From Lacisediminihabitans profunda (GTDB lineage: Bacteria; Actinomycetota; Actinomycetes; Actinomycetales; Microbacteriaceae), in NCBI RefSeq assembly GCF_008040105.1, contig NZ_VRMG01000009.1, positions 248,001 through 312,000 of the forward strand: a stretch of 64,000 bases of DNA, in the 5' to 3' direction. The notes beneath the pieces were generated by a model, which made no database searches, was not told where the DNA came from, and was given only the letters and a program-made list of their open reading frames with translations. Shown here piece by piece: positions 1-64,000 of the stretch (its first letter is position 1; each line of letters starts with the position of its first letter). A program made the position numbers and the translations under genes.

Positions 1-207
1 CGCTTCTTCCTGTCCTGGGCGCAGGCCTGGCAGCTCAAGTCGCGGGACGAGGAGGCGGTGCGGCTCATCGCGATCGACCCGCATTCACCCAATGAGTTCC
101 GATGCAACCAGATAGTGCGCAACATCGACGCGTTCTATGAGACCTTTGGAGTGACAGAAGCCGATCGACTGTGGCTCGATCCAGAAGAGCGCGTGACTAT
201 TTGGTAG
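1..207 (+). CDS. M13 (neprilysin/PepO-like) metallopeptidase, C-terminal fragment
   Basis: The window opens inside a gene; its last 68 codons are present and end at TAG 205-207. The translated tail contains HSPNEFRCN followed by an IVRNIDAFYETFG-like stretch, which matches the conserved C-terminal part of M13 zinc endopeptidases (neprilysin, PepO). The HExxH zinc motif lies upstream of the window and cannot be checked. The protein would be a roughly 650-residue oligopeptidase. Its last 37 bases overlap the putative GTG start of the next gene. Confidence 0.8.
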   Translation, partial: RFFLSWAQAWQLKSRDEEAVRLIAIDPHSPNEFRCNQIVRNIDAFYETFGVTEADRLWLDPEERVTIW

Positions 208-1109
208 TTGGGACGAGCGACAACGTACGTCGAGAGCGAATCCGCACCCCCCGTGTCGGTCGCCATCGCGGAGCCGCGGGAGCCGAAAGCTTCTCCGGCA
301 GCTTCACCGCGCTCGGACAGCTCGCCTACGCGGGCGCCCGCGTCTCCGCGCACGTCGTCGACCTGCGCAGCGGCGCCACTCTCGTGTCGATCGACGACCG
401 GATCGTGCTGCCGGCGGCGGGCATCGGCCAGGTCCTGCTGCTGATCGAGGTCTCGGCGCGCATCACCTCCCGTGAGCTGGGCGGCTACGGGATCCTCGAC
501 AAGACGCCGGCGGATGCGATCGGTGCCCCCGGCATCTGGCACCGGCTTCAGGCGCCGGTCCTGCCCGTCGCCGACCTCGCCGCGCTGGTCGGTGCCACGA
601 GCGACAGCCTCGCCACCAACGTGCTGTTGCGGCACATCGGGCTGGAGGCGGTGCGCACGCGCACCGAGTCGCTCGGGCTCGCCCGCACCGCGCTGCTCGA
701 CCTGGCCCGCACGACCCGGGGACCGGATGACGCCCCGCAACTGTCCGTGGCGTCCACCGCCGAACTCGCCTGGCTCTTCGGCGCCCTCTCCCGCGGAGAG
801 ATCGTCGACCATGTCACGAGCGACCGCGTGCTCGGCTGGCTCGCCCTCAACGCCGACCTCTCGCTCGTGGCGAGCGCGTTCGGCCTCGCTCCGCTCGCCC
901 ACCTCTCGACCGATCACGGCATCCGCGTGGTCAACAAGACCGGCGTCGACTTCGGCGTGCGCGCGGAGGCCGGGCTGCTGAGCGGATCGAGGACCGGGGT
1001 GGCGTACGCCGTCACCGTGCAGTTCGCAGATGCGGATCTCGCGACGAGGCTGCGCGTGATCGAGGCCATCCGCACTGTCGGTTACGACCTGCTCGAGTAC
1101 GTGTACTGA
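171..1109 (+). CDS. Serine-hydrolase / class A beta-lactamase-like protein with degenerate active site
   Basis: A 312-residue protein if the GTG at 171 is used. This start overlaps the upstream gene, and the first 45 or so residues are not family-like, so the true start is uncertain. The fold is suggested by a KTG triad at 256-258 (VNKTGVDFG) and by ATSDSLATNVLL around 142-153, which aligns with the SDN region. Where the nucleophile motif SxxK should be, the sequence reads AAGIGQVLLLIE (residues 82-93), so both the catalytic Ser and Lys are missing, and SDN reads SDS. I infer a penicillin-binding or pseudo-enzyme role rather than beta-lactam hydrolysis. No signal peptide is visible. Confidence 0.7.
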   Translation: MARSRRARDYLVVGTSDNVRRERIRTPRVGRHRGAAGAESFSGSFTALGQLAYAGARVSAHVVDLRSGATLVSIDDRIVLPAAGIGQVLLLIEVSARITSRELGGYGILDKTPADAIGAPGIWHRLQAPVLPVADLAALVGATSDSLATNVLLRHIGLEAVRTRTESLGLARTALLDLARTTRGPDDAPQLSVASTAELAWLFGALSRGEIVDHVTSDRVLGWLALNADLSLVASAFGLAPLAHLSTDHGIRVVNKTGVDFGVRAEAGLLSGSRTGVAYAVTVQFADADLATRLRVIEAIRTVGYDLLEYVY

Positions 1110-1129
1110 CCCCCACTTCGGGGTACACC

Positions 1130-1147
1130 GCCCCGCCCAGTCGGGGC
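1130..1147 (+). terminator. Hairpin after the serine-hydrolase-like gene
   Basis: GCCCCG and CGGGGC form a perfect 6-bp stem around a CCCAGT loop, 20 nt after the stop codon. A CCCC/GGGG mini-hairpin lies just before it. There is no U-run, which is common for actinobacterial terminators. Confidence 0.45.
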
Positions 1148-1204
1148 AGATAGCCGGTTATTCCCATGACTGGCGGCGATTTTCGTCGCTTCGACGCCGT
1201 GAAC

Positions 1205-1304
1205 CGACGGATTCCGTCGAGATTCGTTCGGCGAAGGTGGACAGAAACCATTGTCCGCCAAAGGGGGGACCCACTAGGCTCGCCCCAGGCACTTGAGCCA
1301 GTGG
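1205..1304 (+). promoter_or_regulatory. Structured leader upstream of the LAXTG protein gene
   Basis: Three consecutive inverted repeats lie in the 250-bp gap before the surface-protein gene: CGACGG/CCGTCG (1205-1219), GGTGGACA/TGTCCGCC (1236-1259, one G-U) and CCACTaGGCTC/GAGCCAGTGG (1271-1304, a 10-bp stem with one bulged A). The last ends 58 nt before the ATG. If transcribed they would give a folded 5' leader. I do not recognise a known riboswitch class. Confidence 0.35.
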
Positions 1305-1362
1305 TAACCCGAGCCACCGACCGACCCGACTGTGCCTGCCAATTAAATAGGACGACCCATCC

Positions 1363-3924
1363 ATGTCGCTTACCCGGCGGCCACGGCGATCCCCCGACGC
1401 CAGGCCTCATTCTGTTCTGCTCTTTTCCCCGAACACGAGCCCCCTTCGTCAGCGTCTGAGACGCGCGCTCGCCGCCTTCACCACGGCTGTGCTCGCCGTT
1501 GGATTGGTCGCCGTGGGCGTCGCCGCGCCGGCGTCGGCACAGCTGAACCAGCCATCCGACTGGGTTACCCTGCCGGGTGAGGCGTGCGTCAACGTGGGCT
1601 ACTCGACGAATGATTCGGCGAGCAACCCCTACGTTCTCCCGGCAGCCATGCCGGTCGGCCTGCCCGCCGGTGGCACCTACTCCAAGGTCATCGTGAAGGC
1701 GGGGAATACCGGCACGAGCGTGGTGCACGAGAACACGGTCTACGCGCCCATCGAGGTCACCGGAACGACCGTGAAGTGGATCTACCGGGCCGCGCTGGCC
1801 GCCGGCGACACCTTCGTGCACGACGAGAAGCCGAGCATCAGCCATGTGATCGTCTGCGCGGTCCCCGCTCCGGTCCCGGTCGCGAAGTGCATCCCCGATT
1901 CCGCCATCAGCTACACCTACAACCCCGCCGACAACTCGGGCGTCGTGACGGTGGCCAACCCCAAGGGCTCGACGGGCGTGCTGTGCGCGCCGCTCTACAT
2001 CACCGCCACGAGCTGGAAGTACAAGCAGAACGCGGTGTGGGGTCAGACCCTCGACGTGGTGAACAAGGTGGCCATCACCACCCCGGGAACCTACCCGTAC
2101 TCGGCCGCGGTGTCCTGCGGCCAGGGCGACATCTATGCCTCCCGCTACGCCTTCATCGAGCCGACTCCCGAGCTGACCGGCCCCCAGCCCTGGGAGAAGT
2201 TCCTGAGTGGACTCGGATTCGCCACCAGCACCCCCGGAAATACCTACACGCAGCAGCCGACCAACTGCTACGGACTGGTCGTGCCGGTCGCACCGACACT
2301 CACCCTGGCCTCGGCCTGTGGAGTGTACGGAACCGTGACGCCCGCCGTGACGGATGGCGTGCTCTACACGACGGTGTTCACGAAGGCGACCGGCGACTAC
2401 ACGGTCACCGCCACCCCCACCGCGGGGCACCATTTCGCCGGCTGGGTGGGGTCGAAGGTGTGGTCGGGCAATGTCGGCGTCTATGTGGACTGCGTGCTCA
2501 AGCCCACGGTGACGATCACGACCGGCGAGTGCTACGCCGACGCCGGGTACTCGAGCAAAATGGTTTCTGCTGTTTTCAACAACGTCGGGTCTAACGTCGC
2601 TGTCACGTTCACCGGCGCTGGCGTCTCGGAGACTGTTCCGGCCGGTCAGAGCACGACGGTGCAGTTGAGCCCGGTCGGCAACGCCGGTGCGTCGCTCGTC
2701 TTCACCGCCGCCGGTCAGACCTTCACGCTTGCGGTGCCGGCGTTCGCCGACTGTGGCGCCGAGACCGACCCGAGCGCGAGCGTCGCCGTGGGTGCGTGTG
2801 TCTACGACGAGAACGGCACCGCCGGAGCACGGAGCGTCGAGTTCACCTTCGACAACTCCAAGAGCAACCGTGCGGTCGACTTCGTCGTCGCCTCTCTGCC
2901 GCAGCTCAACCGCACGGTCGCTGCGGGCGCCACGGTGAAGGTCAGCGCGGACGACGTGTCGGCCGCGGGTGGCAGTTACACGGTCACCGCGGACGGCCTG
3001 ACGTTCACGTTGTCGGTGCCGGCCTGCCCGGAGCCGACCAGGCCGGAGCCGGTCACGACCCACAAGGTCGTCGAGAGCGCTCCGGACTGCTCCACCAGCT
3101 CGGTGACCATCACGACCACCGACACGACTACCTCCTGGGTGTTCGACGGCGCGAAAGCGGAGTGGGTGCGTGGTGACGACATCGTCACCGTCGCGACCTC
3201 CACTCGTGACCTGACCAAGGGCGAGGCGGCACACTGCATCACCATCCCGACCGACCCGACGTCTCACGACCAGGTCTGCCTCTCGAATGACGAGTCGGCG
3301 ACCCTCGTGAGCGGCTACATCTCGGTCGTGCTTCAGGCCGGCGTCAGGTACACCATCCACAACACGGCGGACGCGGACGCGACGAACGATATCGTCGCGA
3401 CGAAGGCAGACACCTCGCTCGAACCCGGCACGTACCGGGTGACCGCCGAGGCCCTGCCCGGATACACGCTCGCGCCATTCGACCCGTTCCCGCTCTTCAC
3501 GATCGCGAGCGCCGGCGCCTGTGAGCAACTGCCGTCGCACGCCCTCGCCGACGGTTCGGCCACGGGCACGGACCAGGTCTGCAGCGCGAACACCCTGAAG
3601 AGCGGCTACATCACGGTGGCTCTCGACCAGGGCCTGTCGTACTTCATCGATGGCGTGGAGCTCACGTCGGCGGTGACCAACGAGAAGCCGGGAACGTACG
3701 TCGTGACCGGAGTCGCCCAGGACGGCTTCCAGTGGAACGGGGACCCGTGGACGATCGTGATCGCCGCGGCAAGCTCATCCTGCCTCACGGTGGTCACCGA
3801 ACTGAAGACGCTGGCCTTCACCGGGTTCACCGGCGGGGCAGGGTACCTGGGCCTCGCGGGCCTGATGCTTCTGCTCGGTGGGGCACTGACCCTCTGGTCA
3901 CGTCGCCGCAATGCGCGTCCGTAG
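1363..3924 (+). CDS. Large secreted, sortase-anchored (LAXTG) surface protein with Ig-like modules
   Basis: An 853-residue cell-wall protein. The ATG follows an AGGACG ribosome-binding site. Residues 29-59 form a basic, then hydrophobic, signal peptide with probable cleavage after ASA59. The C-terminus has LAFTG at 817-821, a hydrophobic helix and an SRRR tail, which is a class E sortase (LAXTG) sorting signal. The ectoplasmic part is Thr/Val/Ser-rich with regularly spaced Cys. Residues around 385-560 contain two tandem modules of about 90 residues, each starting with a VxxGxC motif and ending FTLxVPxxxxC. Residues around 625-805 contain two more related modules (DQVC...SGYI.V.L..G..Y.I). No enzyme domain is evident, so adhesion or coat function is only an inference. 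No sortase is encoded in the window. Confidence 0.85.
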   Translation: MSLTRRPRRSPDARPHSVLLFSPNTSPLRQRLRRALAAFTTAVLAVGLVAVGVAAPASAQLNQPSDWVTLPGEACVNVGYSTNDSASNPYVLPAAMPVGLPAGGTYSKVIVKAGNTGTSVVHENTVYAPIEVTGTTVKWIYRAALAAGDTFVHDEKPSISHVIVCAVPAPVPVAKCIPDSAISYTYNPADNSGVVTVANPKGSTGVLCAPLYITATSWKYKQNAVWGQTLDVVNKVAITTPGTYPYSAAVSCGQGDIYASRYAFIEPTPELTGPQPWEKFLSGLGFATSTPGNTYTQQPTNCYGLVVPVAPTLTLASACGVYGTVTPAVTDGVLYTTVFTKATGDYTVTATPTAGHHFAGWVGSKVWSGNVGVYVDCVLKPTVTITTGECYADAGYSSKMVSAVFNNVGSNVAVTFTGAGVSETVPAGQSTTVQLSPVGNAGASLVFTAAGQTFTLAVPAFADCGAETDPSASVAVGACVYDENGTAGARSVEFTFDNSKSNRAVDFVVASLPQLNRTVAAGATVKVSADDVSAAGGSYTVTADGLTFTLSVPACPEPTRPEPVTTHKVVESAPDCSTSSVTITTTDTTTSWVFDGAKAEWVRGDDIVTVATSTRDLTKGEAAHCITIPTDPTSHDQVCLSNDESATLVSGYISVVLQAGVRYTIHNTADADATNDIVATKADTSLEPGTYRVTAEALPGYTLAPFDPFPLFTIASAGACEQLPSHALADGSATGTDQVCSANTLKSGYITVALDQGLSYFIDGVELTSAVTNEKPGTYVVTGVAQDGFQWNGDPWTIVIAAASSSCLTVVTELKTLAFTGFTGGAGYLGLAGLMLLLGGALTLWSRRRNARP

Positions 3925-3945
3925 CGTCTAACAGGTAGTGGGACG

Positions 3946-3986
3946 GAGGGTCCCGTTCCCGGTCGAGAGACCGGGGCGGGGCCCTC
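3946..3986 (+). terminator. Strong two-tier terminator hairpin after the LAXTG gene
   Basis: The outer arms GAGGGTCCCG (3946-3955) and CGGGGCCCTC (3977-3986) enclose the inner perfect stem CCCGGTC/GACCGGG (3958-3964 and 3969-3975) with a GAGA tetraloop. TTCC follows. It starts 21 nt after the stop codon. Confidence 0.8.
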
Positions 3987-4009
3987 TTCCGTCTACCGGG
4001 TGCGGCGGA

Positions 4010-4076
4010 CGCCCTCCGCCGCATGCCGGTCGCCGCGACGATGTTCGCCGGAGGCTGGACCATCTCGGCCCTCTGG
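4010..4076 (+). pseudogene. 3' end of an amidohydrolase gene (remnant in repeat copy 1)
   Basis: In frame, this stretch encodes a peptide reading ALRRMPVAAT then MFAGGWTISAL, which resembles the extreme C-terminus of YtcJ-type amidohydrolases (usually ..LRxMPVAATxVGGRxTY). Nothing upstream continues the enzyme. The expected stop codon reads TGG here but TAG in the second copy (38525-38527). It is a gene tail carried with the repeat element, not a functional gene. Confidence 0.55.
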
Positions 4077-4491
4077 TTGTGCCGCCTAGTTGTGCCGCCC
4101 GCGTCGGTCAGGCCGTGTTCTGCAGGACGGGCCCTGAGGCGTGGGTGCCTACCCCACAGACTCTGGTTATGCAGGACAGCTTGTGCAGGACACGGCAGGG
4201 GTATGGCGACTCGAACGGTTCCGGTCTGCAGGACGCTTCCGTCGGTTCTGCCCCGATCGTCCTCGCTGTCCGCCCGAGGCGTCCTGCACAACCCGTCCTG
4301 CCGTCCTTCACAACGCGTCCTGCACAACTGGAGTTTGTGGGGCGGGCACCCGTGGACGGCGGCGCCGTCCTGCACAACGCGTGCCAGGGCAAGGGAGTGC
4401 CGCACTGTGGCGGGGACACAGGCTCCACACCGCGATCGGAGCCCGCCCACCCATCAGCCGGTTAACCCAACATCCTGGGCAGTACAGCTAG
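4013..4491. repeat. Palindromic intergenic element, copy 1 (left-truncated)
   Basis: About 480 bp shared with 38466-38980. It contains the amidohydrolase tail, then CTAGTTGTGCCGCC, then TGCAGGAC words in the left half (4121, 4170, 4183, 4227) and their reverse, TCCTGCA, in the right half (4282, 4318, 4367). A 35-nt inverted pair lies at 4143-4177 and 4317-4351. The right end reads GGTTAACCC...CCTGGGCAGTACA (cagtaca at 4480-4486) and finishes in CTAG, whose complement is the TAG stop of hemA. It lies between the convergent LAXTG and hemA genes. ORFs crossing it are not coding. Confidence 0.8.
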
Positions 4492-5756
4492 GCGAGCTGG
4501 TCCAGCTGACCGTCGGAATTCGGCCGTTCGGCCGGGGTGGGAAGCTCGATGCCGAACAGGGCCACCACGGCCTCGTTGAACGACGCCGCCTCGCCGGCGC
4601 GGGCGAGCTCTCGAGCCCGGACGGATGGGGTGTGCAGCAGCACTCCGGCGAGATGACGCAGCGCCGCCTCGGTGCGGCCGTCACTGTCGCCGCGGGCGCG
4701 AGCCCGATCGATCTCGGCGTCGAGGACCCCGAAGACATGGGCACGCAGGGCGACGATGGCCGGGGTGAGCTGCTGCTCGGCGGTCTTCGCCGCATGCTCG
4801 GACACGGCCTCGCTCACGAGAGCGCGGGCGTCGCTCGCGGCAGTGAGCTCCTCGAGCGGGGCGTGCAGGCTCACGGTCTCGAGGTCGAGGAGCTCGATGC
4901 CCGGGATGGCGGCGATCGCCGGATCGACGTTGCGGGGGAGGCCGAGATCGATCACGATTCTGCGGCGCCCCTGAGCGACGATCGCCGTCGTGATGACCGG
5001 CGTGCTCGTGCTGGTGCAGGTGATGACGACGTCGGCATCGGCGATGGCGGACCGCAGATCGTCAGTGGCGGCCATCCCGTGACGCAGCGCGAAACGCGCG
5101 GCGCGCCCGGAGGCCGAGAACACGGTCAGATCGGCTGCACCTCGGTCTCGAAGCGCGGCGATCGTGGTGCCGGCGTACTGGCCGGTGCCCACGATGAGAA
5201 CTCGAGTGGCGGCCCAGTCGGCGATGCGGCTGGAGGTGAGCTCGAGCGCGAGGCGAACGAGCGAGCGTCCGGCGCCGCCGAGCGCCGTGCGGTTCTTCAC
5301 GCCTCGGGAGGTGTGGGCGGCCCGCTGGAAGAGGCGTTCGAGGCCGGACGAAGTGGTGCCCGCCACGCGAGCCTCCTCGAGGGCCCGGCGCACCTGGCCG
5401 GAGATCTCGTCTTCGCCGAGGATCACGGATTCGAGACCCGCGGACACGGCGAAGAGATGGCTGGCCACATCGTCTCCCTGCAGCACGCGTACCGAGGCGG
5501 TGAGTTCGTCCGCCTCGATCCCGCTCGCTTCGCTGATCACCCGAACGGTCCTCGCCACCGAATCGCTTGAGGTGGTCAGCGGTTCCGCGATCTCGAGGTA
5601 CGCCTCGAAGCGGTTGCAGGTGGCGAGCACGACCGCGCCCGTGACGAAGTCCCCGTTCTGCACCAGGATGCCGGCCGCCCGCGGCGCACCGATCGAGAGC
5701 TTCTCGAGAAGGTCGAAGCTCGCGTTTTGGTGGTTGGCGGTGAGGCAGAGAAGCAC
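4488..5756 (-). CDS. hemA: Glutamyl-tRNA reductase
   Basis: A 422-residue GluTR that reduces glutamyl-tRNA(Glu) with NADPH to glutamate-1-semialdehyde, the first step of C5 heme synthesis. The N-terminal catalytic domain carries nucleophile Cys47 in [14 protein letters not shown]. The motif [16 protein letters not shown] follows, and the Rossmann motif [11 protein letters not shown] marks the NADPH domain. A C-terminal helical dimerisation region completes the usual length. The start is GTG at 5756, six bases downstream of a possible TATGCT -10 box, so the mRNA may be leaderless. It diverges from hemE and ends exactly on the CTAG of the repeat element. Confidence 0.96.
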
Positions 5757-5830
5757 GTCGATAGCATACGCCCGCTCGCCGTCGAGCAGGCTGGGCGACG
5801 GCCCGGCGCCGCTCGCCCATACTTAAGGAC
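5757..5830. promoter_or_regulatory. hemA/hemE divergent promoter region
   Basis: Only 74 bp separate the two GTG starts. On the minus strand TATGCT (5763-5768) lies 6 nt from the hemA start. On the plus strand TACTTA lies 5-6 nt before the hemE GTG. Both spacings suit leaderless transcripts. No clear operator dyad is visible. Confidence 0.45.
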
Positions 5831-6883
5831 GTGAACCTGCCTGCACACCACCCCCTCGTCGACGGCGGAACGGCCGCCTCCCCCCTGATCAGGGCCTACC
5901 GCGGCGACCGCCCGGAGACCACGCCCGTCTGGTTCATGCGCCAGGCCGGCCGGTCGCTTCCCGAGTACCGCGCACTGCGGGTGGGCATGGCCATGCTCGA
6001 CGCCTGCCTCGATCCCGAGCTCTCGAGCGAGATCACGCTCCAGCCCGTGCGCCGCCACGGCGTCGATGCGGCGATCTTCTTCAGCGACATCGTCGTTCCG
6101 CTCCGGCTCGCCGGCGTCGACGTGGACATCGTGCCGGGGCGCGGCCCGGTGCTCGGCACGACCATCCGCACGGCGCGGGATGTCGCCGCCCTCCGCCCCC
6201 TGGATCCGGCCGCCCTCTCCCCGATCGCTGAGGGCGTGGCCCGCACCGTGGCCGAACTCGGGTCCACCCCCCTCATCGGGTTCGCCGGCGCACCGTTCAC
6301 CCTCGCCGCTTACCTCGTCGAGGGCGGCCCGTCCAAGGATCACCTTCGCGCGCGCACCCTCATGCACTCCGACCCCGCGGCCTGGGATGCCCTGCTCGGC
6401 TGGGCGGCGGACGTCACCGGTGCCTTCCTGCGCGCCCAGGTGCTCGCCGGGGCCAGCGCCGTGCAACTCTTCGACTCGTGGGTCGGATCGCTCTCCGTCG
6501 TCGACTACGAGTCGCGCGTCTCGCAATTCTCGGCACAGGCGATCGCGCACGTGAAGGACCTCGGCGTGCCGGTCGTGCACTTCGGCGTCGGCACCGGGGA
6601 GCTTCTCCGGTCGATGCACGCGATCGGCGCCGACGTGATGGGAGTCGACGACCGCATCCCGCTCGACGAGGCGTCTCGGCGGCTCGGGGCGGAGGTGCCG
6701 CTGCAGGGCAACATCAACCCCGCGTTCCTCGCCGCGCCGTGGCCGGTGCTGGAGCGGCACGTGCTCGACGTGATCGAGCGCGGTCGCGCCGCGAGCGCCC
6801 ACGTGCTCAATTTGGGACACGGAGTGCCTCCGGAGACGGACCCGGGCGTGCTCACCCGCATCGTGGAGCTCGCCCATGCCTGA
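5831..6883 (+). CDS. hemE: Uroporphyrinogen III decarboxylase
   Basis: A 350-residue cytosolic enzyme that decarboxylates the four acetate side chains of uroporphyrinogen III to give coproporphyrinogen III. The signature PVWFMRQAGRSLPEYR lies near residues 33-48 and contains the substrate-binding Arg residues. FFSDIVVPL supplies the catalytic Asp. GFAGAPFTLAAYLVEGG and the C-terminal LNLGHGVPPETDP are also diagnostic. GTG start. It opens the main heme operon and overlaps hemY by 8 nt. Confidence 0.97.
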   Translation: MNLPAHHPLVDGGTAASPLIRAYRGDRPETTPVWFMRQAGRSLPEYRALRVGMAMLDACLDPELSSEITLQPVRRHGVDAAIFFSDIVVPLRLAGVDVDIVPGRGPVLGTTIRTARDVAALRPLDPAALSPIAEGVARTVAELGSTPLIGFAGAPFTLAAYLVEGGPSKDHLRARTLMHSDPAAWDALLGWAADVTGAFLRAQVLAGASAVQLFDSWVGSLSVVDYESRVSQFSAQAIAHVKDLGVPVVHFGVGTGELLRSMHAIGADVMGVDDRIPLDEASRRLGAEVPLQGNINPAFLAAPWPVLERHVLDVIERGRAASAHVLNLGHGVPPETDPGVLTRIVELAHA

Positions 6884-8177
6884 TGTCGTGGTCGTCGGCG
6901 CCGGGATCGCGGGGCTCGTGGCTGCGCGCGATCTCGCAGCCGGAGGCCTGTCCGTGACCCTGCTCGAGGCGACCGACCGGCTCGGCGGCAAGGTGGCGAG
7001 GCACACGGTCGGCGGCCTCGAACTGGACGCCGGGGCCGAGAGCTTCGCCACCCGTCGGGGAACCGTCACCGCGCTCGCCGCCGAACTCGGGCTCGAGCCG
7101 GCGATCGTGCAGCCGAACCCGGCGGGCGCGTGGCTGCAGCCCCTGGCCGGACCGGCGCTCCCCCTGCCCAAGACGGCGCTCCTCGGCATCCCGGGCACCC
7201 CGCTCGCGGCCGATGTGATCGCGGTGGTCGGGATGCGGGCCGCCCTTCGGGCCCAGCTCGACGAACTCATGCCGAGCGCGGTGGGCGCGAAGGAACGCAC
7301 CCTCGGCGGCCTCGTGCGGCGCCGGATGGGGGACGGCGTGGTCGACAGACTGGTCGCCCCGGTCGTGATCGGTATCCATTCCCGGCACCCGGACGAACTC
7401 GACGTCGATGTGGTGGCCCCCGGCCTCCGCGGCGCCCTGCGCGGCGCGGGCTCCCTCGCCCATGCGGTGCTTCGGCTGCGGGATGCCGCGCCGGCCGGCA
7501 CGGCCGTGTCCGGGTTCGAGGGCGGCATCGCCGAGCTCGTCGAGGCGTTGGCCGCCGACCTGCGCCGCCTCGGGGTCGTCATCCGCACCGGGGCGGTCGT
7601 CTCCTCGGTCGATGCCAGGGGCGTCACCCTCGCCGCCCGCGCCGACGCCGCCGACGCCGACGACGGCGAGCGGATCGACGCCCGACGGGTGGTGCTCGCC
7701 GCGCCACTCGGAGCGGCGACCGCCCCCTCGATCCTGCTCACCACTCTCGTGCTGGAGAGCGCGGCGCTCGATGCCGCGCCCCGGGGCACCGGGGTGCTCG
7801 TCGCACCCGGCGCCCCCGGCATCCGCGCGAAGGCGCTCACTCACGGGACGGCGAAGTGGTCGTGGCTGGCCGCCCTGGCCGGCGAACACCGGCACGTGGT
7901 CCGCCTCTCCTACGACGCGCGGCTCGTCGACGGCCTCGCCGCCGACGCCCTCGAGCGTCAGGCCGTCGCGGATGCCTCCGCCCTGCTCGACGTGCGAATC
8001 CCCGCGGGATCCGTCGTCGGTTTCTCGGCGGTGGGGTGGCCCGCCGTGCCGCCGGCGCCGCGCCCGATCGAGGGCGTGACGGTCGTCGGCGAGGGCGTGG
8101 CCGGCACCGGTTTGGCGGCAGTCATCGCCCACGCGCGGGCCCAAGCTGAACATTTGCTGCAAGGAATGGAGCCCTAG
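6876..8177 (+). CDS. hemY: Coproporphyrinogen III / protoporphyrinogen IX oxidase (FAD)
   Basis: A 433-residue FAD flavoprotein of the HemY/CgoX family. Because hemQ is present, it most likely oxidises coproporphyrinogen III to coproporphyrin III using O2, rather than acting on protoporphyrinogen. The N-terminal dinucleotide motif is VVGAGIAGLVAARDLA (residues 6-21). LEAxDRLGGK and LDAGAESFATRRG follow, and the C-terminus has VTVVGEGVAGTGLAAVIAHA. Translation is coupled to hemE by an 8-nt overlap. Confidence 0.93.
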   Translation: MPDVVVVGAGIAGLVAARDLAAGGLSVTLLEATDRLGGKVARHTVGGLELDAGAESFATRRGTVTALAAELGLEPAIVQPNPAGAWLQPLAGPALPLPKTALLGIPGTPLAADVIAVVGMRAALRAQLDELMPSAVGAKERTLGGLVRRRMGDGVVDRLVAPVVIGIHSRHPDELDVDVVAPGLRGALRGAGSLAHAVLRLRDAAPAGTAVSGFEGGIAELVEALAADLRRLGVVIRTGAVVSSVDARGVTLAARADAADADDGERIDARRVVLAAPLGAATAPSILLTTLVLESAALDAAPRGTGVLVAPGAPGIRAKALTHGTAKWSWLAALAGEHRHVVRLSYDARLVDGLAADALERQAVADASALLDVRIPAGSVVGFSAVGWPAVPPAPRPIEGVTVVGEGVAGTGLAAVIAHARAQAEHLLQGMEP

Positions 8178-8251
8178 CCCCCGGGGTCTACTGTGGAGGG
8201 CGTACCCCTATGGAGCGCCTCGGCGCTGGCGCACAACGGAACGGAGCATTC

Positions 8252-8578
8252 ATGCGAGGCAAACTACTCTTCCTCGTCGGACTGGCCGCGGGATACGTGC
8301 TCGGCACCCGGGCCGGTCGCGAGCGTTACGAGCAGATCAAGAGGGCTGCCAACCGACTGTGGAATGACCCCCGCGTGCAGCGCCAGGTCAAGCAGGCCGA
8401 AGACTTCGCCAAGGATAAGGCACCCGAGGTGGCCGACTTTCTCGCCGAAGGCGCGAAGAAGGTCGTCAGCCAGGTGAGCGGCAGGCCCGCGACTGCGAAG
8501 GCCCCGAAGTCGCGTCCGGCCGCCGCGAAGAAGTCGCCCGCGACTAGCACCGCGACCAGCACCGACACCGCGAAGTAG
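8252..8578 (+). CDS. YtxH-like small membrane-associated protein
   Basis: 108 residues from the ATG at 8252, preceded by CGGAGC; an upstream in-frame start at 8210 lacks a ribosome-binding site. The N-terminus MRGKLLFLVGLAAGYVLGTRAGRERY is cut here into a short hydrophobic helix (residues 4-18) and the GTRAGRERYE motif typical of YtxH-like proteins. An amphipathic helix follows, then a low-complexity Ala/Lys/Thr/Ser tail. It heads a three-gene envelope cassette (with the next two genes) inserted between hemY and hemQ. Function unknown. Confidence 0.8.
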   Translation: MRGKLLFLVGLAAGYVLGTRAGRERYEQIKRAANRLWNDPRVQRQVKQAEDFAKDKAPEVADFLAEGAKKVVSQVSGRPATAKAPKSRPAAAKKSPATSTATSTDTAK

Positions 8579-8584
8579 ACGATC

Positions 8585-8992
8585 ATGAGTGACGACCGCA
8601 CCAGACGGTCCCTCTTCGCGCTCATCGCGGACCTGCCGCGGCTGCTCGCCGAACTCGTCAAGGACGAGTTTGAGCAGCTCAAGCGGGAGATGCTCGACAA
8701 GCTCAAGCACGCGGGCATCGGTGTCGGGCTCTTCGTCGCCGCCGGCCTTTTCGCGTTCTTCCTGATGGCCGTGCTCATTGCGGCGGCGATCCTGGGGCTG
8801 GCCGTCGTGCTCCCCGGCTGGGCGGCGGCCTTGATCGTCGCGGGCCTGCTCCTGGTGATCGTGGCCATCCTGGCCGGCATCGGCGTCGCCCAGGTGAAGC
8901 AGGGCATGCCTCCCGCCCCGACCGAGACCATCGCGAGCGTGAAGAAAGACGTGAACGCCATCAAGGGCATAGGAATGCGAGAGAAGCCATGA
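8585..8992 (+). CDS. Holin-3-superfamily-like (PF07332) membrane protein
   Basis: 135 residues: a cytosolic N-terminal amphipathic segment (LFALIADLPRLLAELVKDEF), then two long hydrophobic helices around residues 46-70 and 74-98, then a soluble C-tail. This is the architecture of the actinobacterial Phage_holin_3_6 family, which despite its name is mostly chromosomal and of unknown role. It begins 6 nt after the YtxH-like gene and overlaps the next gene by 4 nt (ATGA), so the three are probably co-translated. Confidence 0.8.
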   Translation: MSDDRTRRSLFALIADLPRLLAELVKDEFEQLKREMLDKLKHAGIGVGLFVAAGLFAFFLMAVLIAAAILGLAVVLPGWAAALIVAGLLLVIVAILAGIGVAQVKQGMPPAPTETIASVKKDVNAIKGIGMREKP

Positions 8993-9213
8993 GTGAGCCC
9001 ATCGAAACCCGCATCTCGACGGCTCGCGCCGAGCTCGAGAGCGCGCTCAATGAGATCGAGGATCGGCTCAACGTGCCCAAGCAGCTGAACCGGCTGTCGC
9101 GGCGTGCGAGGGCCGCGTACCAGGCCAACCCGCTGCCCTGGATAGCGGGTGCCACCGGCGCGATAATCGTGATCGGCGGGCTCGTCGCCTGGGCGATATT
9201 CTCTGACGATTAG
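8989..9213 (+). CDS. DUF3618-type small membrane protein
   Basis: 74 residues: a charged helical N-terminus (ETRISTARAELESALNEIEDRL) followed by one transmembrane helix (about 48-70) with a short acidic tail. This matches DUF3618 proteins, which commonly sit beside PF07332 and YtxH-like genes in actinobacteria. Coupled by ATGA to the preceding gene. An 87-bp gap separates it from hemQ. Function unknown. Confidence 0.8.
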   Translation: MSEPIETRISTARAELESALNEIEDRLNVPKQLNRLSRRARAAYQANPLPWIAGATGAIIVIGGLVAWAIFSDD

Positions 9214-9300
9214 TCGCGGTCAGCACCCCGCTCCCAGCACCAGCACAGAAAAGCAGCGCCGCTTTTTGATCTCGCCCACCGGCGAGGGAGGATAGACGGT

Positions 9301-9969
9301 ATGAGCAACACCCCAACGCCCAGCGGGTACACGCTGTGGGCCGTCTACCGTCGTGATCCAGCACACCCGGCGGGGACCGATCTCGACTCGCTCCGAGACT
9401 CGGTGAAGGCCGTGGAGGCTCGCGGCGTGACCGTGCGCGGCTTCTATGACGTCTCCTCGCTGCGCGCGGACGCCGACCTCATGGTCTGGCTGCACGGCGG
9501 AGAGCCCGAGACCATCCAGTGGGCCCTGCGCGAACTGCGTCGCAGTGACGTGATGCGAAACCTCCTCCCCACCTGGAACGCGATGGGCGTGCATCGCGAC
9601 GCCGAATTCAGCGCGAACCACCTGCCGGCATTCATGCGCGGCAAGGAGCCGGAGGCCTGGCTCACCGTGTACCCGTTCGTGCGCTCCTACGACTGGTACA
9701 TCCTGCCGGACGAGGAGCGCCGAACCATGCTCGCGGACCACGGCCGCAAGGGGGCAGAGTTCCGCCAGGTGCTCGCCAACACCGTGGCCTCGTTCGCCCT
9801 CGGCGACTACGAGTGGATCCTCGCGCTCGAAGCCCCGCAGCTCGTCGACCTCGTCGACCTGATGCGCGCCCTGCGCCAGACCGAGGCCCGCCGCCACGTT
9901 CGCGAAGAGGTGCCCTTCTACAGCGGGCGCCGCATCCGGCTCGAGGAGATCGCCGAGGTGCTCGAGTGA
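9301..9969 (+). CDS. hemQ: Coproheme decarboxylase (HemQ/ChdC)
   Basis: 222 residues. It is the last enzyme of the coproporphyrin-dependent pathway and uses H2O2 to decarboxylate two propionates of Fe-coproporphyrin III, giving heme b. It belongs to the chlorite dismutase-like fold. The motif YPFVRSYDWY places Tyr at 124, 130 and 133, one of which is the radical-forming catalytic Tyr of this family. MLADHGRKG supplies the probable proximal His. It lacks features of true chlorite dismutases and lies next to hemH, which supports the call. Its stop overlaps the hemH GTG. Confidence 0.94.
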   Translation: MSNTPTPSGYTLWAVYRRDPAHPAGTDLDSLRDSVKAVEARGVTVRGFYDVSSLRADADLMVWLHGGEPETIQWALRELRRSDVMRNLLPTWNAMGVHRDAEFSANHLPAFMRGKEPEAWLTVYPFVRSYDWYILPDEERRTMLADHGRKGAEFRQVLANTVASFALGDYEWILALEAPQLVDLVDLMRALRQTEARRHVREEVPFYSGRRIRLEEIAEVLE

Positions 9970-11117
9970 CGGTGGTGCGCAACGCGACACCCGCCGCGGC
10001 CTCCGGGCCGGAGCACGTGACTGAGCCGACCGCCTACGACGCCATCCTGCTCGCGAGCTTCGGCGGACCGGAGGGACAGGATGACGTGATCCCGTTCCTG
10101 CGGAATGTGACCCGTGGACGCGGCATCCCGGAGGAGAGGCTCGAGGAGGTCGCCCACCACTACCGGGCGTTCGGCGGCGTGAGTCCCATCAACGCGCAGA
10201 ACCGCGAGCTGAAGGCAGCCCTCGAGGCCGAGCTGGCGCGGCGCGGCGTCGACCTGCCGGTGCTCTGGGGCAACCGCAACTGGGCGCCCTACATCAAGGA
10301 CGCCTTCGTCGAGGCCAACGAGCGCGGGTTCACCCGGCTCATCGCGATCGGCACCAGCGCGTACAGTTCGTACTCGAGCTGCCGCCAGTACCGCGAGGAT
10401 TACGCCGCGGCCCTGGCCGACACCGGCCTCGAAGACGTGATCCAGATCGACAAGGTGCGCCAGTTCTTCGACCACCCGGGGTTCGTCCAGCCCTTCATCG
10501 ATGGCGTGCGCGGTGCGCTCGCCTCGATCGCGGCAGAGGGCATCCCGCTCGAGCAGACGCACGTGCTGTTCTCCACCCACTCGATCCCCGAGGCCGACGC
10601 CGCGAAGAGCGGGCCGGCGTTCCGCGGCTTCGGTGACGGTGGCTCGTACGTGGCGCAGCACCGGGCGGTCGCCGAAGTCGTGATCGCCGCCGCGGGGGAT
10701 GCGCCCGCCTGGGACCTGGTGTTCCAGAGCCGCTCCGGCCCGCCGAGCGTGCCGTGGCTCGAGCCGGACGTGAACGATGCGATCCGCGACCTCGCCGCCA
10801 CGGGCATCCGTGCCGTGGTGATCGTGCCGCTCGGATTCGTCAGCGACCACATGGAGGTGAAGTGGGACCTCGACACCGAGGCGATGGAGACCGCGCAGAG
10901 CCTCGGCGTGCTCGCGATCCGCGTGCCGACCCCCGGCGTCCACCCCGCCTACGTTTCGGGGCTCGTCGACCTCGTGCTCGAACGGCGTGACGCTGTCCCG
11001 GTCGCCGACCGACCGGCCCTCACCGAACTCGGGCCCTGGTACGACGTGTGCCGGTCCGGATGCTGCGAAAACGCGCGACTCGGATTCAAGCCGGCGGTTG
11101 CGGGGCTGCAGCCGTGA
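9966..11117 (+). CDS. hemH: Ferrochelatase (coproporphyrin ferrochelatase, CpfC)
   Basis: 383 residues from the GTG at 9966, which overlaps the hemQ stop in GTGA; longer in-frame starts would run into hemQ. It inserts Fe2+ into coproporphyrin III. Family markers are AILLASFGGPEGQDDVIPFL near the N-terminus, AIGTSAYSSYSSCRQYR, the catalytic His in LFSTHSIPE, and VVIVPLGFVSDHMEVKWDLD near the end. The C-terminal CRSGCCENAR holds a Cys cluster compatible with the [2Fe-2S] site found in some actinobacterial ferrochelatases. Confidence 0.95.
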   Translation: MTVVRNATPAAASGPEHVTEPTAYDAILLASFGGPEGQDDVIPFLRNVTRGRGIPEERLEEVAHHYRAFGGVSPINAQNRELKAALEAELARRGVDLPVLWGNRNWAPYIKDAFVEANERGFTRLIAIGTSAYSSYSSCRQYREDYAAALADTGLEDVIQIDKVRQFFDHPGFVQPFIDGVRGALASIAAEGIPLEQTHVLFSTHSIPEADAAKSGPAFRGFGDGGSYVAQHRAVAEVVIAAAGDAPAWDLVFQSRSGPPSVPWLEPDVNDAIRDLAATGIRAVVIVPLGFVSDHMEVKWDLDTEAMETAQSLGVLAIRVPTPGVHPAYVSGLVDLVLERRDAVPVADRPALTELGPWYDVCRSGCCENARLGFKPAVAGLQP

Positions 11118-12079
11118 GTTCCCCATCGTCCGCCGGCGACACCATCCGCATCGGAACCAGGGGCAGCGCCCTCGCGCTCGCCCAGACCGGAGTGGTGGCC
11201 GCCGCCGTGGCCAAGGCCTCCGGGAGTGGGGTGGAGATCGTCACGGTGGCGACCGAGGGCGACCACTCCACCGAGTCCCTCGCCAGCCTCGGCGGCACCG
11301 GTGTCTTCGCGAGCGCCCTGCGCGAGGCGCTCGCCGGCGGGGCGTGCGACCTCGTCGTGCACTCGCTGAAGGACCTGCCGACCGCCGGCTACCCCGGCCT
11401 GCGGATCGGCGCGGTGCCCAGGCGAGCGGATGCCCGGGACGCCCTGTGCGGGCGTGACGGTCTCACGCTCGAGGCCCTCCCCGCCGGTTCGCGGATCGGC
11501 ACCGGCTCGCCTCGCCGCGCCGCCCAGTTGCGCGGCTGGCGGCCGGACCTCACCGTGGTCGACATCCGCGGCAACGTCGACACGAGACTGCGCAAGGTCG
11601 AGTCCGGCGAGCTGGACGCCGTCGTGCTGGCCGCTGCTGGACTCACCAGGCTCGGCAGGCTCGACGCCGTGACCGAGTTCTTCGAGCTCGGTCGCTGGGC
11701 CACCGCCCCCGGGCAGGGTGCGCTCGCCCTCGAGGTGCGCGAGGACCACTCCGCCCCGTTCGCGGCGATGCTCAAGACGATCGACCACCCGACCACGCGC
11801 CTCGCGGTGTTCGCCGAGCGGGCGGTGCTCGCCCGGCTCGAGGCCGGGTGCGCGGCTCCGATCGGGGCGTCTGCCGTGATCGACGGCGAGTTGCTCTTCC
11901 TCACGGCCACCGTGTACGCGCCGGACGGGTCGAGTTCGCTCACCAGTTCTCACGCGCTCGTCCTCGAGGGGTCCGCCGCAGAACGCGCCGGCCTGCCCTG
12001 GGAGCTGGGCGACCGGGTGGCCGATGAGCTGCTCGAGTTGGGGGCGGCCGCCATTGCACCGCTCGGGACGGCATCGTGA
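11114..12079 (+). CDS. hemC: Porphobilinogen deaminase (hydroxymethylbilane synthase)
   Basis: 321 residues from the GTG at 11114 (GTGA overlap with hemH). It polymerises four porphobilinogens into hydroxymethylbilane. IRIGTRGSALALAQT opens the protein, then VHSLKDLPT and GTGSPRRAAQLR. The dipyrromethane cofactor is attached to Cys246 in LEAGCAAPIGA. Its end overlaps hemD by 4 nt. Confidence 0.96.
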   Translation: MSSPSSAGDTIRIGTRGSALALAQTGVVAAAVAKASGSGVEIVTVATEGDHSTESLASLGGTGVFASALREALAGGACDLVVHSLKDLPTAGYPGLRIGAVPRRADARDALCGRDGLTLEALPAGSRIGTGSPRRAAQLRGWRPDLTVVDIRGNVDTRLRKVESGELDAVVLAAAGLTRLGRLDAVTEFFELGRWATAPGQGALALEVREDHSAPFAAMLKTIDHPTTRLAVFAERAVLARLEAGCAAPIGASAVIDGELLFLTATVYAPDGSSSLTSSHALVLEGSAAERAGLPWELGDRVADELLELGAAAIAPLGTAS

Positions 12080-12861
12080 CCGTGCAACGCGCGGGAAAGC
12101 CGCTCGACGGGTGGCGGGTGCTCGTGCCCCGCGGCGGCAAGTGGGGCGACAGCGTGGCCGCCACCCTACGCTCGTATGGAGCCGTGCCCGTGATCGCGCC
12201 GATGATCAACTTCGCGAGCGCCGAGAATCCGCGCACTCTCTCCGACTCGCTCAAGCGGCTCGAACGCGGCGACTTCGACTGGCTCGTGATCACCAGCGCC
12301 ACGACCGTAGACGTGCTGATGAGCCAGCAGGTGACGGTGCCGTCGACCACGCGCATCGCGGCCGTCGGCGAGACGACGAGCGCGGCCCTCGCCCTCGCCG
12401 GCTACCAGGTGGACTTCGTGCCGGAGAGCGACAATTCCGCGCGCGGCCTCGTCAAGGAATGGCCGGCGTCGGCGATCGGCGGCCGGGTGTTGATCCCCCA
12501 GTCCGACATCGCCGAGCCGACCCTCGTCGCCGGACTCACGGCACTGGGCCTCGAGGCGGAGTTCGTTGCCGCCTACCGCACCGTGGGCGTGCCGGTCTCC
12601 GAGCACGTCGCCGCGGACGTCGCCTCCGGTCGCATCCGGGCCGTGCTGATCACCTCCGGCTCCGTCGCCCGCCAGGTGCAGGCCCAGCTCGCCCCCCTGC
12701 CCGACGACACGATCGTGGCCGCGATCGGACCGCGCACCGCCTTCGACGCCCGAGCGGCCGGGATCACGGTTCACCTCATCGCCGAGTCGAGGTCCGCGCT
12801 CTCGCTGGTCGAGACGCTCGTGGAACACGCTCTCGCCGAAAGGACCGCTACCCATGAGTGA
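12076..12861 (+). CDS. hemD: Uroporphyrinogen III synthase
   Basis: 261 residues, GTG start coupled to hemC. It cyclises hydroxymethylbilane with inversion of ring D. The family is weakly conserved, but two alternating domains are visible: [20 protein letters not shown] at the start, [32 protein letters not shown], then [16 protein letters not shown] and [16 protein letters not shown]. Length and operon position agree. It overlaps hemB by 8 nt. Confidence 0.92.
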
Positions 12862-13837
12862 TGGCCCGACCATCCGTCCGCGCCGATTGCGCAGCACCCC
12901 GGCGATGCGCCGCCTCGTCGCCGAGACCCGTCTGCACGCCGCCGAACTCGTGCTGCCGATGTTCGTGCGCGAGGGCGTGAGCGAACCGGTTCCGATCACC
13001 TCGATGCCGGGTGTCATGAACCACTCGCTCGACAGCCTGCGCCGGGCCGTCACCGAGGCCGCCGAGGCGGGAATCGGCGGAGTGATGCTCTTCGGCATCC
13101 CCAGCCACAAGGACGCGATCGGCTCCGGTGCGACCGACGACGACGGCATCCTCAACGTGGCGACCCGCGCGGTGATCGAGGAGGTCGGCACCAGCCTCGT
13201 CGTGCAGACCGACCTCTGCCTCGACGAGTTCACCGACCACGGGCACTGCGGTGTGCTGGATGCCCGCGGCCGCGTCGACAACGACGCGTCGCTCGAACGC
13301 TACCGGGACATGGCCATCGCGCAGGCCTCCGCCGGCTCGCACCTGCTCGGCCTGAGCGGCATGATGGACGGCCAGGTCGCCGCCGTGCGCGATGTTCTCG
13401 ACCGGAATGGCTTCACGGATACCGCGATTCTCGGCTATGCGGCCAAATACGCCTCGGCCTTCTACGGCCCGTTCCGCGAGGCGGTGCAGTCCTCCCTCGA
13501 GGGCGACCGCCGCAGCTACCAGCTCGACCCGGGCAATCGGCGCGAGGGTCTGCGCGAGGTGATGCTCGACGTCGAGGAGGGTGCAGACGTGGTGATGGTC
13601 AAGCCGGCCATGAGCTACCTCGACGTGCTCGCCGACGCGGCGGCCGTGAGTCCCGTGCCGGTCTGGGCCTACCAGGTGTCCGGCGAGTATTCGATGATCG
13701 AGGCCGCGGCGGCGAACGGCTGGATCGACCGCCGCCGGGCGATCGAGGAGTCCGTCGTCGGCATCAAGCGCGCCGGCGCGGACGCCGTGCTCACCTACTG
13801 GGCCACCGAGCTTGCCGGCTGGCTGCGTCGACCATGA
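12854..13837 (+). CDS. hemB: Delta-aminolevulinic acid dehydratase (porphobilinogen synthase)
   Basis: 327 residues; condenses two 5-aminolevulinates into porphobilinogen. The Schiff-base lysines are K198 ([12 protein letters not shown]) and K250 ([10 protein letters not shown]). The metal segment reads [11 protein letters not shown], giving C122, D124 and C132; the three-Cys zinc site of the E. coli type is thus reduced to two Cys plus Asp, intermediate between zinc and magnesium classes. ATG start follows a GGACCG-like site in the end of hemD. Confidence 0.96.
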
Positions 13838-13850
13838 TTCTGGAGCCTTG

Positions 13851-15188
13851 ATGGGCACGAACGAGCACTACTTCACCCGGGCCAAGCTCTCGATCCCCGG
13901 AGGCGTCAACTCGCCGGTCCGGGCGTACGGATCGGTAGGCGGCACGCCGCGCTTCCTGGTGTCCGCGCGGGGAGCCTACGTCACGGATGCCGAGGGGCGC
14001 GAATACGTGGACCTCGTGAGCTCGTGGGGTCCCGCGATTCTCGGGCACGCGTATCCGTCGGTCGTCAAGGCGGTACAGGATGCCGCGGCGAAGGGTCTCT
14101 CGTTCGGGGCATCCACTCCCGGCGAGACCGAGCTTGCCGAGCTCGTTCGGGAGCGGGTGCGCGTGGGCGACCAGTGCGCGGTCGAGAAGTTGCGGCTCGT
14201 CTCCACCGGCACCGAGGCCACCATGACCGCCATCCGGCTCGCCCGAGGCGCGACCGGTCGCGACCTCCTGGTGAAGTTCGCCGGCCACTACCACGGGCAC
14301 TCCGATGCCCTGCTCGCCGAGGCCGGCTCCGGACTCGCGACCCTGGCCATGCCCGGTTCGGCCGGGGTCACGGCCGCCACAGCCGCGCAGACCCTCGTGA
14401 TCCCGTACAACGACCTCGCCGCCGTGCGCGCGGTCTTCGCCGAGCACGGCCCGAACATCGCCGCGGTCATCGTGGAGGCCGCCGCCGCCAACATGGGTGT
14501 CGTCGCGCCGGAGCGCGGATTCAACCGGGCGCTCGCGGCCATCGCCCGTGAGAACGGCGCGCTCACGATCTTCGACGAGGTGCTCACCGGGTTCCGAGTC
14601 GGCCCGGCCGGCTGGTGGGGCCTCGAGGCCGCCCGAGTGGTGCCGGATGGCGCCGGCTGGCAACCGGACCTCTTCACCTTCGGCAAGGTCATCGGCGGGG
14701 GCATGCCGCTCGCCGCACTCGGCGGCCGCGCCGACATCATGGACCGGCTCGCCCCCCTCGGCCCGGTCTATCAGGCCGGAACGCTCAGCGGCAACCCGGT
14801 CGCGGTGGCCGCGGGAATCGCCACGCTCCGGGCCGCGGATGCCGCCGTCTACGCGAAGCTGGACGCCGTGGCAGACCGGCTCTCCGCCGCGGTCTCCGCC
14901 GCTCTCGCCGCGCAGGGGGTCGAGCACACCGTGCAGCGCGCGGGCAACCTGTTCTCATTCGCCTTCGCCGCGACCGCGCCGCGCAACTACGCCGACGTGA
15001 AGGCCCAGCAGGCGTTCCGCTACGCCCCGTTCTTCCACGCCATGCTCGACGCGGGGGTCTCGCTCCCGCCCTCGGTGTTCGAGGCCTGGTTCGTCTCGGC
15101 CGCGCACGACGACGCTGCGGTCTCCCGCATCCTCGACGCCCTGCCCGCCGCGGCTCGGGCCGCGGCCGCCCCCGTGCCTCCCGCCTGA
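13851..15188 (+). CDS. hemL: Glutamate-1-semialdehyde 2,1-aminomutase
   Basis: 445 residues from the ATG at 13851, preceded by GGAGCC; an in-frame start at 13812 would overlap hemB without a ribosome-binding site. This PLP enzyme of the class III aminotransferase fold converts glutamate-1-semialdehyde to 5-aminolevulinate. The PLP lysine is K279 in [28 protein letters not shown] at the start and [13 protein letters not shown] are typical. It is the last gene of the operon and supplies the substrate of hemB. Confidence 0.96.
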
Positions 15189-15269
15189 TTCGACCCGGCG
15201 ACCTGCGCGCTCACGCGCTCACGCGCCTGCGCGCCTGCGCGCCTGCGTCCGCAGGGCGCCGCGTTTCCT

Positions 15270-15327
15270 CGAGGTGCCCACTTTTGCCGCGACGGCGGTC
15301 GCCTTACCGGCCGAAGTGGGCACCTCG
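15270..15327. repeat. GGTGCCCACTT hairpin, copy 1
   Basis: Perfect 14-bp arms CGAGGTGCCCACTT (15270-15283) and AAGTGGGCACCTCG (15314-15327) enclose a GC-rich 30-nt loop. It follows the hemL stop by about 80 bp, across low-complexity CGCGCCTG-like sequence, and could act as the operon terminator. A second version lies 240 bp further on. Confidence 0.75.
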
Positions 15328-15360
15328 GCGAGTCGGGGACGGGATTCGGGGACGGGGTTC

Positions 15361-15420
15361 CGGGCACGTCAAGACCCGGGGGTGCCGGGCACGACAAGAC
15401 CCGGGGGCGCCGGGCACGAG
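15361..15420. repeat. 25-bp tandem repeat, about 2.4 units
   Basis: Two 25-bp units starting CGGGCACG and containing AAGACCCGGGGG (15361-15385 and 15386-15410) differ at two positions, and a partial third unit follows. There is no spacer, so this is not a CRISPR. Confidence 0.75.
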
Positions 15421-15424
15421 GTGT

Positions 15425-15560
15425 GGGCATCCTCCCGCCGCGGTTCCGGCGTCGTCCACAGGTGCGCGTTGACCCGCCGGACCGCCGCTTCGTAGTCATC
15501 GGCGATCGCCTCCAGGGGAACGCCGGCCAGCCGAAGAAGGAGTTTAGCCTCCGCACCTCC
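15425..15560 (-). pseudogene. Remnant of a tyrosine phosphatase-family gene (C-terminal piece)
   Basis: On the minus strand this encodes AKLLLRLAGVPLEAIADDYE followed by AAVRRVNAHLW, which resembles the segment just after the CxxxxxR signature loop of bacterial Tyr phosphatases (usually ..AALLLxLAGVPxExIxADY). The signature loop itself and everything upstream are missing, replaced by the GGTGCCCACTT hairpin. No start codon or ribosome-binding site is present. I read it as a decayed gene fragment trapped between repeats. Confidence 0.5.
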
Positions 15561-15566
15561 CACTGG

Positions 15567-15618
15567 GGTGCCCACTTCTGCCGACTCATCGGCGGAGGAA
15601 CCGGCAGAAATGGGCACC
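15567..15618. repeat. GGTGCCCACTT hairpin, copy 2
   Basis: 17-nt arms GGTGCCCACTTCTGCCG (15567-15583) and CGGCAGAAATGGGCACC (15602-15618) pair with one mismatch around an 18-nt loop. It ends 13 nt beyond the DUF1304 stop, so it probably terminates that gene. Confidence 0.75.
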
Positions 15619-15631
15619 TCGCTGGCGGGGA

Positions 15632-16024
15632 CTACAGCAGCGACAGCAGCAGGAACACGATCCCCAGGAGGGGCAACACTCCCTGGATCGCGGCCGAGCG
15701 GGCGTTTGCGCGCCCGGTCGAGATCAACACGAGGGCGGCGAGCACCATGCTTCCGGTGCCCATGAAGATCAGCGCGAGACCGGCCGGGCGGCTGGAGGCG
15801 AGCAGCAGCATCCCGACGACGATGCCGATCGTGAGGAACAGGTTGTAGAAGCCCTGGTTGTACGCCATCGGCCTGAGCGTGTCGGCGTCGGCCTGGCTCG
15901 CGATGCCGAAGATCTTCCAGGTGCGCGGCTTCGTCCAGTTGAGGCTCTCCAGCGTGAAGATGTAGACGTGGACGACGGCGGCGAGCCCGGCGAAGACGAG
16001 CCCGATCACGAAAAGTGCAGTCAT
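15632..16024 (-). CDS. DUF1304 family membrane protein
   Basis: 130 residues with four hydrophobic helices (about 3-24, 49-70, 75-95, 107-128). ESLNWTKPRTWKIFGI and MAYNQGFYNLFL are hallmarks of DUF1304 proteins, small integral membrane proteins without assigned function. The ATG at 16024 is the only start giving the family length. It lies downstream of, and co-directional with, phosphofructokinase, 44 bp away. Confidence 0.88.
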   Translation of the reverse strand: MTALFVIGLVFAGLAAVVHVYIFTLESLNWTKPRTWKIFGIASQADADTLRPMAYNQGFYNLFLTIGIVVGMLLLASSRPAGLALIFMGTGSMVLAALVLISTGRANARSAAIQGVLPLLGIVFLLLSLL

Positions 16025-16068
16025 GCTCGCAAGTATGGCGGATGCCGTGGCCGAGTCTGCGGTCGGCG

Positions 16069-17094
16069 TCAGCCGAAGAGGATGGCGGCCTCGTCGTAGC
16101 GGGACTGGGGCACCGTATTGAGCTTGCCGAGGGCATCCTCGAAAGCCACATGGGTGATCGTCGTGCCGCTGAGCGCGACCATCCTGCCCCAGCGGGAGTG
16201 CATGATCATGTCCACGGCGGCCATGCCGTAGCGGGTGGCGAGCACCCGGTCGTAGGCCGTGGGGGTGCCGCCCCGCTGGATGTGGCCCAGGGTCGTCGCC
16301 CGGGTCTCCATTCCCGTGCGCTCCTCGATGATCGGGGCGATGAGCTCGCCGATGCCGCCGAGCCGGGGACGGCCGAACGCGTCGAGGCCACGCTCGGAGT
16401 GGGCGTCGTCCATGGAGTCGAGGTGGAAGCCCTCGGCGACGACGACGAGCGGGGCCCGCCCCCGGTCGCGAACGGACGTCACCCACGCCACGATCTGGTC
16501 GATGCTGGTCTTCTGCTCCGGGATGAGGATGGCGTGCGCACCGGCCGCCATGCCGGAGTGCAGGGCGATCCAGCCGACGTGGCGGCCCATCACCTCGGCG
16601 ACCATGCAGCGGCCGTGAGAGTCCCCGGTGGTGCGCAGGCGGTCCATGGCGTCGGTCGCGATCTGCACCGCGGTGTCGAAGCCGAAGGTGTAGTCGGTGG
16701 CGGAGAGGTCGTTGTCCACCGTCTTCGGCACGCCCACGATCTTGATCCCGGCATCCGTGAGGCGCTTGGCCGCCGCGAGGGTGCCTTCGCCGCCGATCGC
16801 GATGAGCGAGTCGACCCCGAGTCGGTCCATGTTCTCTTTGATGCGGTCGGCGCCGCCCTCACCCTCGAACGGGTTCGTGCGCGAGGTGCCGAGGATGGTC
16901 CCGCCCTGCTTGGCGATGCCCTGGATGTCCTTGCGCTCGAGGGTGACGATGTCGCCCTCGACCACTCCGCGCCAGCCGTCGCGGAAGCCGACGAACTCCT
17001 GACCGTAGATCTGGGTGCCCTTCAAGACGGCGCCCCGAATCACCGCGTTGAGGCCCGGGCAGTCTCCGCCGCTGGTGAGAATTCCAATGCTCAT
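16069..17094 (-). CDS. pfkA: 6-phosphofructokinase
   Basis: 341 residues from the ATG at 17094; an upstream start at 17133 adds non-conserved residues. It phosphorylates fructose 6-phosphate to the 1,6-bisphosphate. It begins MSIGILTSGGDCPGLNAVIRG. GGEGT has Gly at the position that separates ATP- from PPi-dependent enzymes (ATP-type), while VPKTVDNDL has the Lys usually found in PPi enzymes and in the actinobacterial ATP group. Substrate motif MGRHVGW and the C-terminal LGHIQRGGTPTAYDR are present. Confidence 0.93.
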   Translation of the reverse strand: MSIGILTSGGDCPGLNAVIRGAVLKGTQIYGQEFVGFRDGWRGVVEGDIVTLERKDIQGIAKQGGTILGTSRTNPFEGEGGADRIKENMDRLGVDSLIAIGGEGTLAAAKRLTDAGIKIVGVPKTVDNDLSATDYTFGFDTAVQIATDAMDRLRTTGDSHGRCMVAEVMGRHVGWIALHSGMAAGAHAILIPEQKTSIDQIVAWVTSVRDRGRAPLVVVAEGFHLDSMDDAHSERGLDAFGRPRLGGIGELIAPIIEERTGMETRATTLGHIQRGGTPTAYDRVLATRYGMAAVDMIMHSRWGRMVALSGTTITHVAFEDALGKLNTVPQSRYDEAAILFG

Positions 17095-17163
17095 GGCACC
17101 ATCATTCCGCAAGTTCGGGGTCACTCCGTTCACCAGCGCCTCGAGACCCCGCCCGGCGTCCCG

Positions 17164-18033
17164 TCAGGACAGCGGATGCCGCGAGCACGCGGTCGTCGCG
17201 GCGTGGTCCGTGCACACGACGAGCTGCTCGCGGCAGGACAGTTCGCCGCAGTTCTGCATGTGGCTCGTCGGTTCGCCGCACCGATAGCAGCGCCCGATGG
17301 TGAGAGCGTCCGCCGAGAAGTCGATCGACATCCGATTGTCGAAGACGTAGAGCGAGCCCTGCCAGAGCCCGGAGTCGCCGTAGGTCTCGCCGTAGCGGGC
17401 GATCCCCCCGTCGAGCTGGTAGACCTTCTCGAACCCGCGGCTCACCATGAGGGAGGAGAGGACCTCGCACCGGATGCCGCCCGTGCAGTAGGTGACGACA
17501 GGCTTGTCCTTGAGGTGGTCGTACTTGCCGCTGTCGAGCTCGGCGACGAACTCCCGGGTGGTGGCGACGTCGGGCACGACGGCCCCGGCGAACCGGCCGA
17601 TCTCGGCCTCGAAGGAGTTGCGGCCGTCGAAGAAGACCACCTCCTCGCGCTCTACGAGCTCGTGCAGCTGCTCGGGGCTCAGCCGCTCTCCACCACCGAT
17701 CACGCCGTTCTCGTCGACGCGCAGCTCGCCCGGGGCGCCGAAGCTCACGATCTCGTCGCGCACCCGCACGCTCAGTCTCGGGAAGTCGTCTCCGCGACCC
17801 TCGCTCCACTTGGCATCCAACCCGGCGAACGGCGCATACTCCCGCGTCTTGCGCAGGTAGCGCTTCACGTTCTTCAGCTCGCCGCCGACGGTGCCGTTGA
17901 TGCCGTCCTTCGAGACGAGGATGCGGCCGCGCAGGCCGAGAGACTCGCACAGGTCGCGCTGCCAGAGGCGGATCGCGTCCGGGTCGGCGAGTGGCGTGAA
18001 GCGGTAGAACAGCAGGATCTTGGGGACGGCCAC
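17164..18033 (-). CDS. trhO: tRNA uridine(34) hydroxylase / rhodanese-like protein (TrhO, YceA family)
   Basis: 289 residues. The family performs O2-dependent 5-hydroxylation of U34 in tRNA anticodons. An N-terminal acylphosphatase-like domain ([30 protein letters not shown]) is followed by a rhodanese domain whose loop YCTGGIRCE carries Cys183. The C-terminus is Cys-rich ([22 protein letters not shown]), a probable zinc module found in family members. Confidence 0.9.
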
Positions 18034-18111
18034 CGACCGATTCTACGTTTTCCGCGCTGAGTGGCCCCCGCCGTGTGGTTTCGAGAGGGGTGGGGACGTA
18101 GTCTGCTGTGC

Positions 18112-19074
18112 ATGGGAACGCCGATCGCGACGGGCGCCGAGACCGCCGCCTCGGCGGACTCCGCGCCTCTGCGCTCGACTTACGCGCCGCGCCATCCCGT
18201 CAGCCTGAGTCTCACCCTCCGGCCGCTCAGCCGTGGCAGCCAGGACCCGACCATGGTGTGGGACGGCTCCGGCGTCTGGCGAACCCTGCCGACCCCGGCC
18301 GGACCGGCCACCCTGCACCTCGCCCAGCGCGGCGGCGAAATCCGGGCCACCGCGTGGGGGGACGGCGCGGAGTGGGCGATCGCCGGGGTGCCGGAGCTGC
18401 TCGGCGGCGGCGACGACCCGGGCGATTTCGACGTGTCGCAGAACCCGTTTCTCGCTGACTCCCGGCGCCGCAATCCGGGGCTGCGGCTGCTTCGCACCGG
18501 CCTCGTCTTCGAGATGCTGCTCGCCGCGGTTCTCGAGCAGAAGGTCACCGGCCTGGAGGCGCGCCGGGCCTGGAGCCAGCTCATCCGCGCGCACGGCGAG
18601 CCGGCACCCGGTCCAGCCCCGACCGGCATGAGAGTCTTCCCGTCGCCGCGGGTCTGGCGGATGATCCCCTCCTGGGAGTGGCACAGGGCGGGCGTCGGCC
18701 CCCAGCGCTCACGCACGGCGCTCGCCGCGGCCGCCGTCGCCGCGGGCCTCGAGCGCACGCTTGCCGTCGGTCGGGGCGGGCCCGATGTCGTGGCGCGGCT
18801 GAGGTCGGTGCCCGGGGTCGGCGCCTGGACCGCGGCCGAGACGAGCCAGCGCTCGCACGGCGATCCGGACTCCGTGAGCGTCGGCGACTACCACCTGCCG
18901 GCGGTGGTCGGCTGGGCGCTCATCGGCAAGCCGGTCGACGACGACGGAATGCTCGAGCTCCTCGCCCCGTGGACCGGCCATCGGCAGCGGGTCATGCGGC
19001 TCATCGAGGCGAGCGGGTTCGCCAAGCCACGATTCGGGCCGCGGATGACCGTCCAGGATCACCGCTCGCACTGA
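18112..19074 (+). CDS. DNA-3-methyladenine glycosylase (AlkA-like HhH-GPD family)
   Basis: 320 residues from the ATG at 18112. A base-excision glycosylase that would remove alkylated bases. The helix-hairpin-helix reads LRSVPGVGAWTAAE (about 230-243), and the catalytic Asp is D259 in SVSVGDYHLPAVVG. An N-terminal domain with LRPLSRGSQDPTM-like sequence and LEQKVTGLEARRAW further support AlkA ancestry. It is divergent from trhO and followed at 14 bp by the thioesterase gene. Confidence 0.85.
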   Translation: MGTPIATGAETAASADSAPLRSTYAPRHPVSLSLTLRPLSRGSQDPTMVWDGSGVWRTLPTPAGPATLHLAQRGGEIRATAWGDGAEWAIAGVPELLGGGDDPGDFDVSQNPFLADSRRRNPGLRLLRTGLVFEMLLAAVLEQKVTGLEARRAWSQLIRAHGEPAPGPAPTGMRVFPSPRVWRMIPSWEWHRAGVGPQRSRTALAAAAVAAGLERTLAVGRGGPDVVARLRSVPGVGAWTAAETSQRSHGDPDSVSVGDYHLPAVVGWALIGKPVDDDGMLELLAPWTGHRQRVMRLIEASGFAKPRFGPRMTVQDHRSH

Positions 19075-19088
19075 GCTAGCGTGAAGCG

Positions 19089-19634
19089 GTGCACCTTCTC
19101 TTCAGGACCTTTCTCGTCTGGCTTCGCCGCAACCGCCGGGGACTCGACGTGCACGACGTCGGTCGGATCAGCTTCCGGGTACTGCCCACCGACCTGGACG
19201 TTCTCGGGCACATGAACAACGGCGTCTACCTCTCGATCATGGATCTCGGGAGAATGGACCTCATGCAGCGTTCCGGGGTGCTGCCCCGGCTGATGAAGGC
19301 GGGCTTCTATCCGGTGATGGCGGATGAGACCATCAGCTTCCGGCGATCCCTGCAGCCCTGGCAACGATTCAGCATTGAAACCCGCATTGTCGGTTACGAC
19401 GAGAAGGCGGTCTACGTCGAGCAGCGCGCTGTGGCCGGGGGAGAGATCTACGCGCGGGCGACGATGCGCTCGCGCTTCGTGCGGAAGACCGGCGGCACGG
19501 TGTCGACGGCCGAACTCGCCTCGGTGGCGGGAATCGACATCTCCGGCAGCACACTGCCGGCGTGGGTCACCCGCTGGGCGGCGGACGTCGCCCTTCCGCC
19601 CGCACGCGGATCGGCGCCGAGCGAGTGGGACTGA
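19089..19634 (+). CDS. Acyl-CoA thioesterase-like hotdog protein
   Basis: 181 residues, GTG start. The hotdog-fold signature DLDVLGHMNNGVYLSIMDLGRMDLM places it in the 4HBT-like thioesterase family; the Asp-x(6)-HMNNG segment is the usual active-site region. FYPVMADETISFRRSLQP and VYVEQRAV follow. No membrane anchor beyond a short basic-hydrophobic N-terminus. Substrate unknown. Probably co-transcribed with the AlkA-like gene. Confidence 0.82.
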   Translation: MHLLFRTFLVWLRRNRRGLDVHDVGRISFRVLPTDLDVLGHMNNGVYLSIMDLGRMDLMQRSGVLPRLMKAGFYPVMADETISFRRSLQPWQRFSIETRIVGYDEKAVYVEQRAVAGGEIYARATMRSRFVRKTGGTVSTAELASVAGIDISGSTLPAWVTRWAADVALPPARGSAPSEWD

Positions 19635-19640
19635 CCCGCG

Positions 19641-19832
19641 CTACTCGGCCGGCTGGTCCTTCGCCGACGGCTCGTCGAGCTCGCCGAGCGGACCTCCGCC
19701 GAAGTCGGCGGCTCCCGCGGCGTCCGCCGTCTGCTTGAGGAGTTCGTCCGCCGAGGCCTGAGCGGCCGCCGCTTCCGCTGCGTCCCCGGCCGCCGCACCG
19801 CCTTGGTTCGCAAACTGGTCGAATGTTGCCAT
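19641..19832 (-). CDS. Small Ala-rich acidic protein
   Basis: 63 residues, ATG at 19832 with a good GGGAGC site 7 nt upstream, so it is probably real. Composition is dominated by Ala, Asp, Glu and Gln (FDQFANQGGAAAGDAAEAAA), consistent with a soluble helical or disordered protein. No recognised family. It lies 90 bp downstream of the FAD oxidoreductase on the same strand and may be its distal operon member. Confidence 0.6.
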   Translation of the reverse strand: MATFDQFANQGGAAAGDAAEAAAAQASADELLKQTADAAGAADFGGGPLGELDEPSAKDQPAE

Positions 19833-19922
19833 CGCTTGCTCCCTGTTCGAGTACTGCTTCGAGAGAGCCTAGCCAGCCGCGGGCCGGTAGGTAAAGAGGC
19901 GGGCTGCATCCCACCGCCCGGG

Positions 19923-21473
19923 TCAGCGGCTCTCGAGCACCGCCATCGCCGCGTTGTGGCCCCCGATACCACTCACGCCGCCGCCGCGCCTTGCGCCGGC
20001 CCCGCAGAGCAGGATGCGCTCGTGAGTCGTCGCGACGCCCCAGCGCTCGGCCGGAGTCGCCGGCGCATCCGAATCGTCGGCGAACGGCCAGGACAGGGGG
20101 CCGTGGAAGATGTTGCCGCCCGGCAGGTGCAGGGCATCGTCGAGGTCGAGGGTGGTCTTCGTCTCGAGGCAGGGCCGGCCGGCCGCATCGGTCATCAGCA
20201 GGGGCTCCACCGGTTCGGCGAGCACCGAGTCCAGCGAGTCGAGCACCGCGCGGGTGAGAGAGGCACGCATCGCATCGTTGTTCTCCGGAGTAATCAGCCG
20301 ATCGGGCGTGTGTAGACCGAAAACCGTGAGCGTATGGGCGCCGGATGCCGAAAGCTCCGGAGAAAGGATGCTGGGGTCGGTGAGGGAGTGGCAGTAGATC
20401 TCGGCGGGCAGCGGGCTCGGCAGTTCGCCGGCGGTCGCCGATCGGTATGCCCCCTCCAGCTGCGAGTAGCCCTCGTTGATGTGGAAGGTGCCCCCGAACG
20501 CGGCGGCCGGATCCACGCCGGAGTCACGCAGGCGGGGAAGCCGTTCGAGCAAGAGGTTGACCTTCACTTGCGCGCCCTCCGGGCGCTCGGTCGGTCGGTC
20601 GCCGAGCAGCCGCGCGAGCACGTGGGGCGCGACGTTCGCGAGGATCGTGGTTGCCGCGATCGTCCGCTCGGCACCGAGATGACGGTAGCTCACCTCGCCG
20701 TCGGGGGTGAGGGCGGTGACCTCCGCGCCGGAGACGAGCGTGGCGCCGGCGTCGCGGGCGGCGTTCTCGAGGGCGCCGGTGACGGCGCCCATGCCGCCGG
20801 CCGGCACGTCCCAGTCTCCGGTTTCGCCGCCGATCACGTGGTAGAGGAAGCAGCGGTTGGCCGCGAGGGTCGCGTCGTGGGCCGGCGCGAAGGTGCCGAT
20901 GAGCGCGTCCGTGAGCACGACCCCGCGCACGAGGTCGTTCGCGAAGGTGCGTTCGATCACCTCGCCGATGGGTCGCTCGATGAAGTCGTGCCACGCGCGG
21001 TCGTCGTCGACCGCCCTTCGTGCTTCTGCCCGGGTCATCAGCGGCTCGCACACGCTCGGGAAGAGCCTGCGTGCGAGATGCGCCGTCCGCCCGTAGAACT
21101 CGTGCCAGGCGGTCGCGTCAGCCGCGGCGCCGACCGCCGCGAAGGACAGCGCCGTGGCCTCGGCGTCGCCGTTGTCGACGAGCAGGCCGCGGCTCGTGCC
21201 CGGCTCGGGCGTGTAGGAGGAGTAACGCCGGCGGAGCAGACGGATGTCGAGGCCGAGTTCCCGGATGATCCGAGCCGGCAGCAGGCTCACCAGGTAGGAG
21301 TACCGGGAGAGCCGGGCGTCGACATCCTCGAACGTCTGGGTGGAGACCGCGGCGCCGCCGAAGTCGTCGAGCCGCTCGAGCACGGTCACGGACTTGCCCG
21401 CCTGCGCGAGGTAGGTCGCGGCGACGAGGCCATTATGCCCGCCGCCGACGATCACGACGTCCCGGCCGCTCAC
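19923..21473 (-). CDS. Phytoene dehydrogenase-like / PYROXD2-like FAD oxidoreductase
   Basis: 516 residues from the GTG at 21473, which overlaps the MarR stop in GTGA; the longer in-frame extension lies inside the MarR gene. The N-terminus is DVVIVGGGHNGLVAATYLAQAGKSV-like (FAD-binding GxGxxG and ERxxxxGG). FHINEGYSQLEGAY and the C-terminal GGGVSGIGGHNAAMAVL match the NAD(P)/FAD oxidoreductases related to carotenoid desaturases. No carotenoid genes are nearby, so the substrate is unknown. Control by the adjacent MarR protein is likely. Confidence 0.85.
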   Translation of the reverse strand: MSGRDVVIVGGGHNGLVAATYLAQAGKSVTVLERLDDFGGAAVSTQTFEDVDARLSRYSYLVSLLPARIIRELGLDIRLLRRRYSSYTPEPGTSRGLLVDNGDAEATALSFAAVGAAADATAWHEFYGRTAHLARRLFPSVCEPLMTRAEARRAVDDDRAWHDFIERPIGEVIERTFANDLVRGVVLTDALIGTFAPAHDATLAANRCFLYHVIGGETGDWDVPAGGMGAVTGALENAARDAGATLVSGAEVTALTPDGEVSYRHLGAERTIAATTILANVAPHVLARLLGDRPTERPEGAQVKVNLLLERLPRLRDSGVDPAAAFGGTFHINEGYSQLEGAYRSATAGELPSPLPAEIYCHSLTDPSILSPELSASGAHTLTVFGLHTPDRLITPENNDAMRASLTRAVLDSLDSVLAEPVEPLLMTDAAGRPCLETKTTLDLDDALHLPGGNIFHGPLSWPFADDSDAPATPAERWGVATTHERILLCGAGARRGGGVSGIGGHNAAMAVLESR

Positions 21474-21979
21474 GCGGCGTCGCCGTGCAGTGCGGTGTCG
21501 CCCGCGGGCGCGTCCTCGTCGGCGGCGCAACCGATGGCGTCGACCACCCGGCCGGAGAGTCTGAGCAGCCGCTCGGCATCCTCCGGTTCGAGCGCGTCGA
21601 AGAAATACCGCCGCACCGCGGCGAGGTGGCCGCCAATCGCCCGCAGCACCGCGCGCCGCCCGTCGGGGGTGAGGCCGATCCAGGATCCGCGAGCGTCGGT
21701 CTCGCATTCGGCCCTCGCCACCAGCCCGCGTCTCTCCATGCGGGAGACGAGGTGCGACACGCGGCTCTTCTCCCAGCCGATGCCGGCGGCGATGTCCCGG
21801 CTTCTCAATTGGCGGTTCGGCGCGTCGTTGAGGGCGAAGAGCACCTCGTACTCGGAGGCCGAGAGGCCGGAGTCCCTCTGGAACTGCAGGTCGAGGGCAC
21901 GGTCGAGCCGCCGGCGCATCACGTAGAAGGCGCGCCAGACCTCCAGTTCGCTGTCGCTCAGGGCGTCGGACTCGCTCAT
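21470..21979 (-). CDS. MarR-family transcriptional regulator
   Basis: 169 residues with a winged helix: LSASEYEVLFALNDAP, RSRDIAAGIGWEKSRVSHLVSRMERRGLV (recognition helix) and a wing with ARGSWIGLTPDGRRAV. First gene of the unit with the FAD oxidoreductase (4-nt overlap). The inverted repeat 20 bp upstream of its ATG suggests autorepression. Confidence 0.92.
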   Translation of the reverse strand: MSESDALSDSELEVWRAFYVMRRRLDRALDLQFQRDSGLSASEYEVLFALNDAPNRQLRSRDIAAGIGWEKSRVSHLVSRMERRGLVARAECETDARGSWIGLTPDGRRAVLRAIGGHLAAVRRYFFDALEPEDAERLLRLSGRVVDAIGCAADEDAPAGDTALHGDAA

Positions 21980-21998
21980 TGCACCATTCTACTCAGTA

Positions 21999-22012
21999 GT
22001 TGATACATCAAC
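21999..22012. promoter_or_regulatory. Probable MarR operator
   Basis: GTTGAT-AC-ATCAAC: perfect 6-bp inverted arms with a 2-bp centre, in an AT-rich island 20 bp upstream of the MarR start. The site, with TTGAT half-sites, is of the size bound by MarR dimers. Confidence 0.6.
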
Positions 22013-22366
22013 CAATGGGGGATGACGTCGACGCATCACCACCCTGTCGAGAGAGGCTCTTCGTGTCGGGGAAGATCGGCAGCATCATCGGATCGGGGAA
22101 CCTCCACAACACCCACGTCGCGGGGAACGCCGTGTTCGACCAGACGGTGGCCCGGGCGGGCGCGCTCAAGCCCCTCCGGGGGACCGCGAGCGAGCTCGCC
22201 GCGGGCCTGATCCAGACGCCGGATTGCGCCGAGGCGGCCGGAATCGGCTCAACTGCACCGCCGCGGGTGCTCGGAATGGCGAACTTTTGCTTGCGGGGCC
22301 GCTGCACGCACGTGCCGTGCGCCCCGCGGCGGAACGCGCCGGTCGTCCCGCAAGTAGTCTCGTACC
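22013..22366. other. Gap between MarR and putA with no supported gene
   Basis: About 350 bp. Open frames exist on both strands (a 22000-22524 plus-strand frame, a 22008-22307 minus-strand frame), but none has a ribosome-binding site, a recognisable motif or a convincing start. It must hold the putA promoter; AGTAGTCTCGTACC just before the putA ATG may include a -10. The remainder could be a decayed gene. Confidence 0.4.
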
Positions 22367-25300
22367 ATGTCGACGTACGCGCCCGATTCGCCTCTGAGCC
22401 TCGACCCGTTGGCGGTGGAGGCCATCGCCACCGTCCGCCGCTGGCTCGCCGAGAGCACGGATGTCGCCCCCGACAAGTCCGCGGAACGCCTCGCCGGCGT
22501 GCTCAAGGACCCCCGGGGACTTGACTTCACGATCGGTTTCGTCGACCGGGTGGTGCGCCCGGAGGACCTGCGGGTCGCCGGCCGCAACCTCGAGCGGCTC
22601 TCCCGAGCGGTGCCGGCCTTCCTGCCCTGGTACATGCGATTCGTGATCCAGCTCGGCGGCGGCTTCGCCCCGCTCATCCCGTGGCCGATCGTGCCGATGG
22701 CCCGCGCCGTGCTGCGCCGGATGGTGGGCCACCTCATCGTGGACGCGACGCCCAAGCGCCTCGACAAGAGCATGTCCGCGCTGCGCGGATCCGGCATCCG
22801 GCTCAATCTCAATCTGCTCGGCGAGGCGGTGCTCGGCGACGAGGAGTCCGACCGCCGCCTGCAGGGCACGCGCGAGCTGCTCGAGCGCGACGACGTCGAC
22901 TATGTCTCGATCAAGGTGTCTTCGGTCTCCGCCCAGCTCTCGATGTGGTCGTTCGACGAGACCGTCGAGCGAGTCGTGGACCGGCTCACCCCGCTCTACG
23001 AACTCGCCGCGGTGTCCGCCACGCGCAAGTTCATCAACCTCGACATGGAGGAATTCCGCGACCTCGACCTCACGATCGCGGTGTTCAAGCGCATCCTGGA
23101 GCAGGGGCGACTGAAGAACCTCGAGGCGGGAATCGTGCTGCAGGCCTACCTGCCGGACGCCCTCGCGGCGATGCAGGACCTCACCGCGTGGGCGACCGCC
23201 CGGCGCTCCGCCGGGGGTGCCGGCATCAAGGTGCGCCTGGTCAAGGGTGCGAACCTCGCCATGGAGCACGTCGACTCCGTGATCCACGGCTGGCCGCTCG
23301 CCACCTACTCGACCAAGCAGGACACCGACACGAACTACAAGCGAGTGCTCGACTGGTCGCTGACCCCGGAGCGCACGGACGCGGTTCGACTCGGCATCGC
23401 CGGTCACAACCTCTTCGATGTGGCGCACGCGTGGCTTCTCGCCAAGGAGCGCCAGGTGGAGTCCCGGGTCGAGTTCGAGATGCTGCTCGGCATGGCCACC
23501 GGCCAGGCGGATGCGGTGAAGCGCGACGTGGGTGGCCTTCTGCTCTACACGCCGGTCGTGCACCCGGGCGAGTTCGACTCGGCGATCTCGTACCTCATCC
23601 GCCGCCTGGAAGAGAACGCGTCGAGCGAGAACTTCATGTCCGGGGTGTTCGAGCTCGCCCAGAACGAGACGGTGTTCGCCAGGGAGGCCGAGCGGTTCCT
23701 CGCGTCGGTGCGCGCCCTGGATCGTGCCGTCCCCCGCTCCAACCGGCGACAGGATCGCACCCTGCCGGTGCCGGCCAGGCCCATCGACGGCGCGCCGCGC
23801 GAGTTCTCGAACGAACCGGACACCGATCCCGCGGTCGCCGCGAATCGCGCGTGGGGGCGCGGCATCCTCGCCCGGGTCGCCGATTCCCGCCTCGGCATCG
23901 ACGGGATCGCCGCGGCCAGGATCACGGACCCCGCCGCGCTCGAGCGCCTGATCGCCGAGGCCGTGGCAGCCGGCACCGAGTGGGGCCAGCGCCGGGCGGA
24001 CACCCGGGCCACCGTGCTGCACAGCGCGGGGGAGGCGCTCGCCGCGGCGCGGGCCGACCTCATCGAGGTCATGGCGACCGAGACGGGCAAGACCATCGCC
24101 GAGGGCGATGTCGAGGTGAGCGAGGCGGTGGACTTCGCGCACTTCTACGCCGAGCGGGCCCGAGAGCTCGAGCGGGTGGAGCACGCGCAGTTCGTTCCGT
24201 CGAGACTCATCGTGGTGACGCCGCCGTGGAACTTCCCCGTGGCGATACCGGCCGGCTCCGTGCTCTCGGCCCTCGCCTCCGGAGCGGCGGTCGTCATCAA
24301 GCCCGCCCCGCAGGCGCGGCGCAGCGCTGCCGTTCTCGTGGAGGCACTCTGGGCGGGAGGCGTGCCGCGCGACGTGCTCCGGCTCGTGGACATCGAGGAG
24401 GGCGAGCTCGGCAGGCAGCTCGTGTCGGATCCCGCCGTCGACCGGGTGATCCTCACCGGGGCGTGGGAGACCGCACAGCTGTTCCGCTCCTGGCGCCCCG
24501 ACCTGCCCCTCCTCGCCGAGACGAGCGGCAAGAACGCCATCATCGTGACGCCGAGCGCCGACCTCGACCTCGCGGTGGCGGACATCGTGAAGAGCGCCTT
24601 CGGCCACGCCGGCCAGAAGTGCTCGGCGGCGAGCCTTGTGATCCTCGTCGGGTCGGTGGCCAGGTCCGAGCGCTTCCGGCGCCAGCTCGTCGACTCGGTG
24701 ACGACCCTCCGGGTGGGCTACCCGCAGGATCCGACCACGATCATGGGCCCCATCATCGAGCCGGCTCACGGCAAGCTCGACAAGGCACTCACGACCCTCG
24801 AGGAGGGCGAATCCTGGCTCGTGAAGCCGCGCTCGCTCGACGAGTCGAACCGGCTCTGGTCCCCGGGCGTGCGCGACGGCGTCGCCGCCGGCAGCGAGTT
24901 CCACCTCACCGAGTACTTCGGACCGGTGCTCGGGATCATGCACGCCGATTCGCTCGCCGAGGCGATCGAGCTGCAGAACGCGCCGGCCTACGGACTCACC
25001 GCGGGCATCCACTCGCTCGACGCCGACGAGATCGCGACCTGGCTCGACTCGGTCGAGGCGGGCAACCTCTACGTGAACCGCGGCATCACCGGGGCGATCG
25101 TGCGCCGACAGCCGTTCGGCGGCTGGAAGAGGTCGACGGTCGGCGCGAGCGCGAAGGCGGGCGGCCCCAACTACCTGCTCACCCTCGGCGACTGGCAGCC
25201 GGTCTTCCCCGAGCCGGGCACGAGCGTCGTGCTCGAGGGCCTGAGCGACCGCGTGGCGGCCGTGATCGCGGCCGCCCAGCCGGGCATGGAGTTTCTCGAA

Positions 25301-25861
25301 TTCGACCTCGTGCGGTCCGGCGCGGTCAGCGACCAGCAGGCCTGGGCTGCCGAGTACGGCGGCGCGCGAGACGTCTCGGGGCTCGTCGTCGAGCGGAACG
25401 TCTTCCGCTACCGACCGGTGCCGGTCACCGTTCGCCTGGCGGAGGGCGCCTCTCCGGCGCAGCTCGTGCGCGTGATCGCGGCGGCCAGCCTCGCCGGCTC
25501 CCCGCTGACGATCAGCTCGTCGGTGCCGCTTGCGGCCGGGCTCGTGCGTCTCTTCGGCGGTCCGGCCTCGCCGGTCGATGTCGGCGAGGTCGTCGTGGAG
25601 TCGGACACGCGCTGGCACGCGCGACTGCAGTCCGGCGAGGCGGCCGTCGGCAACGGCACCCCCGGCCGCATCCGGCTCATCGGCGGGGACAGGCTCGCCC
25701 TCGCTCTCGCGCTCGGCGGGGATCCGGATGTGGCGATCTTCGCCGGACCGGTCACCGTCTCCGGCCGGCTCGAGCTGCTCCCGTTCCTGCACGAGCAGGC
25801 GGTGAGCATCACCGCGCACCGCTTCGGCAACCCGGACCCGTCGACCGTCGTCGTGATCTGA
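22367..25861 (+). CDS. putA: Bifunctional proline dehydrogenase / L-glutamate gamma-semialdehyde dehydrogenase
   Basis: 1164 residues. It oxidises proline to P5C with FAD, then the semialdehyde to glutamate with NAD+, channelling the intermediate. The PRODH barrel spans about 100-440 (DYVSIKVSSVSAQL, FINLDMEEFRDL, GAGIKVRLVKGANLAME, LYTPVVHPGEFDSAISYL-like). The ALDH domain spans about 500-970, with catalytic Cys752 in GHAGQKCSAASLVIL and PPWNFPVAIPAGS. A C-terminal ALDH-like extension of about 190 residues follows. There is no N-terminal ribbon-helix-helix, so it is not a self-regulating PutA. Confidence 0.97.
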   Translation: MSTYAPDSPLSLDPLAVEAIATVRRWLAESTDVAPDKSAERLAGVLKDPRGLDFTIGFVDRVVRPEDLRVAGRNLERLSRAVPAFLPWYMRFVIQLGGGFAPLIPWPIVPMARAVLRRMVGHLIVDATPKRLDKSMSALRGSGIRLNLNLLGEAVLGDEESDRRLQGTRELLERDDVDYVSIKVSSVSAQLSMWSFDETVERVVDRLTPLYELAAVSATRKFINLDMEEFRDLDLTIAVFKRILEQGRLKNLEAGIVLQAYLPDALAAMQDLTAWATARRSAGGAGIKVRLVKGANLAMEHVDSVIHGWPLATYSTKQDTDTNYKRVLDWSLTPERTDAVRLGIAGHNLFDVAHAWLLAKERQVESRVEFEMLLGMATGQADAVKRDVGGLLLYTPVVHPGEFDSAISYLIRRLEENASSENFMSGVFELAQNETVFAREAERFLASVRALDRAVPRSNRRQDRTLPVPARPIDGAPREFSNEPDTDPAVAANRAWGRGILARVADSRLGIDGIAAARITDPAALERLIAEAVAAGTEWGQRRADTRATVLHSAGEALAAARADLIEVMATETGKTIAEGDVEVSEAVDFAHFYAERARELERVEHAQFVPSRLIVVTPPWNFPVAIPAGSVLSALASGAAVVIKPAPQARRSAAVLVEALWAGGVPRDVLRLVDIEEGELGRQLVSDPAVDRVILTGAWETAQLFRSWRPDLPLLAETSGKNAIIVTPSADLDLAVADIVKSAFGHAGQKCSAASLVILVGSVARSERFRRQLVDSVTTLRVGYPQDPTTIMGPIIEPAHGKLDKALTTLEEGESWLVKPRSLDESNRLWSPGVRDGVAAGSEFHLTEYFGPVLGIMHADSLAEAIELQNAPAYGLTAGIHSLDADEIATWLDSVEAGNLYVNRGITGAIVRRQPFGGWKRSTVGASAKAGGPNYLLTLGDWQPVFPEPGTSVVLEGLSDRVAAVIAAAQPGMEFLEFDLVRSGAVSDQQAWAAEYGGARDVSGLVVERNVFRYRPVPVTVRLAEGASPAQLVRVIAAASLAGSPLTISSSVPLAAGLVRLFGGPASPVDVGEVVVESDTRWHARLQSGEAAVGNGTPGRIRLIGGDRLALALALGGDPDVAIFAGPVTVSGRLELLPFLHEQAVSITAHRFGNPDPSTVVVI

Positions 25862-25882
25862 ACGGGGCGGGCACCCGCGGCC

Positions 25883-26896
25883 CTAGCGACCGACCAGGTC
25901 GGGATGGTGGATCGCCGCGACATCAGGATGGGCTCGGAGCCTGCTCTTGAGTCCGTTCTCTCCGTAGGTGGCGAAGATCGGGTTTGTCGGGTCGACGCTG
26001 ATGCCCGCCGCCTCCGCCCGGAGTTCGGCGGGCAGATCGAGCACCGGGATCGACGCGTCGAGGGCCGGGTTGAAGAAGAACGGGATCGATAGGCGATCCG
26101 AGCCGATCAACGGCGAGATCACGCGGTGCACCGTCGCCTTGAGGTAGCCGTTGGTCGCCACCTCCAGCAGTTCGCCGATGTTGACGACGAACGCCCCCGG
26201 CATGGGTGGGGCGTCGATCCACTCGCCATCCTTTTCCACCTGCAGGCCGGCCTTGCCCGGTTCGACGAAGAGGAGCGTGAGCACGCCGGAGTCCTTGTGG
26301 GCACCCACTCCCTGGCGCGGGGTGGGGTCCGACTTGCCCGGATATCGCACGATCTTGATGAGCGTGGCCGGGTCGGCCGCGAATCCCGCGTCGAACACGT
26401 GCTCGTCGGCCCCGAGGGCGACGGCCCAGGCCCGCAGAAGTCGAAGGCCGATCGCGGACAGCTCGTCGTCCCATAGCGTGATCACGGATTCGAGCTCGGG
26501 CAGGGCTGCCGGCCATTGGTTGGGACCCTGCAGCCGCCAGTAGTCGGCGATCCCGTCTCCGGTCGCCACCGCCGGCCGTTCCGGTCCGATGTCGACCTGC
26601 TCGCGCCAATCGACGGTGCCCCGGGTGAGTTCGCCGCCGACTCGGGTGTAGCCGCGGAAGTGCGGGCTCTTCAGGTTCTCGATAGCGAGCTTGTCGGCGT
26701 CCGGCAGGTCGAAGAATGCGCGGGCGGTGCGGATGACCGACTCCTGCAGCTCGACCGGAACGCCGTGCCCCACGAGGTAGAAGAAGCCGAAGTCGTGGGT
26801 GGCCTGCCGGAGCTCGGCCCGGAAGGCCTCCGCCTCCGGCCCGCCGGCATCCAGTCTCGAGAGGTCCAGAATCGGCAGGGTCGGCGCGGCGCTCAT
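25883..26896 (-). CDS. Isopenicillin N synthase-like 2OG-Fe(II) oxygenase
   Basis: 337 residues. The N-terminal DIOX_N region (LPILDLSRL, FGFFYLVGHGVP) precedes the jelly-roll core with iron ligands His and Asp in GAHKDSGVLTLL, the distal His in KATVHRVI, and the 2-oxoglutarate-binding RLSIPFF (R-x-S). The substrate is unknown. It is convergent with putA and has no operon partner. Confidence 0.88.
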   Translation of the reverse strand: MSAAPTLPILDLSRLDAGGPEAEAFRAELRQATHDFGFFYLVGHGVPVELQESVIRTARAFFDLPDADKLAIENLKSPHFRGYTRVGGELTRGTVDWREQVDIGPERPAVATGDGIADYWRLQGPNQWPAALPELESVITLWDDELSAIGLRLLRAWAVALGADEHVFDAGFAADPATLIKIVRYPGKSDPTPRQGVGAHKDSGVLTLLFVEPGKAGLQVEKDGEWIDAPPMPGAFVVNIGELLEVATNGYLKATVHRVISPLIGSDRLSIPFFFNPALDASIPVLDLPAELRAEAAGISVDPTNPIFATYGENGLKSRLRAHPDVAAIHHPDLVGR

Positions 26897-26968
26897 CGCC
26901 CCATTCTCGCCGCTGCGCTCGCGGCGGAGGTGAGTGTTACGCCCGGTTCCGGCCGGGCGGTGTCGGCG

Positions 26969-27325
26969 CTAGCCGCGAAGGGCGGCCGCGACGATCGCCA
27001 GCGCCTCCGCCTCGTCGACGCCGAGCTTGTGGACGCGGGAGGCGTAGTCGCGCGCGGCGACCTGCGCCTCCCGGTGCGCCGCATCCCCGTGCGCGCTCAC
27101 GAACGTGCCGTTGCGGCCACGGGTCTCGATGATCTGGTCCCGCTCGAGCTCGCGGTAGCAGCGCGCGACCGTGTTCGGGGCGAGCCCCAGGTCGTCGGCC
27201 AGCCGCCGCACGGTCGGCAGTTTGGCGCCGGGCGCGAACTCGCCGGTGCCCACCTTCTCGAGCAGCTGCACGCGCAACTGCTCGAACGGGGGAACGCTCG
27301 ACTTCGGGTTGATGACGAGGGTCAT
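26969..27325 (-). CDS. GntR-family regulator (YtrA type)
   Basis: 118 residues from the ATG at 27325. The wHTH PFEQLRVQLLEKVGTGEFAPGAKLPTVRRLAD-like region is followed by LGLAPNTVARCYRELERDQIIETRGRNGTF. Only a short C-terminal extension exists, as in the YtrA subfamily, which usually controls ABC transporters; none is adjacent here. Its ATG overlaps the stop of the RamB-like gene (ATGA), so the two regulators are co-expressed. Confidence 0.88.
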   Translation of the reverse strand: MTLVINPKSSVPPFEQLRVQLLEKVGTGEFAPGAKLPTVRRLADDLGLAPNTVARCYRELERDQIIETRGRNGTFVSAHGDAAHREAQVAARDYASRVHKLGVDEAEALAIVAAALRG

Positions 27326-28797
27326 GAGGCCGCCACCGGCGCGTGCGTCTCGAGAAATTGGAACACCTCCGTGCTGTCCACGCCGGGGAACGTGCCGGAG
27401 GGCATCGCGGCGAGCAGGCTCGAGTTCAGCCGCGCGCTCGGCCAGGAGAACTGCTCCCACTTGGCCGAGAGGTCGGCGGGGGCGCGGCGGCAGCAGGCCT
27501 CGTCGGGGCAGGTCGAGACGCGCCGGTTGACGGTGTCCCTGCCTCGGAACCACTTCGCGGTGGCGAACGGAGTGCCAACGCTCAGCGAGAAGTCGCCCTG
27601 GGGGGTCGACTGGATCGCCGAGGTGCACCAGTAGGTGCCGGCCGGCTTGTCGGTGTACTGGTGGTACGGGCTGAACCGGTCCTCCACGTCGAACACCTGC
27701 CGGGCGCTCCACTGGCGGCAGACCAACTGGCCCTCCACCGCGCCGAGCGCGTCGGTGGGGAAGGCGGCGCTGTCGTTCTCGTAGGCCTTGAGAATCGTGC
27801 CGCTCTCGTGCACCTTGAGGAAGTGCACCGGGATGCCCAGGTGCTCGGTGGCGAGGTTGGTGAACCGGTGTGCCGCGGTCTCGTAGCTCACCGCGAAGGC
27901 GTCGCGCAGATCCTCCACCGAGAGCTGTTTGAGCTCCTTCGCCTCGCGCAGGAAGGTCACGGCGCCCGCCTCGGGGATCAGCAGCGCGGCGGCGAGGTAG
28001 TTGGTCTCCACGCGTTGGGCGAGAAACTCGCCGTAGTCCTTCGGCTCCGGGTTGCCGAGCACGAAGCTCGCGAGGGCCTGGAGCAGCGCGGACCGGGGGT
28101 CGCGCGACACCGAGGCGCCGAGCGGGAGGTAGATGCGGCCGTTCTTGAGGTCGGTGACGGATCGGGTGGTCTGCGGAAGGTCCTTCACGTAGTGCAGGGA
28201 GAAGCCGAGGTGCGCGGCGAGGTCGGAGGCCACTCGCTGGGAGAGCGGGCCGCCCGCGTGCCCGACCGCGGCGAGCAGCGTCTTCGCGTGCACCTCGAGC
28301 TCCGGGAAGTAATTGTTCTTCGCCCGCATCACCGTGCGCAGTCGGGTGTTCGCCCGCCGGGCCTCCTCGGGCGTCGCCGCCCGCTCACGGTGGAGGCGCT
28401 CGAGTTCACGCTGCAGGCCGAGGATGGTCTCGAGGGCCTCGTCACTGATCGACTTGCCCACCCGAAACGAGGGAAGGCCGAGCGAACGGAACAGCGGACC
28501 GCGCTGCGCCCGCTCGAGGGCGATCTCCTGCGCGGCGCGTCCGGTGGGCGCCTCGGTGGAAAGCAACTCATCCAGGGGCACCTCGAGCGCCCGCGCCACC
28601 GACTGCAGCACGCCGAGCTTCGCCTCGCGCTTGCCGTTCTCGAGCATCGACACCTGCGACGGGGCACGGCCGACCGCCGAGGCGAGGTCGTCGAGGGTCA
28701 TGCCCCGCTCGGTGCGGAGGTGGCGGATGCGGCGGCCGAGGGTGAGGGTGTCGAGCATCTCTTCATCGTCCGCTCCGCGGAGCTCGGTCGTCGTCAT
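27322..28797 (-). CDS. RamB-like XRE/ScfR-domain regulator of acetate/glyoxylate metabolism
   Basis: 491 residues from the ATG at 28797. The N-terminal HTH_3 (GRRIRHLRTERGMTLDDLAS, then VGRAPSQVSMLENGKREAK) is followed by a helical linker, an ImmA-like middle part (VETNYLAAALLIPE, AAHRFTNLATEHLG) and a C-terminal short-chain-fatty-acyl regulator domain with a Cys cluster (CPDEACCRR). RamB of Corynebacterium and Mycobacterium has this layout and controls aceA and aceB. Its divergent placement directly beside aceA makes orthology likely. The long frame starting at 28908 adds unrelated residues. Confidence 0.88.
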   Translation of the reverse strand: MTTTELRGADDEEMLDTLTLGRRIRHLRTERGMTLDDLASAVGRAPSQVSMLENGKREAKLGVLQSVARALEVPLDELLSTEAPTGRAAQEIALERAQRGPLFRSLGLPSFRVGKSISDEALETILGLQRELERLHRERAATPEEARRANTRLRTVMRAKNNYFPELEVHAKTLLAAVGHAGGPLSQRVASDLAAHLGFSLHYVKDLPQTTRSVTDLKNGRIYLPLGASVSRDPRSALLQALASFVLGNPEPKDYGEFLAQRVETNYLAAALLIPEAGAVTFLREAKELKQLSVEDLRDAFAVSYETAAHRFTNLATEHLGIPVHFLKVHESGTILKAYENDSAAFPTDALGAVEGQLVCRQWSARQVFDVEDRFSPYHQYTDKPAGTYWCTSAIQSTPQGDFSLSVGTPFATAKWFRGRDTVNRRVSTCPDEACCRRAPADLSAKWEQFSWPSARLNSSLLAAMPSGTFPGVDSTEVFQFLETHAPVAAS

Positions 28798-28832
28798 CCC
28801 TCCATGGTGGCATGCGAGCTTCTTCCGCGAAA

Positions 28833-28854
28833 CAGAAGAATTGAGAATCTTCTG
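28833..28854. promoter_or_regulatory. Dyad in the ramB-like/aceA divergent promoter
   Basis: CAGAAGA (28833-28839) and TCTTCTG (28848-28854) form perfect 7-bp arms. The right arm continues as CTTCTGCAAGTTTTC, whose complement AAACTTGCAGAAG resembles the AAACTTTGCAAA core described for RamB. It lies 80-100 bp before the aceA start. Plausible autoregulatory and aceA operator. Confidence 0.5.
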
Positions 28855-28933
28855 CAAGTTTTCTCGGTGAAGACCCCTCCCGCAGGCCCAATAGTCGAAG
28901 AGAAGCAATCATTTCCACGACCGGGAGCACGCA

Positions 28934-30250
28934 ATGACCTACTCAGCCCGTCGCCCAGGCGACCAGATCCAGACCGCGGCCGAACTCGAGACCGAGTGGC
29001 AGCTCGACCCTCGCTGGGACGGCGTCCGCCGCGACTACACCGCCCAGGACGTGATCGACCTGCGCGGTCCGGTGCGCGAGGAGCAGACCATCGCCCGACG
29101 CGGGGCGGAGAAGCTGTGGGAGCTCATCCGGTCGAACGGCTCGGAAGACAGCCCCGAGTGGGTCGCGGCGCTCGGCGCGCTCACCGGCAATCAGGCCGTG
29201 CAGCAGGTGCGGGCCGGCCTCAAGGCCATCTACCTCTCCGGCTGGCAGGTGGCGGCCGACGCCAACCTCTCCGGCCAGACCTACCCCGACCAGAGCCTCT
29301 ACCCGGCCAACTCGGTTCCGGCCGTGGTGCGGCGCATCAACAATGCGCTGCTGCGGGCCGGCCAGATCGAGTTCAGCGAGCGCGGCGAGGCCGCGGACTG
29401 GATGGCTCCCATCGTCGCGGATGCCGAGGCCGGCTTCGGCGGTCCCCTCAACGCCTACGAGCTCATGCATTCGATGATCGAGGCCGGGGCCGCCGGCGTG
29501 CACTGGGAGGACCAGCTGGCGTCGGAGAAGAAGTGCGGGCACATGGGAGGCAAGGTTCTCGTGCCGACCAGCCAGCACATCCGCACCCTCAGTGCCGCCC
29601 GACTCGCGGCCGACGTCGCCGGGGTCCCGACGATCATCATCGGCCGCACCGACTCTCTCGCCGCGAACCTCATCACGAGCGACGTCGACGAGCGCGACCA
29701 GCCGTTCCTCGACGGCACGCGCACGCCGGAGGGGTTCTACGGAACGAAGCCGGGAATCGAGACGGTTCTCGCCCGCGGCATGGCCTACGCGCCCTACGCC
29801 GACCTGCTCTGGGTGGAGAGCTCGGAGCCCGACCTCGAGCTCGCCAGGACCTTCGCGGAGCACATCCACTCCGTGTACCCGGACAAGAAGCTGGCCTACA
29901 ACTGCTCACCGTCGTTCAACTGGAAGTCGCACCTCGACGACGAGACGATCGAGCGGTTCCAGCGGGAGCTCGCCTCGATGGGGTACACGTTCCAGTTCAT
30001 CACCCTCGCGGGCTTCCACGCCCTCAACCACTCCATGTTCACGCTCGCGAAGGACTACGCCGAGCGGCACATGAGCGCCTACGTCGAACTGCAGGAGGCC
30101 GAATTCGCCTCGGAGGCAGACGGCTACACGGCAACGCGCCACCAGCGCGAGGTCGGCACCGGGTATTTCGACCGCGTGGCCACCGCCCTCAACCCCACGA
30201 GCGCCACACTCGCGCTCGCCGGCTCCACCGAGACGGCCCAGTTCCACTGA
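28934..30250 (+). CDS. aceA: Isocitrate lyase
   Basis: 438 residues; cleaves isocitrate to glyoxylate and succinate in the glyoxylate shunt. The catalytic motif [13 protein letters not shown] has Cys201. [18 protein letters not shown] provides metal ligands, and YNCSPSFNW and [10 protein letters not shown] are conserved. The ATG follows an ACCGGGAGC site. Divergent from the RamB-like regulator and followed by malate synthase, so growth on acetate or fatty acids is expected. Confidence 0.97.
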
Positions 30251-30277
30251 TCCCGCTCGCCTCCACCCCTCCCTTCC

Positions 30278-30367
30278 CCTTCCGAAATCCATGCGTTCTT
30301 CGCCGACCACCGCGTGTCGTGGTACGACACGCCGGGTGGCATCCAAAAAAGCATGGATTTCGGAAGG
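30278..30367. repeat. TTCCGAAATCCATGC palindrome, copy A
   Basis: 17-bp perfect arms CCTTCCGAAATCCATGC (30278-30294) and GCATGGATTTCGGAAGG (30351-30367). Inside is a second hairpin GTGTCGT-ggt-ACGACAC (30314-30330) flanked by GACCACCG/CGGGTGGC-like sequence. It lies between aceA and aceB. The same arms recur at 47.86 and 57.67 kb. Confidence 0.88.
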
Positions 30368-30403
30368 CGGGACGACCGCATCCTCACGAAAGAGAGAACG
30401 ACA

Positions 30404-32029
<1,626 letters not shown>

Positions 32030-32092
32030 GCCCGCCGCGCCGCCTCCGCCGCGCGGCCCCGGCCGACGGCATCCGCAACTGTGCCCGTGTGA

Positions 32093-32145
32093 CGTGACTG
32101 TGCCTGCTCGACCCGGCACGGATGTGTCACGCGGGCACAGTCACG
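32093..32145. terminator. Bidirectional hairpin between aceB and the Lrp gene
   Basis: CGTGACTGTGCCTG (32093-32106) pairs with CGGGCACAGTCACG (32132-32145), 14 bp with one G-U, across a 25-nt loop. A further CTGTGCCCGTGTGACG lies just upstream. It sits between convergent genes, so it could stop transcription from both. Confidence 0.6.
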
Positions 32146-32177
32146 CGTGCGGGGGCCGAGCGGCGAGACGAGGGGCG

Positions 32178-32618
32178 CTACGACTCGCGCGACCGGTGGA
32201 TGAGCTTCGAGAGCACGATCGCGCTGCGGGTGTGGTCCACGTTGGGCGCGACGCGCACCCGTTCGAGGGCGAGCTCGAGCGACGGGATGTCGCGCGAGCG
32301 CATGTGCACTATCGCATCCGCACTGCCGGTGACGGTGCCGGCGTCCACCACCTCGGGCACGCCGGAGAGGATGCGGCGAAGCTCCTCCGGTGCCACGGTG
32401 CCGCGGCAGAACAGCTCCACGTACGCCTCCGTGCCGAGCCCGTCGACGGCGGGGTCGACCTGGATGGTGAAGCCGCGGATCACCCTGTCGGCGACGAGCC
32501 GGTCGACGCGCCGTTTCACTGCGGATGCGGAAAGCCCGATCACCTCGCCGATATCGCCGTATCCGGCGCGCGCATTCTGGCGGAGAAGATCGATAATGCC
32601 GTAGTCCAGGCTGTCCAT
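32178..32618 (-). CDS. Lrp/AsnC-family regulator
   Basis: 146 residues: an N-terminal HTH (DYGIIDLLRQNARAGYGDIG, LSASAVKRRVDRLVADRVIRGF) plus an AsnC effector domain (VELFCRG, VVDAGTVTGSADAIVHM). It is divergent from ddaH-rocD, a typical arrangement in actinobacteria, and probably controls this arginine-catabolic pair in response to an amino acid. Confidence 0.9.
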   Translation of the reverse strand: MDSLDYGIIDLLRQNARAGYGDIGEVIGLSASAVKRRVDRLVADRVIRGFTIQVDPAVDGLGTEAYVELFCRGTVAPEELRRILSGVPEVVDAGTVTGSADAIVHMRSRDIPSLELALERVRVAPNVDHTRSAIVLSKLIHRSRES

Positions 32619-32752
32619 GGCCCTACCTTACGGTTTATATTTGTGCCGCAGGGTGCAATTTCAGCGATTTCGTGCGCCTTAAGCGCTGAATGTTCTGATG
32701 TGTGCGTGTGACACTGGAACGACCCCACACCCCGATCTCCAAAGGAGCCCTC

Positions 32753-33631
32753 GTGTCGGCCACCACCCCCATTACGGATGCTGCACCCAGCATCGAAAAG
32801 ACCCCTCAGCGCGTCGCCACCAAGCGCACAGTGCTGATGTGTCGCCCCGACTTCTTCACCGTCGTGTATCGCATCAACCCGTGGATGGATCCGCGGCTCC
32901 CCACCGACACGGCGCTCGCCGTTCGCCAGTGGGAAGTGCTGTACAACACCTACCTCGAACTCGGCTTCGACGTGGAGCTCATCGATCCGATCGACGGCCT
33001 GCCCGACATGGTCTACGCGGCCAACGGCGGTTTCGTCCTCGACAACATCGCCTACGGTGCGAGCTTCACCTACAAGGAGCGCCAGCCGGAGGGCCCGGCG
33101 TACATGGACTGGTTCCGCGCCAACGGCTTCGACGTGCGCGAGCCGCAGAACGTGAACGAGGGCGAGGGCGACTTCCTGCTCGTCGGCGACGCCATCCTGG
33201 CCGGCACCGGCTTCCGCAGCGCCTCCAACAGCCACCGGGAGATCGGCGAGATCTACGGCCGCGAGGTCGTGACGCTCGAGCTCGTCAACCCGAGCTTCTA
33301 CCACCTGGACACCGCGATCGCCGTGCTCGACCCCGCACCGGCCCCCGGCGAGTCGCCCAACATCGCCTACCTGCCGTCGGCCTTCAACGAGGACGGGCTG
33401 GCGGTGCTCCGGGAGCGCTATCCGGACGCCATCCTCGTGAACGAGGAGGACGCGGCGGTTCTCGGCCTCAACTCCTTCAGCGACGGCTACAACGTCGTGA
33501 TCGCCGCCCGCGCGAAGGACTTCGAGCGACAGTTGCTCGAGCGCGGCTACAACCCCATCGGCGTCGACCTCTCCGAGCTGCTGCTCGGCGGCGGGGGCGT
33601 CAAGTGCTGCACCCTCGAGCTGCGACGATGA
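32753..33631 (+). CDS. ddaH: Dimethylarginine dimethylaminohydrolase-like amidinotransferase-fold hydrolase
   Basis: 292 residues from the GTG at 32753, which has an AAAGGAG site 5 nt upstream; a start at 32702 lacks one. It would hydrolyse N-methylated arginine (or arginine) to citrulline. The guanidino-fold marks are the FFTVVYRINPWM segment, YAANGGFVLDN, EGEGDFLLVG, SFYHLDTAIAVLD (active-site His) and GGGGVKCCTLELR, with catalytic Cys285. Overlaps rocD by ATGA. Confidence 0.88.
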   Translation: MSATTPITDAAPSIEKTPQRVATKRTVLMCRPDFFTVVYRINPWMDPRLPTDTALAVRQWEVLYNTYLELGFDVELIDPIDGLPDMVYAANGGFVLDNIAYGASFTYKERQPEGPAYMDWFRANGFDVREPQNVNEGEGDFLLVGDAILAGTGFRSASNSHREIGEIYGREVVTLELVNPSFYHLDTAIAVLDPAPAPGESPNIAYLPSAFNEDGLAVLRERYPDAILVNEEDAAVLGLNSFSDGYNVVIAARAKDFERQLLERGYNPIGVDLSELLLGGGGVKCCTLELRR

Positions 33632-34869
33632 GCGTGATCTCGGGGCTGTCGACCTCGGCCTCCGCGCAACTCATCGAGCTCGAAGACGCCCACATCGCCC
33701 ACACCTACCATCCGCTTCCCGTGGTGGTGGCGACGGCGCAGGGCGCGTGGGTCACGGATGTCGAGGGCCGCAAGTACCTCGACTGCCTCGCGGCGTACTC
33801 GGCCGTGAACTTCGGTCACGGGCATCCGGCACTCATCGCCGCGGCGAAGGCGCAGCTCGACCGCGTCACGCTCACGAGCCGCGCGTTCCACAACGACCAG
33901 CTCGGCCCGTTCGTCGCCGCGCTCGCCAAGCTCTCCGGCAAGGACATGGTCATCCCGATGAACACGGGAACCGAGGCTGTCGAGTCCGGCATCAAGGTCG
34001 CCCGCGCCTGGGGCTACCGCGTGAAGGGCGTCGAGCCGGAGAACGCCAACATCATCGTGGCCGAGGGCAACTTCCACGGCCGCACGATCACGGTCGTGGG
34101 TTTCTCGAGCGACCCGGTGGCCCGTCACGGCTTCGGTCCGTTCACCCCGGGCTTCCGTTCGGTGCCCTACGGGGATGCGGCGGCCCTCGAGGCGGCCATC
34201 GACGACAACACCGTCGCCGTGCTCATCGAGCCCATCCAGGGCGAGGCGGGCATCCTCGTTCCGCCGGCCGACTATCTCCCCGCGGTGCGGGAGATCACCG
34301 CGCGGCGCAACGTGCTCTTCATCGCTGACGAGATCCAGTCCGGTCTCGGTCGCACCGGGGCCACGTTCCAGTGCGACAACGTCGGGGTCATTCCGGACCT
34401 CTACCTCCTCGGCAAGGCGCTCGGCGGCGGCATCGTCCCGGTCTCGGCGGTGGTCGGAAACGCCGACATCATCGGCGTTCTCGGCTCTGGAGAGCACGGC
34501 TCCACCTTCGGTGGCAACCCGCTCGCGGCGGCCGTCGGGCGCGCGGTGGTCGGCCTGCTCGAGACGGGGGAGTTCCAGGAGCGCTCGCGCACCCTGGGGC
34601 TCCGCCTGCACGCCTCTCTCGATCGTCTGGTCGGCAAGGGAGTGCTCGCCGTGCGCGGCGTCGGCCTCTGGGCGGGGATCGACATCGATCCTGAACTCGC
34701 CACCGGCCGTGAGGTGTGCGAGCTTCTCGTGGCGCGCGGCGTGCTCGCCAAGGACACCCACGGTTCCACCATCCGTCTCGCGCCGCCCATCGTTGTCGAG
34801 GCGGCCGATCTGGACTGGGCCGTTGAACAGCTCGAGGCCGTGCTGCAGGAGCTGGCCGCCGCGAGGTAG
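33628..34869 (+). CDS. rocD: Ornithine--oxo-acid transaminase
   Basis: 413 residues; a PLP class III aminotransferase that converts ornithine to glutamate 5-semialdehyde. The PLP Lys is K263 (YLLGKALGGGIVPVSA). MNTGTEAVESGIKVARAWGY, FHGRTITVVGFSSDP and FIADEIQSGLGRTG are diagnostic. Translationally coupled to ddaH. Its product feeds the P5C branch handled by PutA nearby. Confidence 0.95.
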   Translation: MSVISGLSTSASAQLIELEDAHIAHTYHPLPVVVATAQGAWVTDVEGRKYLDCLAAYSAVNFGHGHPALIAAAKAQLDRVTLTSRAFHNDQLGPFVAALAKLSGKDMVIPMNTGTEAVESGIKVARAWGYRVKGVEPENANIIVAEGNFHGRTITVVGFSSDPVARHGFGPFTPGFRSVPYGDAAALEAAIDDNTVAVLIEPIQGEAGILVPPADYLPAVREITARRNVLFIADEIQSGLGRTGATFQCDNVGVIPDLYLLGKALGGGIVPVSAVVGNADIIGVLGSGEHGSTFGGNPLAAAVGRAVVGLLETGEFQERSRTLGLRLHASLDRLVGKGVLAVRGVGLWAGIDIDPELATGREVCELLVARGVLAKDTHGSTIRLAPPIVVEAADLDWAVEQLEAVLQELAAAR

Positions 34870-34889
34870 TCGTTGCCTATGCTGGGCGG

Positions 34890-36074
34890 ATGACGTCGCC
34901 CAGCATCCGCGGCCGCATGGTGGCGCGCAACCCCAGCGAGCCGCACCGCGCCTCCAGCCCGCTCGAACTGCTCTTCGACCTCACCTTCGTGGTGGCGATC
35001 GCCCAGGTCGCCGCCCCGCTCGCCGCACGAATCGCCGACGGGCACGGCCTGGACGGGATCGTGCCGTACCTCATGGTCTTCTTCGCCATCTGGTGGGCGT
35101 GGATGAACTTCACCTGGTTCGCCTCCGCGTACGACATCGACGACGTGCCATACCGCCTGCTCACCATGCTGCAGATGGCGGGGGTGCTCGTGCTCGCGGC
35201 GGGCGTGCCGGCGGCGTTCAAGGGTCAGGACTACCTGGTCGTAACCATCGGCTACCTCATCATGCGGGTGGGACTGGTGAGCCAGTGGGTGCGCGCCGGA
35301 GTCGAGCACCCGAAAGGCAGGGTCACGGCGTTCCGCTACGCGGGCGGGGTGACGGCGGTGCAGATCGGTTGGGTGGCGCGGCTGGCGCTTCCCCCGGAGT
35401 TCGGCGTCGCCTCGTTCCTCGTGCTCGCCATCCTCGACCTGTCGGTGCCGATCTGGGCGGAACGGACCGGGATGACGTCGTGGCATCCGCACCACATCGC
35501 GGAGCGGTATGGCCTGTTCACGATCATCCTGCTCGGGGAGTCGGTGTCCGCCGCGACGATCGCGGTGAAGGGGAGCCTCTCGTCGACCGGCGTGAGCGTC
35601 GGGCTCGTCGAGGTTGCCGCGGCGGGGCTCGTGCTGCTCTTCGCGCTCTGGTGGCTGTACTACCTCGAGCCGGCGGGAGGTGGCCTGGCCGCCCGTCGCA
35701 ACCGCTCGTTCCTCTGGGGCTACGGGCACTACGTCATCTTCGCCTCCCTCGCGGCGGTGGGGGCGGCGCTCGAGGTGGCGGTGGAGCGCGGGGCAGGTGC
35801 GGCGCCCCTCCCGGATGCCGGGGCGGCGCTCGCGCTGGCCGTTCCGGTCGCGCTGTTCCTGGCCTCGCTCTCCGCCCTGCACGCGCCCCTCGTGACCAGG
35901 CTCGCCATTCGTCCGGCCGCCGTCGCGATCGCCGTCGCCCTGGTGCTGGCCGTGCCGCTCGCGGCCCCGACGATCGGGGTGCCGTCGTCCGTGCTCGCGA
36001 TCGCGCTGGTCACCGCGGCGCTCGCGGCGGTCACGATCGCGGACCCCCGACGTCGCGGGACAGCGACCTCCTGA
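34890..36074 (+). CDS. Low temperature requirement protein A (LtrA) family membrane protein
   Basis: 394 residues with about ten hydrophobic helices. The family signature near the start reads RASSPLELLFDLTFVVAIAQ; FFAIWWAWMNFTWFASAYD, HIAERYGLFTIILLGESV and FLWGYGHYVIFASLAAVG follow. The molecular role is unknown; the name comes from a Listeria cold-growth phenotype. It starts 20 nt after rocD, so it may be read through. Confidence 0.9.
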   Translation: MTSPSIRGRMVARNPSEPHRASSPLELLFDLTFVVAIAQVAAPLAARIADGHGLDGIVPYLMVFFAIWWAWMNFTWFASAYDIDDVPYRLLTMLQMAGVLVLAAGVPAAFKGQDYLVVTIGYLIMRVGLVSQWVRAGVEHPKGRVTAFRYAGGVTAVQIGWVARLALPPEFGVASFLVLAILDLSVPIWAERTGMTSWHPHHIAERYGLFTIILLGESVSAATIAVKGSLSSTGVSVGLVEVAAAGLVLLFALWWLYYLEPAGGGLAARRNRSFLWGYGHYVIFASLAAVGAALEVAVERGAGAAPLPDAGAALALAVPVALFLASLSALHAPLVTRLAIRPAAVAIAVALVLAVPLAAPTIGVPSSVLAIALVTAALAAVTIADPRRRGTATS

Positions 36075-36079
36075 GGCGT

Positions 36080-36107
36080 GGTACCGATTCGGTACCGTTC
36101 CGGTACC
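36080..36107. promoter_or_regulatory. Triple GGTACC operator of the toxin-antitoxin pair
   Basis: The palindrome GGTACC occurs at 36080, 36091 and 36102, exactly 11 bp apart (one helical turn), ending 8 bp before the antitoxin ATG. Phased hexamer palindromes are what ribbon-helix-helix antitoxins bind cooperatively. The array covers the place where the promoter must be. Confidence 0.7.
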
Positions 36108-36115
36108 ATTGCCGA

Positions 36116-36412
36116 ATGGCAACGAATCTGCGGCTGAGGGCCGACGCCGAAGCGGCGGTGAGGGCCGAGGCCGAGAGGTCCAACCGGTCGCAGCAAGACG
36201 TGATCCGGGCGGCGATCGCCAGTTACCTGCACCTGGACGGGGCCGAGCCGCCGGCCCCCGCAGCGTCCCCAAGAGGCACAGAACCGGCGGAGGGGTCGGC
36301 GCCCGACCGCCTGCTCCCGCCGCGGTCGCGCTTCGCGCGCGCCGGCCAACGGTTGCTGCTGCCGACGTCGATGCGCTCGAGCGACCTGATGGGGCGCACC
36401 GACCGTGGCTAG
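36116..36412 (+). CDS. Ribbon-helix-helix antitoxin (VapB-like)
   Basis: 98 residues from the ATG at 36116. The N-terminal Arc-type fold reads MATNLRLRADAEAAVRAEAE then RSNRSQQDVIRAAIASYL: a short strand for DNA contact and two helices. A Pro/Ala/Gly-rich disordered middle and a basic C-terminal SRFARAGQRLLL segment likely wrap the toxin. It overlaps the PIN toxin by 8 nt and probably represses the operon through the GGTACC array. Confidence 0.88.
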   Translation: MATNLRLRADAEAAVRAEAERSNRSQQDVIRAAIASYLHLDGAEPPAPAASPRGTEPAEGSAPDRLLPPRSRFARAGQRLLLPTSMRSSDLMGRTDRG

Positions 36413-36818
36413 GTTCTACGTCGACAGCAGCGCGCTCATCAAGCGGGCGGTCGAGGAGGTCGAGTCCGACGCCCTGGAGGAGGAGCTCTCCTTCGGGGTG
36501 GAGCGCGGCCACGTGCTCATCGCCTCGTCCCTCGCCTGGGTCGAGGTGACGCGGGCGCTGAGGTCGCGGCTCGGTTTCGAGAACGCGGACGACATCCGGC
36601 TGCTCGCCGACGTCGCCCTGTCCGGGATCTCCGAGGGGGTGATGGATGGCGCGGTGGTCGCTCTCGCCCGCCGGCTCTCGCCCGTCACGCTGCGGAGTGT
36701 CGACGCCATCCATCTCGCCACGGCGGTGTTGCTCGACGCGGATGTCGTGATCGCCTACGACCAGCGGCTCATCGAGGGCGCGCGCGAACTCGGTCTGCGC
36801 ACGCGCAGCCCCCGCTGA
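36405..36818 (+). CDS. PIN-domain toxin (VapC-like ribonuclease)
   Basis: 137 residues, GTG start within the antitoxin gene. The four acidic PIN residues are visible: D7 (YVDSSALIK), E47 (WVEVTRAL), D100 (SVDAIHLATA) and D119 (AYDQRL). It would be an Mg2+-dependent endoribonuclease, typically directed at tRNA or rRNA, and neutralised by the upstream antitoxin. Its stop is 9 bp from the convergent PfpI gene. Confidence 0.9.
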   Translation: MARFYVDSSALIKRAVEEVESDALEEELSFGVERGHVLIASSLAWVEVTRALRSRLGFENADDIRLLADVALSGISEGVMDGAVVALARRLSPVTLRSVDAIHLATAVLLDADVVIAYDQRLIEGARELGLRTRSPR

Positions 36819-36827
36819 GGCCCCGGG

Positions 36828-37382
36828 CTACTCGATGGTCGCGAGCAGCTTCATGAACTCCCGCATCCACTCCGGGTGGTCCGGCCAGGCCCGTCCGGAG
36901 ACGAGGTTGCCGTCGACCACCCCGGCGCCTCCCTCGAAGATCCCGCCGCCCAGCTCCACGTCCGGCTGGAGCGCTGGGTAGGCCGAGGTCGTGCGGCCGT
37001 GGAGCACGCCGGCTGCCGCGAGCAGGAGCGGCCCGTGGCAGAGGGCGGCGACCGGCGCGTTCTTCTCGAAGAAGTAGCGCACGATCCGCTTGGCGTCCTC
37101 ATCGTTGCGGATGTATTCCGGCGCCCGGCCGCCGGGCACCACCACGGCGACGTAGTCGGACGGGTCCACGTCTTTGAACGCGATGTCGGCATCCCACATG
37201 TGGCCGAGCTTCTCGGTGTAGGTGTCGAAGCCATCGACGAAGTCATGCACCACGAACTGCAGTTTCTTCTTGGTCGGGGCCGCGATGTGCACCTCGTAGC
37301 CGGCCTCACGCAGGCGCTGGTAGGGGTAGAAGACCTCGAGGGTCTCGGCGGCGTCCCCGGTCAGGATGATGATCTTGGCCAT
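36828..37382 (-). CDS. DJ-1/PfpI family protein
   Basis: 184 residues from the ATG at 37382. The nucleophile elbow is AALCHGPLLLAAAG with Cys115; AKIIILTGDAAETLEV at the N-terminus provides the acidic partner. YVAVVVPGGRAPEYIRND is typical. Members include deglycase, chaperone and protease annotations; the precise activity cannot be told. It is divergent from the IclR gene, with a shared 158-bp promoter region. Confidence 0.88.
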   Translation of the reverse strand: MAKIIILTGDAAETLEVFYPYQRLREAGYEVHIAAPTKKKLQFVVHDFVDGFDTYTEKLGHMWDADIAFKDVDPSDYVAVVVPGGRAPEYIRNDEDAKRIVRYFFEKNAPVAALCHGPLLLAAAGVLHGRTTSAYPALQPDVELGGGIFEGGAGVVDGNLVSGRAWPDHPEWMREFMKLLATIE

Positions 37383-37468
37383 GTCATACCTCTCTGTATG
37401 CGAAATCGGGCTCGTCACACGGGCCCGATGACCCAAGCGTCGGTCCCGGGGCGCGGGGAGGCAACGCG

Positions 37469-37489
37469 GTTTCGCACCATCTGCGAAAC
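37469..37489. promoter_or_regulatory. Candidate IclR operator
   Basis: GTTTCGCA-ccatc-TGCGAAAC: perfect 8-bp arms, 5-bp spacer, 51 bp upstream of the IclR ATG. A half-site TGCGAAAT occurs near 37399, close to the pfpI start, so one regulator could control both divergent genes. Confidence 0.65.
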
Positions 37490-37540
37490 GGGGCCCGATG
37501 GGCCTCGATCGCGGGGCGGCACACGGCCTAGACTCGCCCC

Positions 37541-38317
37541 ATGTCTGCAGCGACGCAGTTCTCCGACCGGTCCGGCATCCAGTCCGCCGAGCGCGTGCTC
37601 GCCCTCCTCGGCGAGATCGGGGCGGCGCCGTCCGGGGCCACCGCCCACGAGCTGGCGGGCCGTCTCGGCCTCACGCTCTCGACCACCTACCGCCTGCTCA
37701 AGACCCTCGAGCGGCAGGAGTTCGTGAGCCGCCAGGCGGTGGACCACCGCTACATCCTCGGCCGCACCGTCGACACGCTCGGCCGCGCTCTGCGCTACCA
37801 GCTCGTGGCCACCGACGAGGTTCGGGCCACCCTCCGTTCGGTGCACGACGCGGTGCACGCTCCCGCCTACCTCACGGTGTTCCGCGGCGAGGACATCGCC
37901 GTGGCGCACATCGAGGACTCGCCAGAGCATCCGCGCATCGGACAGCTGCACGTGGGATTCGCCGAGGCGTCGCACGCCACCGCGTTCGGCAAGCTCATGC
38001 TCGCGGCGATGGACGACGCGTCCCTCTCGCGCTTCCTCGAACGCCACAATCCCCGAGCCCTGACGACCCACAGCGTGACCGACGCGGCCAAGCTGCGCGA
38101 GCAGCTCGACGAGGTGCGCGCCCAGCAGATCGCCGTGGAGGTGGAGGAGTACACACCACTGCTCGCGTGCATTGCGGCCCCCGTGCGGGCCCGCGGCGGC
38201 AAGGTCATCGGGGCCGTGTCGGTCTCCGTGTCGGCGGCCGACTTCTCCCGCCGGTCCGGAGAACTCGAGAAGGCGGTGCGGCGGGGAGCCTGGCACGTCT
38301 CGGCCCAGGTCGAGTGA
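37541..38317 (+). CDS. IclR-family transcriptional regulator
   Basis: 258 residues. The N-terminal wHTH (SAERVLALLGEIG, AHELAGRLGLTLSTTYRLLKTL) is followed by an effector domain (FRGEDIAVAHIEDSPEHPRI, SHATAFGKLMLAAM, CIAAPVRARGGKVIGAVSVS). The closest structural target is the divergent pfpI. The next gene downstream is convergent and separated by the repeat element. Confidence 0.92.
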   Translation: MSAATQFSDRSGIQSAERVLALLGEIGAAPSGATAHELAGRLGLTLSTTYRLLKTLERQEFVSRQAVDHRYILGRTVDTLGRALRYQLVATDEVRATLRSVHDAVHAPAYLTVFRGEDIAVAHIEDSPEHPRIGQLHVGFAEASHATAFGKLMLAAMDDASLSRFLERHNPRALTTHSVTDAAKLREQLDEVRAQQIAVEVEEYTPLLACIAAPVRARGGKVIGAVSVSVSAADFSRRSGELEKAVRRGAWHVSAQVE

Positions 38318-38385
38318 TCGCGCCGCCGATCGCGGGCTGACCCGCCGCCAGCTGTACTGTCCAGGCAGGTTGGTTTCGCGTGTGG

Positions 38386-38527
38386 CCGTCGGCGACGTTT
38401 GCGGATCTCGTGGTCGTGGACCTCGACCCCGTCACGGCCGCCGCGGACCTCCTCGCGGCTGCCCCGGACGTCCTCCGCCGCATGCCGGTCGCCGCATGCC
38501 GGAGGCTGGACCTTCTCGGCCCTCTAG
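38386..38527 (+). pseudogene. 3' end of an amidohydrolase gene (remnant in repeat copy 2)
   Basis: The frame encodes FADLVVVDLDPVTAA... then DVLRRMPVAA, the usual ADLVVLDxDPLT...LRxMPVAAT ending of YtcJ-type amidohydrolases. Relative to copy 1 an 8-bp deletion (near 38492) shifts the frame. Restoring it puts TAG at 38525-38527 in phase as the natural stop, and that TAG is the CTAG of the element. Non-functional. Confidence 0.55.
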
Positions 38528-38756
38528 TTGTACCGCCTAGTTGTGCCGCCCGCGTCGGTCGGGCCGCGTTCTGCAGGACGGGCCCCGGAGGTGCGGGTGC
38601 CCACCCCGCAGACTCCAGTTATGCAGGACATCTTATGCAGGACAGCTTGTGCAGGACACGGCAGGGGGTGGCGAACCGAAGGGTCCCGCTCTGCAGGACG
38701 CTCCCGTCGATTCTGCACCAATCGTCCTCGCTATCCGCCCGAGCCGTCCTGCAGAA

Positions 38757-38930
38757 CCGTCCTGCACAACTGGAGTCTGCGGGGTGGGCACCCGTGGACG
38801 GCGGAGCCGTCCTGCAGAACCCGTCCTGCACAACTGGAGTGTGTGGGGTGGGCGCCCGTGGACGCCCGAGCCGTCCTGCACAATTGGGGTCTGCGAGGCG
38901 GGCACCCGTGGACGCCCGAGCCGTCCTGAG
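38757..38930. repeat. 50-bp tandem repeats inside copy 2
   Basis: Units begin CCGTCCTGCACAA at 38757 (64 bp, with an extra CCGTCCTGCAGAA), 38821 (50 bp) and 38871 (50 bp), with a partial unit at 38921. Each contains GGGCRCCCGTGGACG, a small hairpin. Copy 1 has a single unit, so copy number varies between copies. Confidence 0.85.
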
Positions 38931-38976
38931 CCGGCCCCATCCATCAGCTGGTTAACAAACGTCCCTGGCAGTACAA

Positions 38977-40218
38977 CTAGCGTGCGCGGGGCGCGAGCCT
39001 CTCCAGCTGGGTGACGTGCGCCGGGGTGAGTTCCTCGAGCGAGTTCACCCCGAGCAGGCGCATGGTGCGCACGATCTGCTCGCCGAGGATCTCGATCGCC
39101 CGGTCGACGCCCTCGCGGCCGCCGGCCATCAGCCCGTACAGGTAGGCGCGACCGACCATCGTGAACTTGGCGCCGAGCGCCACGGCGGCGACGATGTCCG
39201 CGCCGCTCATGATGCCGGTGTCGAGGTGGATCTCGGTGTCCATGCCCACCTCCCGGGCGACCTCCGGCAGCAGGTGGAACGGGATCGGCGCCCGGTCGAG
39301 CTGGCGCCCGCCGTGGTTGGAGAGAGTGATGCCGTCCACTCCCATGCTCGCGAGCCGCTTGGCGTCCTCGAGGTTCTGCACGCCCTTGACCACGAGCTTG
39401 CCCGGCCACTGGTCCTTGATCCAGGCGAGGTCCTCGAAGGTGACCGTGGGGTCGAACATGGTGTCGAGCAACTCGCCGACGGTTCCGCTCCAGCGGTCGA
39501 GGGAGGCGAAGGCGAGCGGCTCGGTGGTGAGGAAGTTGATCCACCACTCGGGGCGCGGCAGGGCGTTGACGACGGTTCCGAGGGTGAGCTGCGGGGGGAT
39601 GGAGAATCCGTTGCGCTTGTCGCGCAGGCGCGCCCCGGCGACCGGCACATCCACCGTCACGAGCAGGGTGTCGAAGCCGGCGGCGGCGGCGCGGTCCACG
39701 AGGGCCATCGAGCGCTCGCGGTCCTTCCACATGTAGAGCTGGAACCAGTTGCGACCGTTCGGATTCGTCGCCTTCACGTCTTCGATCGCGGTCGTGCCCA
39801 TTGTCGAGAGCGCGAACGGGATGCCGGCGGCGGCGGCGGCCCCGGCCCCGGCGATCTCACCCTCGCTCTGCATCATGCGGGTGAAGCCGGTCGGGGCGAT
39901 GCCGAACGGGAAGGCCGTCGGGCCGCCGAGCACGGTCGACGAGGTGTCGACGACGGACACGTCGCGCAGGATTCCGGGGTTGAACTGGATGTCCTCGAAC
40001 GCCTGGCGGGCGCGGGCGAGCGAGATCTCCGCCTCCGCCGCGCCCTCGGTGTAGTCGAACGCGGCCTTCGGGGTGCGGCGTTTGGCGATCGTGCGCAGGT
40101 CGTGGATGGTGAGGGCGTTCTTCAGGCGGCGCTTCTTCGCGTTGAGCTCCGGCGTCTTGAAGTGCATGAGCGGCGCGAGATCGCGCGGTCGGGGGAATCG
40201 TCGTTGCAGGGAGGACAT
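38977..40218 (-). CDS. lldD: L-lactate dehydrogenase / FMN-dependent alpha-hydroxy-acid oxidising enzyme
   Basis: 413 residues; oxidises L-lactate to pyruvate with FMN and passes electrons to quinone or O2. The start has [18 protein letters not shown] and [23 protein letters not shown] and [16 protein letters not shown] bind FMN and substrate, [11 protein letters not shown] supplies the FMN Lys, and [13 protein letters not shown] the catalytic His. [19 protein letters not shown] closes the barrel. It follows the FadR-type regulator by 3 bp and ends on the repeat's CTAG. Confidence 0.92.
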
Positions 40219-40221
40219 GGC

Positions 40222-40887
40222 TCAGCTTTCGTTGTGGTCGTCGTCGAACTTGCGCAGCAGGCGGTCCCGCGCGTTGAAGATGTGCTCCCGGGTGAGCCGG
40301 CCGGCGAGGGCGATGTCGCCCACCGCGACGGCGTCGAGGATGCCCTGGTGCTGCTCCGCGACATCCGACGGCCTGATCAGCTGTTGGGCCTGCACCTGCC
40401 CGATGCACAACTCGATCTCGCCCATGATGAGCGAGTGCAGCCGACTGAGCCGGGGGCTCTGCTGGGCGAGGACGAGGGCGCGGTGGAAGTCGATGTCGGT
40501 GCGGGCCAGGGCGGCGCGATCGTCGTTCGCCGCGTGCTCCTCGAGTTGCCGTTGCAGCGCGAGAGCAGTGGATGGCACAGTGCCGGCCATCGCGAGGTTG
40601 TGCAGCGCGGCCTCCTCGATGAGGGCCCGGTTCGCGTAGAGGTCGACGATGTCGTCCCGGTCGAGTTCGGGCACGCGCGCGGCGTGGTGTGCCTGGCGGG
40701 TGAGCAGGCCCTCGCTCACGAGGCGCTCGAGTGCCGCCTTCGCCGTGGGCCGGGCGACCCCGTACTGCAGGGCGATGGCGGTCTCCGTCATGAGGGACCC
40801 CGGCGTTGCCGAGCCCGTGACGATGCTCTCTCGGAGCGCCTCATAGACGGCCTCGGGGAGGGACGTGGTCTTCAGTGACACGGACAT
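40222..40887 (-). CDS. GntR/FadR-family regulator (LldR-like)
   Basis: 221 residues: GntR wHTH (AVYEALRESIVTGSATPGSL, YGVARPTAKAALERLVSEGLL) and an all-helical FCD ligand domain with probable metal ligands in TDIDFHRALV and AEQHQGILDAV. Located 3 bp upstream of lldD in the same transcript, it is presumably the lactate-responsive regulator of that gene. A TATAC-AA-GTATA site overlaps its start region. Confidence 0.9.
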   Translation of the reverse strand: MSVSLKTTSLPEAVYEALRESIVTGSATPGSLMTETAIALQYGVARPTAKAALERLVSEGLLTRQAHHAARVPELDRDDIVDLYANRALIEEAALHNLAMAGTVPSTALALQRQLEEHAANDDRAALARTDIDFHRALVLAQQSPRLSRLHSLIMGEIELCIGQVQAQQLIRPSDVAEQHQGILDAVAVGDIALAGRLTREHIFNARDRLLRKFDDDHNES

Positions 40888-40890
40888 TGT

Positions 40891-40902
40891 TATACAAGTA
40901 TA
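40891..40902. promoter_or_regulatory. FadR-type operator upstream of the lldD regulator
   Basis: TATAC-AA-GTATA, a perfect dyad with a 2-bp centre, 3 bp before the start codon, in the only AT-rich patch of the region. It would overlap the -10 of a near-leaderless promoter and allow autorepression. Confidence 0.6.
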
Positions 40903-40997
40903 CGAGCCGCGCGGCCGGGCGCAAGTGCCCCGGGGGATGGGGTGCCGCCGTGCGATCGCGACGAGCTACGAACCGCGGTACCGACGTGCCTGAGGCA

Positions 40998-41783
40998 TCA
41001 GGATGGCCCCAGCTCGGCGTCGATCACCGCCCTGATGGCGGGGACGGCGGCGACGAGGCGCTCCATCGGGCAGCGAAAGGCGAGGCCGCTGACGCTCACC
41101 GCGCCCGAGGGGAGCGGTCCCGGCTCGAGGTGCACGGCAAGCGCGACGCAATTGACGCCGACTTCGTTCTCCTGGTCGTCCACCCCGTAGCCGCGCTCGC
41201 GGGTCGCCTGAAGCTCCTCGAAGAGTGCCCTCGTCGAGACGATGGTGCGAGGGGTGCGGGCGACGAGAGGCGCGGGGCCGAGCCGGCGCTTCAGCTCATC
41301 CTCGGAGTCGACGACGTAGCTCAACAGCAGCTTGCCGACGGCGGTGCGATAGGCGGGATTGCGGCCGCCGATCGTGGAGGTCAGCCGCATCGCCCCGTCC
41401 GGCGGATCGACCTTCGCCCGGTAGACCACGTCGGCGCCGTCGAGGACCGCGTAGTGGGCGGTCTCGCCGTACTCGGCGGCAAGCCGGCGCAGCAGAGGCT
41501 CGACCCTCGCGCTCTCCGGTCGCTGGTCCTGGTAGCGGAAGGCGAGCCGCAGGAACTCGTCCCCGAGCACGTAGATGCCGCGGGCAGACAGCCTCGCGAG
41601 CCCCGCCTTCCTGAGCGACGCCAGGGCCCGGTGCACGGTCGGCTTGGAGCTGGAAAGCCGGCGGCTCAGGTCGTCGAGACCGATTCCCCCCGGATGCTCC
41701 GCGAGTTCGATCAGCACGGCGAGCACCCGGTCGGAGCCGACGAGGCGCGGGTCGTCGGATTCGTTGTCGGTCATTTCGGTCAC
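40998..41783 (-). CDS. IclR-family regulator of the sugar-acid cluster
   Basis: 261 residues from the GTG at 41783 (GTGA overlap with the dehydrogenase); an ATG at 41774 is an equally possible start. HTH: DRVLAVLIELAEHPGGIGLDDLSRRL then SSSKPTVHRALASLRKAGLA. Effector domain: AHYAVLDGADVVYRAKVDPP, YRTAVGKLLLSYV, CVALAVHLEPGP. Last gene of the minus-strand unit with the Zn-dehydrogenase and FAH hydrolase; likely controls it and the divergent dehydratase. Confidence 0.9.
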   Translation of the reverse strand: MTEMTDNESDDPRLVGSDRVLAVLIELAEHPGGIGLDDLSRRLSSSKPTVHRALASLRKAGLARLSARGIYVLGDEFLRLAFRYQDQRPESARVEPLLRRLAAEYGETAHYAVLDGADVVYRAKVDPPDGAMRLTSTIGGRNPAYRTAVGKLLLSYVVDSEDELKRRLGPAPLVARTPRTIVSTRALFEELQATRERGYGVDDQENEVGVNCVALAVHLEPGPLPSGAVSVSGLAFRCPMERLVAAVPAIRAVIDAELGPS

Positions 41784-42802
41784 TTTCGGGGGTCCACGTG
41801 AACCTTGGGACCGGGTCCGGCGTCGGGGCCCCGGCCGCCCTCGAGCCGGGAGGCGACCTCGTGTAGCCCGACCGTCTCGCTCACGAGGGGTTCGGGGTTC
41901 ACCGCGCCGGAGGCGAAGTACTCGATCGCCCCCACGAGCCCGGGCGAGGCCGAGAGGATGCCGATCGCCGTGATATCGCCGAGGGCGAGCTCGCGGGTGT
42001 CGATGAGGCTGGGCGTGCTGGAGAGGCCGATCAGCACCACGCGGCCGGCCGGCTTCACCAGGCGGGCGGCCAGGGCCGGACTCGAGTCGATGCTCGTGGC
42101 GTCGATGACGGCATCGAAGCGCCCGACCGTGCCCGGATCGAGGTCGACGGTGCGGTGGGTGTGCTCGACGCCGAGCGTCGCGGCGAGGGCGAGTGAGCTC
42201 GGTCGTGCGCCGGCGACGTGCACCTCCCGGCCCTTGGCGAGGGCGAATTGGGCGGCGAGCAGTCCGATCGTGCCGGAGCCGAGAACGAGCAACCGGCCGC
42301 CGGGTGGGAGCGCCGCCGCATCGATCGCGCGCAGCGAATTGCCCGCCGGCTCCACCAGCGCGGCGGCGGTGACGCTCACGGCCTCGGGCACGCGGTGGGC
42401 GAACCGGGCGGGGATGACGAGCTGTTCCGCCAGCGCGCCCGGCCAGCCGTCGAGTATTCCCACTTCGGAGCGGTCGGGACACACCCAGTGGGTGCCGGCG
42501 CGGCAGTACTCGCAGACCCCGCAACCCAGCATGGTGTCGCCGACGATGCGCGCGCCGATCCACGACTCGTCGGTGTCCGGTCCGACGGCGGCAACCCGGC
42601 CGGTCCATTCGTGCCCGAGCCTCAGGGGAAAGTGGGTCCTGCCCTGGTGGATGTAGGCCATCTCGCCCGAAAACAGCTCGATGTCCGTACCGCAGATTCC
42701 CACCCTCTCGACATCAACAAGCAGTTGCCCGGCTCCGGGCACCGGGGCGTCGAACTCCTGCACTGCCGCCCGGCGGGGCGAGGTGACGACTAGTGCCCTC
42801 AT
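41780..42802 (-). CDS. Zinc-dependent sugar/polyol dehydrogenase (MDR family)
   Basis: 340 residues from the ATG at 42802. The N-terminal GroES-like domain contains the catalytic-zinc segment VGICGTDIELFSGE and HFPLRLGHEWTGRVAAVG, and the structural-zinc loop GCGVCEYCRAGTHWVC. The Rossmann domain motif is LLVLGSGTIGLLAAQFALAKG. Context suggests oxidation of L-fucose, L-rhamnose or a derived acid. Coupled at both ends by 4-nt overlaps. Confidence 0.88.
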   Translation of the reverse strand: MRALVVTSPRRAAVQEFDAPVPGAGQLLVDVERVGICGTDIELFSGEMAYIHQGRTHFPLRLGHEWTGRVAAVGPDTDESWIGARIVGDTMLGCGVCEYCRAGTHWVCPDRSEVGILDGWPGALAEQLVIPARFAHRVPEAVSVTAAALVEPAGNSLRAIDAAALPPGGRLLVLGSGTIGLLAAQFALAKGREVHVAGARPSSLALAATLGVEHTHRTVDLDPGTVGRFDAVIDATSIDSSPALAARLVKPAGRVVLIGLSSTPSLIDTRELALGDITAIGILSASPGLVGAIEYFASGAVNPEPLVSETVGLHEVASRLEGGRGPDAGPGPKVHVDPRK

Positions 42803-43659
42803 CGGGCCGAGGCCGGGATGACGCGCTGGGTCTGAGTGCCCAGGCGGGTGATGCCGAGGGTCATCGTCTCGCCTCCGTGCAGGAAGATCTGCGGCGAAAG
42901 CCCCATCCCGACGCCGGGTGGGGTCCCCGTGTTGATCAGGTCGCCGGGTTCGAGGGCCAGGAACTGGCTGAGGTAGTGCACGATGAACGCCGGGGAGAAG
43001 ACCATCGTCGAGGTGGAGCCGGTCTGCCGGCGCGTTCCGTCGACGTCGAGCCAGAGGTCCAGGTCGAGCACGTCGCCGACCTCGTCGGGCGTGACGAGGT
43101 AGGGTCCCGCGGGGTTGAAGGTCGGTGCGGACTTGCCCTTCACCCACTGTCCGCTGCGCTCGATCTGCCAGGCGCGTTCGCTCAGGTCGTTCACCAGCAC
43201 GAAGCCGGCGATGGCGGCGGCGGCCTCGGTCTCGTCGGCGAGATAGGACGAACGCGAGCCGATCACGATGCCGAGCTCGACCTCCCAGTCCATCTTCTGA
43301 GACTCGCGCGGCACGACCACATCGTCGTTGGGGCCGATGAGCGTGTTCGGCGCCTTGTTGAAGATGATCGGCTCCGGTGGCACGGCCTGGCCGGTCTCCG
43401 CGGCGTGGTCCCGGTAGTTGAGGCCGACACAGAGGATCTGATGCGGCCGGGCGAAGGGGGCGCCGATCCGCCGCCCGCCGATCGGGGTCGCCGCGTTCTC
43501 GCGTTCGGCGATCGCCGCCGGCAGGGAAGCGATCTGCCCCGAGGCGAAGAACGCCTCGTTGAAGTCGACGACGATGTCCGAGAGATCGACGAACAGGTCG
43601 TCGCGGATGAGTGCGCCCGGGCGTTCGGCTCCGGCCTGGCCGACTCGGACTAACCGCAT
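42799..43659 (-). CDS. Fumarylacetoacetate hydrolase-family enzyme (probable 2,4-diketo-3-deoxy-sugar-acid hydrolase)
   Basis: 286 residues from the ATG at 43659. FAH core: ILCVGLNYRDHAAETGQ, PIIFNKAPNTLIGPNDD, DWEVELGIVIGSRSSYL (metal-binding Glu residues), GFVLVNDLSERAWQ, and GDLINTGTPPGVGMG. Neighbours are a dehydratase, an SDR and a dehydrogenase, which is the gene set of the diketo-hydrolase route for L-fucose or L-rhamnose, yielding pyruvate plus L-lactate. The substrate is inferred from context only. Confidence 0.85.
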   Translation of the reverse strand: MRLVRVGQAGAERPGALIRDDLFVDLSDIVVDFNEAFFASGQIASLPAAIAERENAATPIGGRRIGAPFARPHQILCVGLNYRDHAAETGQAVPPEPIIFNKAPNTLIGPNDDVVVPRESQKMDWEVELGIVIGSRSSYLADETEAAAAIAGFVLVNDLSERAWQIERSGQWVKGKSAPTFNPAGPYLVTPDEVGDVLDLDLWLDVDGTRRQTGSTSTMVFSPAFIVHYLSQFLALEPGDLINTGTPPGVGMGLSPQIFLHGGETMTLGITRLGTQTQRVIPASAR

Positions 43660-43724
43660 TGTGTTCCCGCCCTCGATTCGTGGCCGGCGCGCCCGGCTGT
43701 GACATAATTCAGAATAGCAATACA

Positions 43725-43740
43725 CCATTCGAATAAATGG
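43725..43740. promoter_or_regulatory. Candidate IclR operator in the FAH/dehydratase divergent region
   Basis: CCATTCGAATAAATGG has inverted CCATT/AATGG ends and a perfect ATTCGAAT palindrome (43727-43734). An AT-rich stretch with GAATAGCAATACA precedes it. It lies 18 bp before the GTG used for the dehydratase and is well placed for the adjacent IclR protein. Confidence 0.5.
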
Positions 43741-43757
43741 AATGCAAAGGAATCACC

Positions 43758-45476
43758 GTGGATGACCTTCGTAGCGCCGAGTGGTATGCCGGCCAGGACC
43801 GGAACTCGTATATCCATCGCGCCTGGATGAGACGCGGCCTCCCGGACAATGCCCTCGATGCGACCAAACCGCAGATCGCCATCGCCAACACCGCCTCCGA
43901 CCTCACGCCGTGCAACTCCCACCTGAACGAGGTTGCGGAGAGCGTGAAGCAGGGGATCTGGGAGGCCGGCGGGGTGCCGTACAACCTCCCGGTGGTGTCT
44001 CTTGGCGAGACGCAGGTGAAACCCACGGCCATGCTCTGGCGCAACATGGCGGCGATGGCCATCGAGGAGATGCTCCGCGCCAACCCGATCGACGGCGTCG
44101 TGCTGCTCGGCGGGTGCGACAAGACCATCCCCGCCCTGCTCATGGCCGCGGCCTCCGTCGATCTCCCGGCGATCGTGGTGCCCGGTGGCCCGATGCTCAC
44201 CGGCCACTTCCGCGGCGAGGCCCTGGGCTGCGGAACCGACGTCTGGCGGCTCAGCGAGGAGGTGCGGGGCGGCCAGATCACCAACGGCCAGTTCCTGCAG
44301 TCCGAGTCGTCGATGATCCGCAGCAAGGGCCACTGCAACACCATGGGCACCGCGTCGACGATGGCCGTCGTGGCCGAGGCGCTCGGGATGACCATTCCCG
44401 GGTTCGCGGGCACGCCGGCCCCCGACTCCCGGCTGCTCGCCCTCTCGCACGAGACCGGCCGGCTCATCGTGGACATGATCCGGGAGGACCGCCGACCGAG
44501 CGACATCCTCACCCGGGAGTCCTTCCTCAACGCGATCGTCGCGGTGGCCGCCGTCGGCGGCTCGACCAACTCTGTCGTGCACCTCCTCGCGATCGCCGGT
44601 CGCCTGGGGCTCGACCTCACGCTCGACGACTTCGACGCCGCCGGTCGGGACGTGCCGCTCATGGTCAATCTCCAGCCCTCAGGCACCTTCCTCATGGGCG
44701 ACCTCTACCGGGCCGGCGGGGTTCTCGCCGCCCTCTCCCAGGTGAAGGAGCTGTTCAGCCCCGTACCGATCACCGTCACCGGCCGTCCGCTCGTGGAGTA
44801 CCTCACCGACCAGCCGGTCTTCGACGAGACCGTGATCTTTCCGCGGGAGAGCCCGCTCATGGCGGATGCCGGCATCGCCGTGCTGCGGGGCAATCTCGCT
44901 CCGCGCGGTGCCATCATCAAGCCCGCCGCGGCGACCGCGGAGCTGCTGCAGCACACCGGACCGGCCGTCGTCTTCGACAGCATCGAAGACATGCGGGCCC
45001 GTCTGGACGACCCGGACCTCGACGTGACCGCCGACTCCGTGCTCGTGCTGCGCGGGTGCGGCCCCCGCGGCTACCCGGGAATGCCCGAAGTCGGCAACAT
45101 GCCGCTCCCCCGCAAGCTCCTCGAGCAGGGCGTGCGCGACATGGTGCGCATCAGCGACGCCAGAATGAGCGGCACCGCCTACGGCACCGTCATCCTGCAT
45201 GTCGCGCCCGAGGCCGCCGCCGGTGGGCCGCTCGCCTTCGTGCGCACGGGGGACATCATCACAGTCGATGTCGCCGGCCGGTCGCTCAGCCTCGCCGTGT
45301 CGGATGCCGAACTCGCCTTGCGCGGACAGAGCGCGGCGAGCGAGGCCGCGTACGCGGCGCCGCAGCGCGGCTGGGCCAAGCTGTATGTCGAGCATGTGAT
45401 GCAGGCAGACACCGGGGCCGACCTCGACTTCCTGGTCGGATCGAGCGGAGACCGGGTGACGCGTGAGTCCCACTGA
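43758..45476 (+). CDS. IlvD/Edd-family sugar-acid dehydratase
   Basis: 572 residues from the GTG at 43758 with AAAGGA 8 nt upstream; an ATG at 43737 has no such site and falls in the operator. Iron-sulfur dehydratase with Cys52 (DLTPCNSHL), Cys120 (GGCDKTIPA) and Cys193 (GHCNTMGTAS). It lacks biosynthetic context for valine, and RISDARMSGTAYGTVILH is typical of L-arabinonate, D-xylonate or L-fuconate-type dehydratases. It would make the 2-keto-3-deoxy acid that the SDR then oxidises. Confidence 0.9.
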   Translation: MDDLRSAEWYAGQDRNSYIHRAWMRRGLPDNALDATKPQIAIANTASDLTPCNSHLNEVAESVKQGIWEAGGVPYNLPVVSLGETQVKPTAMLWRNMAAMAIEEMLRANPIDGVVLLGGCDKTIPALLMAAASVDLPAIVVPGGPMLTGHFRGEALGCGTDVWRLSEEVRGGQITNGQFLQSESSMIRSKGHCNTMGTASTMAVVAEALGMTIPGFAGTPAPDSRLLALSHETGRLIVDMIREDRRPSDILTRESFLNAIVAVAAVGGSTNSVVHLLAIAGRLGLDLTLDDFDAAGRDVPLMVNLQPSGTFLMGDLYRAGGVLAALSQVKELFSPVPITVTGRPLVEYLTDQPVFDETVIFPRESPLMADAGIAVLRGNLAPRGAIIKPAAATAELLQHTGPAVVFDSIEDMRARLDDPDLDVTADSVLVLRGCGPRGYPGMPEVGNMPLPRKLLEQGVRDMVRISDARMSGTAYGTVILHVAPEAAAGGPLAFVRTGDIITVDVAGRSLSLAVSDAELALRGQSAASEAAYAAPQRGWAKLYVEHVMQADTGADLDFLVGSSGDRVTRESH

Positions 45477-45564
45477 GGTGGCGTCGCGCGCCGGCCTGGG
45501 AGAGGACGGGGGCGCGCTCGGCGTGCGCCTGCACGAGGCACTCCCGCACGAGGGCCAGGCATGA
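45463..45564 (+). CDS. Possible 33-residue coupled ORF
   Basis: A GTG at 45463 inside the dehydratase 3' end opens a frame (MSPTEVASRAGLGEDG then GALGVRLHEALPHEGQA) whose TGA overlaps the SDR ATG (ATGA). It fills the only gap of this tightly packed operon. No family is recognised and no ribosome-binding site stands out, so it may serve translational coupling or be chance. Confidence 0.25.
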   Translation: MSPTEVASRAGLGEDGGALGVRLHEALPHEGQA

Positions 45565-46235
45565 GACGCGCGATCGTCACCGGCGCACAGAGCGGGATCG
45601 GCGAGGCGTGCGTGGCGCGACTCCGTCGGGAGGGAATCGAGACCTTCTCCCTCGATCTGTCGCCCGACGCCGACTTCTCCCTCGATGTGAGCGACTCCGC
45701 CGCGGTGAACCGGGCGGTGGCGGAGATCGGGCAGATCGACATCCTCATCAACAGCGCCGGCATCATCGGTCCGAACCTGCCGCTCTGGGAGGTCGACGAC
45801 CGGTCGTGGCAGAAGACTCTCGACGTGAATATCACCGGCGTCTTCAACCTCTGCCGAGCCGTCGTGCCCGGCATGCGCGAGAGGGGTTGGGGCCGCATCG
45901 TCACGATGGCGAGCATTGCCGGCAAGGAGGGCAACCCCAACCTCAGCGCCTACTCGACGTCGAAGGCGGCGGTCATCGGCCTCACCAAGTCCCTCGGCAA
46001 GGAGCTCGCCACGAGCGGCGTGCTCGTCAACGCGATCGCCCCCGCGGTGATCGAGACGCCGATGAATGCGGCGAACACCCCGGAGGTGCTCGACTACATG
46101 ATCTCGAAGATCCCGATGGGCAGGCTCGGCAGGGCGGATGAGGTGGCGAACCTCGTCTACTGGCTCGCGTCCGACGAGTGCAGCTTCTCCACCGGCAGCG
46201 TGTACGACATCAGCGGCGGCCGCGCCACCTACTAG
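45561..46235 (+). CDS. Short-chain dehydrogenase/reductase (probable 2-keto-3-deoxy-sugar-acid dehydrogenase)
   Basis: 224 residues. NAD-binding TGAQSGIG (7-14), INSAG, and the catalytic S-(x)-YxxxK in MASIAG...SAYSTSKAAV. The C-terminus GGRATY is typical of SDR enzymes. In the diketo-hydrolase route an SDR oxidises the C4 hydroxyl of the 2-keto-3-deoxy acid, giving the FAH substrate; this fits its place after the dehydratase. Its stop TAG shares the CTAG palindrome with the stop of the convergent 66-residue gene. Confidence 0.88.
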   Translation: MRRAIVTGAQSGIGEACVARLRREGIETFSLDLSPDADFSLDVSDSAAVNRAVAEIGQIDILINSAGIIGPNLPLWEVDDRSWQKTLDVNITGVFNLCRAVVPGMRERGWGRIVTMASIAGKEGNPNLSAYSTSKAAVIGLTKSLGKELATSGVLVNAIAPAVIETPMNAANTPEVLDYMISKIPMGRLGRADEVANLVYWLASDECSFSTGSVYDISGGRATY

Positions 46236-46432
46236 GCGTACTGCCCAGGCGGGTTCCGGCCGAAGGCCCACTCGTTGGCGAGGGTGCGGTCCGCGACGCG
46301 CGACCACACGATTCTGGCGCCGTCGAGCGATGCCCGCGTCGGGTGCTCCGCGTGCTCGGCCGCCTCATCCAGATAGCGCTCGCTGACGACCTTGATGTCG
46401 AGGTAGCCGCCCGCGGCGTCGTGGTGTCTCAC
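46232..46432 (-). CDS. 66-residue hypothetical protein coupled to rhaB
   Basis: GTG at 46432 overlaps the rhaB stop (GTGA), so it is probably translated. The sequence (GGYLDIKVVSERYLDEAAEH, RIVWSRVADRTLANEW, tail NPPGQYA) matches no family I know. The last codons and the stop coincide with an IS-end-like sequence (GTACTGCCCAGGCGGGTT, 46238-46255), so the C-terminus may be secondarily acquired. Confidence 0.5.
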   Translation of the reverse strand: MRHHDAAGGYLDIKVVSERYLDEAAEHAEHPTRASLDGARIVWSRVADRTLANEWAFGRNPPGQYA

Positions 46433-47838
46433 CGCCGGCCCCCCGGCAGGTAGCGTCGCACCTCGATGCTGGAGGCCACCCGCGCGCGCAGCGACTCGAC
46501 GGTCCCCGTGATGAGCCCGAGCGCGCGAGCCTGGACGAGCACGTTGCCGATGGCCGTGGCCTCGGTCGGCCCGGCGAGCACCGGTAGGGCGCAGCGGTCG
46601 GCCGTCAGCTGGCAGAGCAGTTCATTCTGGGATCCGCCCCCCACCAGGTGCACCGCAGACACCGTCGTGCCCGAGAGCTCGCTCGCGAGCTGCACCGTGC
46701 GCGCGAAGGTCGCGGCGAGGCTCTCGACGATGCTCCGCACGTATTCGGCGCGGCCCTGCGGCACCGGCAGGCCATGCTCCCCGCAGTAGTCGGCGATCCG
46801 CGCCGGGATGTCGCCTGGCGCGAGGAAGCGGGGGTCGTCGGCGTCGAAGACCGAGACCTCCGTCGTCACGGCCGCGGCCGCCGCCAGGAGGCCGGCGAGG
46901 TCATCCGTCTGCCAGCTGCGAAGCGACTCGCTCAGCAGCCAGGTGCCCATGACGTTGTGCAGGAAGCGCACCCGCCCATCCACTCCGCCCTCGTTGGTGA
47001 AGTTGGCGAGGCGGGCGGCCTCGGTGACGATCGGCGCGTCGAGCTCCACCCCGACCAGGCCCCAGGTGCCGCAGCTGATGTAGGCGAAGTCGCTGTCGAC
47101 CGCCGGCACGGCGAGAACGGCGGATGCCGTGTCGTGGGATCCGACGGCCGTCACGACGGTCGACTCCGGCAGGCCGAGCTCCAGGGCCATGGCGGCCGCG
47201 AGCGTGCCGAGGGTGGTGCCGGCGTCGATGAGCTCGGGGAAGAGGCCGCGCGGCAGGCCGAGTCTCGCGATGAGGGCGTCATTCCAGCCGCCGCGGAGGT
47301 CGAGCAGGCCCGTCGTGGAGGCGTTGGTGCGCTCGGCGGCCGGCCGACCGGTGAGCCAGAAGGCGATGAGGTCGGGGATGAGCAGCATCGAATCGGCCCC
47401 GGCGAGGGTGCCGTCGGCGAGATCGGCGGAGAGCTGGAAGAGGGTGTTGAACGGCAGGTGCTGCAGGCCATTCGCCGCGTACAGTTCGGCCGGCGTCAGG
47501 GCCGCCAGCACGGCGTCGACGCCGCGGAAGTTGCGCTCGTCGCGGTAGTGGTGCGGGGCGCCGAGCATCCGTCCCTCGCGCAGCAGGGCGTAGTCCACGG
47601 CCCACGCATCGACCCCGATGCTGCGAAGACCCGGCTCCCGGCGGCCGGCGTCGGCGAGCCCGGCGCGCACGTCGGCGAAGAGCCGATCGATCGGCCAGTG
47701 GATGCCGTCCGCACCGGTCACCGGCCCGTTGGGAAACCGCGCCACCGACTCCAGGCGTAACTCGTTCGGCCCGACGTAGCCGAGCATCACCCGCCCGCTC
47801 GTCGCGCCGAGGTCGACCGCGGCCACCGCCTCCGTCAT
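46429..47838 (-). CDS. rhaB: Rhamnulokinase
   Basis: 469 residues from the ATG at 47838; the longer frame starting at 47874 would read through the palindrome. FGGY kinase that phosphorylates L-rhamnulose at O1. VAAVDLGATSGRVMLGY is the phosphate-1 motif, IGVDAWAVDYALL follows, GSHDTASAVLAVP and YISCGTWGLVGVEL form the second half, and VHLVGGGSQNELLCQLTADR with ATAIGNVLVQA closes the nucleotide site. Downstream of rhaEW in the rhamnose operon. Confidence 0.95.
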   Translation of the reverse strand: MTEAVAAVDLGATSGRVMLGYVGPNELRLESVARFPNGPVTGADGIHWPIDRLFADVRAGLADAGRREPGLRSIGVDAWAVDYALLREGRMLGAPHHYRDERNFRGVDAVLAALTPAELYAANGLQHLPFNTLFQLSADLADGTLAGADSMLLIPDLIAFWLTGRPAAERTNASTTGLLDLRGGWNDALIARLGLPRGLFPELIDAGTTLGTLAAAMALELGLPESTVVTAVGSHDTASAVLAVPAVDSDFAYISCGTWGLVGVELDAPIVTEAARLANFTNEGGVDGRVRFLHNVMGTWLLSESLRSWQTDDLAGLLAAAAAVTTEVSVFDADDPRFLAPGDIPARIADYCGEHGLPVPQGRAEYVRSIVESLAATFARTVQLASELSGTTVSAVHLVGGGSQNELLCQLTADRCALPVLAGPTEATAIGNVLVQARALGLITGTVESLRARVASSIEVRRYLPGGRR

Positions 47839-47856
47839 CGCCAGCCCCCGCATCCT

Positions 47857-47944
47857 CTTCCGAAATCCATGCATTTCTCGGTGGGGCCCGGCGTGTCTGT
47901 GTCAACACGCCGCCGGAGCATCACGATTGCATGGATTTCGGAAG
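47857..47944. repeat. TTCCGAAATCCATGC palindrome, copy B
   Basis: 17-bp perfect arms CTTCCGAAATCCATGCA (47857-47873) and TGCATGGATTTCGGAAG (47928-47944), with an inner hairpin CGGCGTGT/ACACGCCG (47889-47896 and 47905-47912). It lies between rhaEW and rhaB, both on the minus strand. Confidence 0.88.
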
Positions 47945-47980
47945 GGCGGGAAGGGCGGGAAGGGCCGGGAGGGCGGGGGG
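47944..47980 (+). other. G-tract array with G-quadruplex potential
   Basis: Eight runs of three or more G separated by 1-2 nt occur in 37 bp on the plus strand, which is the template strand of the rha genes. The spacing is ideal for stacked G-quartets. It directly abuts palindrome copy B and ends 13 bp before the rhaEW stop. Confidence 0.7.
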
Positions 47981-47992
47981 AGCCGTGTCCGG

Positions 47993-50023
47993 TCATCGGA
48001 GGAAGGCCGCGGCGACGCCGGCGTCGACCGGGATGTGCAGGCCGGTCGTGTGGCTGAGGTCCGCGGAGCAGAGCACGAAGACGGCGTTGGCCACGTTCTC
48101 GGGCAGCACCTCGCGCTTCAGCAGCGTGCGCTGGGCGTAGTACTTGCCGAGGTCCTCCTCCGGAACGCCGTAGACGGCGGCGCGCTTGGCGCCCCAGCCG
48201 CCGGCGAAGATGCCGGAGCCGCGCACGACGCCGTCGGGGTTGATGCCGTTGACCTTCACGCCGTGTTCGCCGAGTTCGGCGGCCAGCAGTCGCACCTGGT
48301 GGGCCTGGTCCGCCTTGGTGGCGGAGTACGCGATGTTGTTGGGGCCGGCGAAGATCGAGTTCTTGCTCGAGATATAGACGATGTCGCCGCCGAGCTTCTG
48401 GTCGATGAGTACCCTCGCGGCCGCGCGGGAGACGAGGAACGATCCCTTGGCCATCACGTTGTGCTGCAGGTCCCAGTCCGCGACGGTGGTCTCGAGCAGG
48501 GACTTCGACAGGGACAGACCGGCGTTGTTGACCACGAGGTCGAGACCGCCGAACGCGAGCACGGTGGCGTCGACGGCGGCCTGCACCTGGTCCTCGTCGG
48601 TGACGTTGGCCTGCACGCCGATCGCGACATCCGTGGTTCCGAGTTCCGCGGCGGCGGCCTGCGCCTTCTCGAGGTCGAGGTCGGCGATCACGACGCAGGC
48701 CCCCTCGGCGGCGAGACGGGTGGCGATGGCCTTGCCGATTCCGGATGCCGCGCCGGTGACGAGCGCGACGCGGGTGGCGAGGGGCTTAGGCCTCGGCATC
48801 CGCTGCAGCTTGGCCTCTTCGAGCGCCCAGTACTCGATGCGGAATTTCTCCGCCTCGTCGATGGGCGCGTAGCGGGAGATCGCCTCGGCACCCCGCATCA
48901 CGTTGATGGCGTTGATGTAGAACTCGCTCGCCACCCGGGCGGTCTGCTTGTTCGCGCCGTAGCTGAACATGCCGACGCCGGGCACGAGGATGATGAGCGG
49001 GTCGGCACCCCGGATGGCGGGACTGTCCGCAGTCGCATTGCGGTCGTAATAGGCCTGGTAGTCGGCGCGGTACTCGGCGTGGAGCTCGTGAAAGCGCGCG
49101 AGCTGCTCCTCGAGGGTCGCGGTCGGCGGCAGGTCGAGCAGCATCGGCTTGACCTTGGTGCGCAGGAAGTGGTCGGGGCAGCTCGTGCCGAGGGCGGCGA
49201 GGCGGGGGTGCTCCGAGCGCTCGAGGAAGTCGAGAACGACCTCGGCATCGGTGAAGTGGCCGACCAGGGCGCGGTCGGTGGAGGCGAGCCCGCGCAGGGT
49301 CGGGGCGAGGGCGGCGGCCCGGGCGGCCCGGGATTCCGGGCTCAACGGGGCGTAACCGGCCAAGGCGGTTCCGAATGGTTCGGCCCGCCCGTTGGTGGCG
49401 ATGAACTTTTCGGCGGTCTCGATGATCCAGAGCGAGTTGGCCTCCGCTTCGGCGCTCGTGTCGCCCCAGGCGGTGATGCCGTGGCCGCCGAGGACGCAGC
49501 CGATCGCGTTGGGGTGGGCGCTCTTGATCGCCGCGATGTCCTCGCCGAGCTGCCAGCCCGGCCGGCGCCAGGGCACCCAGACCACATTCTCGCCGAACGC
49601 CTTGGCGGTGAGCTCCTCGCCGTCGGCGGAGGTGGCGAAGGCGATGCCGGAGTCGGGATGCAGGTGGTCGACGTGCGCGGCATCCACCAGCCCGTGCATG
49701 GCCGTGTCGATCGAGGGCGCTGCACCCCCCTTTCCGTGCAGGGTGTAGTCGAACGCCGCGACCATCTCATCCTCGCGGTCCACCCCGGGGTAGACCGCGG
49801 AGAGGGCGCGCAACCGGTCCAGGCGCAGCACCGCGAGCCCGGACTCGGTGAGGGTTCCCAGGTCGCCCCCCGAGCCCTTCACCCAGAGCAGCTCGACGGG
49901 CTCGCCCGTGACCGGGTCGGTCTCGAAGCCCTTCGCGGAGGTGTTGCCCCCCGCGTAGTTCGTGACGCGCGGGTCCGAGCCCAGGCGATTGCTGCGGTTG
50001 ATGAGATCCTGCTTGGCGGTCAT
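47993..50023 (-). CDS. rhaEW: Bifunctional rhamnulose-1-phosphate aldolase / lactaldehyde dehydrogenase (SDR)
   Basis: 676 residues. N-terminal class II aldolase domain with NYAGGNTSAKG, VKGSGGDLGTL, the zinc ligands in DAAHVDHLHPDS, and VLGGHGITAWGD. C-terminal SDR domain with VALVTGAASGIGKAIATRL, NNAGLS and S...YSATKADQ. The fused enzyme cleaves rhamnulose 1-phosphate to DHAP and L-lactaldehyde and oxidises the latter to L-lactate. Second L-lactate source in this window. Confidence 0.95.
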   Translation of the reverse strand: MTAKQDLINRSNRLGSDPRVTNYAGGNTSAKGFETDPVTGEPVELLWVKGSGGDLGTLTESGLAVLRLDRLRALSAVYPGVDREDEMVAAFDYTLHGKGGAAPSIDTAMHGLVDAAHVDHLHPDSGIAFATSADGEELTAKAFGENVVWVPWRRPGWQLGEDIAAIKSAHPNAIGCVLGGHGITAWGDTSAEAEANSLWIIETAEKFIATNGRAEPFGTALAGYAPLSPESRAARAAALAPTLRGLASTDRALVGHFTDAEVVLDFLERSEHPRLAALGTSCPDHFLRTKVKPMLLDLPPTATLEEQLARFHELHAEYRADYQAYYDRNATADSPAIRGADPLIILVPGVGMFSYGANKQTARVASEFYINAINVMRGAEAISRYAPIDEAEKFRIEYWALEEAKLQRMPRPKPLATRVALVTGAASGIGKAIATRLAAEGACVVIADLDLEKAQAAAAELGTTDVAIGVQANVTDEDQVQAAVDATVLAFGGLDLVVNNAGLSLSKSLLETTVADWDLQHNVMAKGSFLVSRAAARVLIDQKLGGDIVYISSKNSIFAGPNNIAYSATKADQAHQVRLLAAELGEHGVKVNGINPDGVVRGSGIFAGGWGAKRAAVYGVPEEDLGKYYAQRTLLKREVLPENVANAVFVLCSADLSHTTGLHIPVDAGVAAAFLR

Positions 50024-50083
50024 TGCTCTTCCTCGATGGTGTCGCTCCTCAGGGAGCTGTTGTGCGGGTGATGGTCGCGTCAG

Positions 50084-50425
50084 TCAGTCGACCGCTGCGG
50101 GGGCTCCGGCCTCCAGATGGAAGACCTCGTCCAGCCGTGGGGCGTCCTGGTCGGCGCGCTCGGCGATCGAGACGAAGAACGGCTTCATCTCGGCCTCCCA
50201 GCGCGCTGCGACCGCTGACCTTGCGAGGTACTCGGCCGACGTCGAGTCGGAGGCCGTCTCGTAGTAGCCGACGAGGAGGCCGTCCGGCCGAAGGAAGAGG
50301 CTGTAGTTGCGACGCCCGGAGAGCCGGATCTCCTCCAGCATCTCCGGCCAGACCTCGGCGTGACGCCGCCGGTACTCGTCCAGAAGGTCGGGTCGAACCT
50401 GAAGGGTGAAGCACACGCGCTCCAT
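50084..50425 (-). CDS. rhaM: L-rhamnose mutarotase
   Basis: 113 residues, ATG at 50425 overlapping the rhaI stop by 1 nt (TGATG). Interconverts L-rhamnose anomers. RPDLLDEYRRRHAEVWPEM contains catalytic His22; NYSLFLRPDGLLVGYYE and the W in ARWEAEMKPFF are also conserved. The C-terminus FHLEAG is typical. Confidence 0.95.
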   Translation of the reverse strand: MERVCFTLQVRPDLLDEYRRRHAEVWPEMLEEIRLSGRRNYSLFLRPDGLLVGYYETASDSTSAEYLARSAVAARWEAEMKPFFVSIAERADQDAPRLDEVFHLEAGAPAAVD

Positions 50426-51591
50426 CAGGCTCCCCAGCCGGCCTGCACACCGCCGACGCGGTCGGCGGCGATGCCGGCCTGGTAGCCGGATGCCGCGTAG
50501 GCGGCCATCGGGTCGCCGGCGAGGCCGCGGGACTCGCGCCAGGCGGCGAGGTCGCCGCGCACGTCGGTGTAGAAGGCGTCCATGAGGATGCCGTTGGCGC
50601 CGAGCACGTCCCCGGCATCCTGTGCCGCCTTCAGCGCGGCCCCGTCGACGAGCAGCGCGCGTGCCGTCATCTCCTGCACGTTGAGCACGGAGCGGATCTG
50701 GCCGGGGATCTTGTCTTCGACGTTGTGGCACTGGTCGAGCATGAACGCGACTCCCGAGTCCGGTCCGAAGCCGCCGCCGCGGATCACCTCGTAGAGGATG
50801 CGGAACAGCTGGAACGGGTCGGCGGCACCGACGATGAGGTCGTCGTCGGCGTAGAAGCGGGAGTTGAAGTCGAACGAGCCGAGCTTGCCGAGTCGCAGCA
50901 GCTGGGCCACGATGAACTCGATGTTGGTGCCCGGCGCGTGGTGGCCGGTGTCCAGGCAGACGAGGGCGCGCTCGCCGAGGGCCGAGACCTGGGCGTAGGA
51001 GGTACCCCAGTCCGGAACGTCGGTGTGGTAAAACGCCGGCTCGAAGAACTTGTACTCGAGCACGAGCCGCTGGCTCTCGCCGATGCGGGCGTAGATCTTC
51101 GCGAGTGAGTCCGCGAGGCGGTCCTGGCGGCCGCGGATGTCGCCCTGGCCCGGGTAGTTGGTGCCGTCCGCGAGCCAGATCTTCAGATCCCGCGAGCCGG
51201 TCGCGTGCATGATGTCGATGCACTCGAAGTGGTGGTCGATGGCCTTCTGCCGCACCGCCGGATCGACATGGGTGAGGCTGCCGAACTTGTAGTCGTCGTC
51301 CTGGAACGTGTTGCTGTTGATGGTGCCGAGCGCGACGCCGTGGTCGGTCGCGAAAGCGCCGAGGGCCGCGTAGTCGTCGACCTTGTCCCACGGGATGTGC
51401 AGGGCGACCGTCGGCGACAGGGCCGTGTATTTGTTCACCTGCGCGGCATCCGCGATCTTCTCCTGCGGTGTGCGCGGTGTGCCCGGCGTGCCGAACACCT
51501 TGAAGCGGGTGCCCGAATTGCCGAACGCCCACGAGGGAAGCTCGATGGCCTGCTGGGCGAGCAGCTCAGCGATCTGGGTGAATTGCGCCAT
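50425..51591 (-). CDS. rhaI: L-rhamnose isomerase (RhaI type)
   Basis: 388 residues; converts L-rhamnose to L-rhamnulose. TIM-barrel metal residues are visible in KIWLADGTNYPGQGD, EYKFFEPAFYHTDVPDWG, CLDTGHHAPGTN and GSFDFNSRFYADDD. This is the RhaI subfamily found in actinobacteria and pseudomonads, not the E. coli RhaA type. First gene of the catabolic operon, with a LacI-type operator 50 bp upstream. Confidence 0.95.
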   Translation of the reverse strand: MAQFTQIAELLAQQAIELPSWAFGNSGTRFKVFGTPGTPRTPQEKIADAAQVNKYTALSPTVALHIPWDKVDDYAALGAFATDHGVALGTINSNTFQDDDYKFGSLTHVDPAVRQKAIDHHFECIDIMHATGSRDLKIWLADGTNYPGQGDIRGRQDRLADSLAKIYARIGESQRLVLEYKFFEPAFYHTDVPDWGTSYAQVSALGERALVCLDTGHHAPGTNIEFIVAQLLRLGKLGSFDFNSRFYADDDLIVGAADPFQLFRILYEVIRGGGFGPDSGVAFMLDQCHNVEDKIPGQIRSVLNVQEMTARALLVDGAALKAAQDAGDVLGANGILMDAFYTDVRGDLAAWRESRGLAGDPMAAYAASGYQAGIAADRVGGVQAGWGA

Positions 51592-51641
51592 TGGAGTTCT
51601 CGTGTCCTTCTCGTGGTTCAGCGGCAGAGGGTGAAGTTAGG

Positions 51642-51653
51642 TGAATCGTTTCA
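51642..51653. promoter_or_regulatory. LacI-type operator before rhaI
   Basis: TGAATCGTTTCA: TGAA/TTCA arms with a central CG, within GGTGAATCGTTTCAATAAT, in the promoter position of rhaI. The near-identical site at 56474 precedes the transporter operon, so the LacI regulator at 56.6 kb should bind both. Confidence 0.75.
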
Positions 51654-51692
51654 ATAATAGGGCCTGGCCGGCAGTGACGCCAGCGGGTGGTG

Positions 51693-51725
51693 CCGGGGTC
51701 GGCGGAACTGCTCCGCCGACCCCGG
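51693..51725 (-). terminator. Terminator of the rhamnose transporter operon
   Basis: Perfect 14-bp stem CCGGGGTCGGCGGA / TCCGCCGACCCCGG with a 5-nt loop, 17 bp beyond the rhaS stop. It lacks a U-run but is very stable. Confidence 0.75.
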
Positions 51726-51741
51726 CCTCCGTGGGTGCTGC

Positions 51742-52797
51742 TTAGAAGTTGAACTTCGCGATGTTGCTCTTGTCGAACGTGTACGGGTCGCCGAGAAGAA
51801 CGGTGCCCTTGGCGCCGACCTTGAAGGTGCCGAGCTTGCCAGCCTTGAAGCTGTCGCCCTCCTTGCCGGTGATCGTGCCGTCGATCAGGGCCTTCGCCGC
51901 ATAGGAGGCGAGGTAGCCGAGGTCGGCCGGGTTCCACAGCGCGAACGCCGTGACCGTTCCGTCGTTGACGTAGTCCCGCATCTGGTTCGGGGTTCCGAGA
52001 CCGGTCAGTGCGACCTTGCCCTTGTAGGCGGAGGTCGACAGGTAGCGCGCGGCGGCGGCGATTCCGACCGTGGTGGGCGAGATGATGCCCTTCAGGTTGG
52101 GGTACGTCTGCAGCAGTGCGGCGGTCTTGTCGAACGACGTCTGATCGTCGTCGTTGCCGTAGACGACGTCGTCGAGCTTGACGTTCGGGTGGTTGGCGGC
52201 GAGATCCTTCTTCATAAGGTCGATCCACGCGTTCTGGTTCGTCGCGTTGGCCGCGGCGGAGAGGATGGCCACCTCGCCCTTGTCACCGATCTGCTTGGTG
52301 ATGAGGTCGACCTCGATCTTCGCGATGCCGTCGGCGGTGGCCTGGTTGATGAAGATGTCGCGGTACTTGGCGTCGGTGTCCGAGTCGAAGGTGACGATCT
52401 TCACCCCGGCGGCCTTGGCCTGGGTGAGGGCGCTGCCCACGGCGGTCGGGTCATCGGCGGAGAGCACGATCGCCCCGACGTTCTGCTGCGTGAGGGTGTT
52501 GATGTAACTGACCTGCGCGTCGGCGGTGGCGGTGGCCGGTCCGACCTCGGCGTAGGTTCCCTTGAACTCCTTGATGGCCGCGGCGCCGCCCTTGTCCGAG
52601 GTGTCGAAGTAGGCGTTGCCGAGGTTCTTCGGCAGGAAGGTGATCTTGTAGTTCTTCGAGCCGGACGACCCGGACGACCCGGACCCGCCGGCGGTGCCCG
52701 CCGAGCAGCCGGTCGCCACCAGGGCCAGGGCGATCGCCGCTGCGGTGAGGCTCAGCGTGCGCGTGACGGTGCGCGTGCTGGATTTCTGAAACAACAT
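51742..52797 (-). CDS. rhaS: Rhamnose ABC transporter substrate-binding lipoprotein
   Basis: 351 residues from the ATG at 52797. Lipoprotein signal with lipobox LVATGC (Cys31), then a Gly/Ser linker and a periplasmic-binding type 1 fold (YKITFLPKNLGNAYFDTSDKG, VGAIVLSADDPTA, IVTFDSDTDAKYRDIFINQA, NLKGIISPTTVGIAAAAR). This is the RhaS/CUT2 class. Last gene of the transport operon, 59 bp after the permease. Confidence 0.92.
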   Translation of the reverse strand: MLFQKSSTRTVTRTLSLTAAAIALALVATGCSAGTAGGSGSSGSSGSKNYKITFLPKNLGNAYFDTSDKGGAAAIKEFKGTYAEVGPATATADAQVSYINTLTQQNVGAIVLSADDPTAVGSALTQAKAAGVKIVTFDSDTDAKYRDIFINQATADGIAKIEVDLITKQIGDKGEVAILSAAANATNQNAWIDLMKKDLAANHPNVKLDDVVYGNDDDQTSFDKTAALLQTYPNLKGIISPTTVGIAAAARYLSTSAYKGKVALTGLGTPNQMRDYVNDGTVTAFALWNPADLGYLASYAAKALIDGTITGKEGDSFKAGKLGTFKVGAKGTVLLGDPYTFDKSNIAKFNF

Positions 52798-52856
52798 CGT
52801 TGTGCTTCCTTTCGTTGGGATGGTGATGCAGGCGGCGCTCCTGTGCAGTGGGGCGC

Positions 52857-53894
52857 CTATTTTCTTTGCCTGGGCGCCGACGGTCGAAGCCGTCGAGCCC
52901 AGGCAAGAATCCGTGGGGAGAGCACTGACACGATGAGCAGCGTCCCGATGATGATGTTGATGGCGTCGGAGCTGACGTTGGCCAGGCGGAGGGCGCTTTG
53001 CAGCACCCCGATGAGCAGCACCCCGGCGATGACGCCGTGCAGCGCTCCCTTGCCGCCGAAGATCGAGACTCCGCCGAGGAGCACCGCCGCGATCACCGAG
53101 AGCTCGAGGCCGGTCGCATTGTCGCCGCGCGCGCTTCCGTAGCGGAGCGTCCAGTAGATGCCGGCGAGGGCCGAGATGAGTCCGGTGAGCAGGAAGGCGA
53201 TGAACTTGGCGCGATTGACCTTGACGCCCGAGAACGTGGCCGTGTCCTTGCTCAGGCCGAGGGCGAATAGGCCGCGACCGAACGGCGTGACGTGCAGCAC
53301 GAGCGCGAAGATCACGATGAGTACGACGACGAGCACCATGACCACCGGGATCCCGGTGAGGCCGAATCGCGCCTGGGCGAGGTTCTGCCAGAACGGCGGG
53401 AAGGTGGTGATCGCGGTCGTGCCGAGAAGACCGACCGCGATGCCGCGGAAGAGGGCGAGGGTGCCGATCGTCACGGCGAGCGAGGGCAGTCCCACGATCG
53501 TGACGAGGAACCCGTTGACCGCACCGGCGAGGAGTCCCACGACCAGGCAAAAGACCATCGCGAGTTCGATGGGCATGCCGCCCTTGGTCAGCACCCCAAG
53601 CATCACGCTCGAGAGCCCCAAAGTGCTCGCCACCGAGAGGTCGATCTCTCCGGTGATGATCACGAAAGTCATCGGTAGCGCGATCAGGAGGATCGGCGTC
53701 GCGTCGAGAAGCAGGAAGTCGAGCGTCGTGGTCGTGCCGAAGTAGGGCACGACGGAGGAGGCGATCACCCAAACCAGGATCACGGCCACGATCACGGCGC
53801 TCTCCCGGCTCAGGAGCCAGCGCCGCCAGAGCGGGCGACCGTAGTTCGCGATCGTCTTCGCCGCGAGGGGTGAGCGGGTGTCGAGGCTAGTCAT
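52857..53894 (-). CDS. rhaQ: Rhamnose ABC transporter permease (second)
   Basis: 345 residues, about nine transmembrane helices, BPD_transp_2 family (CUT2). FVIITGEIDLSVASTLGLSSV and AAVLLGGVSIFGGKGALHGVIAG are the conserved permease motifs. Overlaps the preceding permease gene by 8 nt. The assignment of the two paralogues as Q and P is by order only. Confidence 0.88.
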   Translation of the reverse strand: MTSLDTRSPLAAKTIANYGRPLWRRWLLSRESAVIVAVILVWVIASSVVPYFGTTTTLDFLLLDATPILLIALPMTFVIITGEIDLSVASTLGLSSVMLGVLTKGGMPIELAMVFCLVVGLLAGAVNGFLVTIVGLPSLAVTIGTLALFRGIAVGLLGTTAITTFPPFWQNLAQARFGLTGIPVVMVLVVVLIVIFALVLHVTPFGRGLFALGLSKDTATFSGVKVNRAKFIAFLLTGLISALAGIYWTLRYGSARGDNATGLELSVIAAVLLGGVSIFGGKGALHGVIAGVLLIGVLQSALRLANVSSDAINIIIGTLLIVSVLSPRILAWARRLRPSAPRQRK

Positions 53895-54924
53895 GAGACA
53901 CCTGCCGTTCCGAGGTCAGTTTGCGGGAAAGTCGAAGGGCGAGCAGCCGATCGAGAACGATGGCGCCGATGATGAGCGCTCCGACGACGGCCTGTTGCCA
54001 GAAGTCCTGGATGCCGAGGATCGGGAGTGCGCGGTTGATGGTGAGAAGCAGCACCGCGCCGATCGCGGCACCGTACACCGTGCCGCTTCCGCCGAAGATA
54101 GCGACACCGCCGATAACCGCTGCACCGACCGCCTGCAGCTCCAACCCGGTTCCGGTCTGCGAATTCGTGGTGCCGTACCGGGCGGCGAACAGGATGCCCG
54201 CGAGCCCGGCGAGGGCGCCGCTGAGTACGAAGGCGGTGACGATGCGTCGCGGAACGCGCAGGCCGTAGAGTTCTGCCGCATCCGGGTCGGAGCCGATCGC
54301 GTAGAGCTCGCGGCCGCCGCGCTTGTTGCGCAGGTACCAGCCCGCGGCGAGAACGACGACGAGCGCAATGATCGTGAGGGAGGGGATGAAGAGGAGGGTC
54401 TGGGTGCCGAGGCCCAGGAAGGCCTTCGGCATGTCGGAGGAGTTGATTCGGTTGCTCCCGGTCCAGAGCACATTGATGCCGCGATAGGCATACAGGGTGC
54501 CGAGGGTGATCACCAGCGCCGGAACCTTGCCGTAGGCCACGAGGAGTCCATTGACGAGTCCGAGAAGGGCGCCGCCGGCGACCGCGATCAGGAACACGGC
54601 GATGATGGGGATGCCCGGCACGTCAATGAAGAGGCGACCGGCGAGGTAGGCGGTGAGCCCCACGACCGAGCCGACCGAGAGATCCACGCTTCGGGTGATG
54701 ATCACCATCGCCTGTCCCACCGCGATGAGGATGAGGATCGACGGCGTGAGGAGCAGGTCGCGGAACCCGTCGGAGCTGAACAGGAAGGTCGGGTTGACGA
54801 TTGTCGTCACCGCGATGACGATGACGAGCGCCGCAAGAATACCCGTCTCGCGGGAGCGGAAGAACTGGCCGGTGAGCCGGGCGACCGCGTTCGTCGGCGG
54901 TCGTTCTGTGCTGGTGAGTGTCAT
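53887..54924 (-). CDS. rhaP: Rhamnose ABC transporter permease (first)
   Basis: 345 residues from the ATG at 54924 (ATGA overlap with the ATPase). BPD_transp_2 permease: MVIITRSVDLSVGSVVGLTAYL, NGLLVAYGKVPALVITLGTL, AVGAAVIGGVAIFGGSGTVYGAAIGA. Forms a heterodimeric channel with the adjacent permease. Confidence 0.88.
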   Translation of the reverse strand: MTLTSTERPPTNAVARLTGQFFRSRETGILAALVIVIAVTTIVNPTFLFSSDGFRDLLLTPSILILIAVGQAMVIITRSVDLSVGSVVGLTAYLAGRLFIDVPGIPIIAVFLIAVAGGALLGLVNGLLVAYGKVPALVITLGTLYAYRGINVLWTGSNRINSSDMPKAFLGLGTQTLLFIPSLTIIALVVVLAAGWYLRNKRGGRELYAIGSDPDAAELYGLRVPRRIVTAFVLSGALAGLAGILFAARYGTTNSQTGTGLELQAVGAAVIGGVAIFGGSGTVYGAAIGAVLLLTINRALPILGIQDFWQQAVVGALIIGAIVLDRLLALRLSRKLTSERQVSHD

Positions 54925-56444
54925 CGGACCGGCTCCTCGGCGTGGGTCGCGGCGAACATGACGGACTCGGCCGTCGCGTCGGCTCGGGCTATTTCGGCGG
55001 TGATCCGGCCCTCGCGCACGACGAGCACGCGGTCGGCCATTCCGAGCACCTCGGGGAGTTCGGACGAGATCATGAGAATTCCCAATCCGCGGCCGGCCAG
55101 GTCGGACAGCAGACGATGGACTTCGGCCTTGGTGCCGACGTCGATCCCGCGGGTCGGCTCGTCGATGATGAGCACGGTCGGCTCGGTGGCGAGCCACTTG
55201 CCGAGCACGACCTTCTGCTGGTTACCGCCACTGAGCGTTCCCGCGAGGGTGTCGAGCGCGCTCGATTTGACCTGCAATCGTGTGGCCCAGATGCGGGCCG
55301 CCGCGTTCTCGGCCCGGGAGGTGATGAAACCGAATCGGCTCAGCTTCGTGCGGATGGAGAGCGTGGCATTGCGCGCGACGGACGATTCGAGGATGAGGCC
55401 CTGCTTGCGGCGGTCCTCGGGCACGAGCGCCAGGCCGAGGGTCATCGCGGCGGCCGGATTGTGCCGGGGAACGCGGCGGCCGCCGAGGGTGACGGTGCCA
55501 CTGTCGTACCCGTCGACGCCAAACACGGCGCGCGCGATCTCGCTGCGCCCCGCGCCGACCAGTCCGGCCAGGGCGACGATCTCGCCGGAGCGCACGGAGA
55601 AGCTGACGTTGCTGAAGACCCCGGTCGACGAGATGTCGTCGACCTGGAGAAGCACGTCGCCGATCACTGCCTCTTCCTTCGGGAAGAGCTCGGTGATGTC
55701 GCGGCCCACCATCCGTCGAACGATCTCGTCTTCCGTGACGTCGGTGATCGCATCCGTCGAGATGTAGCGGCCGTCGCGCATGACCGTGATCGTGTCGCTC
55801 AACGCGAACACCTCGTCGAAGCGATGGGAGATGAAGACGATCCCACGGCCCTCGTCGCGCAGGCTGCGGGCGACGGCGAACAGCCGGTCGACCTCTACAC
55901 CGCTGAGTGCCGCCGTCGGCTCATCCATGATGAGAACGCGAGCGTCGAGGGAGATCGCCTTGGCGATCTCGATGAGTTGCTGATCGGCGATCGACAGGCC
56001 CTCCGCCGGGCGATCGAGGTCCATGTGCACTGCGAGCCGCTCGAAGATCTGCGAGGCCTCGGCCTTCATCGCCCTGCGGTCGATTCGACCGTATCGATCC
56101 GTCGGCTGGCGGCCCATGAAGATGTTCTCGGTGACCGACAGGTCGGGGAATAGCGTCGGCTCCTGGTAGATGACGGCGATGCCGGCCGCCTTGGCCTGGG
56201 CGGTGGAGGTGAAGTCGACCGATTCGCCACGGAGGAGGAAATCACCGGCGTCGCGCTGGTAGAGACCGGCGACGATTTTCACGAGCGTGGACTTGCCGGC
56301 GCCGTTCTCGCCGACGAGGGCGTGGATCGAGTTCATCTCCAGGCGCAGGTCGGCGGAGGCGAGCGCGACGACGGCGCCGAACGACTTGGCGACCCCGCGG
56401 AGTTCGAGGGCTGCGGGTGCGGGGCTATTGGGGCTCATCGTCAT
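54921..56444 (-). CDS. rhaT: Rhamnose ABC transporter ATP-binding protein
   Basis: 507 residues from the ATG at 56444, 11 nt after GGAGG. Two fused ABC modules: the first with Walker A GENGAGKST, signature LSIADQQLIEIAKA and Walker B VLIMDEPTAAL; the second with a degenerate Walker A (GLVGAGRSE), signature LSGGNQQKVVLGKWL and Walker B VLIIDEPTRGID. This asymmetry is normal for CUT2 sugar ATPases. First gene of the transport operon. Confidence 0.93.
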   Translation of the reverse strand: MTMSPNSPAPAALELRGVAKSFGAVVALASADLRLEMNSIHALVGENGAGKSTLVKIVAGLYQRDAGDFLLRGESVDFTSTAQAKAAGIAVIYQEPTLFPDLSVTENIFMGRQPTDRYGRIDRRAMKAEASQIFERLAVHMDLDRPAEGLSIADQQLIEIAKAISLDARVLIMDEPTAALSGVEVDRLFAVARSLRDEGRGIVFISHRFDEVFALSDTITVMRDGRYISTDAITDVTEDEIVRRMVGRDITELFPKEEAVIGDVLLQVDDISSTGVFSNVSFSVRSGEIVALAGLVGAGRSEIARAVFGVDGYDSGTVTLGGRRVPRHNPAAAMTLGLALVPEDRRKQGLILESSVARNATLSIRTKLSRFGFITSRAENAAARIWATRLQVKSSALDTLAGTLSGGNQQKVVLGKWLATEPTVLIIDEPTRGIDVGTKAEVHRLLSDLAGRGLGILMISSELPEVLGMADRVLVVREGRITAEIARADATAESVMFAATHAEEPVR

Positions 56445-56473
56445 TGACGCCTGATCCTCCACTGTGAGGTTAT

Positions 56474-56485
56474 TGAATCGTTTTA
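56474..56485. promoter_or_regulatory. LacI-type operator before the transporter operon
   Basis: TGAATCGTTTTA within TTGAATCGTTTTAACAA, 29 bp upstream of the rhaT ATG. Matches the site at 51642 at 11 of 12 positions. It sits in the 195-bp region divergent from the lacI-type gene, where a weaker TGAATCGCT occurs near 56543. Confidence 0.75.
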
Positions 56486-56639
56486 ACAACGGGAACGAAA
56501 TGCACTCTATGACTCCGGCGTCCACTCGTCAAGCTGGACTCTGAATCGCTCGGAATTCGGTCTTGTGAGGCGCGCGTTTACTGGCATCATGCAATGAGTG
56601 ACGCAGTGGGGCGTCGGCCGATCAAACTCGAGGAATCAG

Positions 56640-57653
56640 ATGTCAGCCAGTGTCAAGGATGTCGCCGCCCTAGCGGGCGTCTCGGTCGGCACTGTCTCCA
56701 ACGTGATGAATCGCCCCGAGAAGGTCTCGGCCGCCGTCTCCGCGCGGGTTCAGGCGGCCATAAATCAGCTCGGTTTCGTTCGTAACGATGCCGCGCGGCA
56801 GCTGCGGGCGGGTCACAGCTCCACCATCGGGCTCGTCGTGCTCGACGTGCGCAACCCCTTCTTCACCGACGTGGCCCGCGGAGCGGAAGACCGGGCGGCC
56901 AGAGATGGCTTTTCGGTGATCCTCGGCAACAGCGACGAAAAGACGGACCGGGAGGCGACTTACCTCGACCTGTTCGAGGTGCAGCGGGTACATGGCGTGC
57001 TCATTTCTCCGATCGGCGACATCACCGACCGACTCCGGCGGCTGAGAGAGCGCAGGATTCCCGCGGTGCTCGTCGACCGCACGAGTGACGACACCTCCTT
57101 CAGCTCGGTATCGGTCGATGACGTCGACGGTGGCGCGCTTGCGGTGGAGCACCTCATCTCCCAGGGGCGTCGCCGTATCGCCTTCATCGGCGGGCCGATG
57201 GAGATCCAGCAGGTCGTCGACCGGCTCGAGGGCGCCCGGGCCGCAGTCGCGGCGCATCCGGATGCCACTCTCGAGGTGATCCACCTCGACGCCCTCAGTG
57301 TGATCGAGGGCCGAATCGCCGGGGCCGGCCTCGTGGCTCGTGCTCCGGAGGACCGTCCCGACGCGGTGTTTGCGGCCAACGACCTCGTGGCGATGGGGGT
57401 GCTTCAGGCCCTGATGATGCAGGGCGCCGACGTGCGGGTTCCCGACCAGATCGCGCTCATCGGCTACGACGACATCGACTTCGCCAGTGCCGCGGTCGTG
57501 CCGCTGTCGTCCATCCGCCAGCCGAGCGCCCTCATTGGGCAGACGGCAGTCGAGATCCTGCTCGAAGAGGCCGCCGATCCCGCGCTCTCGCCTCGGCAGG
57601 TGGTATTCCAGCCCAAGCTCGTCGCGCGAGAGAGCACCGTGCGCCGCGCCTGA
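56640..57653 (+). CDS. LacI-family regulator of rhamnose genes
   Basis: 337 residues from the ATG at 56640 (AGGA 5 nt upstream). HTH VKDVAALAGVSVGTVSNVMN with hinge VSAAVSARVQAAINQLGF, then a sugar-binding core (TIGLVVLDVRNPFFTDVARG, RRRIAFIGGPMEIQQVVDR, AVFAANDLVAMGVLQAL, ALIGYDDIDFASAAVVPLSS). Divergent from the transporter operon; presumably releases both operators on binding a rhamnose metabolite. Confidence 0.92.
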   Translation: MSASVKDVAALAGVSVGTVSNVMNRPEKVSAAVSARVQAAINQLGFVRNDAARQLRAGHSSTIGLVVLDVRNPFFTDVARGAEDRAARDGFSVILGNSDEKTDREATYLDLFEVQRVHGVLISPIGDITDRLRRLRERRIPAVLVDRTSDDTSFSSVSVDDVDGGALAVEHLISQGRRRIAFIGGPMEIQQVVDRLEGARAAVAAHPDATLEVIHLDALSVIEGRIAGAGLVARAPEDRPDAVFAANDLVAMGVLQALMMQGADVRVPDQIALIGYDDIDFASAAVVPLSSIRQPSALIGQTAVEILLEEAADPALSPRQVVFQPKLVARESTVRRA

Positions 57654-57669
57654 TCTCCTCCCCTCTTCT

Positions 57670-57763
57670 CCCCTTCCGAAATCCATGCATTTCGTCCGCT
57701 GCCTCGGCGCGCCGTGCGCAACACGCCGAGTCGAGGCAAGCGGAGCATGGATTTCGGAAGGGG
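57670..57763. repeat. TTCCGAAATCCATGC palindrome, copy C
   Basis: 19-bp perfect arms CCCCTTCCGAAATCCATGC (57670-57688) and GCATGGATTTCGGAAGGGG (57745-57763) with an inner CTCGGCG/CGCCGAG stem. It starts 17 bp after the LacI stop and lies before the ATP-grasp gene. Confidence 0.88.
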
Positions 57764-57833
57764 AGGCGACCGCGAAACGCCGGGTACGCAGCGGCGAAAC
57801 AACGCCGCAACATCTTCCGTCTAGGCTCACACC

Positions 57834-59588
57834 ATGGATGGCCTGTTCGACGGATACGGCGCCCAGGCAACCACGGGTCGAAAGACCGGTGCGAAGGCCT
57901 GGGATGAGATGTTTGCCGCGCCGGACTCCGTGCGCACGGCGTACCGGGAGATCCATTCCGCGCTCGCCCAGATGACCCAGGAGGAGTTGCGCGGGCGCAC
58001 AGACGCCCTCGCCAGCTCGTACCTCGCCCAGGGCGTCACGTTCGACTTCGCCGGCGAGGAACGGCCGTTTCCCCTGGACGCGGTGCCCCGGGTGATCGAA
58101 CTCGCGGAGTGGGTGAGCGTCGAGGCCGGAATCAAGCAGCGAGTGCTCGCCCTCGAGGCCTTCCTCGCCGACATCTACGGCAAGCAGAACGCGGTCAAGG
58201 ACGGCGTGATCCCGGCGGCCCTGATCAGCTCGTCGAGTCACTTCCACCGCGAGGCCGCCGGCATCGTTCCGGCGAACGGCGTGCGCATCCAGGTCTCCGG
58301 CATCGACCTCATCCGCGACGAAAACGGCGCGTGGCGGGTGCTCGAAGACAACGTTCGCGTGCCCAGCGGTGTCAGCTACGTCATCTCCAACCGCCGAGTA
58401 ATGGCCCAGACGCTGCCCGAACTGTTCGTGAGCATGCGCGTGCGGCCGGTCGGCGACTACCCGCACAAGCTCCTGCAGGCGTTGCGGGCGAGTGCGCCGG
58501 AGGGGGTGGATGATCCGACGATCGTCGTGCTCACCCCCGGCGTCTACAACTCGGCCTACTTCGAGCACACGCTGCTCGCCCGTCTCATGGGGGTGGAGCT
58601 CGTCGAGGGCCGGGACCTCTTCTGCTCCGGTGGGCGGGTGTGGATGCGCACGACGGCGGGCCCCACCCGCGTGGACGTGATCTACCGCCGGGTGGACGAC
58701 GAATTCCTCGACCCGCTGCAGTTCCGCGCGGACTCGATGCTCGGTTCGCCCGGCCTCCTGCTCGCCGCCCGCCTCGGCAACGTCACCATCGCCAACGCGA
58801 TCGGAAACGGGGTCGCCGACGACAAGCTCGTCTACACCTACCTGCCCGACCTGATCCGCTACTACCTCGGCGAGGAGGCGATCATCCCCAACGTCGACAC
58901 GTGGCGGCTCGAGGACCCCGAATCGCTCGAGGAGGTGCTCGACAGGCTGGACGAACTCGTCGTGAAGCCCGTCGACGGCTCGGGCGGCAAGGGCCTCGTC
59001 GTCGGCCCGGCCGCGAGCCGGGAGGAACTCGACAAGTTGCGCACGCGGCTGCTGGCCGACCCGCGAGGCTGGATCGCCCAACCTGTGGTGCAGCTGTCGA
59101 CCATCCCCACCCTCGTCGAGGACGGCATGCGACCGAGGCACGCCGACCTTCGCCCGTTCGCCGTCAACGACGGCAAGGATGTCTGGGTGCTGCCGGGCGG
59201 ACTCACCCGCGTGGCGCTGCCAGAGGGCGAGCTCGTCGTCAACAGCAGCCAGGGCGGCGGATCGAAGGACACCTGGGTCGTCGGCCAGGATCCGCTGCAA
59301 GTCTCCCGGCATTCGATCCAGGGGCTCGTCGCCGACCAGGCGACCTCCGCCGAGGCGATTCCGATCGTCTACACCGAGGTGCACCACATCGACCAGGCGC
59401 CCAGGGACCGTGCGCTCGGCCAGGGCCAGCAGGAACAGCAGCAACAGGGCCGGTCGGCTCCCTCCCCCGAATCCGGTCCATCACCCCACGCCGGGTCACG
59501 GCGGCCCGATCGGGCCGGCACGCCGACCCGGATCGCCCGCACTGGCCCGGCGGAGCCCGCGACCGTCGGCGAGGAGCCGCAATGCTGA
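57834..59588 (+). CDS. Circularly permuted ATP-grasp type 2 protein
   Basis: 584 residues. The CP_ATPgrasp family signatures are visible: GVRIQVSGIDLIRDENGAWRVLEDN-like sequence cut at the ATP-binding NVRVPSGVSYVISNRR, GVYNSAYFEHTLLARLMGVELVEGRDL-like core, and VVKPVDGSGGKGLVVGP. Family members are predicted peptide or amide ligases with unknown substrates. A disordered Gln/Pro/Gly-rich tail (about 525-584) is added. Overlaps the alpha-E gene by 7 nt; the three-gene order with alpha-E and transglutaminase is conserved across bacteria. Confidence 0.9.
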   Translation: MDGLFDGYGAQATTGRKTGAKAWDEMFAAPDSVRTAYREIHSALAQMTQEELRGRTDALASSYLAQGVTFDFAGEERPFPLDAVPRVIELAEWVSVEAGIKQRVLALEAFLADIYGKQNAVKDGVIPAALISSSSHFHREAAGIVPANGVRIQVSGIDLIRDENGAWRVLEDNVRVPSGVSYVISNRRVMAQTLPELFVSMRVRPVGDYPHKLLQALRASAPEGVDDPTIVVLTPGVYNSAYFEHTLLARLMGVELVEGRDLFCSGGRVWMRTTAGPTRVDVIYRRVDDEFLDPLQFRADSMLGSPGLLLAARLGNVTIANAIGNGVADDKLVYTYLPDLIRYYLGEEAIIPNVDTWRLEDPESLEEVLDRLDELVVKPVDGSGGKGLVVGPAASREELDKLRTRLLADPRGWIAQPVVQLSTIPTLVEDGMRPRHADLRPFAVNDGKDVWVLPGGLTRVALPEGELVVNSSQGGGSKDTWVVGQDPLQVSRHSIQGLVADQATSAEAIPIVYTEVHHIDQAPRDRALGQGQQEQQQQGRSAPSPESGPSPHAGSRRPDRAGTPTRIARTGPAEPATVGEEPQC

Positions 59589-60511
59589 GCCGCATCGCCG
59601 AGAGCCTGTTCTGGATCGGCCGCTACATCGAGCGGTCCGATGGCACCGCGCGCATCCTCGACGTGCACCTGCAGCTGCTGCTCGAGGACCCGTGGATCGA
59701 GGAGAACCTCGCCTGCCGTTCCCTGCTGAGCGTCATGGGCACCGACGTGCCAGAGGGCACGGTGCTCACCCGCCAGCACGTTCTCGAACTCCTCGCCGTC
59801 GACCGCTCCGAGCCCGCGTCGATCGCGTACTCGCTCGGGGCCGCGAGGGAGAACGCCCGCCGGGCCCGCGAGATCGTGTCGAGCGAGCTCTGGGAGTGTC
59901 TCAACACGACAAGGGCGCGGATGCCGCGCAAGGTCTCGAGCGACAAGGTGCACGAATTCTTCGGCTGGGTCCGTGAGCGCAGCGCCCTCGCCGTCGGCAT
60001 CATCGAGTCGGCGACGAGCCGGGACGAGGCGTGGCAGTTCTTCACCCTGGGCCGTTCGATCGAACGCGCAGACATGACCGCCCGGCTGCTCTCCACCCGG
60101 TCGCTCACCGAGGCGAGCGGGCCGTCCTGGACCACTATCCTGCGCTCGTGCGGGGCCTACGAGGCCTATCTCCGCACCTACCGCGGAGTGCCGAGCGCCC
60201 GCAACGCCGCCGAGTTCCTGCTGCTCGACCGGCTCTTCCCCCGCAGCATCCTCTTCTCCGTGCGCCGCGCCGAGATGTGCATGCGCGACATCGAACCGCG
60301 CACCGACCGGGTCGGAGTCTCCGACCAGGCGCAGCGACTGCTCGGCCAGATCCGCAGCGAGCTCGAATACCGGCCCATCGCCGAGATCCTCGACGACCTC
60401 AGCCTGCACATGGACAACGTGCAGGCCGCCACGAGCGCCGCGTCCGAGGCGATTCGTCAGAGGTACTTCCCGACCAATGCCGCGCCCAGCTGGGTCGGTG
60501 AGGTCACGTGA
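59582..60511 (+). CDS. Alpha-E domain protein
   Basis: 309 residues, all-helical. It begins MLSRIAESLFWIGRYIERSD, the hallmark of the alpha-E (DUF403) family, and contains LGRSIERADMTARLLS and RSILFSVRRAE. Always found with circularly permuted ATP-grasp proteins, sometimes fused; thought to be an accessory of that ligase. Stop overlaps the next GTG. Confidence 0.92.
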   Translation: MLSRIAESLFWIGRYIERSDGTARILDVHLQLLLEDPWIEENLACRSLLSVMGTDVPEGTVLTRQHVLELLAVDRSEPASIAYSLGAARENARRAREIVSSELWECLNTTRARMPRKVSSDKVHEFFGWVRERSALAVGIIESATSRDEAWQFFTLGRSIERADMTARLLSTRSLTEASGPSWTTILRSCGAYEAYLRTYRGVPSARNAAEFLLLDRLFPRSILFSVRRAEMCMRDIEPRTDRVGVSDQAQRLLGQIRSELEYRPIAEILDDLSLHMDNVQAATSAASEAIRQRYFPTNAAPSWVGEVT

Positions 60512-61356
60512 ACCGGCTCCGCATCAAGCACATGACCGGCTTCCGCTACGGCGGGGAGGTCACGGCGAGCTACAACGAGGCGCGGATGCTGCCGACGAGC
60601 AGTGACGGACAGTTCGTGCTCTACTCCAACCTCGACATCCTGCCGATCTCCTCCCACCACACCTACGTCGACTACTGGGGCAGCCGGGTGTCGTCATTCG
60701 AGATCCTCACCCCGCATCAGGAGCTCGCGCTCACGGCGACGAGCCTCGTGGAGGTGCGCCCCCGGGATCATCCGCAGCACGTGGTGACCTGGGAGCAGCT
60801 CGCCACCGAGGCGGAGCGGGCGACAGAGTACGTGGAGCAGCGCAAGCAGACGAAGCGCACCGAGCCTCCGGCCGATGTCGTCGAACTGGCAAAGGAGATC
60901 GTCGGAGACACCGACAATCCGTGCGACGCCGCCCTCGCGATCTGCGTGCGCATCGGCGAGAGTGTGGAGTACATGCAGGGTGTGACGGGAGTGCACACGA
61001 CCGCCGCCGAGGCCTGGACGCACCGCAAGGGGGTCTGCCAGGACATCGCCCATCTCGCGCTCGGTGCGCTGCGCTCGGTGGGCATTCCCGCGCGCTACGT
61101 CTCCGGCTACCTGCATCCGAAACCCCAGGCCGCGATCGGAGAGACGGTGGCCGGCGAGTCGCACGCGTGGGTCGAGTGGTTCTGCGGTGACGGCTGGCGC
61201 GGCTTCGACCCGACGAACCAGATCGACATCGGCGACCGGCACGTGACGATCGGCCACGGCCGCGACTACAACGACGTTCCCCCGCTGCGTGGCGTCTACG
61301 CGGGGCCGTTCAAGTCGCAGCTGTTCGTCACGGTGGAGATCACCCGCGAGAGCTGA
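60508..61356 (+). CDS. Transglutaminase-like cysteine protease family protein
   Basis: 282 residues, GTG start coupled by GTGA. N-terminal bacterial transglutaminase-like domain (LRIKHMTGFRYGGEVTASYN) followed by the catalytic triad Cys177 (KGVCQDIAHL), His219 (ESHAWVEWF) and Asp234 (FDPTNQ). No signal peptide, so cytosolic. In this operon it is predicted to cleave or process what the ATP-grasp enzyme makes. Confidence 0.92.
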   Translation: MNRLRIKHMTGFRYGGEVTASYNEARMLPTSSDGQFVLYSNLDILPISSHHTYVDYWGSRVSSFEILTPHQELALTATSLVEVRPRDHPQHVVTWEQLATEAERATEYVEQRKQTKRTEPPADVVELAKEIVGDTDNPCDAALAICVRIGESVEYMQGVTGVHTTAAEAWTHRKGVCQDIAHLALGALRSVGIPARYVSGYLHPKPQAAIGETVAGESHAWVEWFCGDGWRGFDPTNQIDIGDRHVTIGHGRDYNDVPPLRGVYAGPFKSQLFVTVEITRES

Positions 61357-61435
61357 GGCACGGCCTTCGAGGCATCCACGCGAGCGGCCGGGAACACCGA
61401 TCTGTCACAATGGGGCCAGTTCGAGGGGGAGAACC

Positions 61436-63484
61436 GTGCGACAACACAGCAACGCGGTGACGGTCGTGCGGGCCCTGCCCTCGCCCGCGCGCTTGGGAAT
61501 CATCGGCGCCGCCCTCGCCGCAACCTACCTCCTCGGTGTTTCGGCGGTGTTCCTCACTCCTCCCGGCTCCACGACGGCCGCCTGGTGGCCCGCGGCCGGT
61601 GCGGCGGTGCTCGCCGTTCTGTTCGCGCGCCGCGCGCGGTGGGCCGTGGTGATCCTGATCTTCGTCATCGGGGTCGCCTCCAACTTTTCGGCCGGCCGGC
61701 CCATTCTCGTCTCCGTGGGATTCGGTGTCGCGAACGCGAGCGAAGCCTGGATCGTCGGCTCGCTTCTGTCCAGCGGCCGCCCCGATCCCGGGCTTCGCAC
61801 CATGAGGGACGTCGGCCGGCTGCTCATCGCTGCCACACTGGGCGCGCTCGCGATCGGCGCGCTCGCCGCCCTCGTGGTGCTGGTCGCGGACGGCGGCGAC
61901 TTCGTCTCGACGATGGCGGCCGTCACCGCGTCCCACGCGTCGGCGGTCATCGTCATCGTTCCCACCGCCCTCGCGTCGTTCGGCGGTCCCCGCTCGGGGC
62001 GCCGGAGCGAACAGGCGACACAGATCCTGGTCGCAGCCGCGGTGGTCGGCTTCGTGTTCTCCCTCTCCAATTCGCTTCCGCTCGCCTTTCTCACGCTTCC
62101 GGTGCTGTCCTGGGCGGCCTTCCGCTTCAGTTACGGATTCGTGGTCGCCGAACTTTTCTTCACCGCCCTCGTCGCCTCCGTGCTCACTTCTCTGGGCGGC
62201 GGACCTTTCGCCCGCGCCGAGCTCTTCGGTACGACGGTCACCGACGAGATGCTGCAGATCTTCATCGTCGCCCAGGCCGGGTCCGTGCTCTTCTACGGCG
62301 CCGGGCGGCTCGAGCGCGAACGACTCGCCAGGCAGGTGGTCGCCCGGGAGCAACTCCTGCGCGGCGGACTCGTCGGTGCGCAGGTGGGGCTGCTCATCCT
62401 CGAGCCCCGAGTGTTTCCCGAGGCGCGGATCGTGCTCGGCAATCTCGCGGCGGCGCAGTTGTTGGGCTGGCCGGAGTTGGAGGGCATCGGGGAGGCCGGA
62501 GTGGCCACGAAGATGCTCGATCTCACCCGGCCCGATCCGGTGATCCGGATCCTCGCCAAACACTTCGCGGGCGACGGTTCGGCCCAGGCAGGTGAGACGA
62601 CCACACCGACCGGGCGGCGGGTGCAGTTCTTTCTCGGTACCCTCGGCCCCGACTCCGACGGCGCGATTCTCACGGCGCAGTTCGTCGACATCACCGAGCG
62701 TCACGCCCTGGAGGTCGCCAACGAGAAGGCCCTGCTGCGCGAGCAGGAGCTCGTGGACCAGTTGCGCGACCTCAACCGGCACAAGGACGACTTCGTCTCG
62801 TCGGTGAGCCATGAGCTGCGAACCCCGATCACGAGCATGCTCGGATTCGCCGAGGAGCTCGAGGACTCCGTCGTCGATCCGACCCAGAGCGGGTACGTCC
62901 AGGTGATCCTGCGCAATGCCCGGAGGCTGGCCGATCTGGTGGAAGACCTCCTCGAACTCGGAAGCATGACCTCCAGGATGCCCGTGCGGGATGCCGCGCT
63001 CGTCGACGCCAATGCGGTGGTCGTGGAGTGCATAGTCGAGCAGTCCACCACCGCGAGAGACCGCAGCATCGAGGTCTCGACGTCGCTCTCCGCCGAGTCA
63101 CCGTGGGTCAGATCGGCCTCCCACGACCTGGCGAGGATCGTCTCCAACCTCCTCTCGAACGCCATCAAGTTCTCCCACGCTCAGGGCTCGGTGAGCGTGA
63201 GCACGGCCTGCGAGGCGGATGAGGTGCGCATCACGATCACGGACAGGGGGCCGGGTATTCCGCCCGACGATCTCGAGCGCGTGTTCGAGCGCTTCTATCG
63301 ATCGCCGGCGGAGGCGCTCCGGGTGATCCCGGGCACGGGGCTCGGGCTCCCGATCGTGAAGTCTCTCGTGGAGCGTCACGGTGGCCGCCTCACCCTCGAG
63401 AGCGACCACGTGCTCGGCGGCACCACGGTCAGCGTGACGTTCCCCACCGAGCCGGCGCCGGCGGTCAGCCCTTCTGCGCGGTGA
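61436..63484 (+). CDS. MASE1 sensor histidine kinase
   Basis: 682 residues from the GTG at 61436 with GAGGGGGAG upstream; the frame starting at 61289 overlaps the transglutaminase. The N-terminal MASE1 region (about eight helices, residues 20-290) is followed by a divergent PAS-like region (about 300-430), HisKA with His459 in SVSHELRTPITSMLGF, and HATPase_c with N-box SNLLSNAIKFSHA, DRGPGIPPDD and GTGLGLPIVKSL. No response regulator gene lies in the window, so it is an orphan here. Its 3' end overlaps the convergent MFS gene by 20 bp. Confidence 0.92.
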   Translation: MRQHSNAVTVVRALPSPARLGIIGAALAATYLLGVSAVFLTPPGSTTAAWWPAAGAAVLAVLFARRARWAVVILIFVIGVASNFSAGRPILVSVGFGVANASEAWIVGSLLSSGRPDPGLRTMRDVGRLLIAATLGALAIGALAALVVLVADGGDFVSTMAAVTASHASAVIVIVPTALASFGGPRSGRRSEQATQILVAAAVVGFVFSLSNSLPLAFLTLPVLSWAAFRFSYGFVVAELFFTALVASVLTSLGGGPFARAELFGTTVTDEMLQIFIVAQAGSVLFYGAGRLERERLARQVVAREQLLRGGLVGAQVGLLILEPRVFPEARIVLGNLAAAQLLGWPELEGIGEAGVATKMLDLTRPDPVIRILAKHFAGDGSAQAGETTTPTGRRVQFFLGTLGPDSDGAILTAQFVDITERHALEVANEKALLREQELVDQLRDLNRHKDDFVSSVSHELRTPITSMLGFAEELEDSVVDPTQSGYVQVILRNARRLADLVEDLLELGSMTSRMPVRDAALVDANAVVVECIVEQSTTARDRSIEVSTSLSAESPWVRSASHDLARIVSNLLSNAIKFSHAQGSVSVSTACEADEVRITITDRGPGIPPDDLERVFERFYRSPAEALRVIPGTGLGLPIVKSLVERHGGRLTLESDHVLGGTTVSVTFPTEPAPAVSPSAR

Positions 63485-64000
63485 CCTCGTCCGCGAGCAC
63501 GGCCTGCAACCGCTGTTGGCCGTCGTGGCTCAGGCTCAGCCGTCGATCGGCAAAGTGCAGCCGGAGGTGCCGGTACCGAATCAGCCAGCCGAGGGCGACC
63601 GCTGCGGCCAGAATTCCGGATGCCGCCCCCACGCCCAGTGCCCAGCGCGGCCCGAACTCGTTGGCGACCCAGCCGACGACGGGGGCGCCGATCGGCGTGC
63701 CCCCCATGAAGATCGCCATGTAGATGGCCATCACCCTGCCCCGAACCGGGGCCGGCGTCGACAACTGCACCGCCCCGTTCGCGGTGGTCATCAGTGTCTG
63801 TGAGGCGAGGCCCACCACGGTGAGCGCGACGGCGAAACCCCAGAAGCTCGGCATCACCGCGGCGGCGATGCAGGCCACGCCGAAGAGCGCCGTCGACGCG
63901 AAAAGAAAGCGCAGGCGAGGCTTCTCGCGCCGGGCCGAAAGCAGCGCGCCGACCACCGAACCGACTGCCATGACCGACGAGAGCAGGCCGAATTCGGCGG
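63465..64000 (-). CDS. MFS transporter, partial
   Basis: The C-terminal 178 residues of a major facilitator; the frame stays open to the window edge (..AEFGLLSSVMAVGSVVGALL). RGRVMAIYMAIFMGGTPIGAPVVGW is the typical loop and helix of the MFS_3 (enterobactin exporter-like) group. Five or six transmembrane helices are present here. The substrate is unknown. Confidence 0.85.
   Translation of the reverse strand, partial: AEFGLLSSVMAVGSVVGALLSARREKPRLRFLFASTALFGVACIAAAVMPSFWGFAVALTVVGLASQTLMTTANGAVQLSTPAPVRGRVMAIYMAIFMGGTPIGAPVVGWVANEFGPRWALGVGAASGILAAAVALGWLIRYRHLRLHFADRRLSLSHDGQQRLQAVLADEVTAQKG

Follow-up and report, generated by a model that had tools for sequence, protein, structure and literature searches.

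A probable IS481-derived MITE family with a REP-like hairpin interior, found mainly at CTAG stop codons in Lacisediminihabitans profunda

Bacterial MITEs are short, multi-copy sequences with terminal inverted repeats and no transposase, and their ends are common to autonomous insertion sequences. REP and BIME elements are intergenic and palindromic, and consist of arrayed hairpins. Among described transposable elements, two members of the IS481 family offer the closest comparison with the sequence discussed here. According to PMC2516522, ISLxc2 from Leifsonia xyli is 1,105 bp long, contains a transposase frame of 332 aa that an in-frame stop interrupts, is flanked by NCTAGN direct repeats, and has its transposase stop within the host insertion site. 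TnRErm46/ISRe46 from Rhodococcus equi also has a CTAG target and NCTAGN repeats, and, according to PMC6794481, the target TAG provides the stop codon both for the transposase and for certain host genes, whose frames stay uninterrupted. Furthermore, the large survey in PMC9208149 lists IS481 among the families that are in excess between convergent genes as well as in one of the co-directional orientations.

The window analysed here is a 64,000-nucleotide stretch of the L. profunda genome, for which a sequence-only reading had proposed an undescribed palindromic element that occurs twice, both times between convergent genes, and that behaves either as a non-autonomous mobile element or as a specialised bidirectional insulator. 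We consider it very probable that the element is a MITE, namely an internally deleted, non-autonomous derivative of an ISLxc2/ISLxx4-like IS481 insertion sequence, spread by the transposase of that family into NCTAGN targets. The features of the window that bear on this reading are the following:

3997..4486, plus strand: copy 1 of the probable MITE, delimited by homology to copy 2 from 3997 and by the right TIR (L012); its left IS end is missing or degraded, and its right one is intact, to ...CAGTACA
4117..4379, no strand: palindromic core of TGCAGGAC units of copy 1, from motif positions; fold z=-9.1
4426..4491, plus strand: 3′-end remnant of an IS481-family transposase gene in copy 1, with its stop inside the target CTAG
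4487..4492, no strand: target hexamer GCTAGG of copy 1, which includes the hemA TAG stop (minus strand, 4488-4490)
38347..38352, no strand: left target hexamer GCCAGC of copy 2, a decayed NCTAGN
38353..38975, plus strand: copy 2 of the probable MITE, with both IS ends, TGTACTGTCCAGG ... CCTGGCAGTACA
38568..38883, no strand: palindromic core of TGCAGGAC units of copy 2, from motif positions; fold z=-9.7 for 38560-38885
38976..38981, no strand: right target hexamer ACTAGC of copy 2, which includes the TAG stop of the lldD-like gene (minus strand, 38977-38979)
46232..46250, no strand: CTAG and the IS-end-like GCGTACTGCCCAGG, without the element; on both strands, gene calls end at this CTAG

The two copies are homologous, with 84% identity across 304-320 bp and further common pieces of 57-78 bp, and in both of them the TGCAGGAC clusters are inverted (plus strand 4121-4227 and minus strand 4281-4367 in copy 1; plus strand 38572-38692 and minus strand 38746-38873 in copy 2), as the sequence-only reading had described. 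Both cores fold far beyond their shuffles at the z scores listed above, that of copy 1 as RNA and that of copy 2 as single-stranded DNA. The suspected start of copy 2 at 38353 was confirmed, given that the TGTACTGTCCAGG end begins there and the matching inverted end finishes at 38975; within this copy, the stretch 38375-38490 resembles a gene tail (DLVVVDLDPVTAAADLLAAAPDVLRRMP). The names given to the flanking genes held in part. Profile searches identified hemA beside copy 1 (NCBIfam NF000750, 512 bits) and, through Pfam, the IclR-type regulator beside copy 2, whereas the supposed lldD is an FMN-dependent dehydrogenase that scores under the LldD cut-off, and the large gene to the left of copy 1 had no family match in these searches, its putative "LPXTG" label deriving only from the appearance of its C-terminus. 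At 46232-46250, the CTAG ends a plus-strand gene call together with a short minus-strand call whose C-terminus, read by eye, is PPGQYA followed by the stop; the adjoining GCGTACTGCCCAGG could be what is left of a right IS end, or a chance resemblance.

Far from occurring only twice, the element is present at about 40 loci of its own draft genome (G000, 4.02 Mb, 171 contigs), where a DNA search with copy 2 gave 134 matching pieces that we grouped by eye into 40 loci, 30 of them delivered by the search itself (L001-L030) and 10 retrieved through their coordinates (L036-L045). The element measures about 0.3-0.7 kb, its TGCAGGAC motifs run in plus-then-minus order in 37 of the 40 loci (the exceptions being L041, L044, and L045), and same-strand spacings between them are mainly 14 and 50 bp. 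No coding call falls within the element at any of the 40 loci, the transposase being represented only by its C-terminal remnant, and the two loci compared with Rfam (L001 and L012) gave no match to its RNA families at the gathering threshold. The copies have diverged from one another (best pair 95%, median about 84%, among 374 pairs aligned over at least 200 bp), so the family is probably old and possibly inactive. A search of 12 congeners returned no full copy, only short matches in four of them.

The evidence for the parentage of the element comes mainly from its ends. At the junctions of the loci, there is a common end in which NCTAGN precedes TGTACTGCCCAGG; further inward the two sides differ, with CAGGTTGGTTGATTGGGTGTGACGACTCGC at one and GACGTTGGTTAACCAGCTGATGGGTGGGC at the other. 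The left 48-79 bp correspond to a kind of end that is also found in genomes of the family, 14 of 249 of which match at E<=1e-6 (our genome included), and several family genomes carry two such ends facing each other about 1.1 kb apart. The gene between the facing ends can be seen in G191 (locus L048) and is decayed or split in G003; the L048 reading frame is an IS481-family transposase (NCBIfam NF033577, 331 bits vs a cut-off of 224) with the Pfam domains rve and LZ_Tnp_IS481. The other kind of end corresponds to the 3′ terminus of this gene, and the 21-letter tail of copy 1 aligns with the L048 C-terminus, HTAIGNRPPMSRLTNVPGQYS followed by the stop, which bears out the IS-like right end that had been noticed from the sequence. 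Thirty-five of the 40 loci have one or more IS-derived ends that score at least 44, and 17 have both kinds on opposite sides, while such a score was reached by only 4 of 1,000 two-piece random controls (maximum 45). A recognisable IS end is absent from five of the 40 loci (L006, L009, L016, L042, and L044). At positions 1990-2030 of L007, the right end bears TGTAGTTCCCGGGGACGTTG, which is the end of another IS481-type element of L. profunda and is joined here to MITE sequence, possibly through a hybrid or nested event.

An intact ISLxc2-like transposase was not seen among the seven matches in the draft genome of L. profunda. A relict (L079, at C117:71840) matches residues 13-84 and retains the right end. 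Other IS481-type pieces, located near the starts of contigs C2, C34, and C76 (L067, L073, and L078), bear different ends (TGTAGTTCCCGGG), and probably represent a multi-copy IS that breaks the assembly.

Identical NCTAGN hexamers are found on both sides in six of the eight elements of relatives that were tested (they differ in L048 and L066), and they mismatch in two further relatives' elements with both ends that lie outside this set (L058, and L072, which is the same place as L047). In the 16 copies of our own genome that have both outer ends, a set that takes in L007 with its foreign right end, the hexamers are identical in two, have one mismatch in seven, two mismatches in six, and five mismatches in one, L027, in which the pair is offset by one base. 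In these 16 copies, the outer hexamer bases agree at 18 of 32 positions vs a permuted mean of 9.9 (p=0.001), and these hexamers are best read as an old, decayed 6-bp target duplication.

Loci without the insert can also be found in relatives. We found matches to hemA in 11 of 12 relatives, and in seven of these 11 (G002, G004, G006, G007, G008, G009, and G011) the locus has a comparable convergent neighbour, with a membrane-anchor-like C-terminus, and lacks the element; the two genes lie 64-184 bp apart, except in G008, where their stops overlap in a CTAG, while the intergenic gap in the window is 563 bp. In G003, G005, G010, and G012, hemA has another called neighbour or none, with gaps of up to about 730 bp. 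The hemA locus without the insert in these relatives, together with the IS481-type ends and with hexamers that agree beyond chance, supports the suggestion made in the sequence-only reading of a non-autonomous mobile element without a transposase.

Whether the target was already a stop codon before the insertion differs in its support from one locus to another. For hemA, the gene ends in CTAG in only one of the 11 relatives (G008) and mostly in CTGA, so a CTAG that preceded the insertion is not established there. The lldD-like gene ends in CTAG in three of the eight relatives with a printed stop (G010, G011, and G012), and in G011 the stop of the facing gene overlaps it; the protein is shorter in the window than in most relatives, and may thus have been shortened by the insertion, and its end resembles that of G008 (RAR followed by the stop). 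The LCP-family gene (PF03816) to the left of L020 ends in CTAG, with a closely similar C-terminus, in three of nine relatives (G001, G009, and G011), in GTAG in five, and in GTGA in one, which is consistent with a CTAG stop that predates the insertion. This last comparison covers the left-hand stop, since in none of the relatives examined did the right-hand gene of L020 lie next to its left-hand gene.

To place the gene context of the copies against a baseline, we sampled 400 kb of the L. profunda genome in 20 pieces of 20 kb each (L133-L152), located clear of all 40 loci, with gene calls made by our own codon-usage model, trained on the window, rather than by a standard caller. CTAG occurs 156 times in these 400 kb, while base composition predicts 1,194 occurrences and a Markov estimate 395, a depletion of about 7.7-fold and 2.5-fold, respectively. 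Forty-nine of the 156 sites are TAG stops (two of them on both strands), 86 are intergenic, and 21 lie within called genes; TAG accounts for 106 of the 349 stop codons in the sample. Of the 50 CTAG stops with a called neighbour, 26 have a convergent gene opposite them and the other 24 lack one, while for all stops these numbers are 90 and 251.

According to the same kind of calls, both window copies lie between convergent genes, as had been reported, and so do 22 of the 40 loci, while 17 have one facing gene and one lacks a call on one side; no copy interrupts a called gene or separates two divergent ones. A facing gene that ends in CTAG is present at 33 of the 40 loci, two such genes are present at seven loci, and, in total, 40 of 62 facing genes have this ending. 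The convergent share of the copies (22/39) differs from that of all stops (p=3e-4) and does not differ from that of CTAG stops (26/50, p=0.83). An insulator is therefore not required to account for the convergent context. The frequency of copies at stops (33/40) exceeds that of CTAG sites at stops (49/156, p=5e-9, with counts that were not made exactly alike), and the target alone does not explain this excess, given that the largest class of CTAG sites is intergenic (86/156); selection or some further preference is needed. We infer that the excess reflects selection against insertions in genes and upstream regions.

These numbers bear directly on the second suggestion of the earlier reading, a specialised bidirectional terminator or insulator kept by selection between convergent genes, to which the IS-like ends would be incidental. 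An extremely stable core hairpin, the plus-then-minus motif order, the convergent position of more than half of the loci, and the enrichment at stops beyond the CTAG share are all what such an element would lead one to expect. Nevertheless, we regard it as improbable, as the convergent share is that of CTAG stops, 17 loci have a single facing gene, the full copy is absent from the 12 congeners, and solo hairpins in the genus are also found between co-directional and divergent genes. The sequence-only reading itself had counted an equal occurrence inside genes and between co-directional genes as evidence against its proposal, and the outcome is divided, with one facing gene in 17 of the 39 loci called on both flanks and no copy inside a called gene or flanked by a divergent pair.

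The interior of the element is a palindrome of REP-like TGCAGGAC hairpin units, which also occur without IS ends in L. profunda and in its congeners. With up to two mismatches, we counted 117 units in our genome, 21 in G011, 11 in G007, 4 in G004, and 0-3 in the other congeners, while the reversed pattern, used as a control, gave 0-4 occurrences. In eight short-loop hairpins chosen from congeners (six from G011), 97.1% of the cells are paired and both sides change at 4 of 17 pairs; the covariation score and the paired cells exceed all 500 shuffles, while 35 of 500 shuffles reach the observed number of changed pairs and 78 of 500 that of pair types. Solo hairpins lie between convergent, co-directional, and divergent genes, which makes them REP-like rather than specific to convergent contexts.

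In the searches made, the hairpin family appears only in this genus. An exact search for the longer motif found it in none of 248 other genomes of the bacterial family, four of them congeners; the exact core pattern gave no stretch in genome_contigs, a collection that possibly does not include our genome, and the solo-hairpin pattern gave four stretches there, all from the MAG Microbacteriaceae bacterium RYN_86. In L. profunda, solo TGCAGGAC units without IS ends were seen at L115 (contig C1), L116 and L119 (C23), L117 (C65), and L118 (C117), where they form arrays with a period of about 48-50 bp (L116 and L117) or more loosely spaced sets (L115 and L118), while L119 has a single unit that overlaps a gene call. 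The variants of the hairpin arms are often uniform within a locus (for example, CTCCCG in L116 and CTCTGG in L117), which suggests local homogenisation.

Hairpins of this kind raise the question of whether they are REP/BIME-type elements moved by a RAYT (Y1 HUH) transposase, with the IS481 ends gained secondarily. The existence of units without IS ends in our genome and in congeners, and the covariation of the arms in the eight chosen hairpins, would fit such an origin. We rejected it as very improbable, since Y1_Tnp (PF01797) was found in none of the 13 genomes of the genus vs 5 of 14 control genomes, and 35 of the 40 multi-copy loci have IS481 ends. Two other candidates were also discarded: integron attC sites, as GCACAAC does not fit their RYYYAAC/GTTRRRY cores, and a phage origin of the core, for which two exact patterns gave no match in viral_contigs. 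An assembly or contamination artefact of the repeat, for which the 171 contigs of the draft could speak, has a negligible probability, given that the copies lie inside contigs with differing flanking genes and differ mutually to the extent described above.

A derivation from an ISLxc2/ISLxx4-like sequence suggests the following course of events. The founding copy would have contained REP-like hairpins specific to the genus (YTCCNGTTNTGCAGGAC together with the reverse-complement form), in an array that was amplified along with the ends when an IS481 transposase, no longer intact in the draft, mobilised the MITE in trans and spread it into NCTAGN targets. As L. profunda has few CTAG sites, roughly one in three of which are C-TAG stop codons, many targets would be found at gene ends; CTAG is, moreover, its own reverse complement, and so one site can end both of two convergent genes. 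A copy at such a stop would leave the gene readable up to its own stop, and copies at other sites were probably removed by selection. The very stable core may provide an incidental, terminator-like activity at 3′ ends in both directions. A bolder proposal is that an IS481 MITE captured a hairpin family (YTCCNGTTNTGCAGGAC...) that is restricted to the genus and lacks a RAYT system, and delivered it to gene ends across the genome, so that the copies are strong bidirectional 3′-end structures that rewire transcript ends at about 40 loci because the target happens to be a stop codon; we consider this rather unlikely.

The claim that the element was undescribed stands, within the searches made, for the family and not for the type of its parent IS or its target habit, which had been published. 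In the open-licence papers searched, among them PMC9208149 and PMC12859917, we found no IS481-derived MITE of this kind, and neither did we find, in such papers, an explanation of the convergent bias through CTAG stops. A search for the motif letters with "repeat" gave, among the matches listed, papers that were all apparently unrelated by title, and one for REP in Microbacteriaceae found only work that was unrelated by title and the start of the abstract. Stop-codon targeting by IS481 elements is already published, while the MITE with a REP-like cargo appears to be new.

The closest likeness is to ISLxc2/ISLxx4, whose ends (TGTGCTGCTCAGGGACGTTGGT) are near-identical to those found here (TGTACTGCCCAGGGACGTTGGT), and which shares the NCTAGN direct repeats and the location of the transposase stop in the host site (PMC2516522). 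In contrast to the 1,105 bp of ISLxc2 and its transposase frame, the element described here has only about 0.3-0.7 kb, a transposase tail, and an internal hairpin array. TnRErm46/ISRe46 has in common with it the CTAG target, the NCTAGN repeats, and the use of the stop codon, but differs in its end (TGTTGCGGGTCATGACGTTG) and in being a 6.9-kb cargo transposon (PMC6794481). The over-representation of IS481 between convergent genes, as given in PMC9208149, gains a testable cause. A transposase that targets CTAG, the depletion of this sequence, the third or so of its sites that are stops, a palindrome that can end two genes, and the half of these stops that are convergent provide a simple quantitative reason why some mobile elements seem to favour the space between convergent genes. 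As for the two general classes, the element has the traits of bacterial MITEs, with an interior that is a REP-like palindromic array, and it is intergenic, palindromic, and arrayed, with arms that covary, as in REP/BIME elements; unlike the latter, it has no RAYT/Y1 gene in the genomes of the genus, and its amplification would ride on IS481 ends. It documents a MITE with a passenger, namely an array of REP-like hairpins, if its derivation from IS481 is, as we think very probable, correct.
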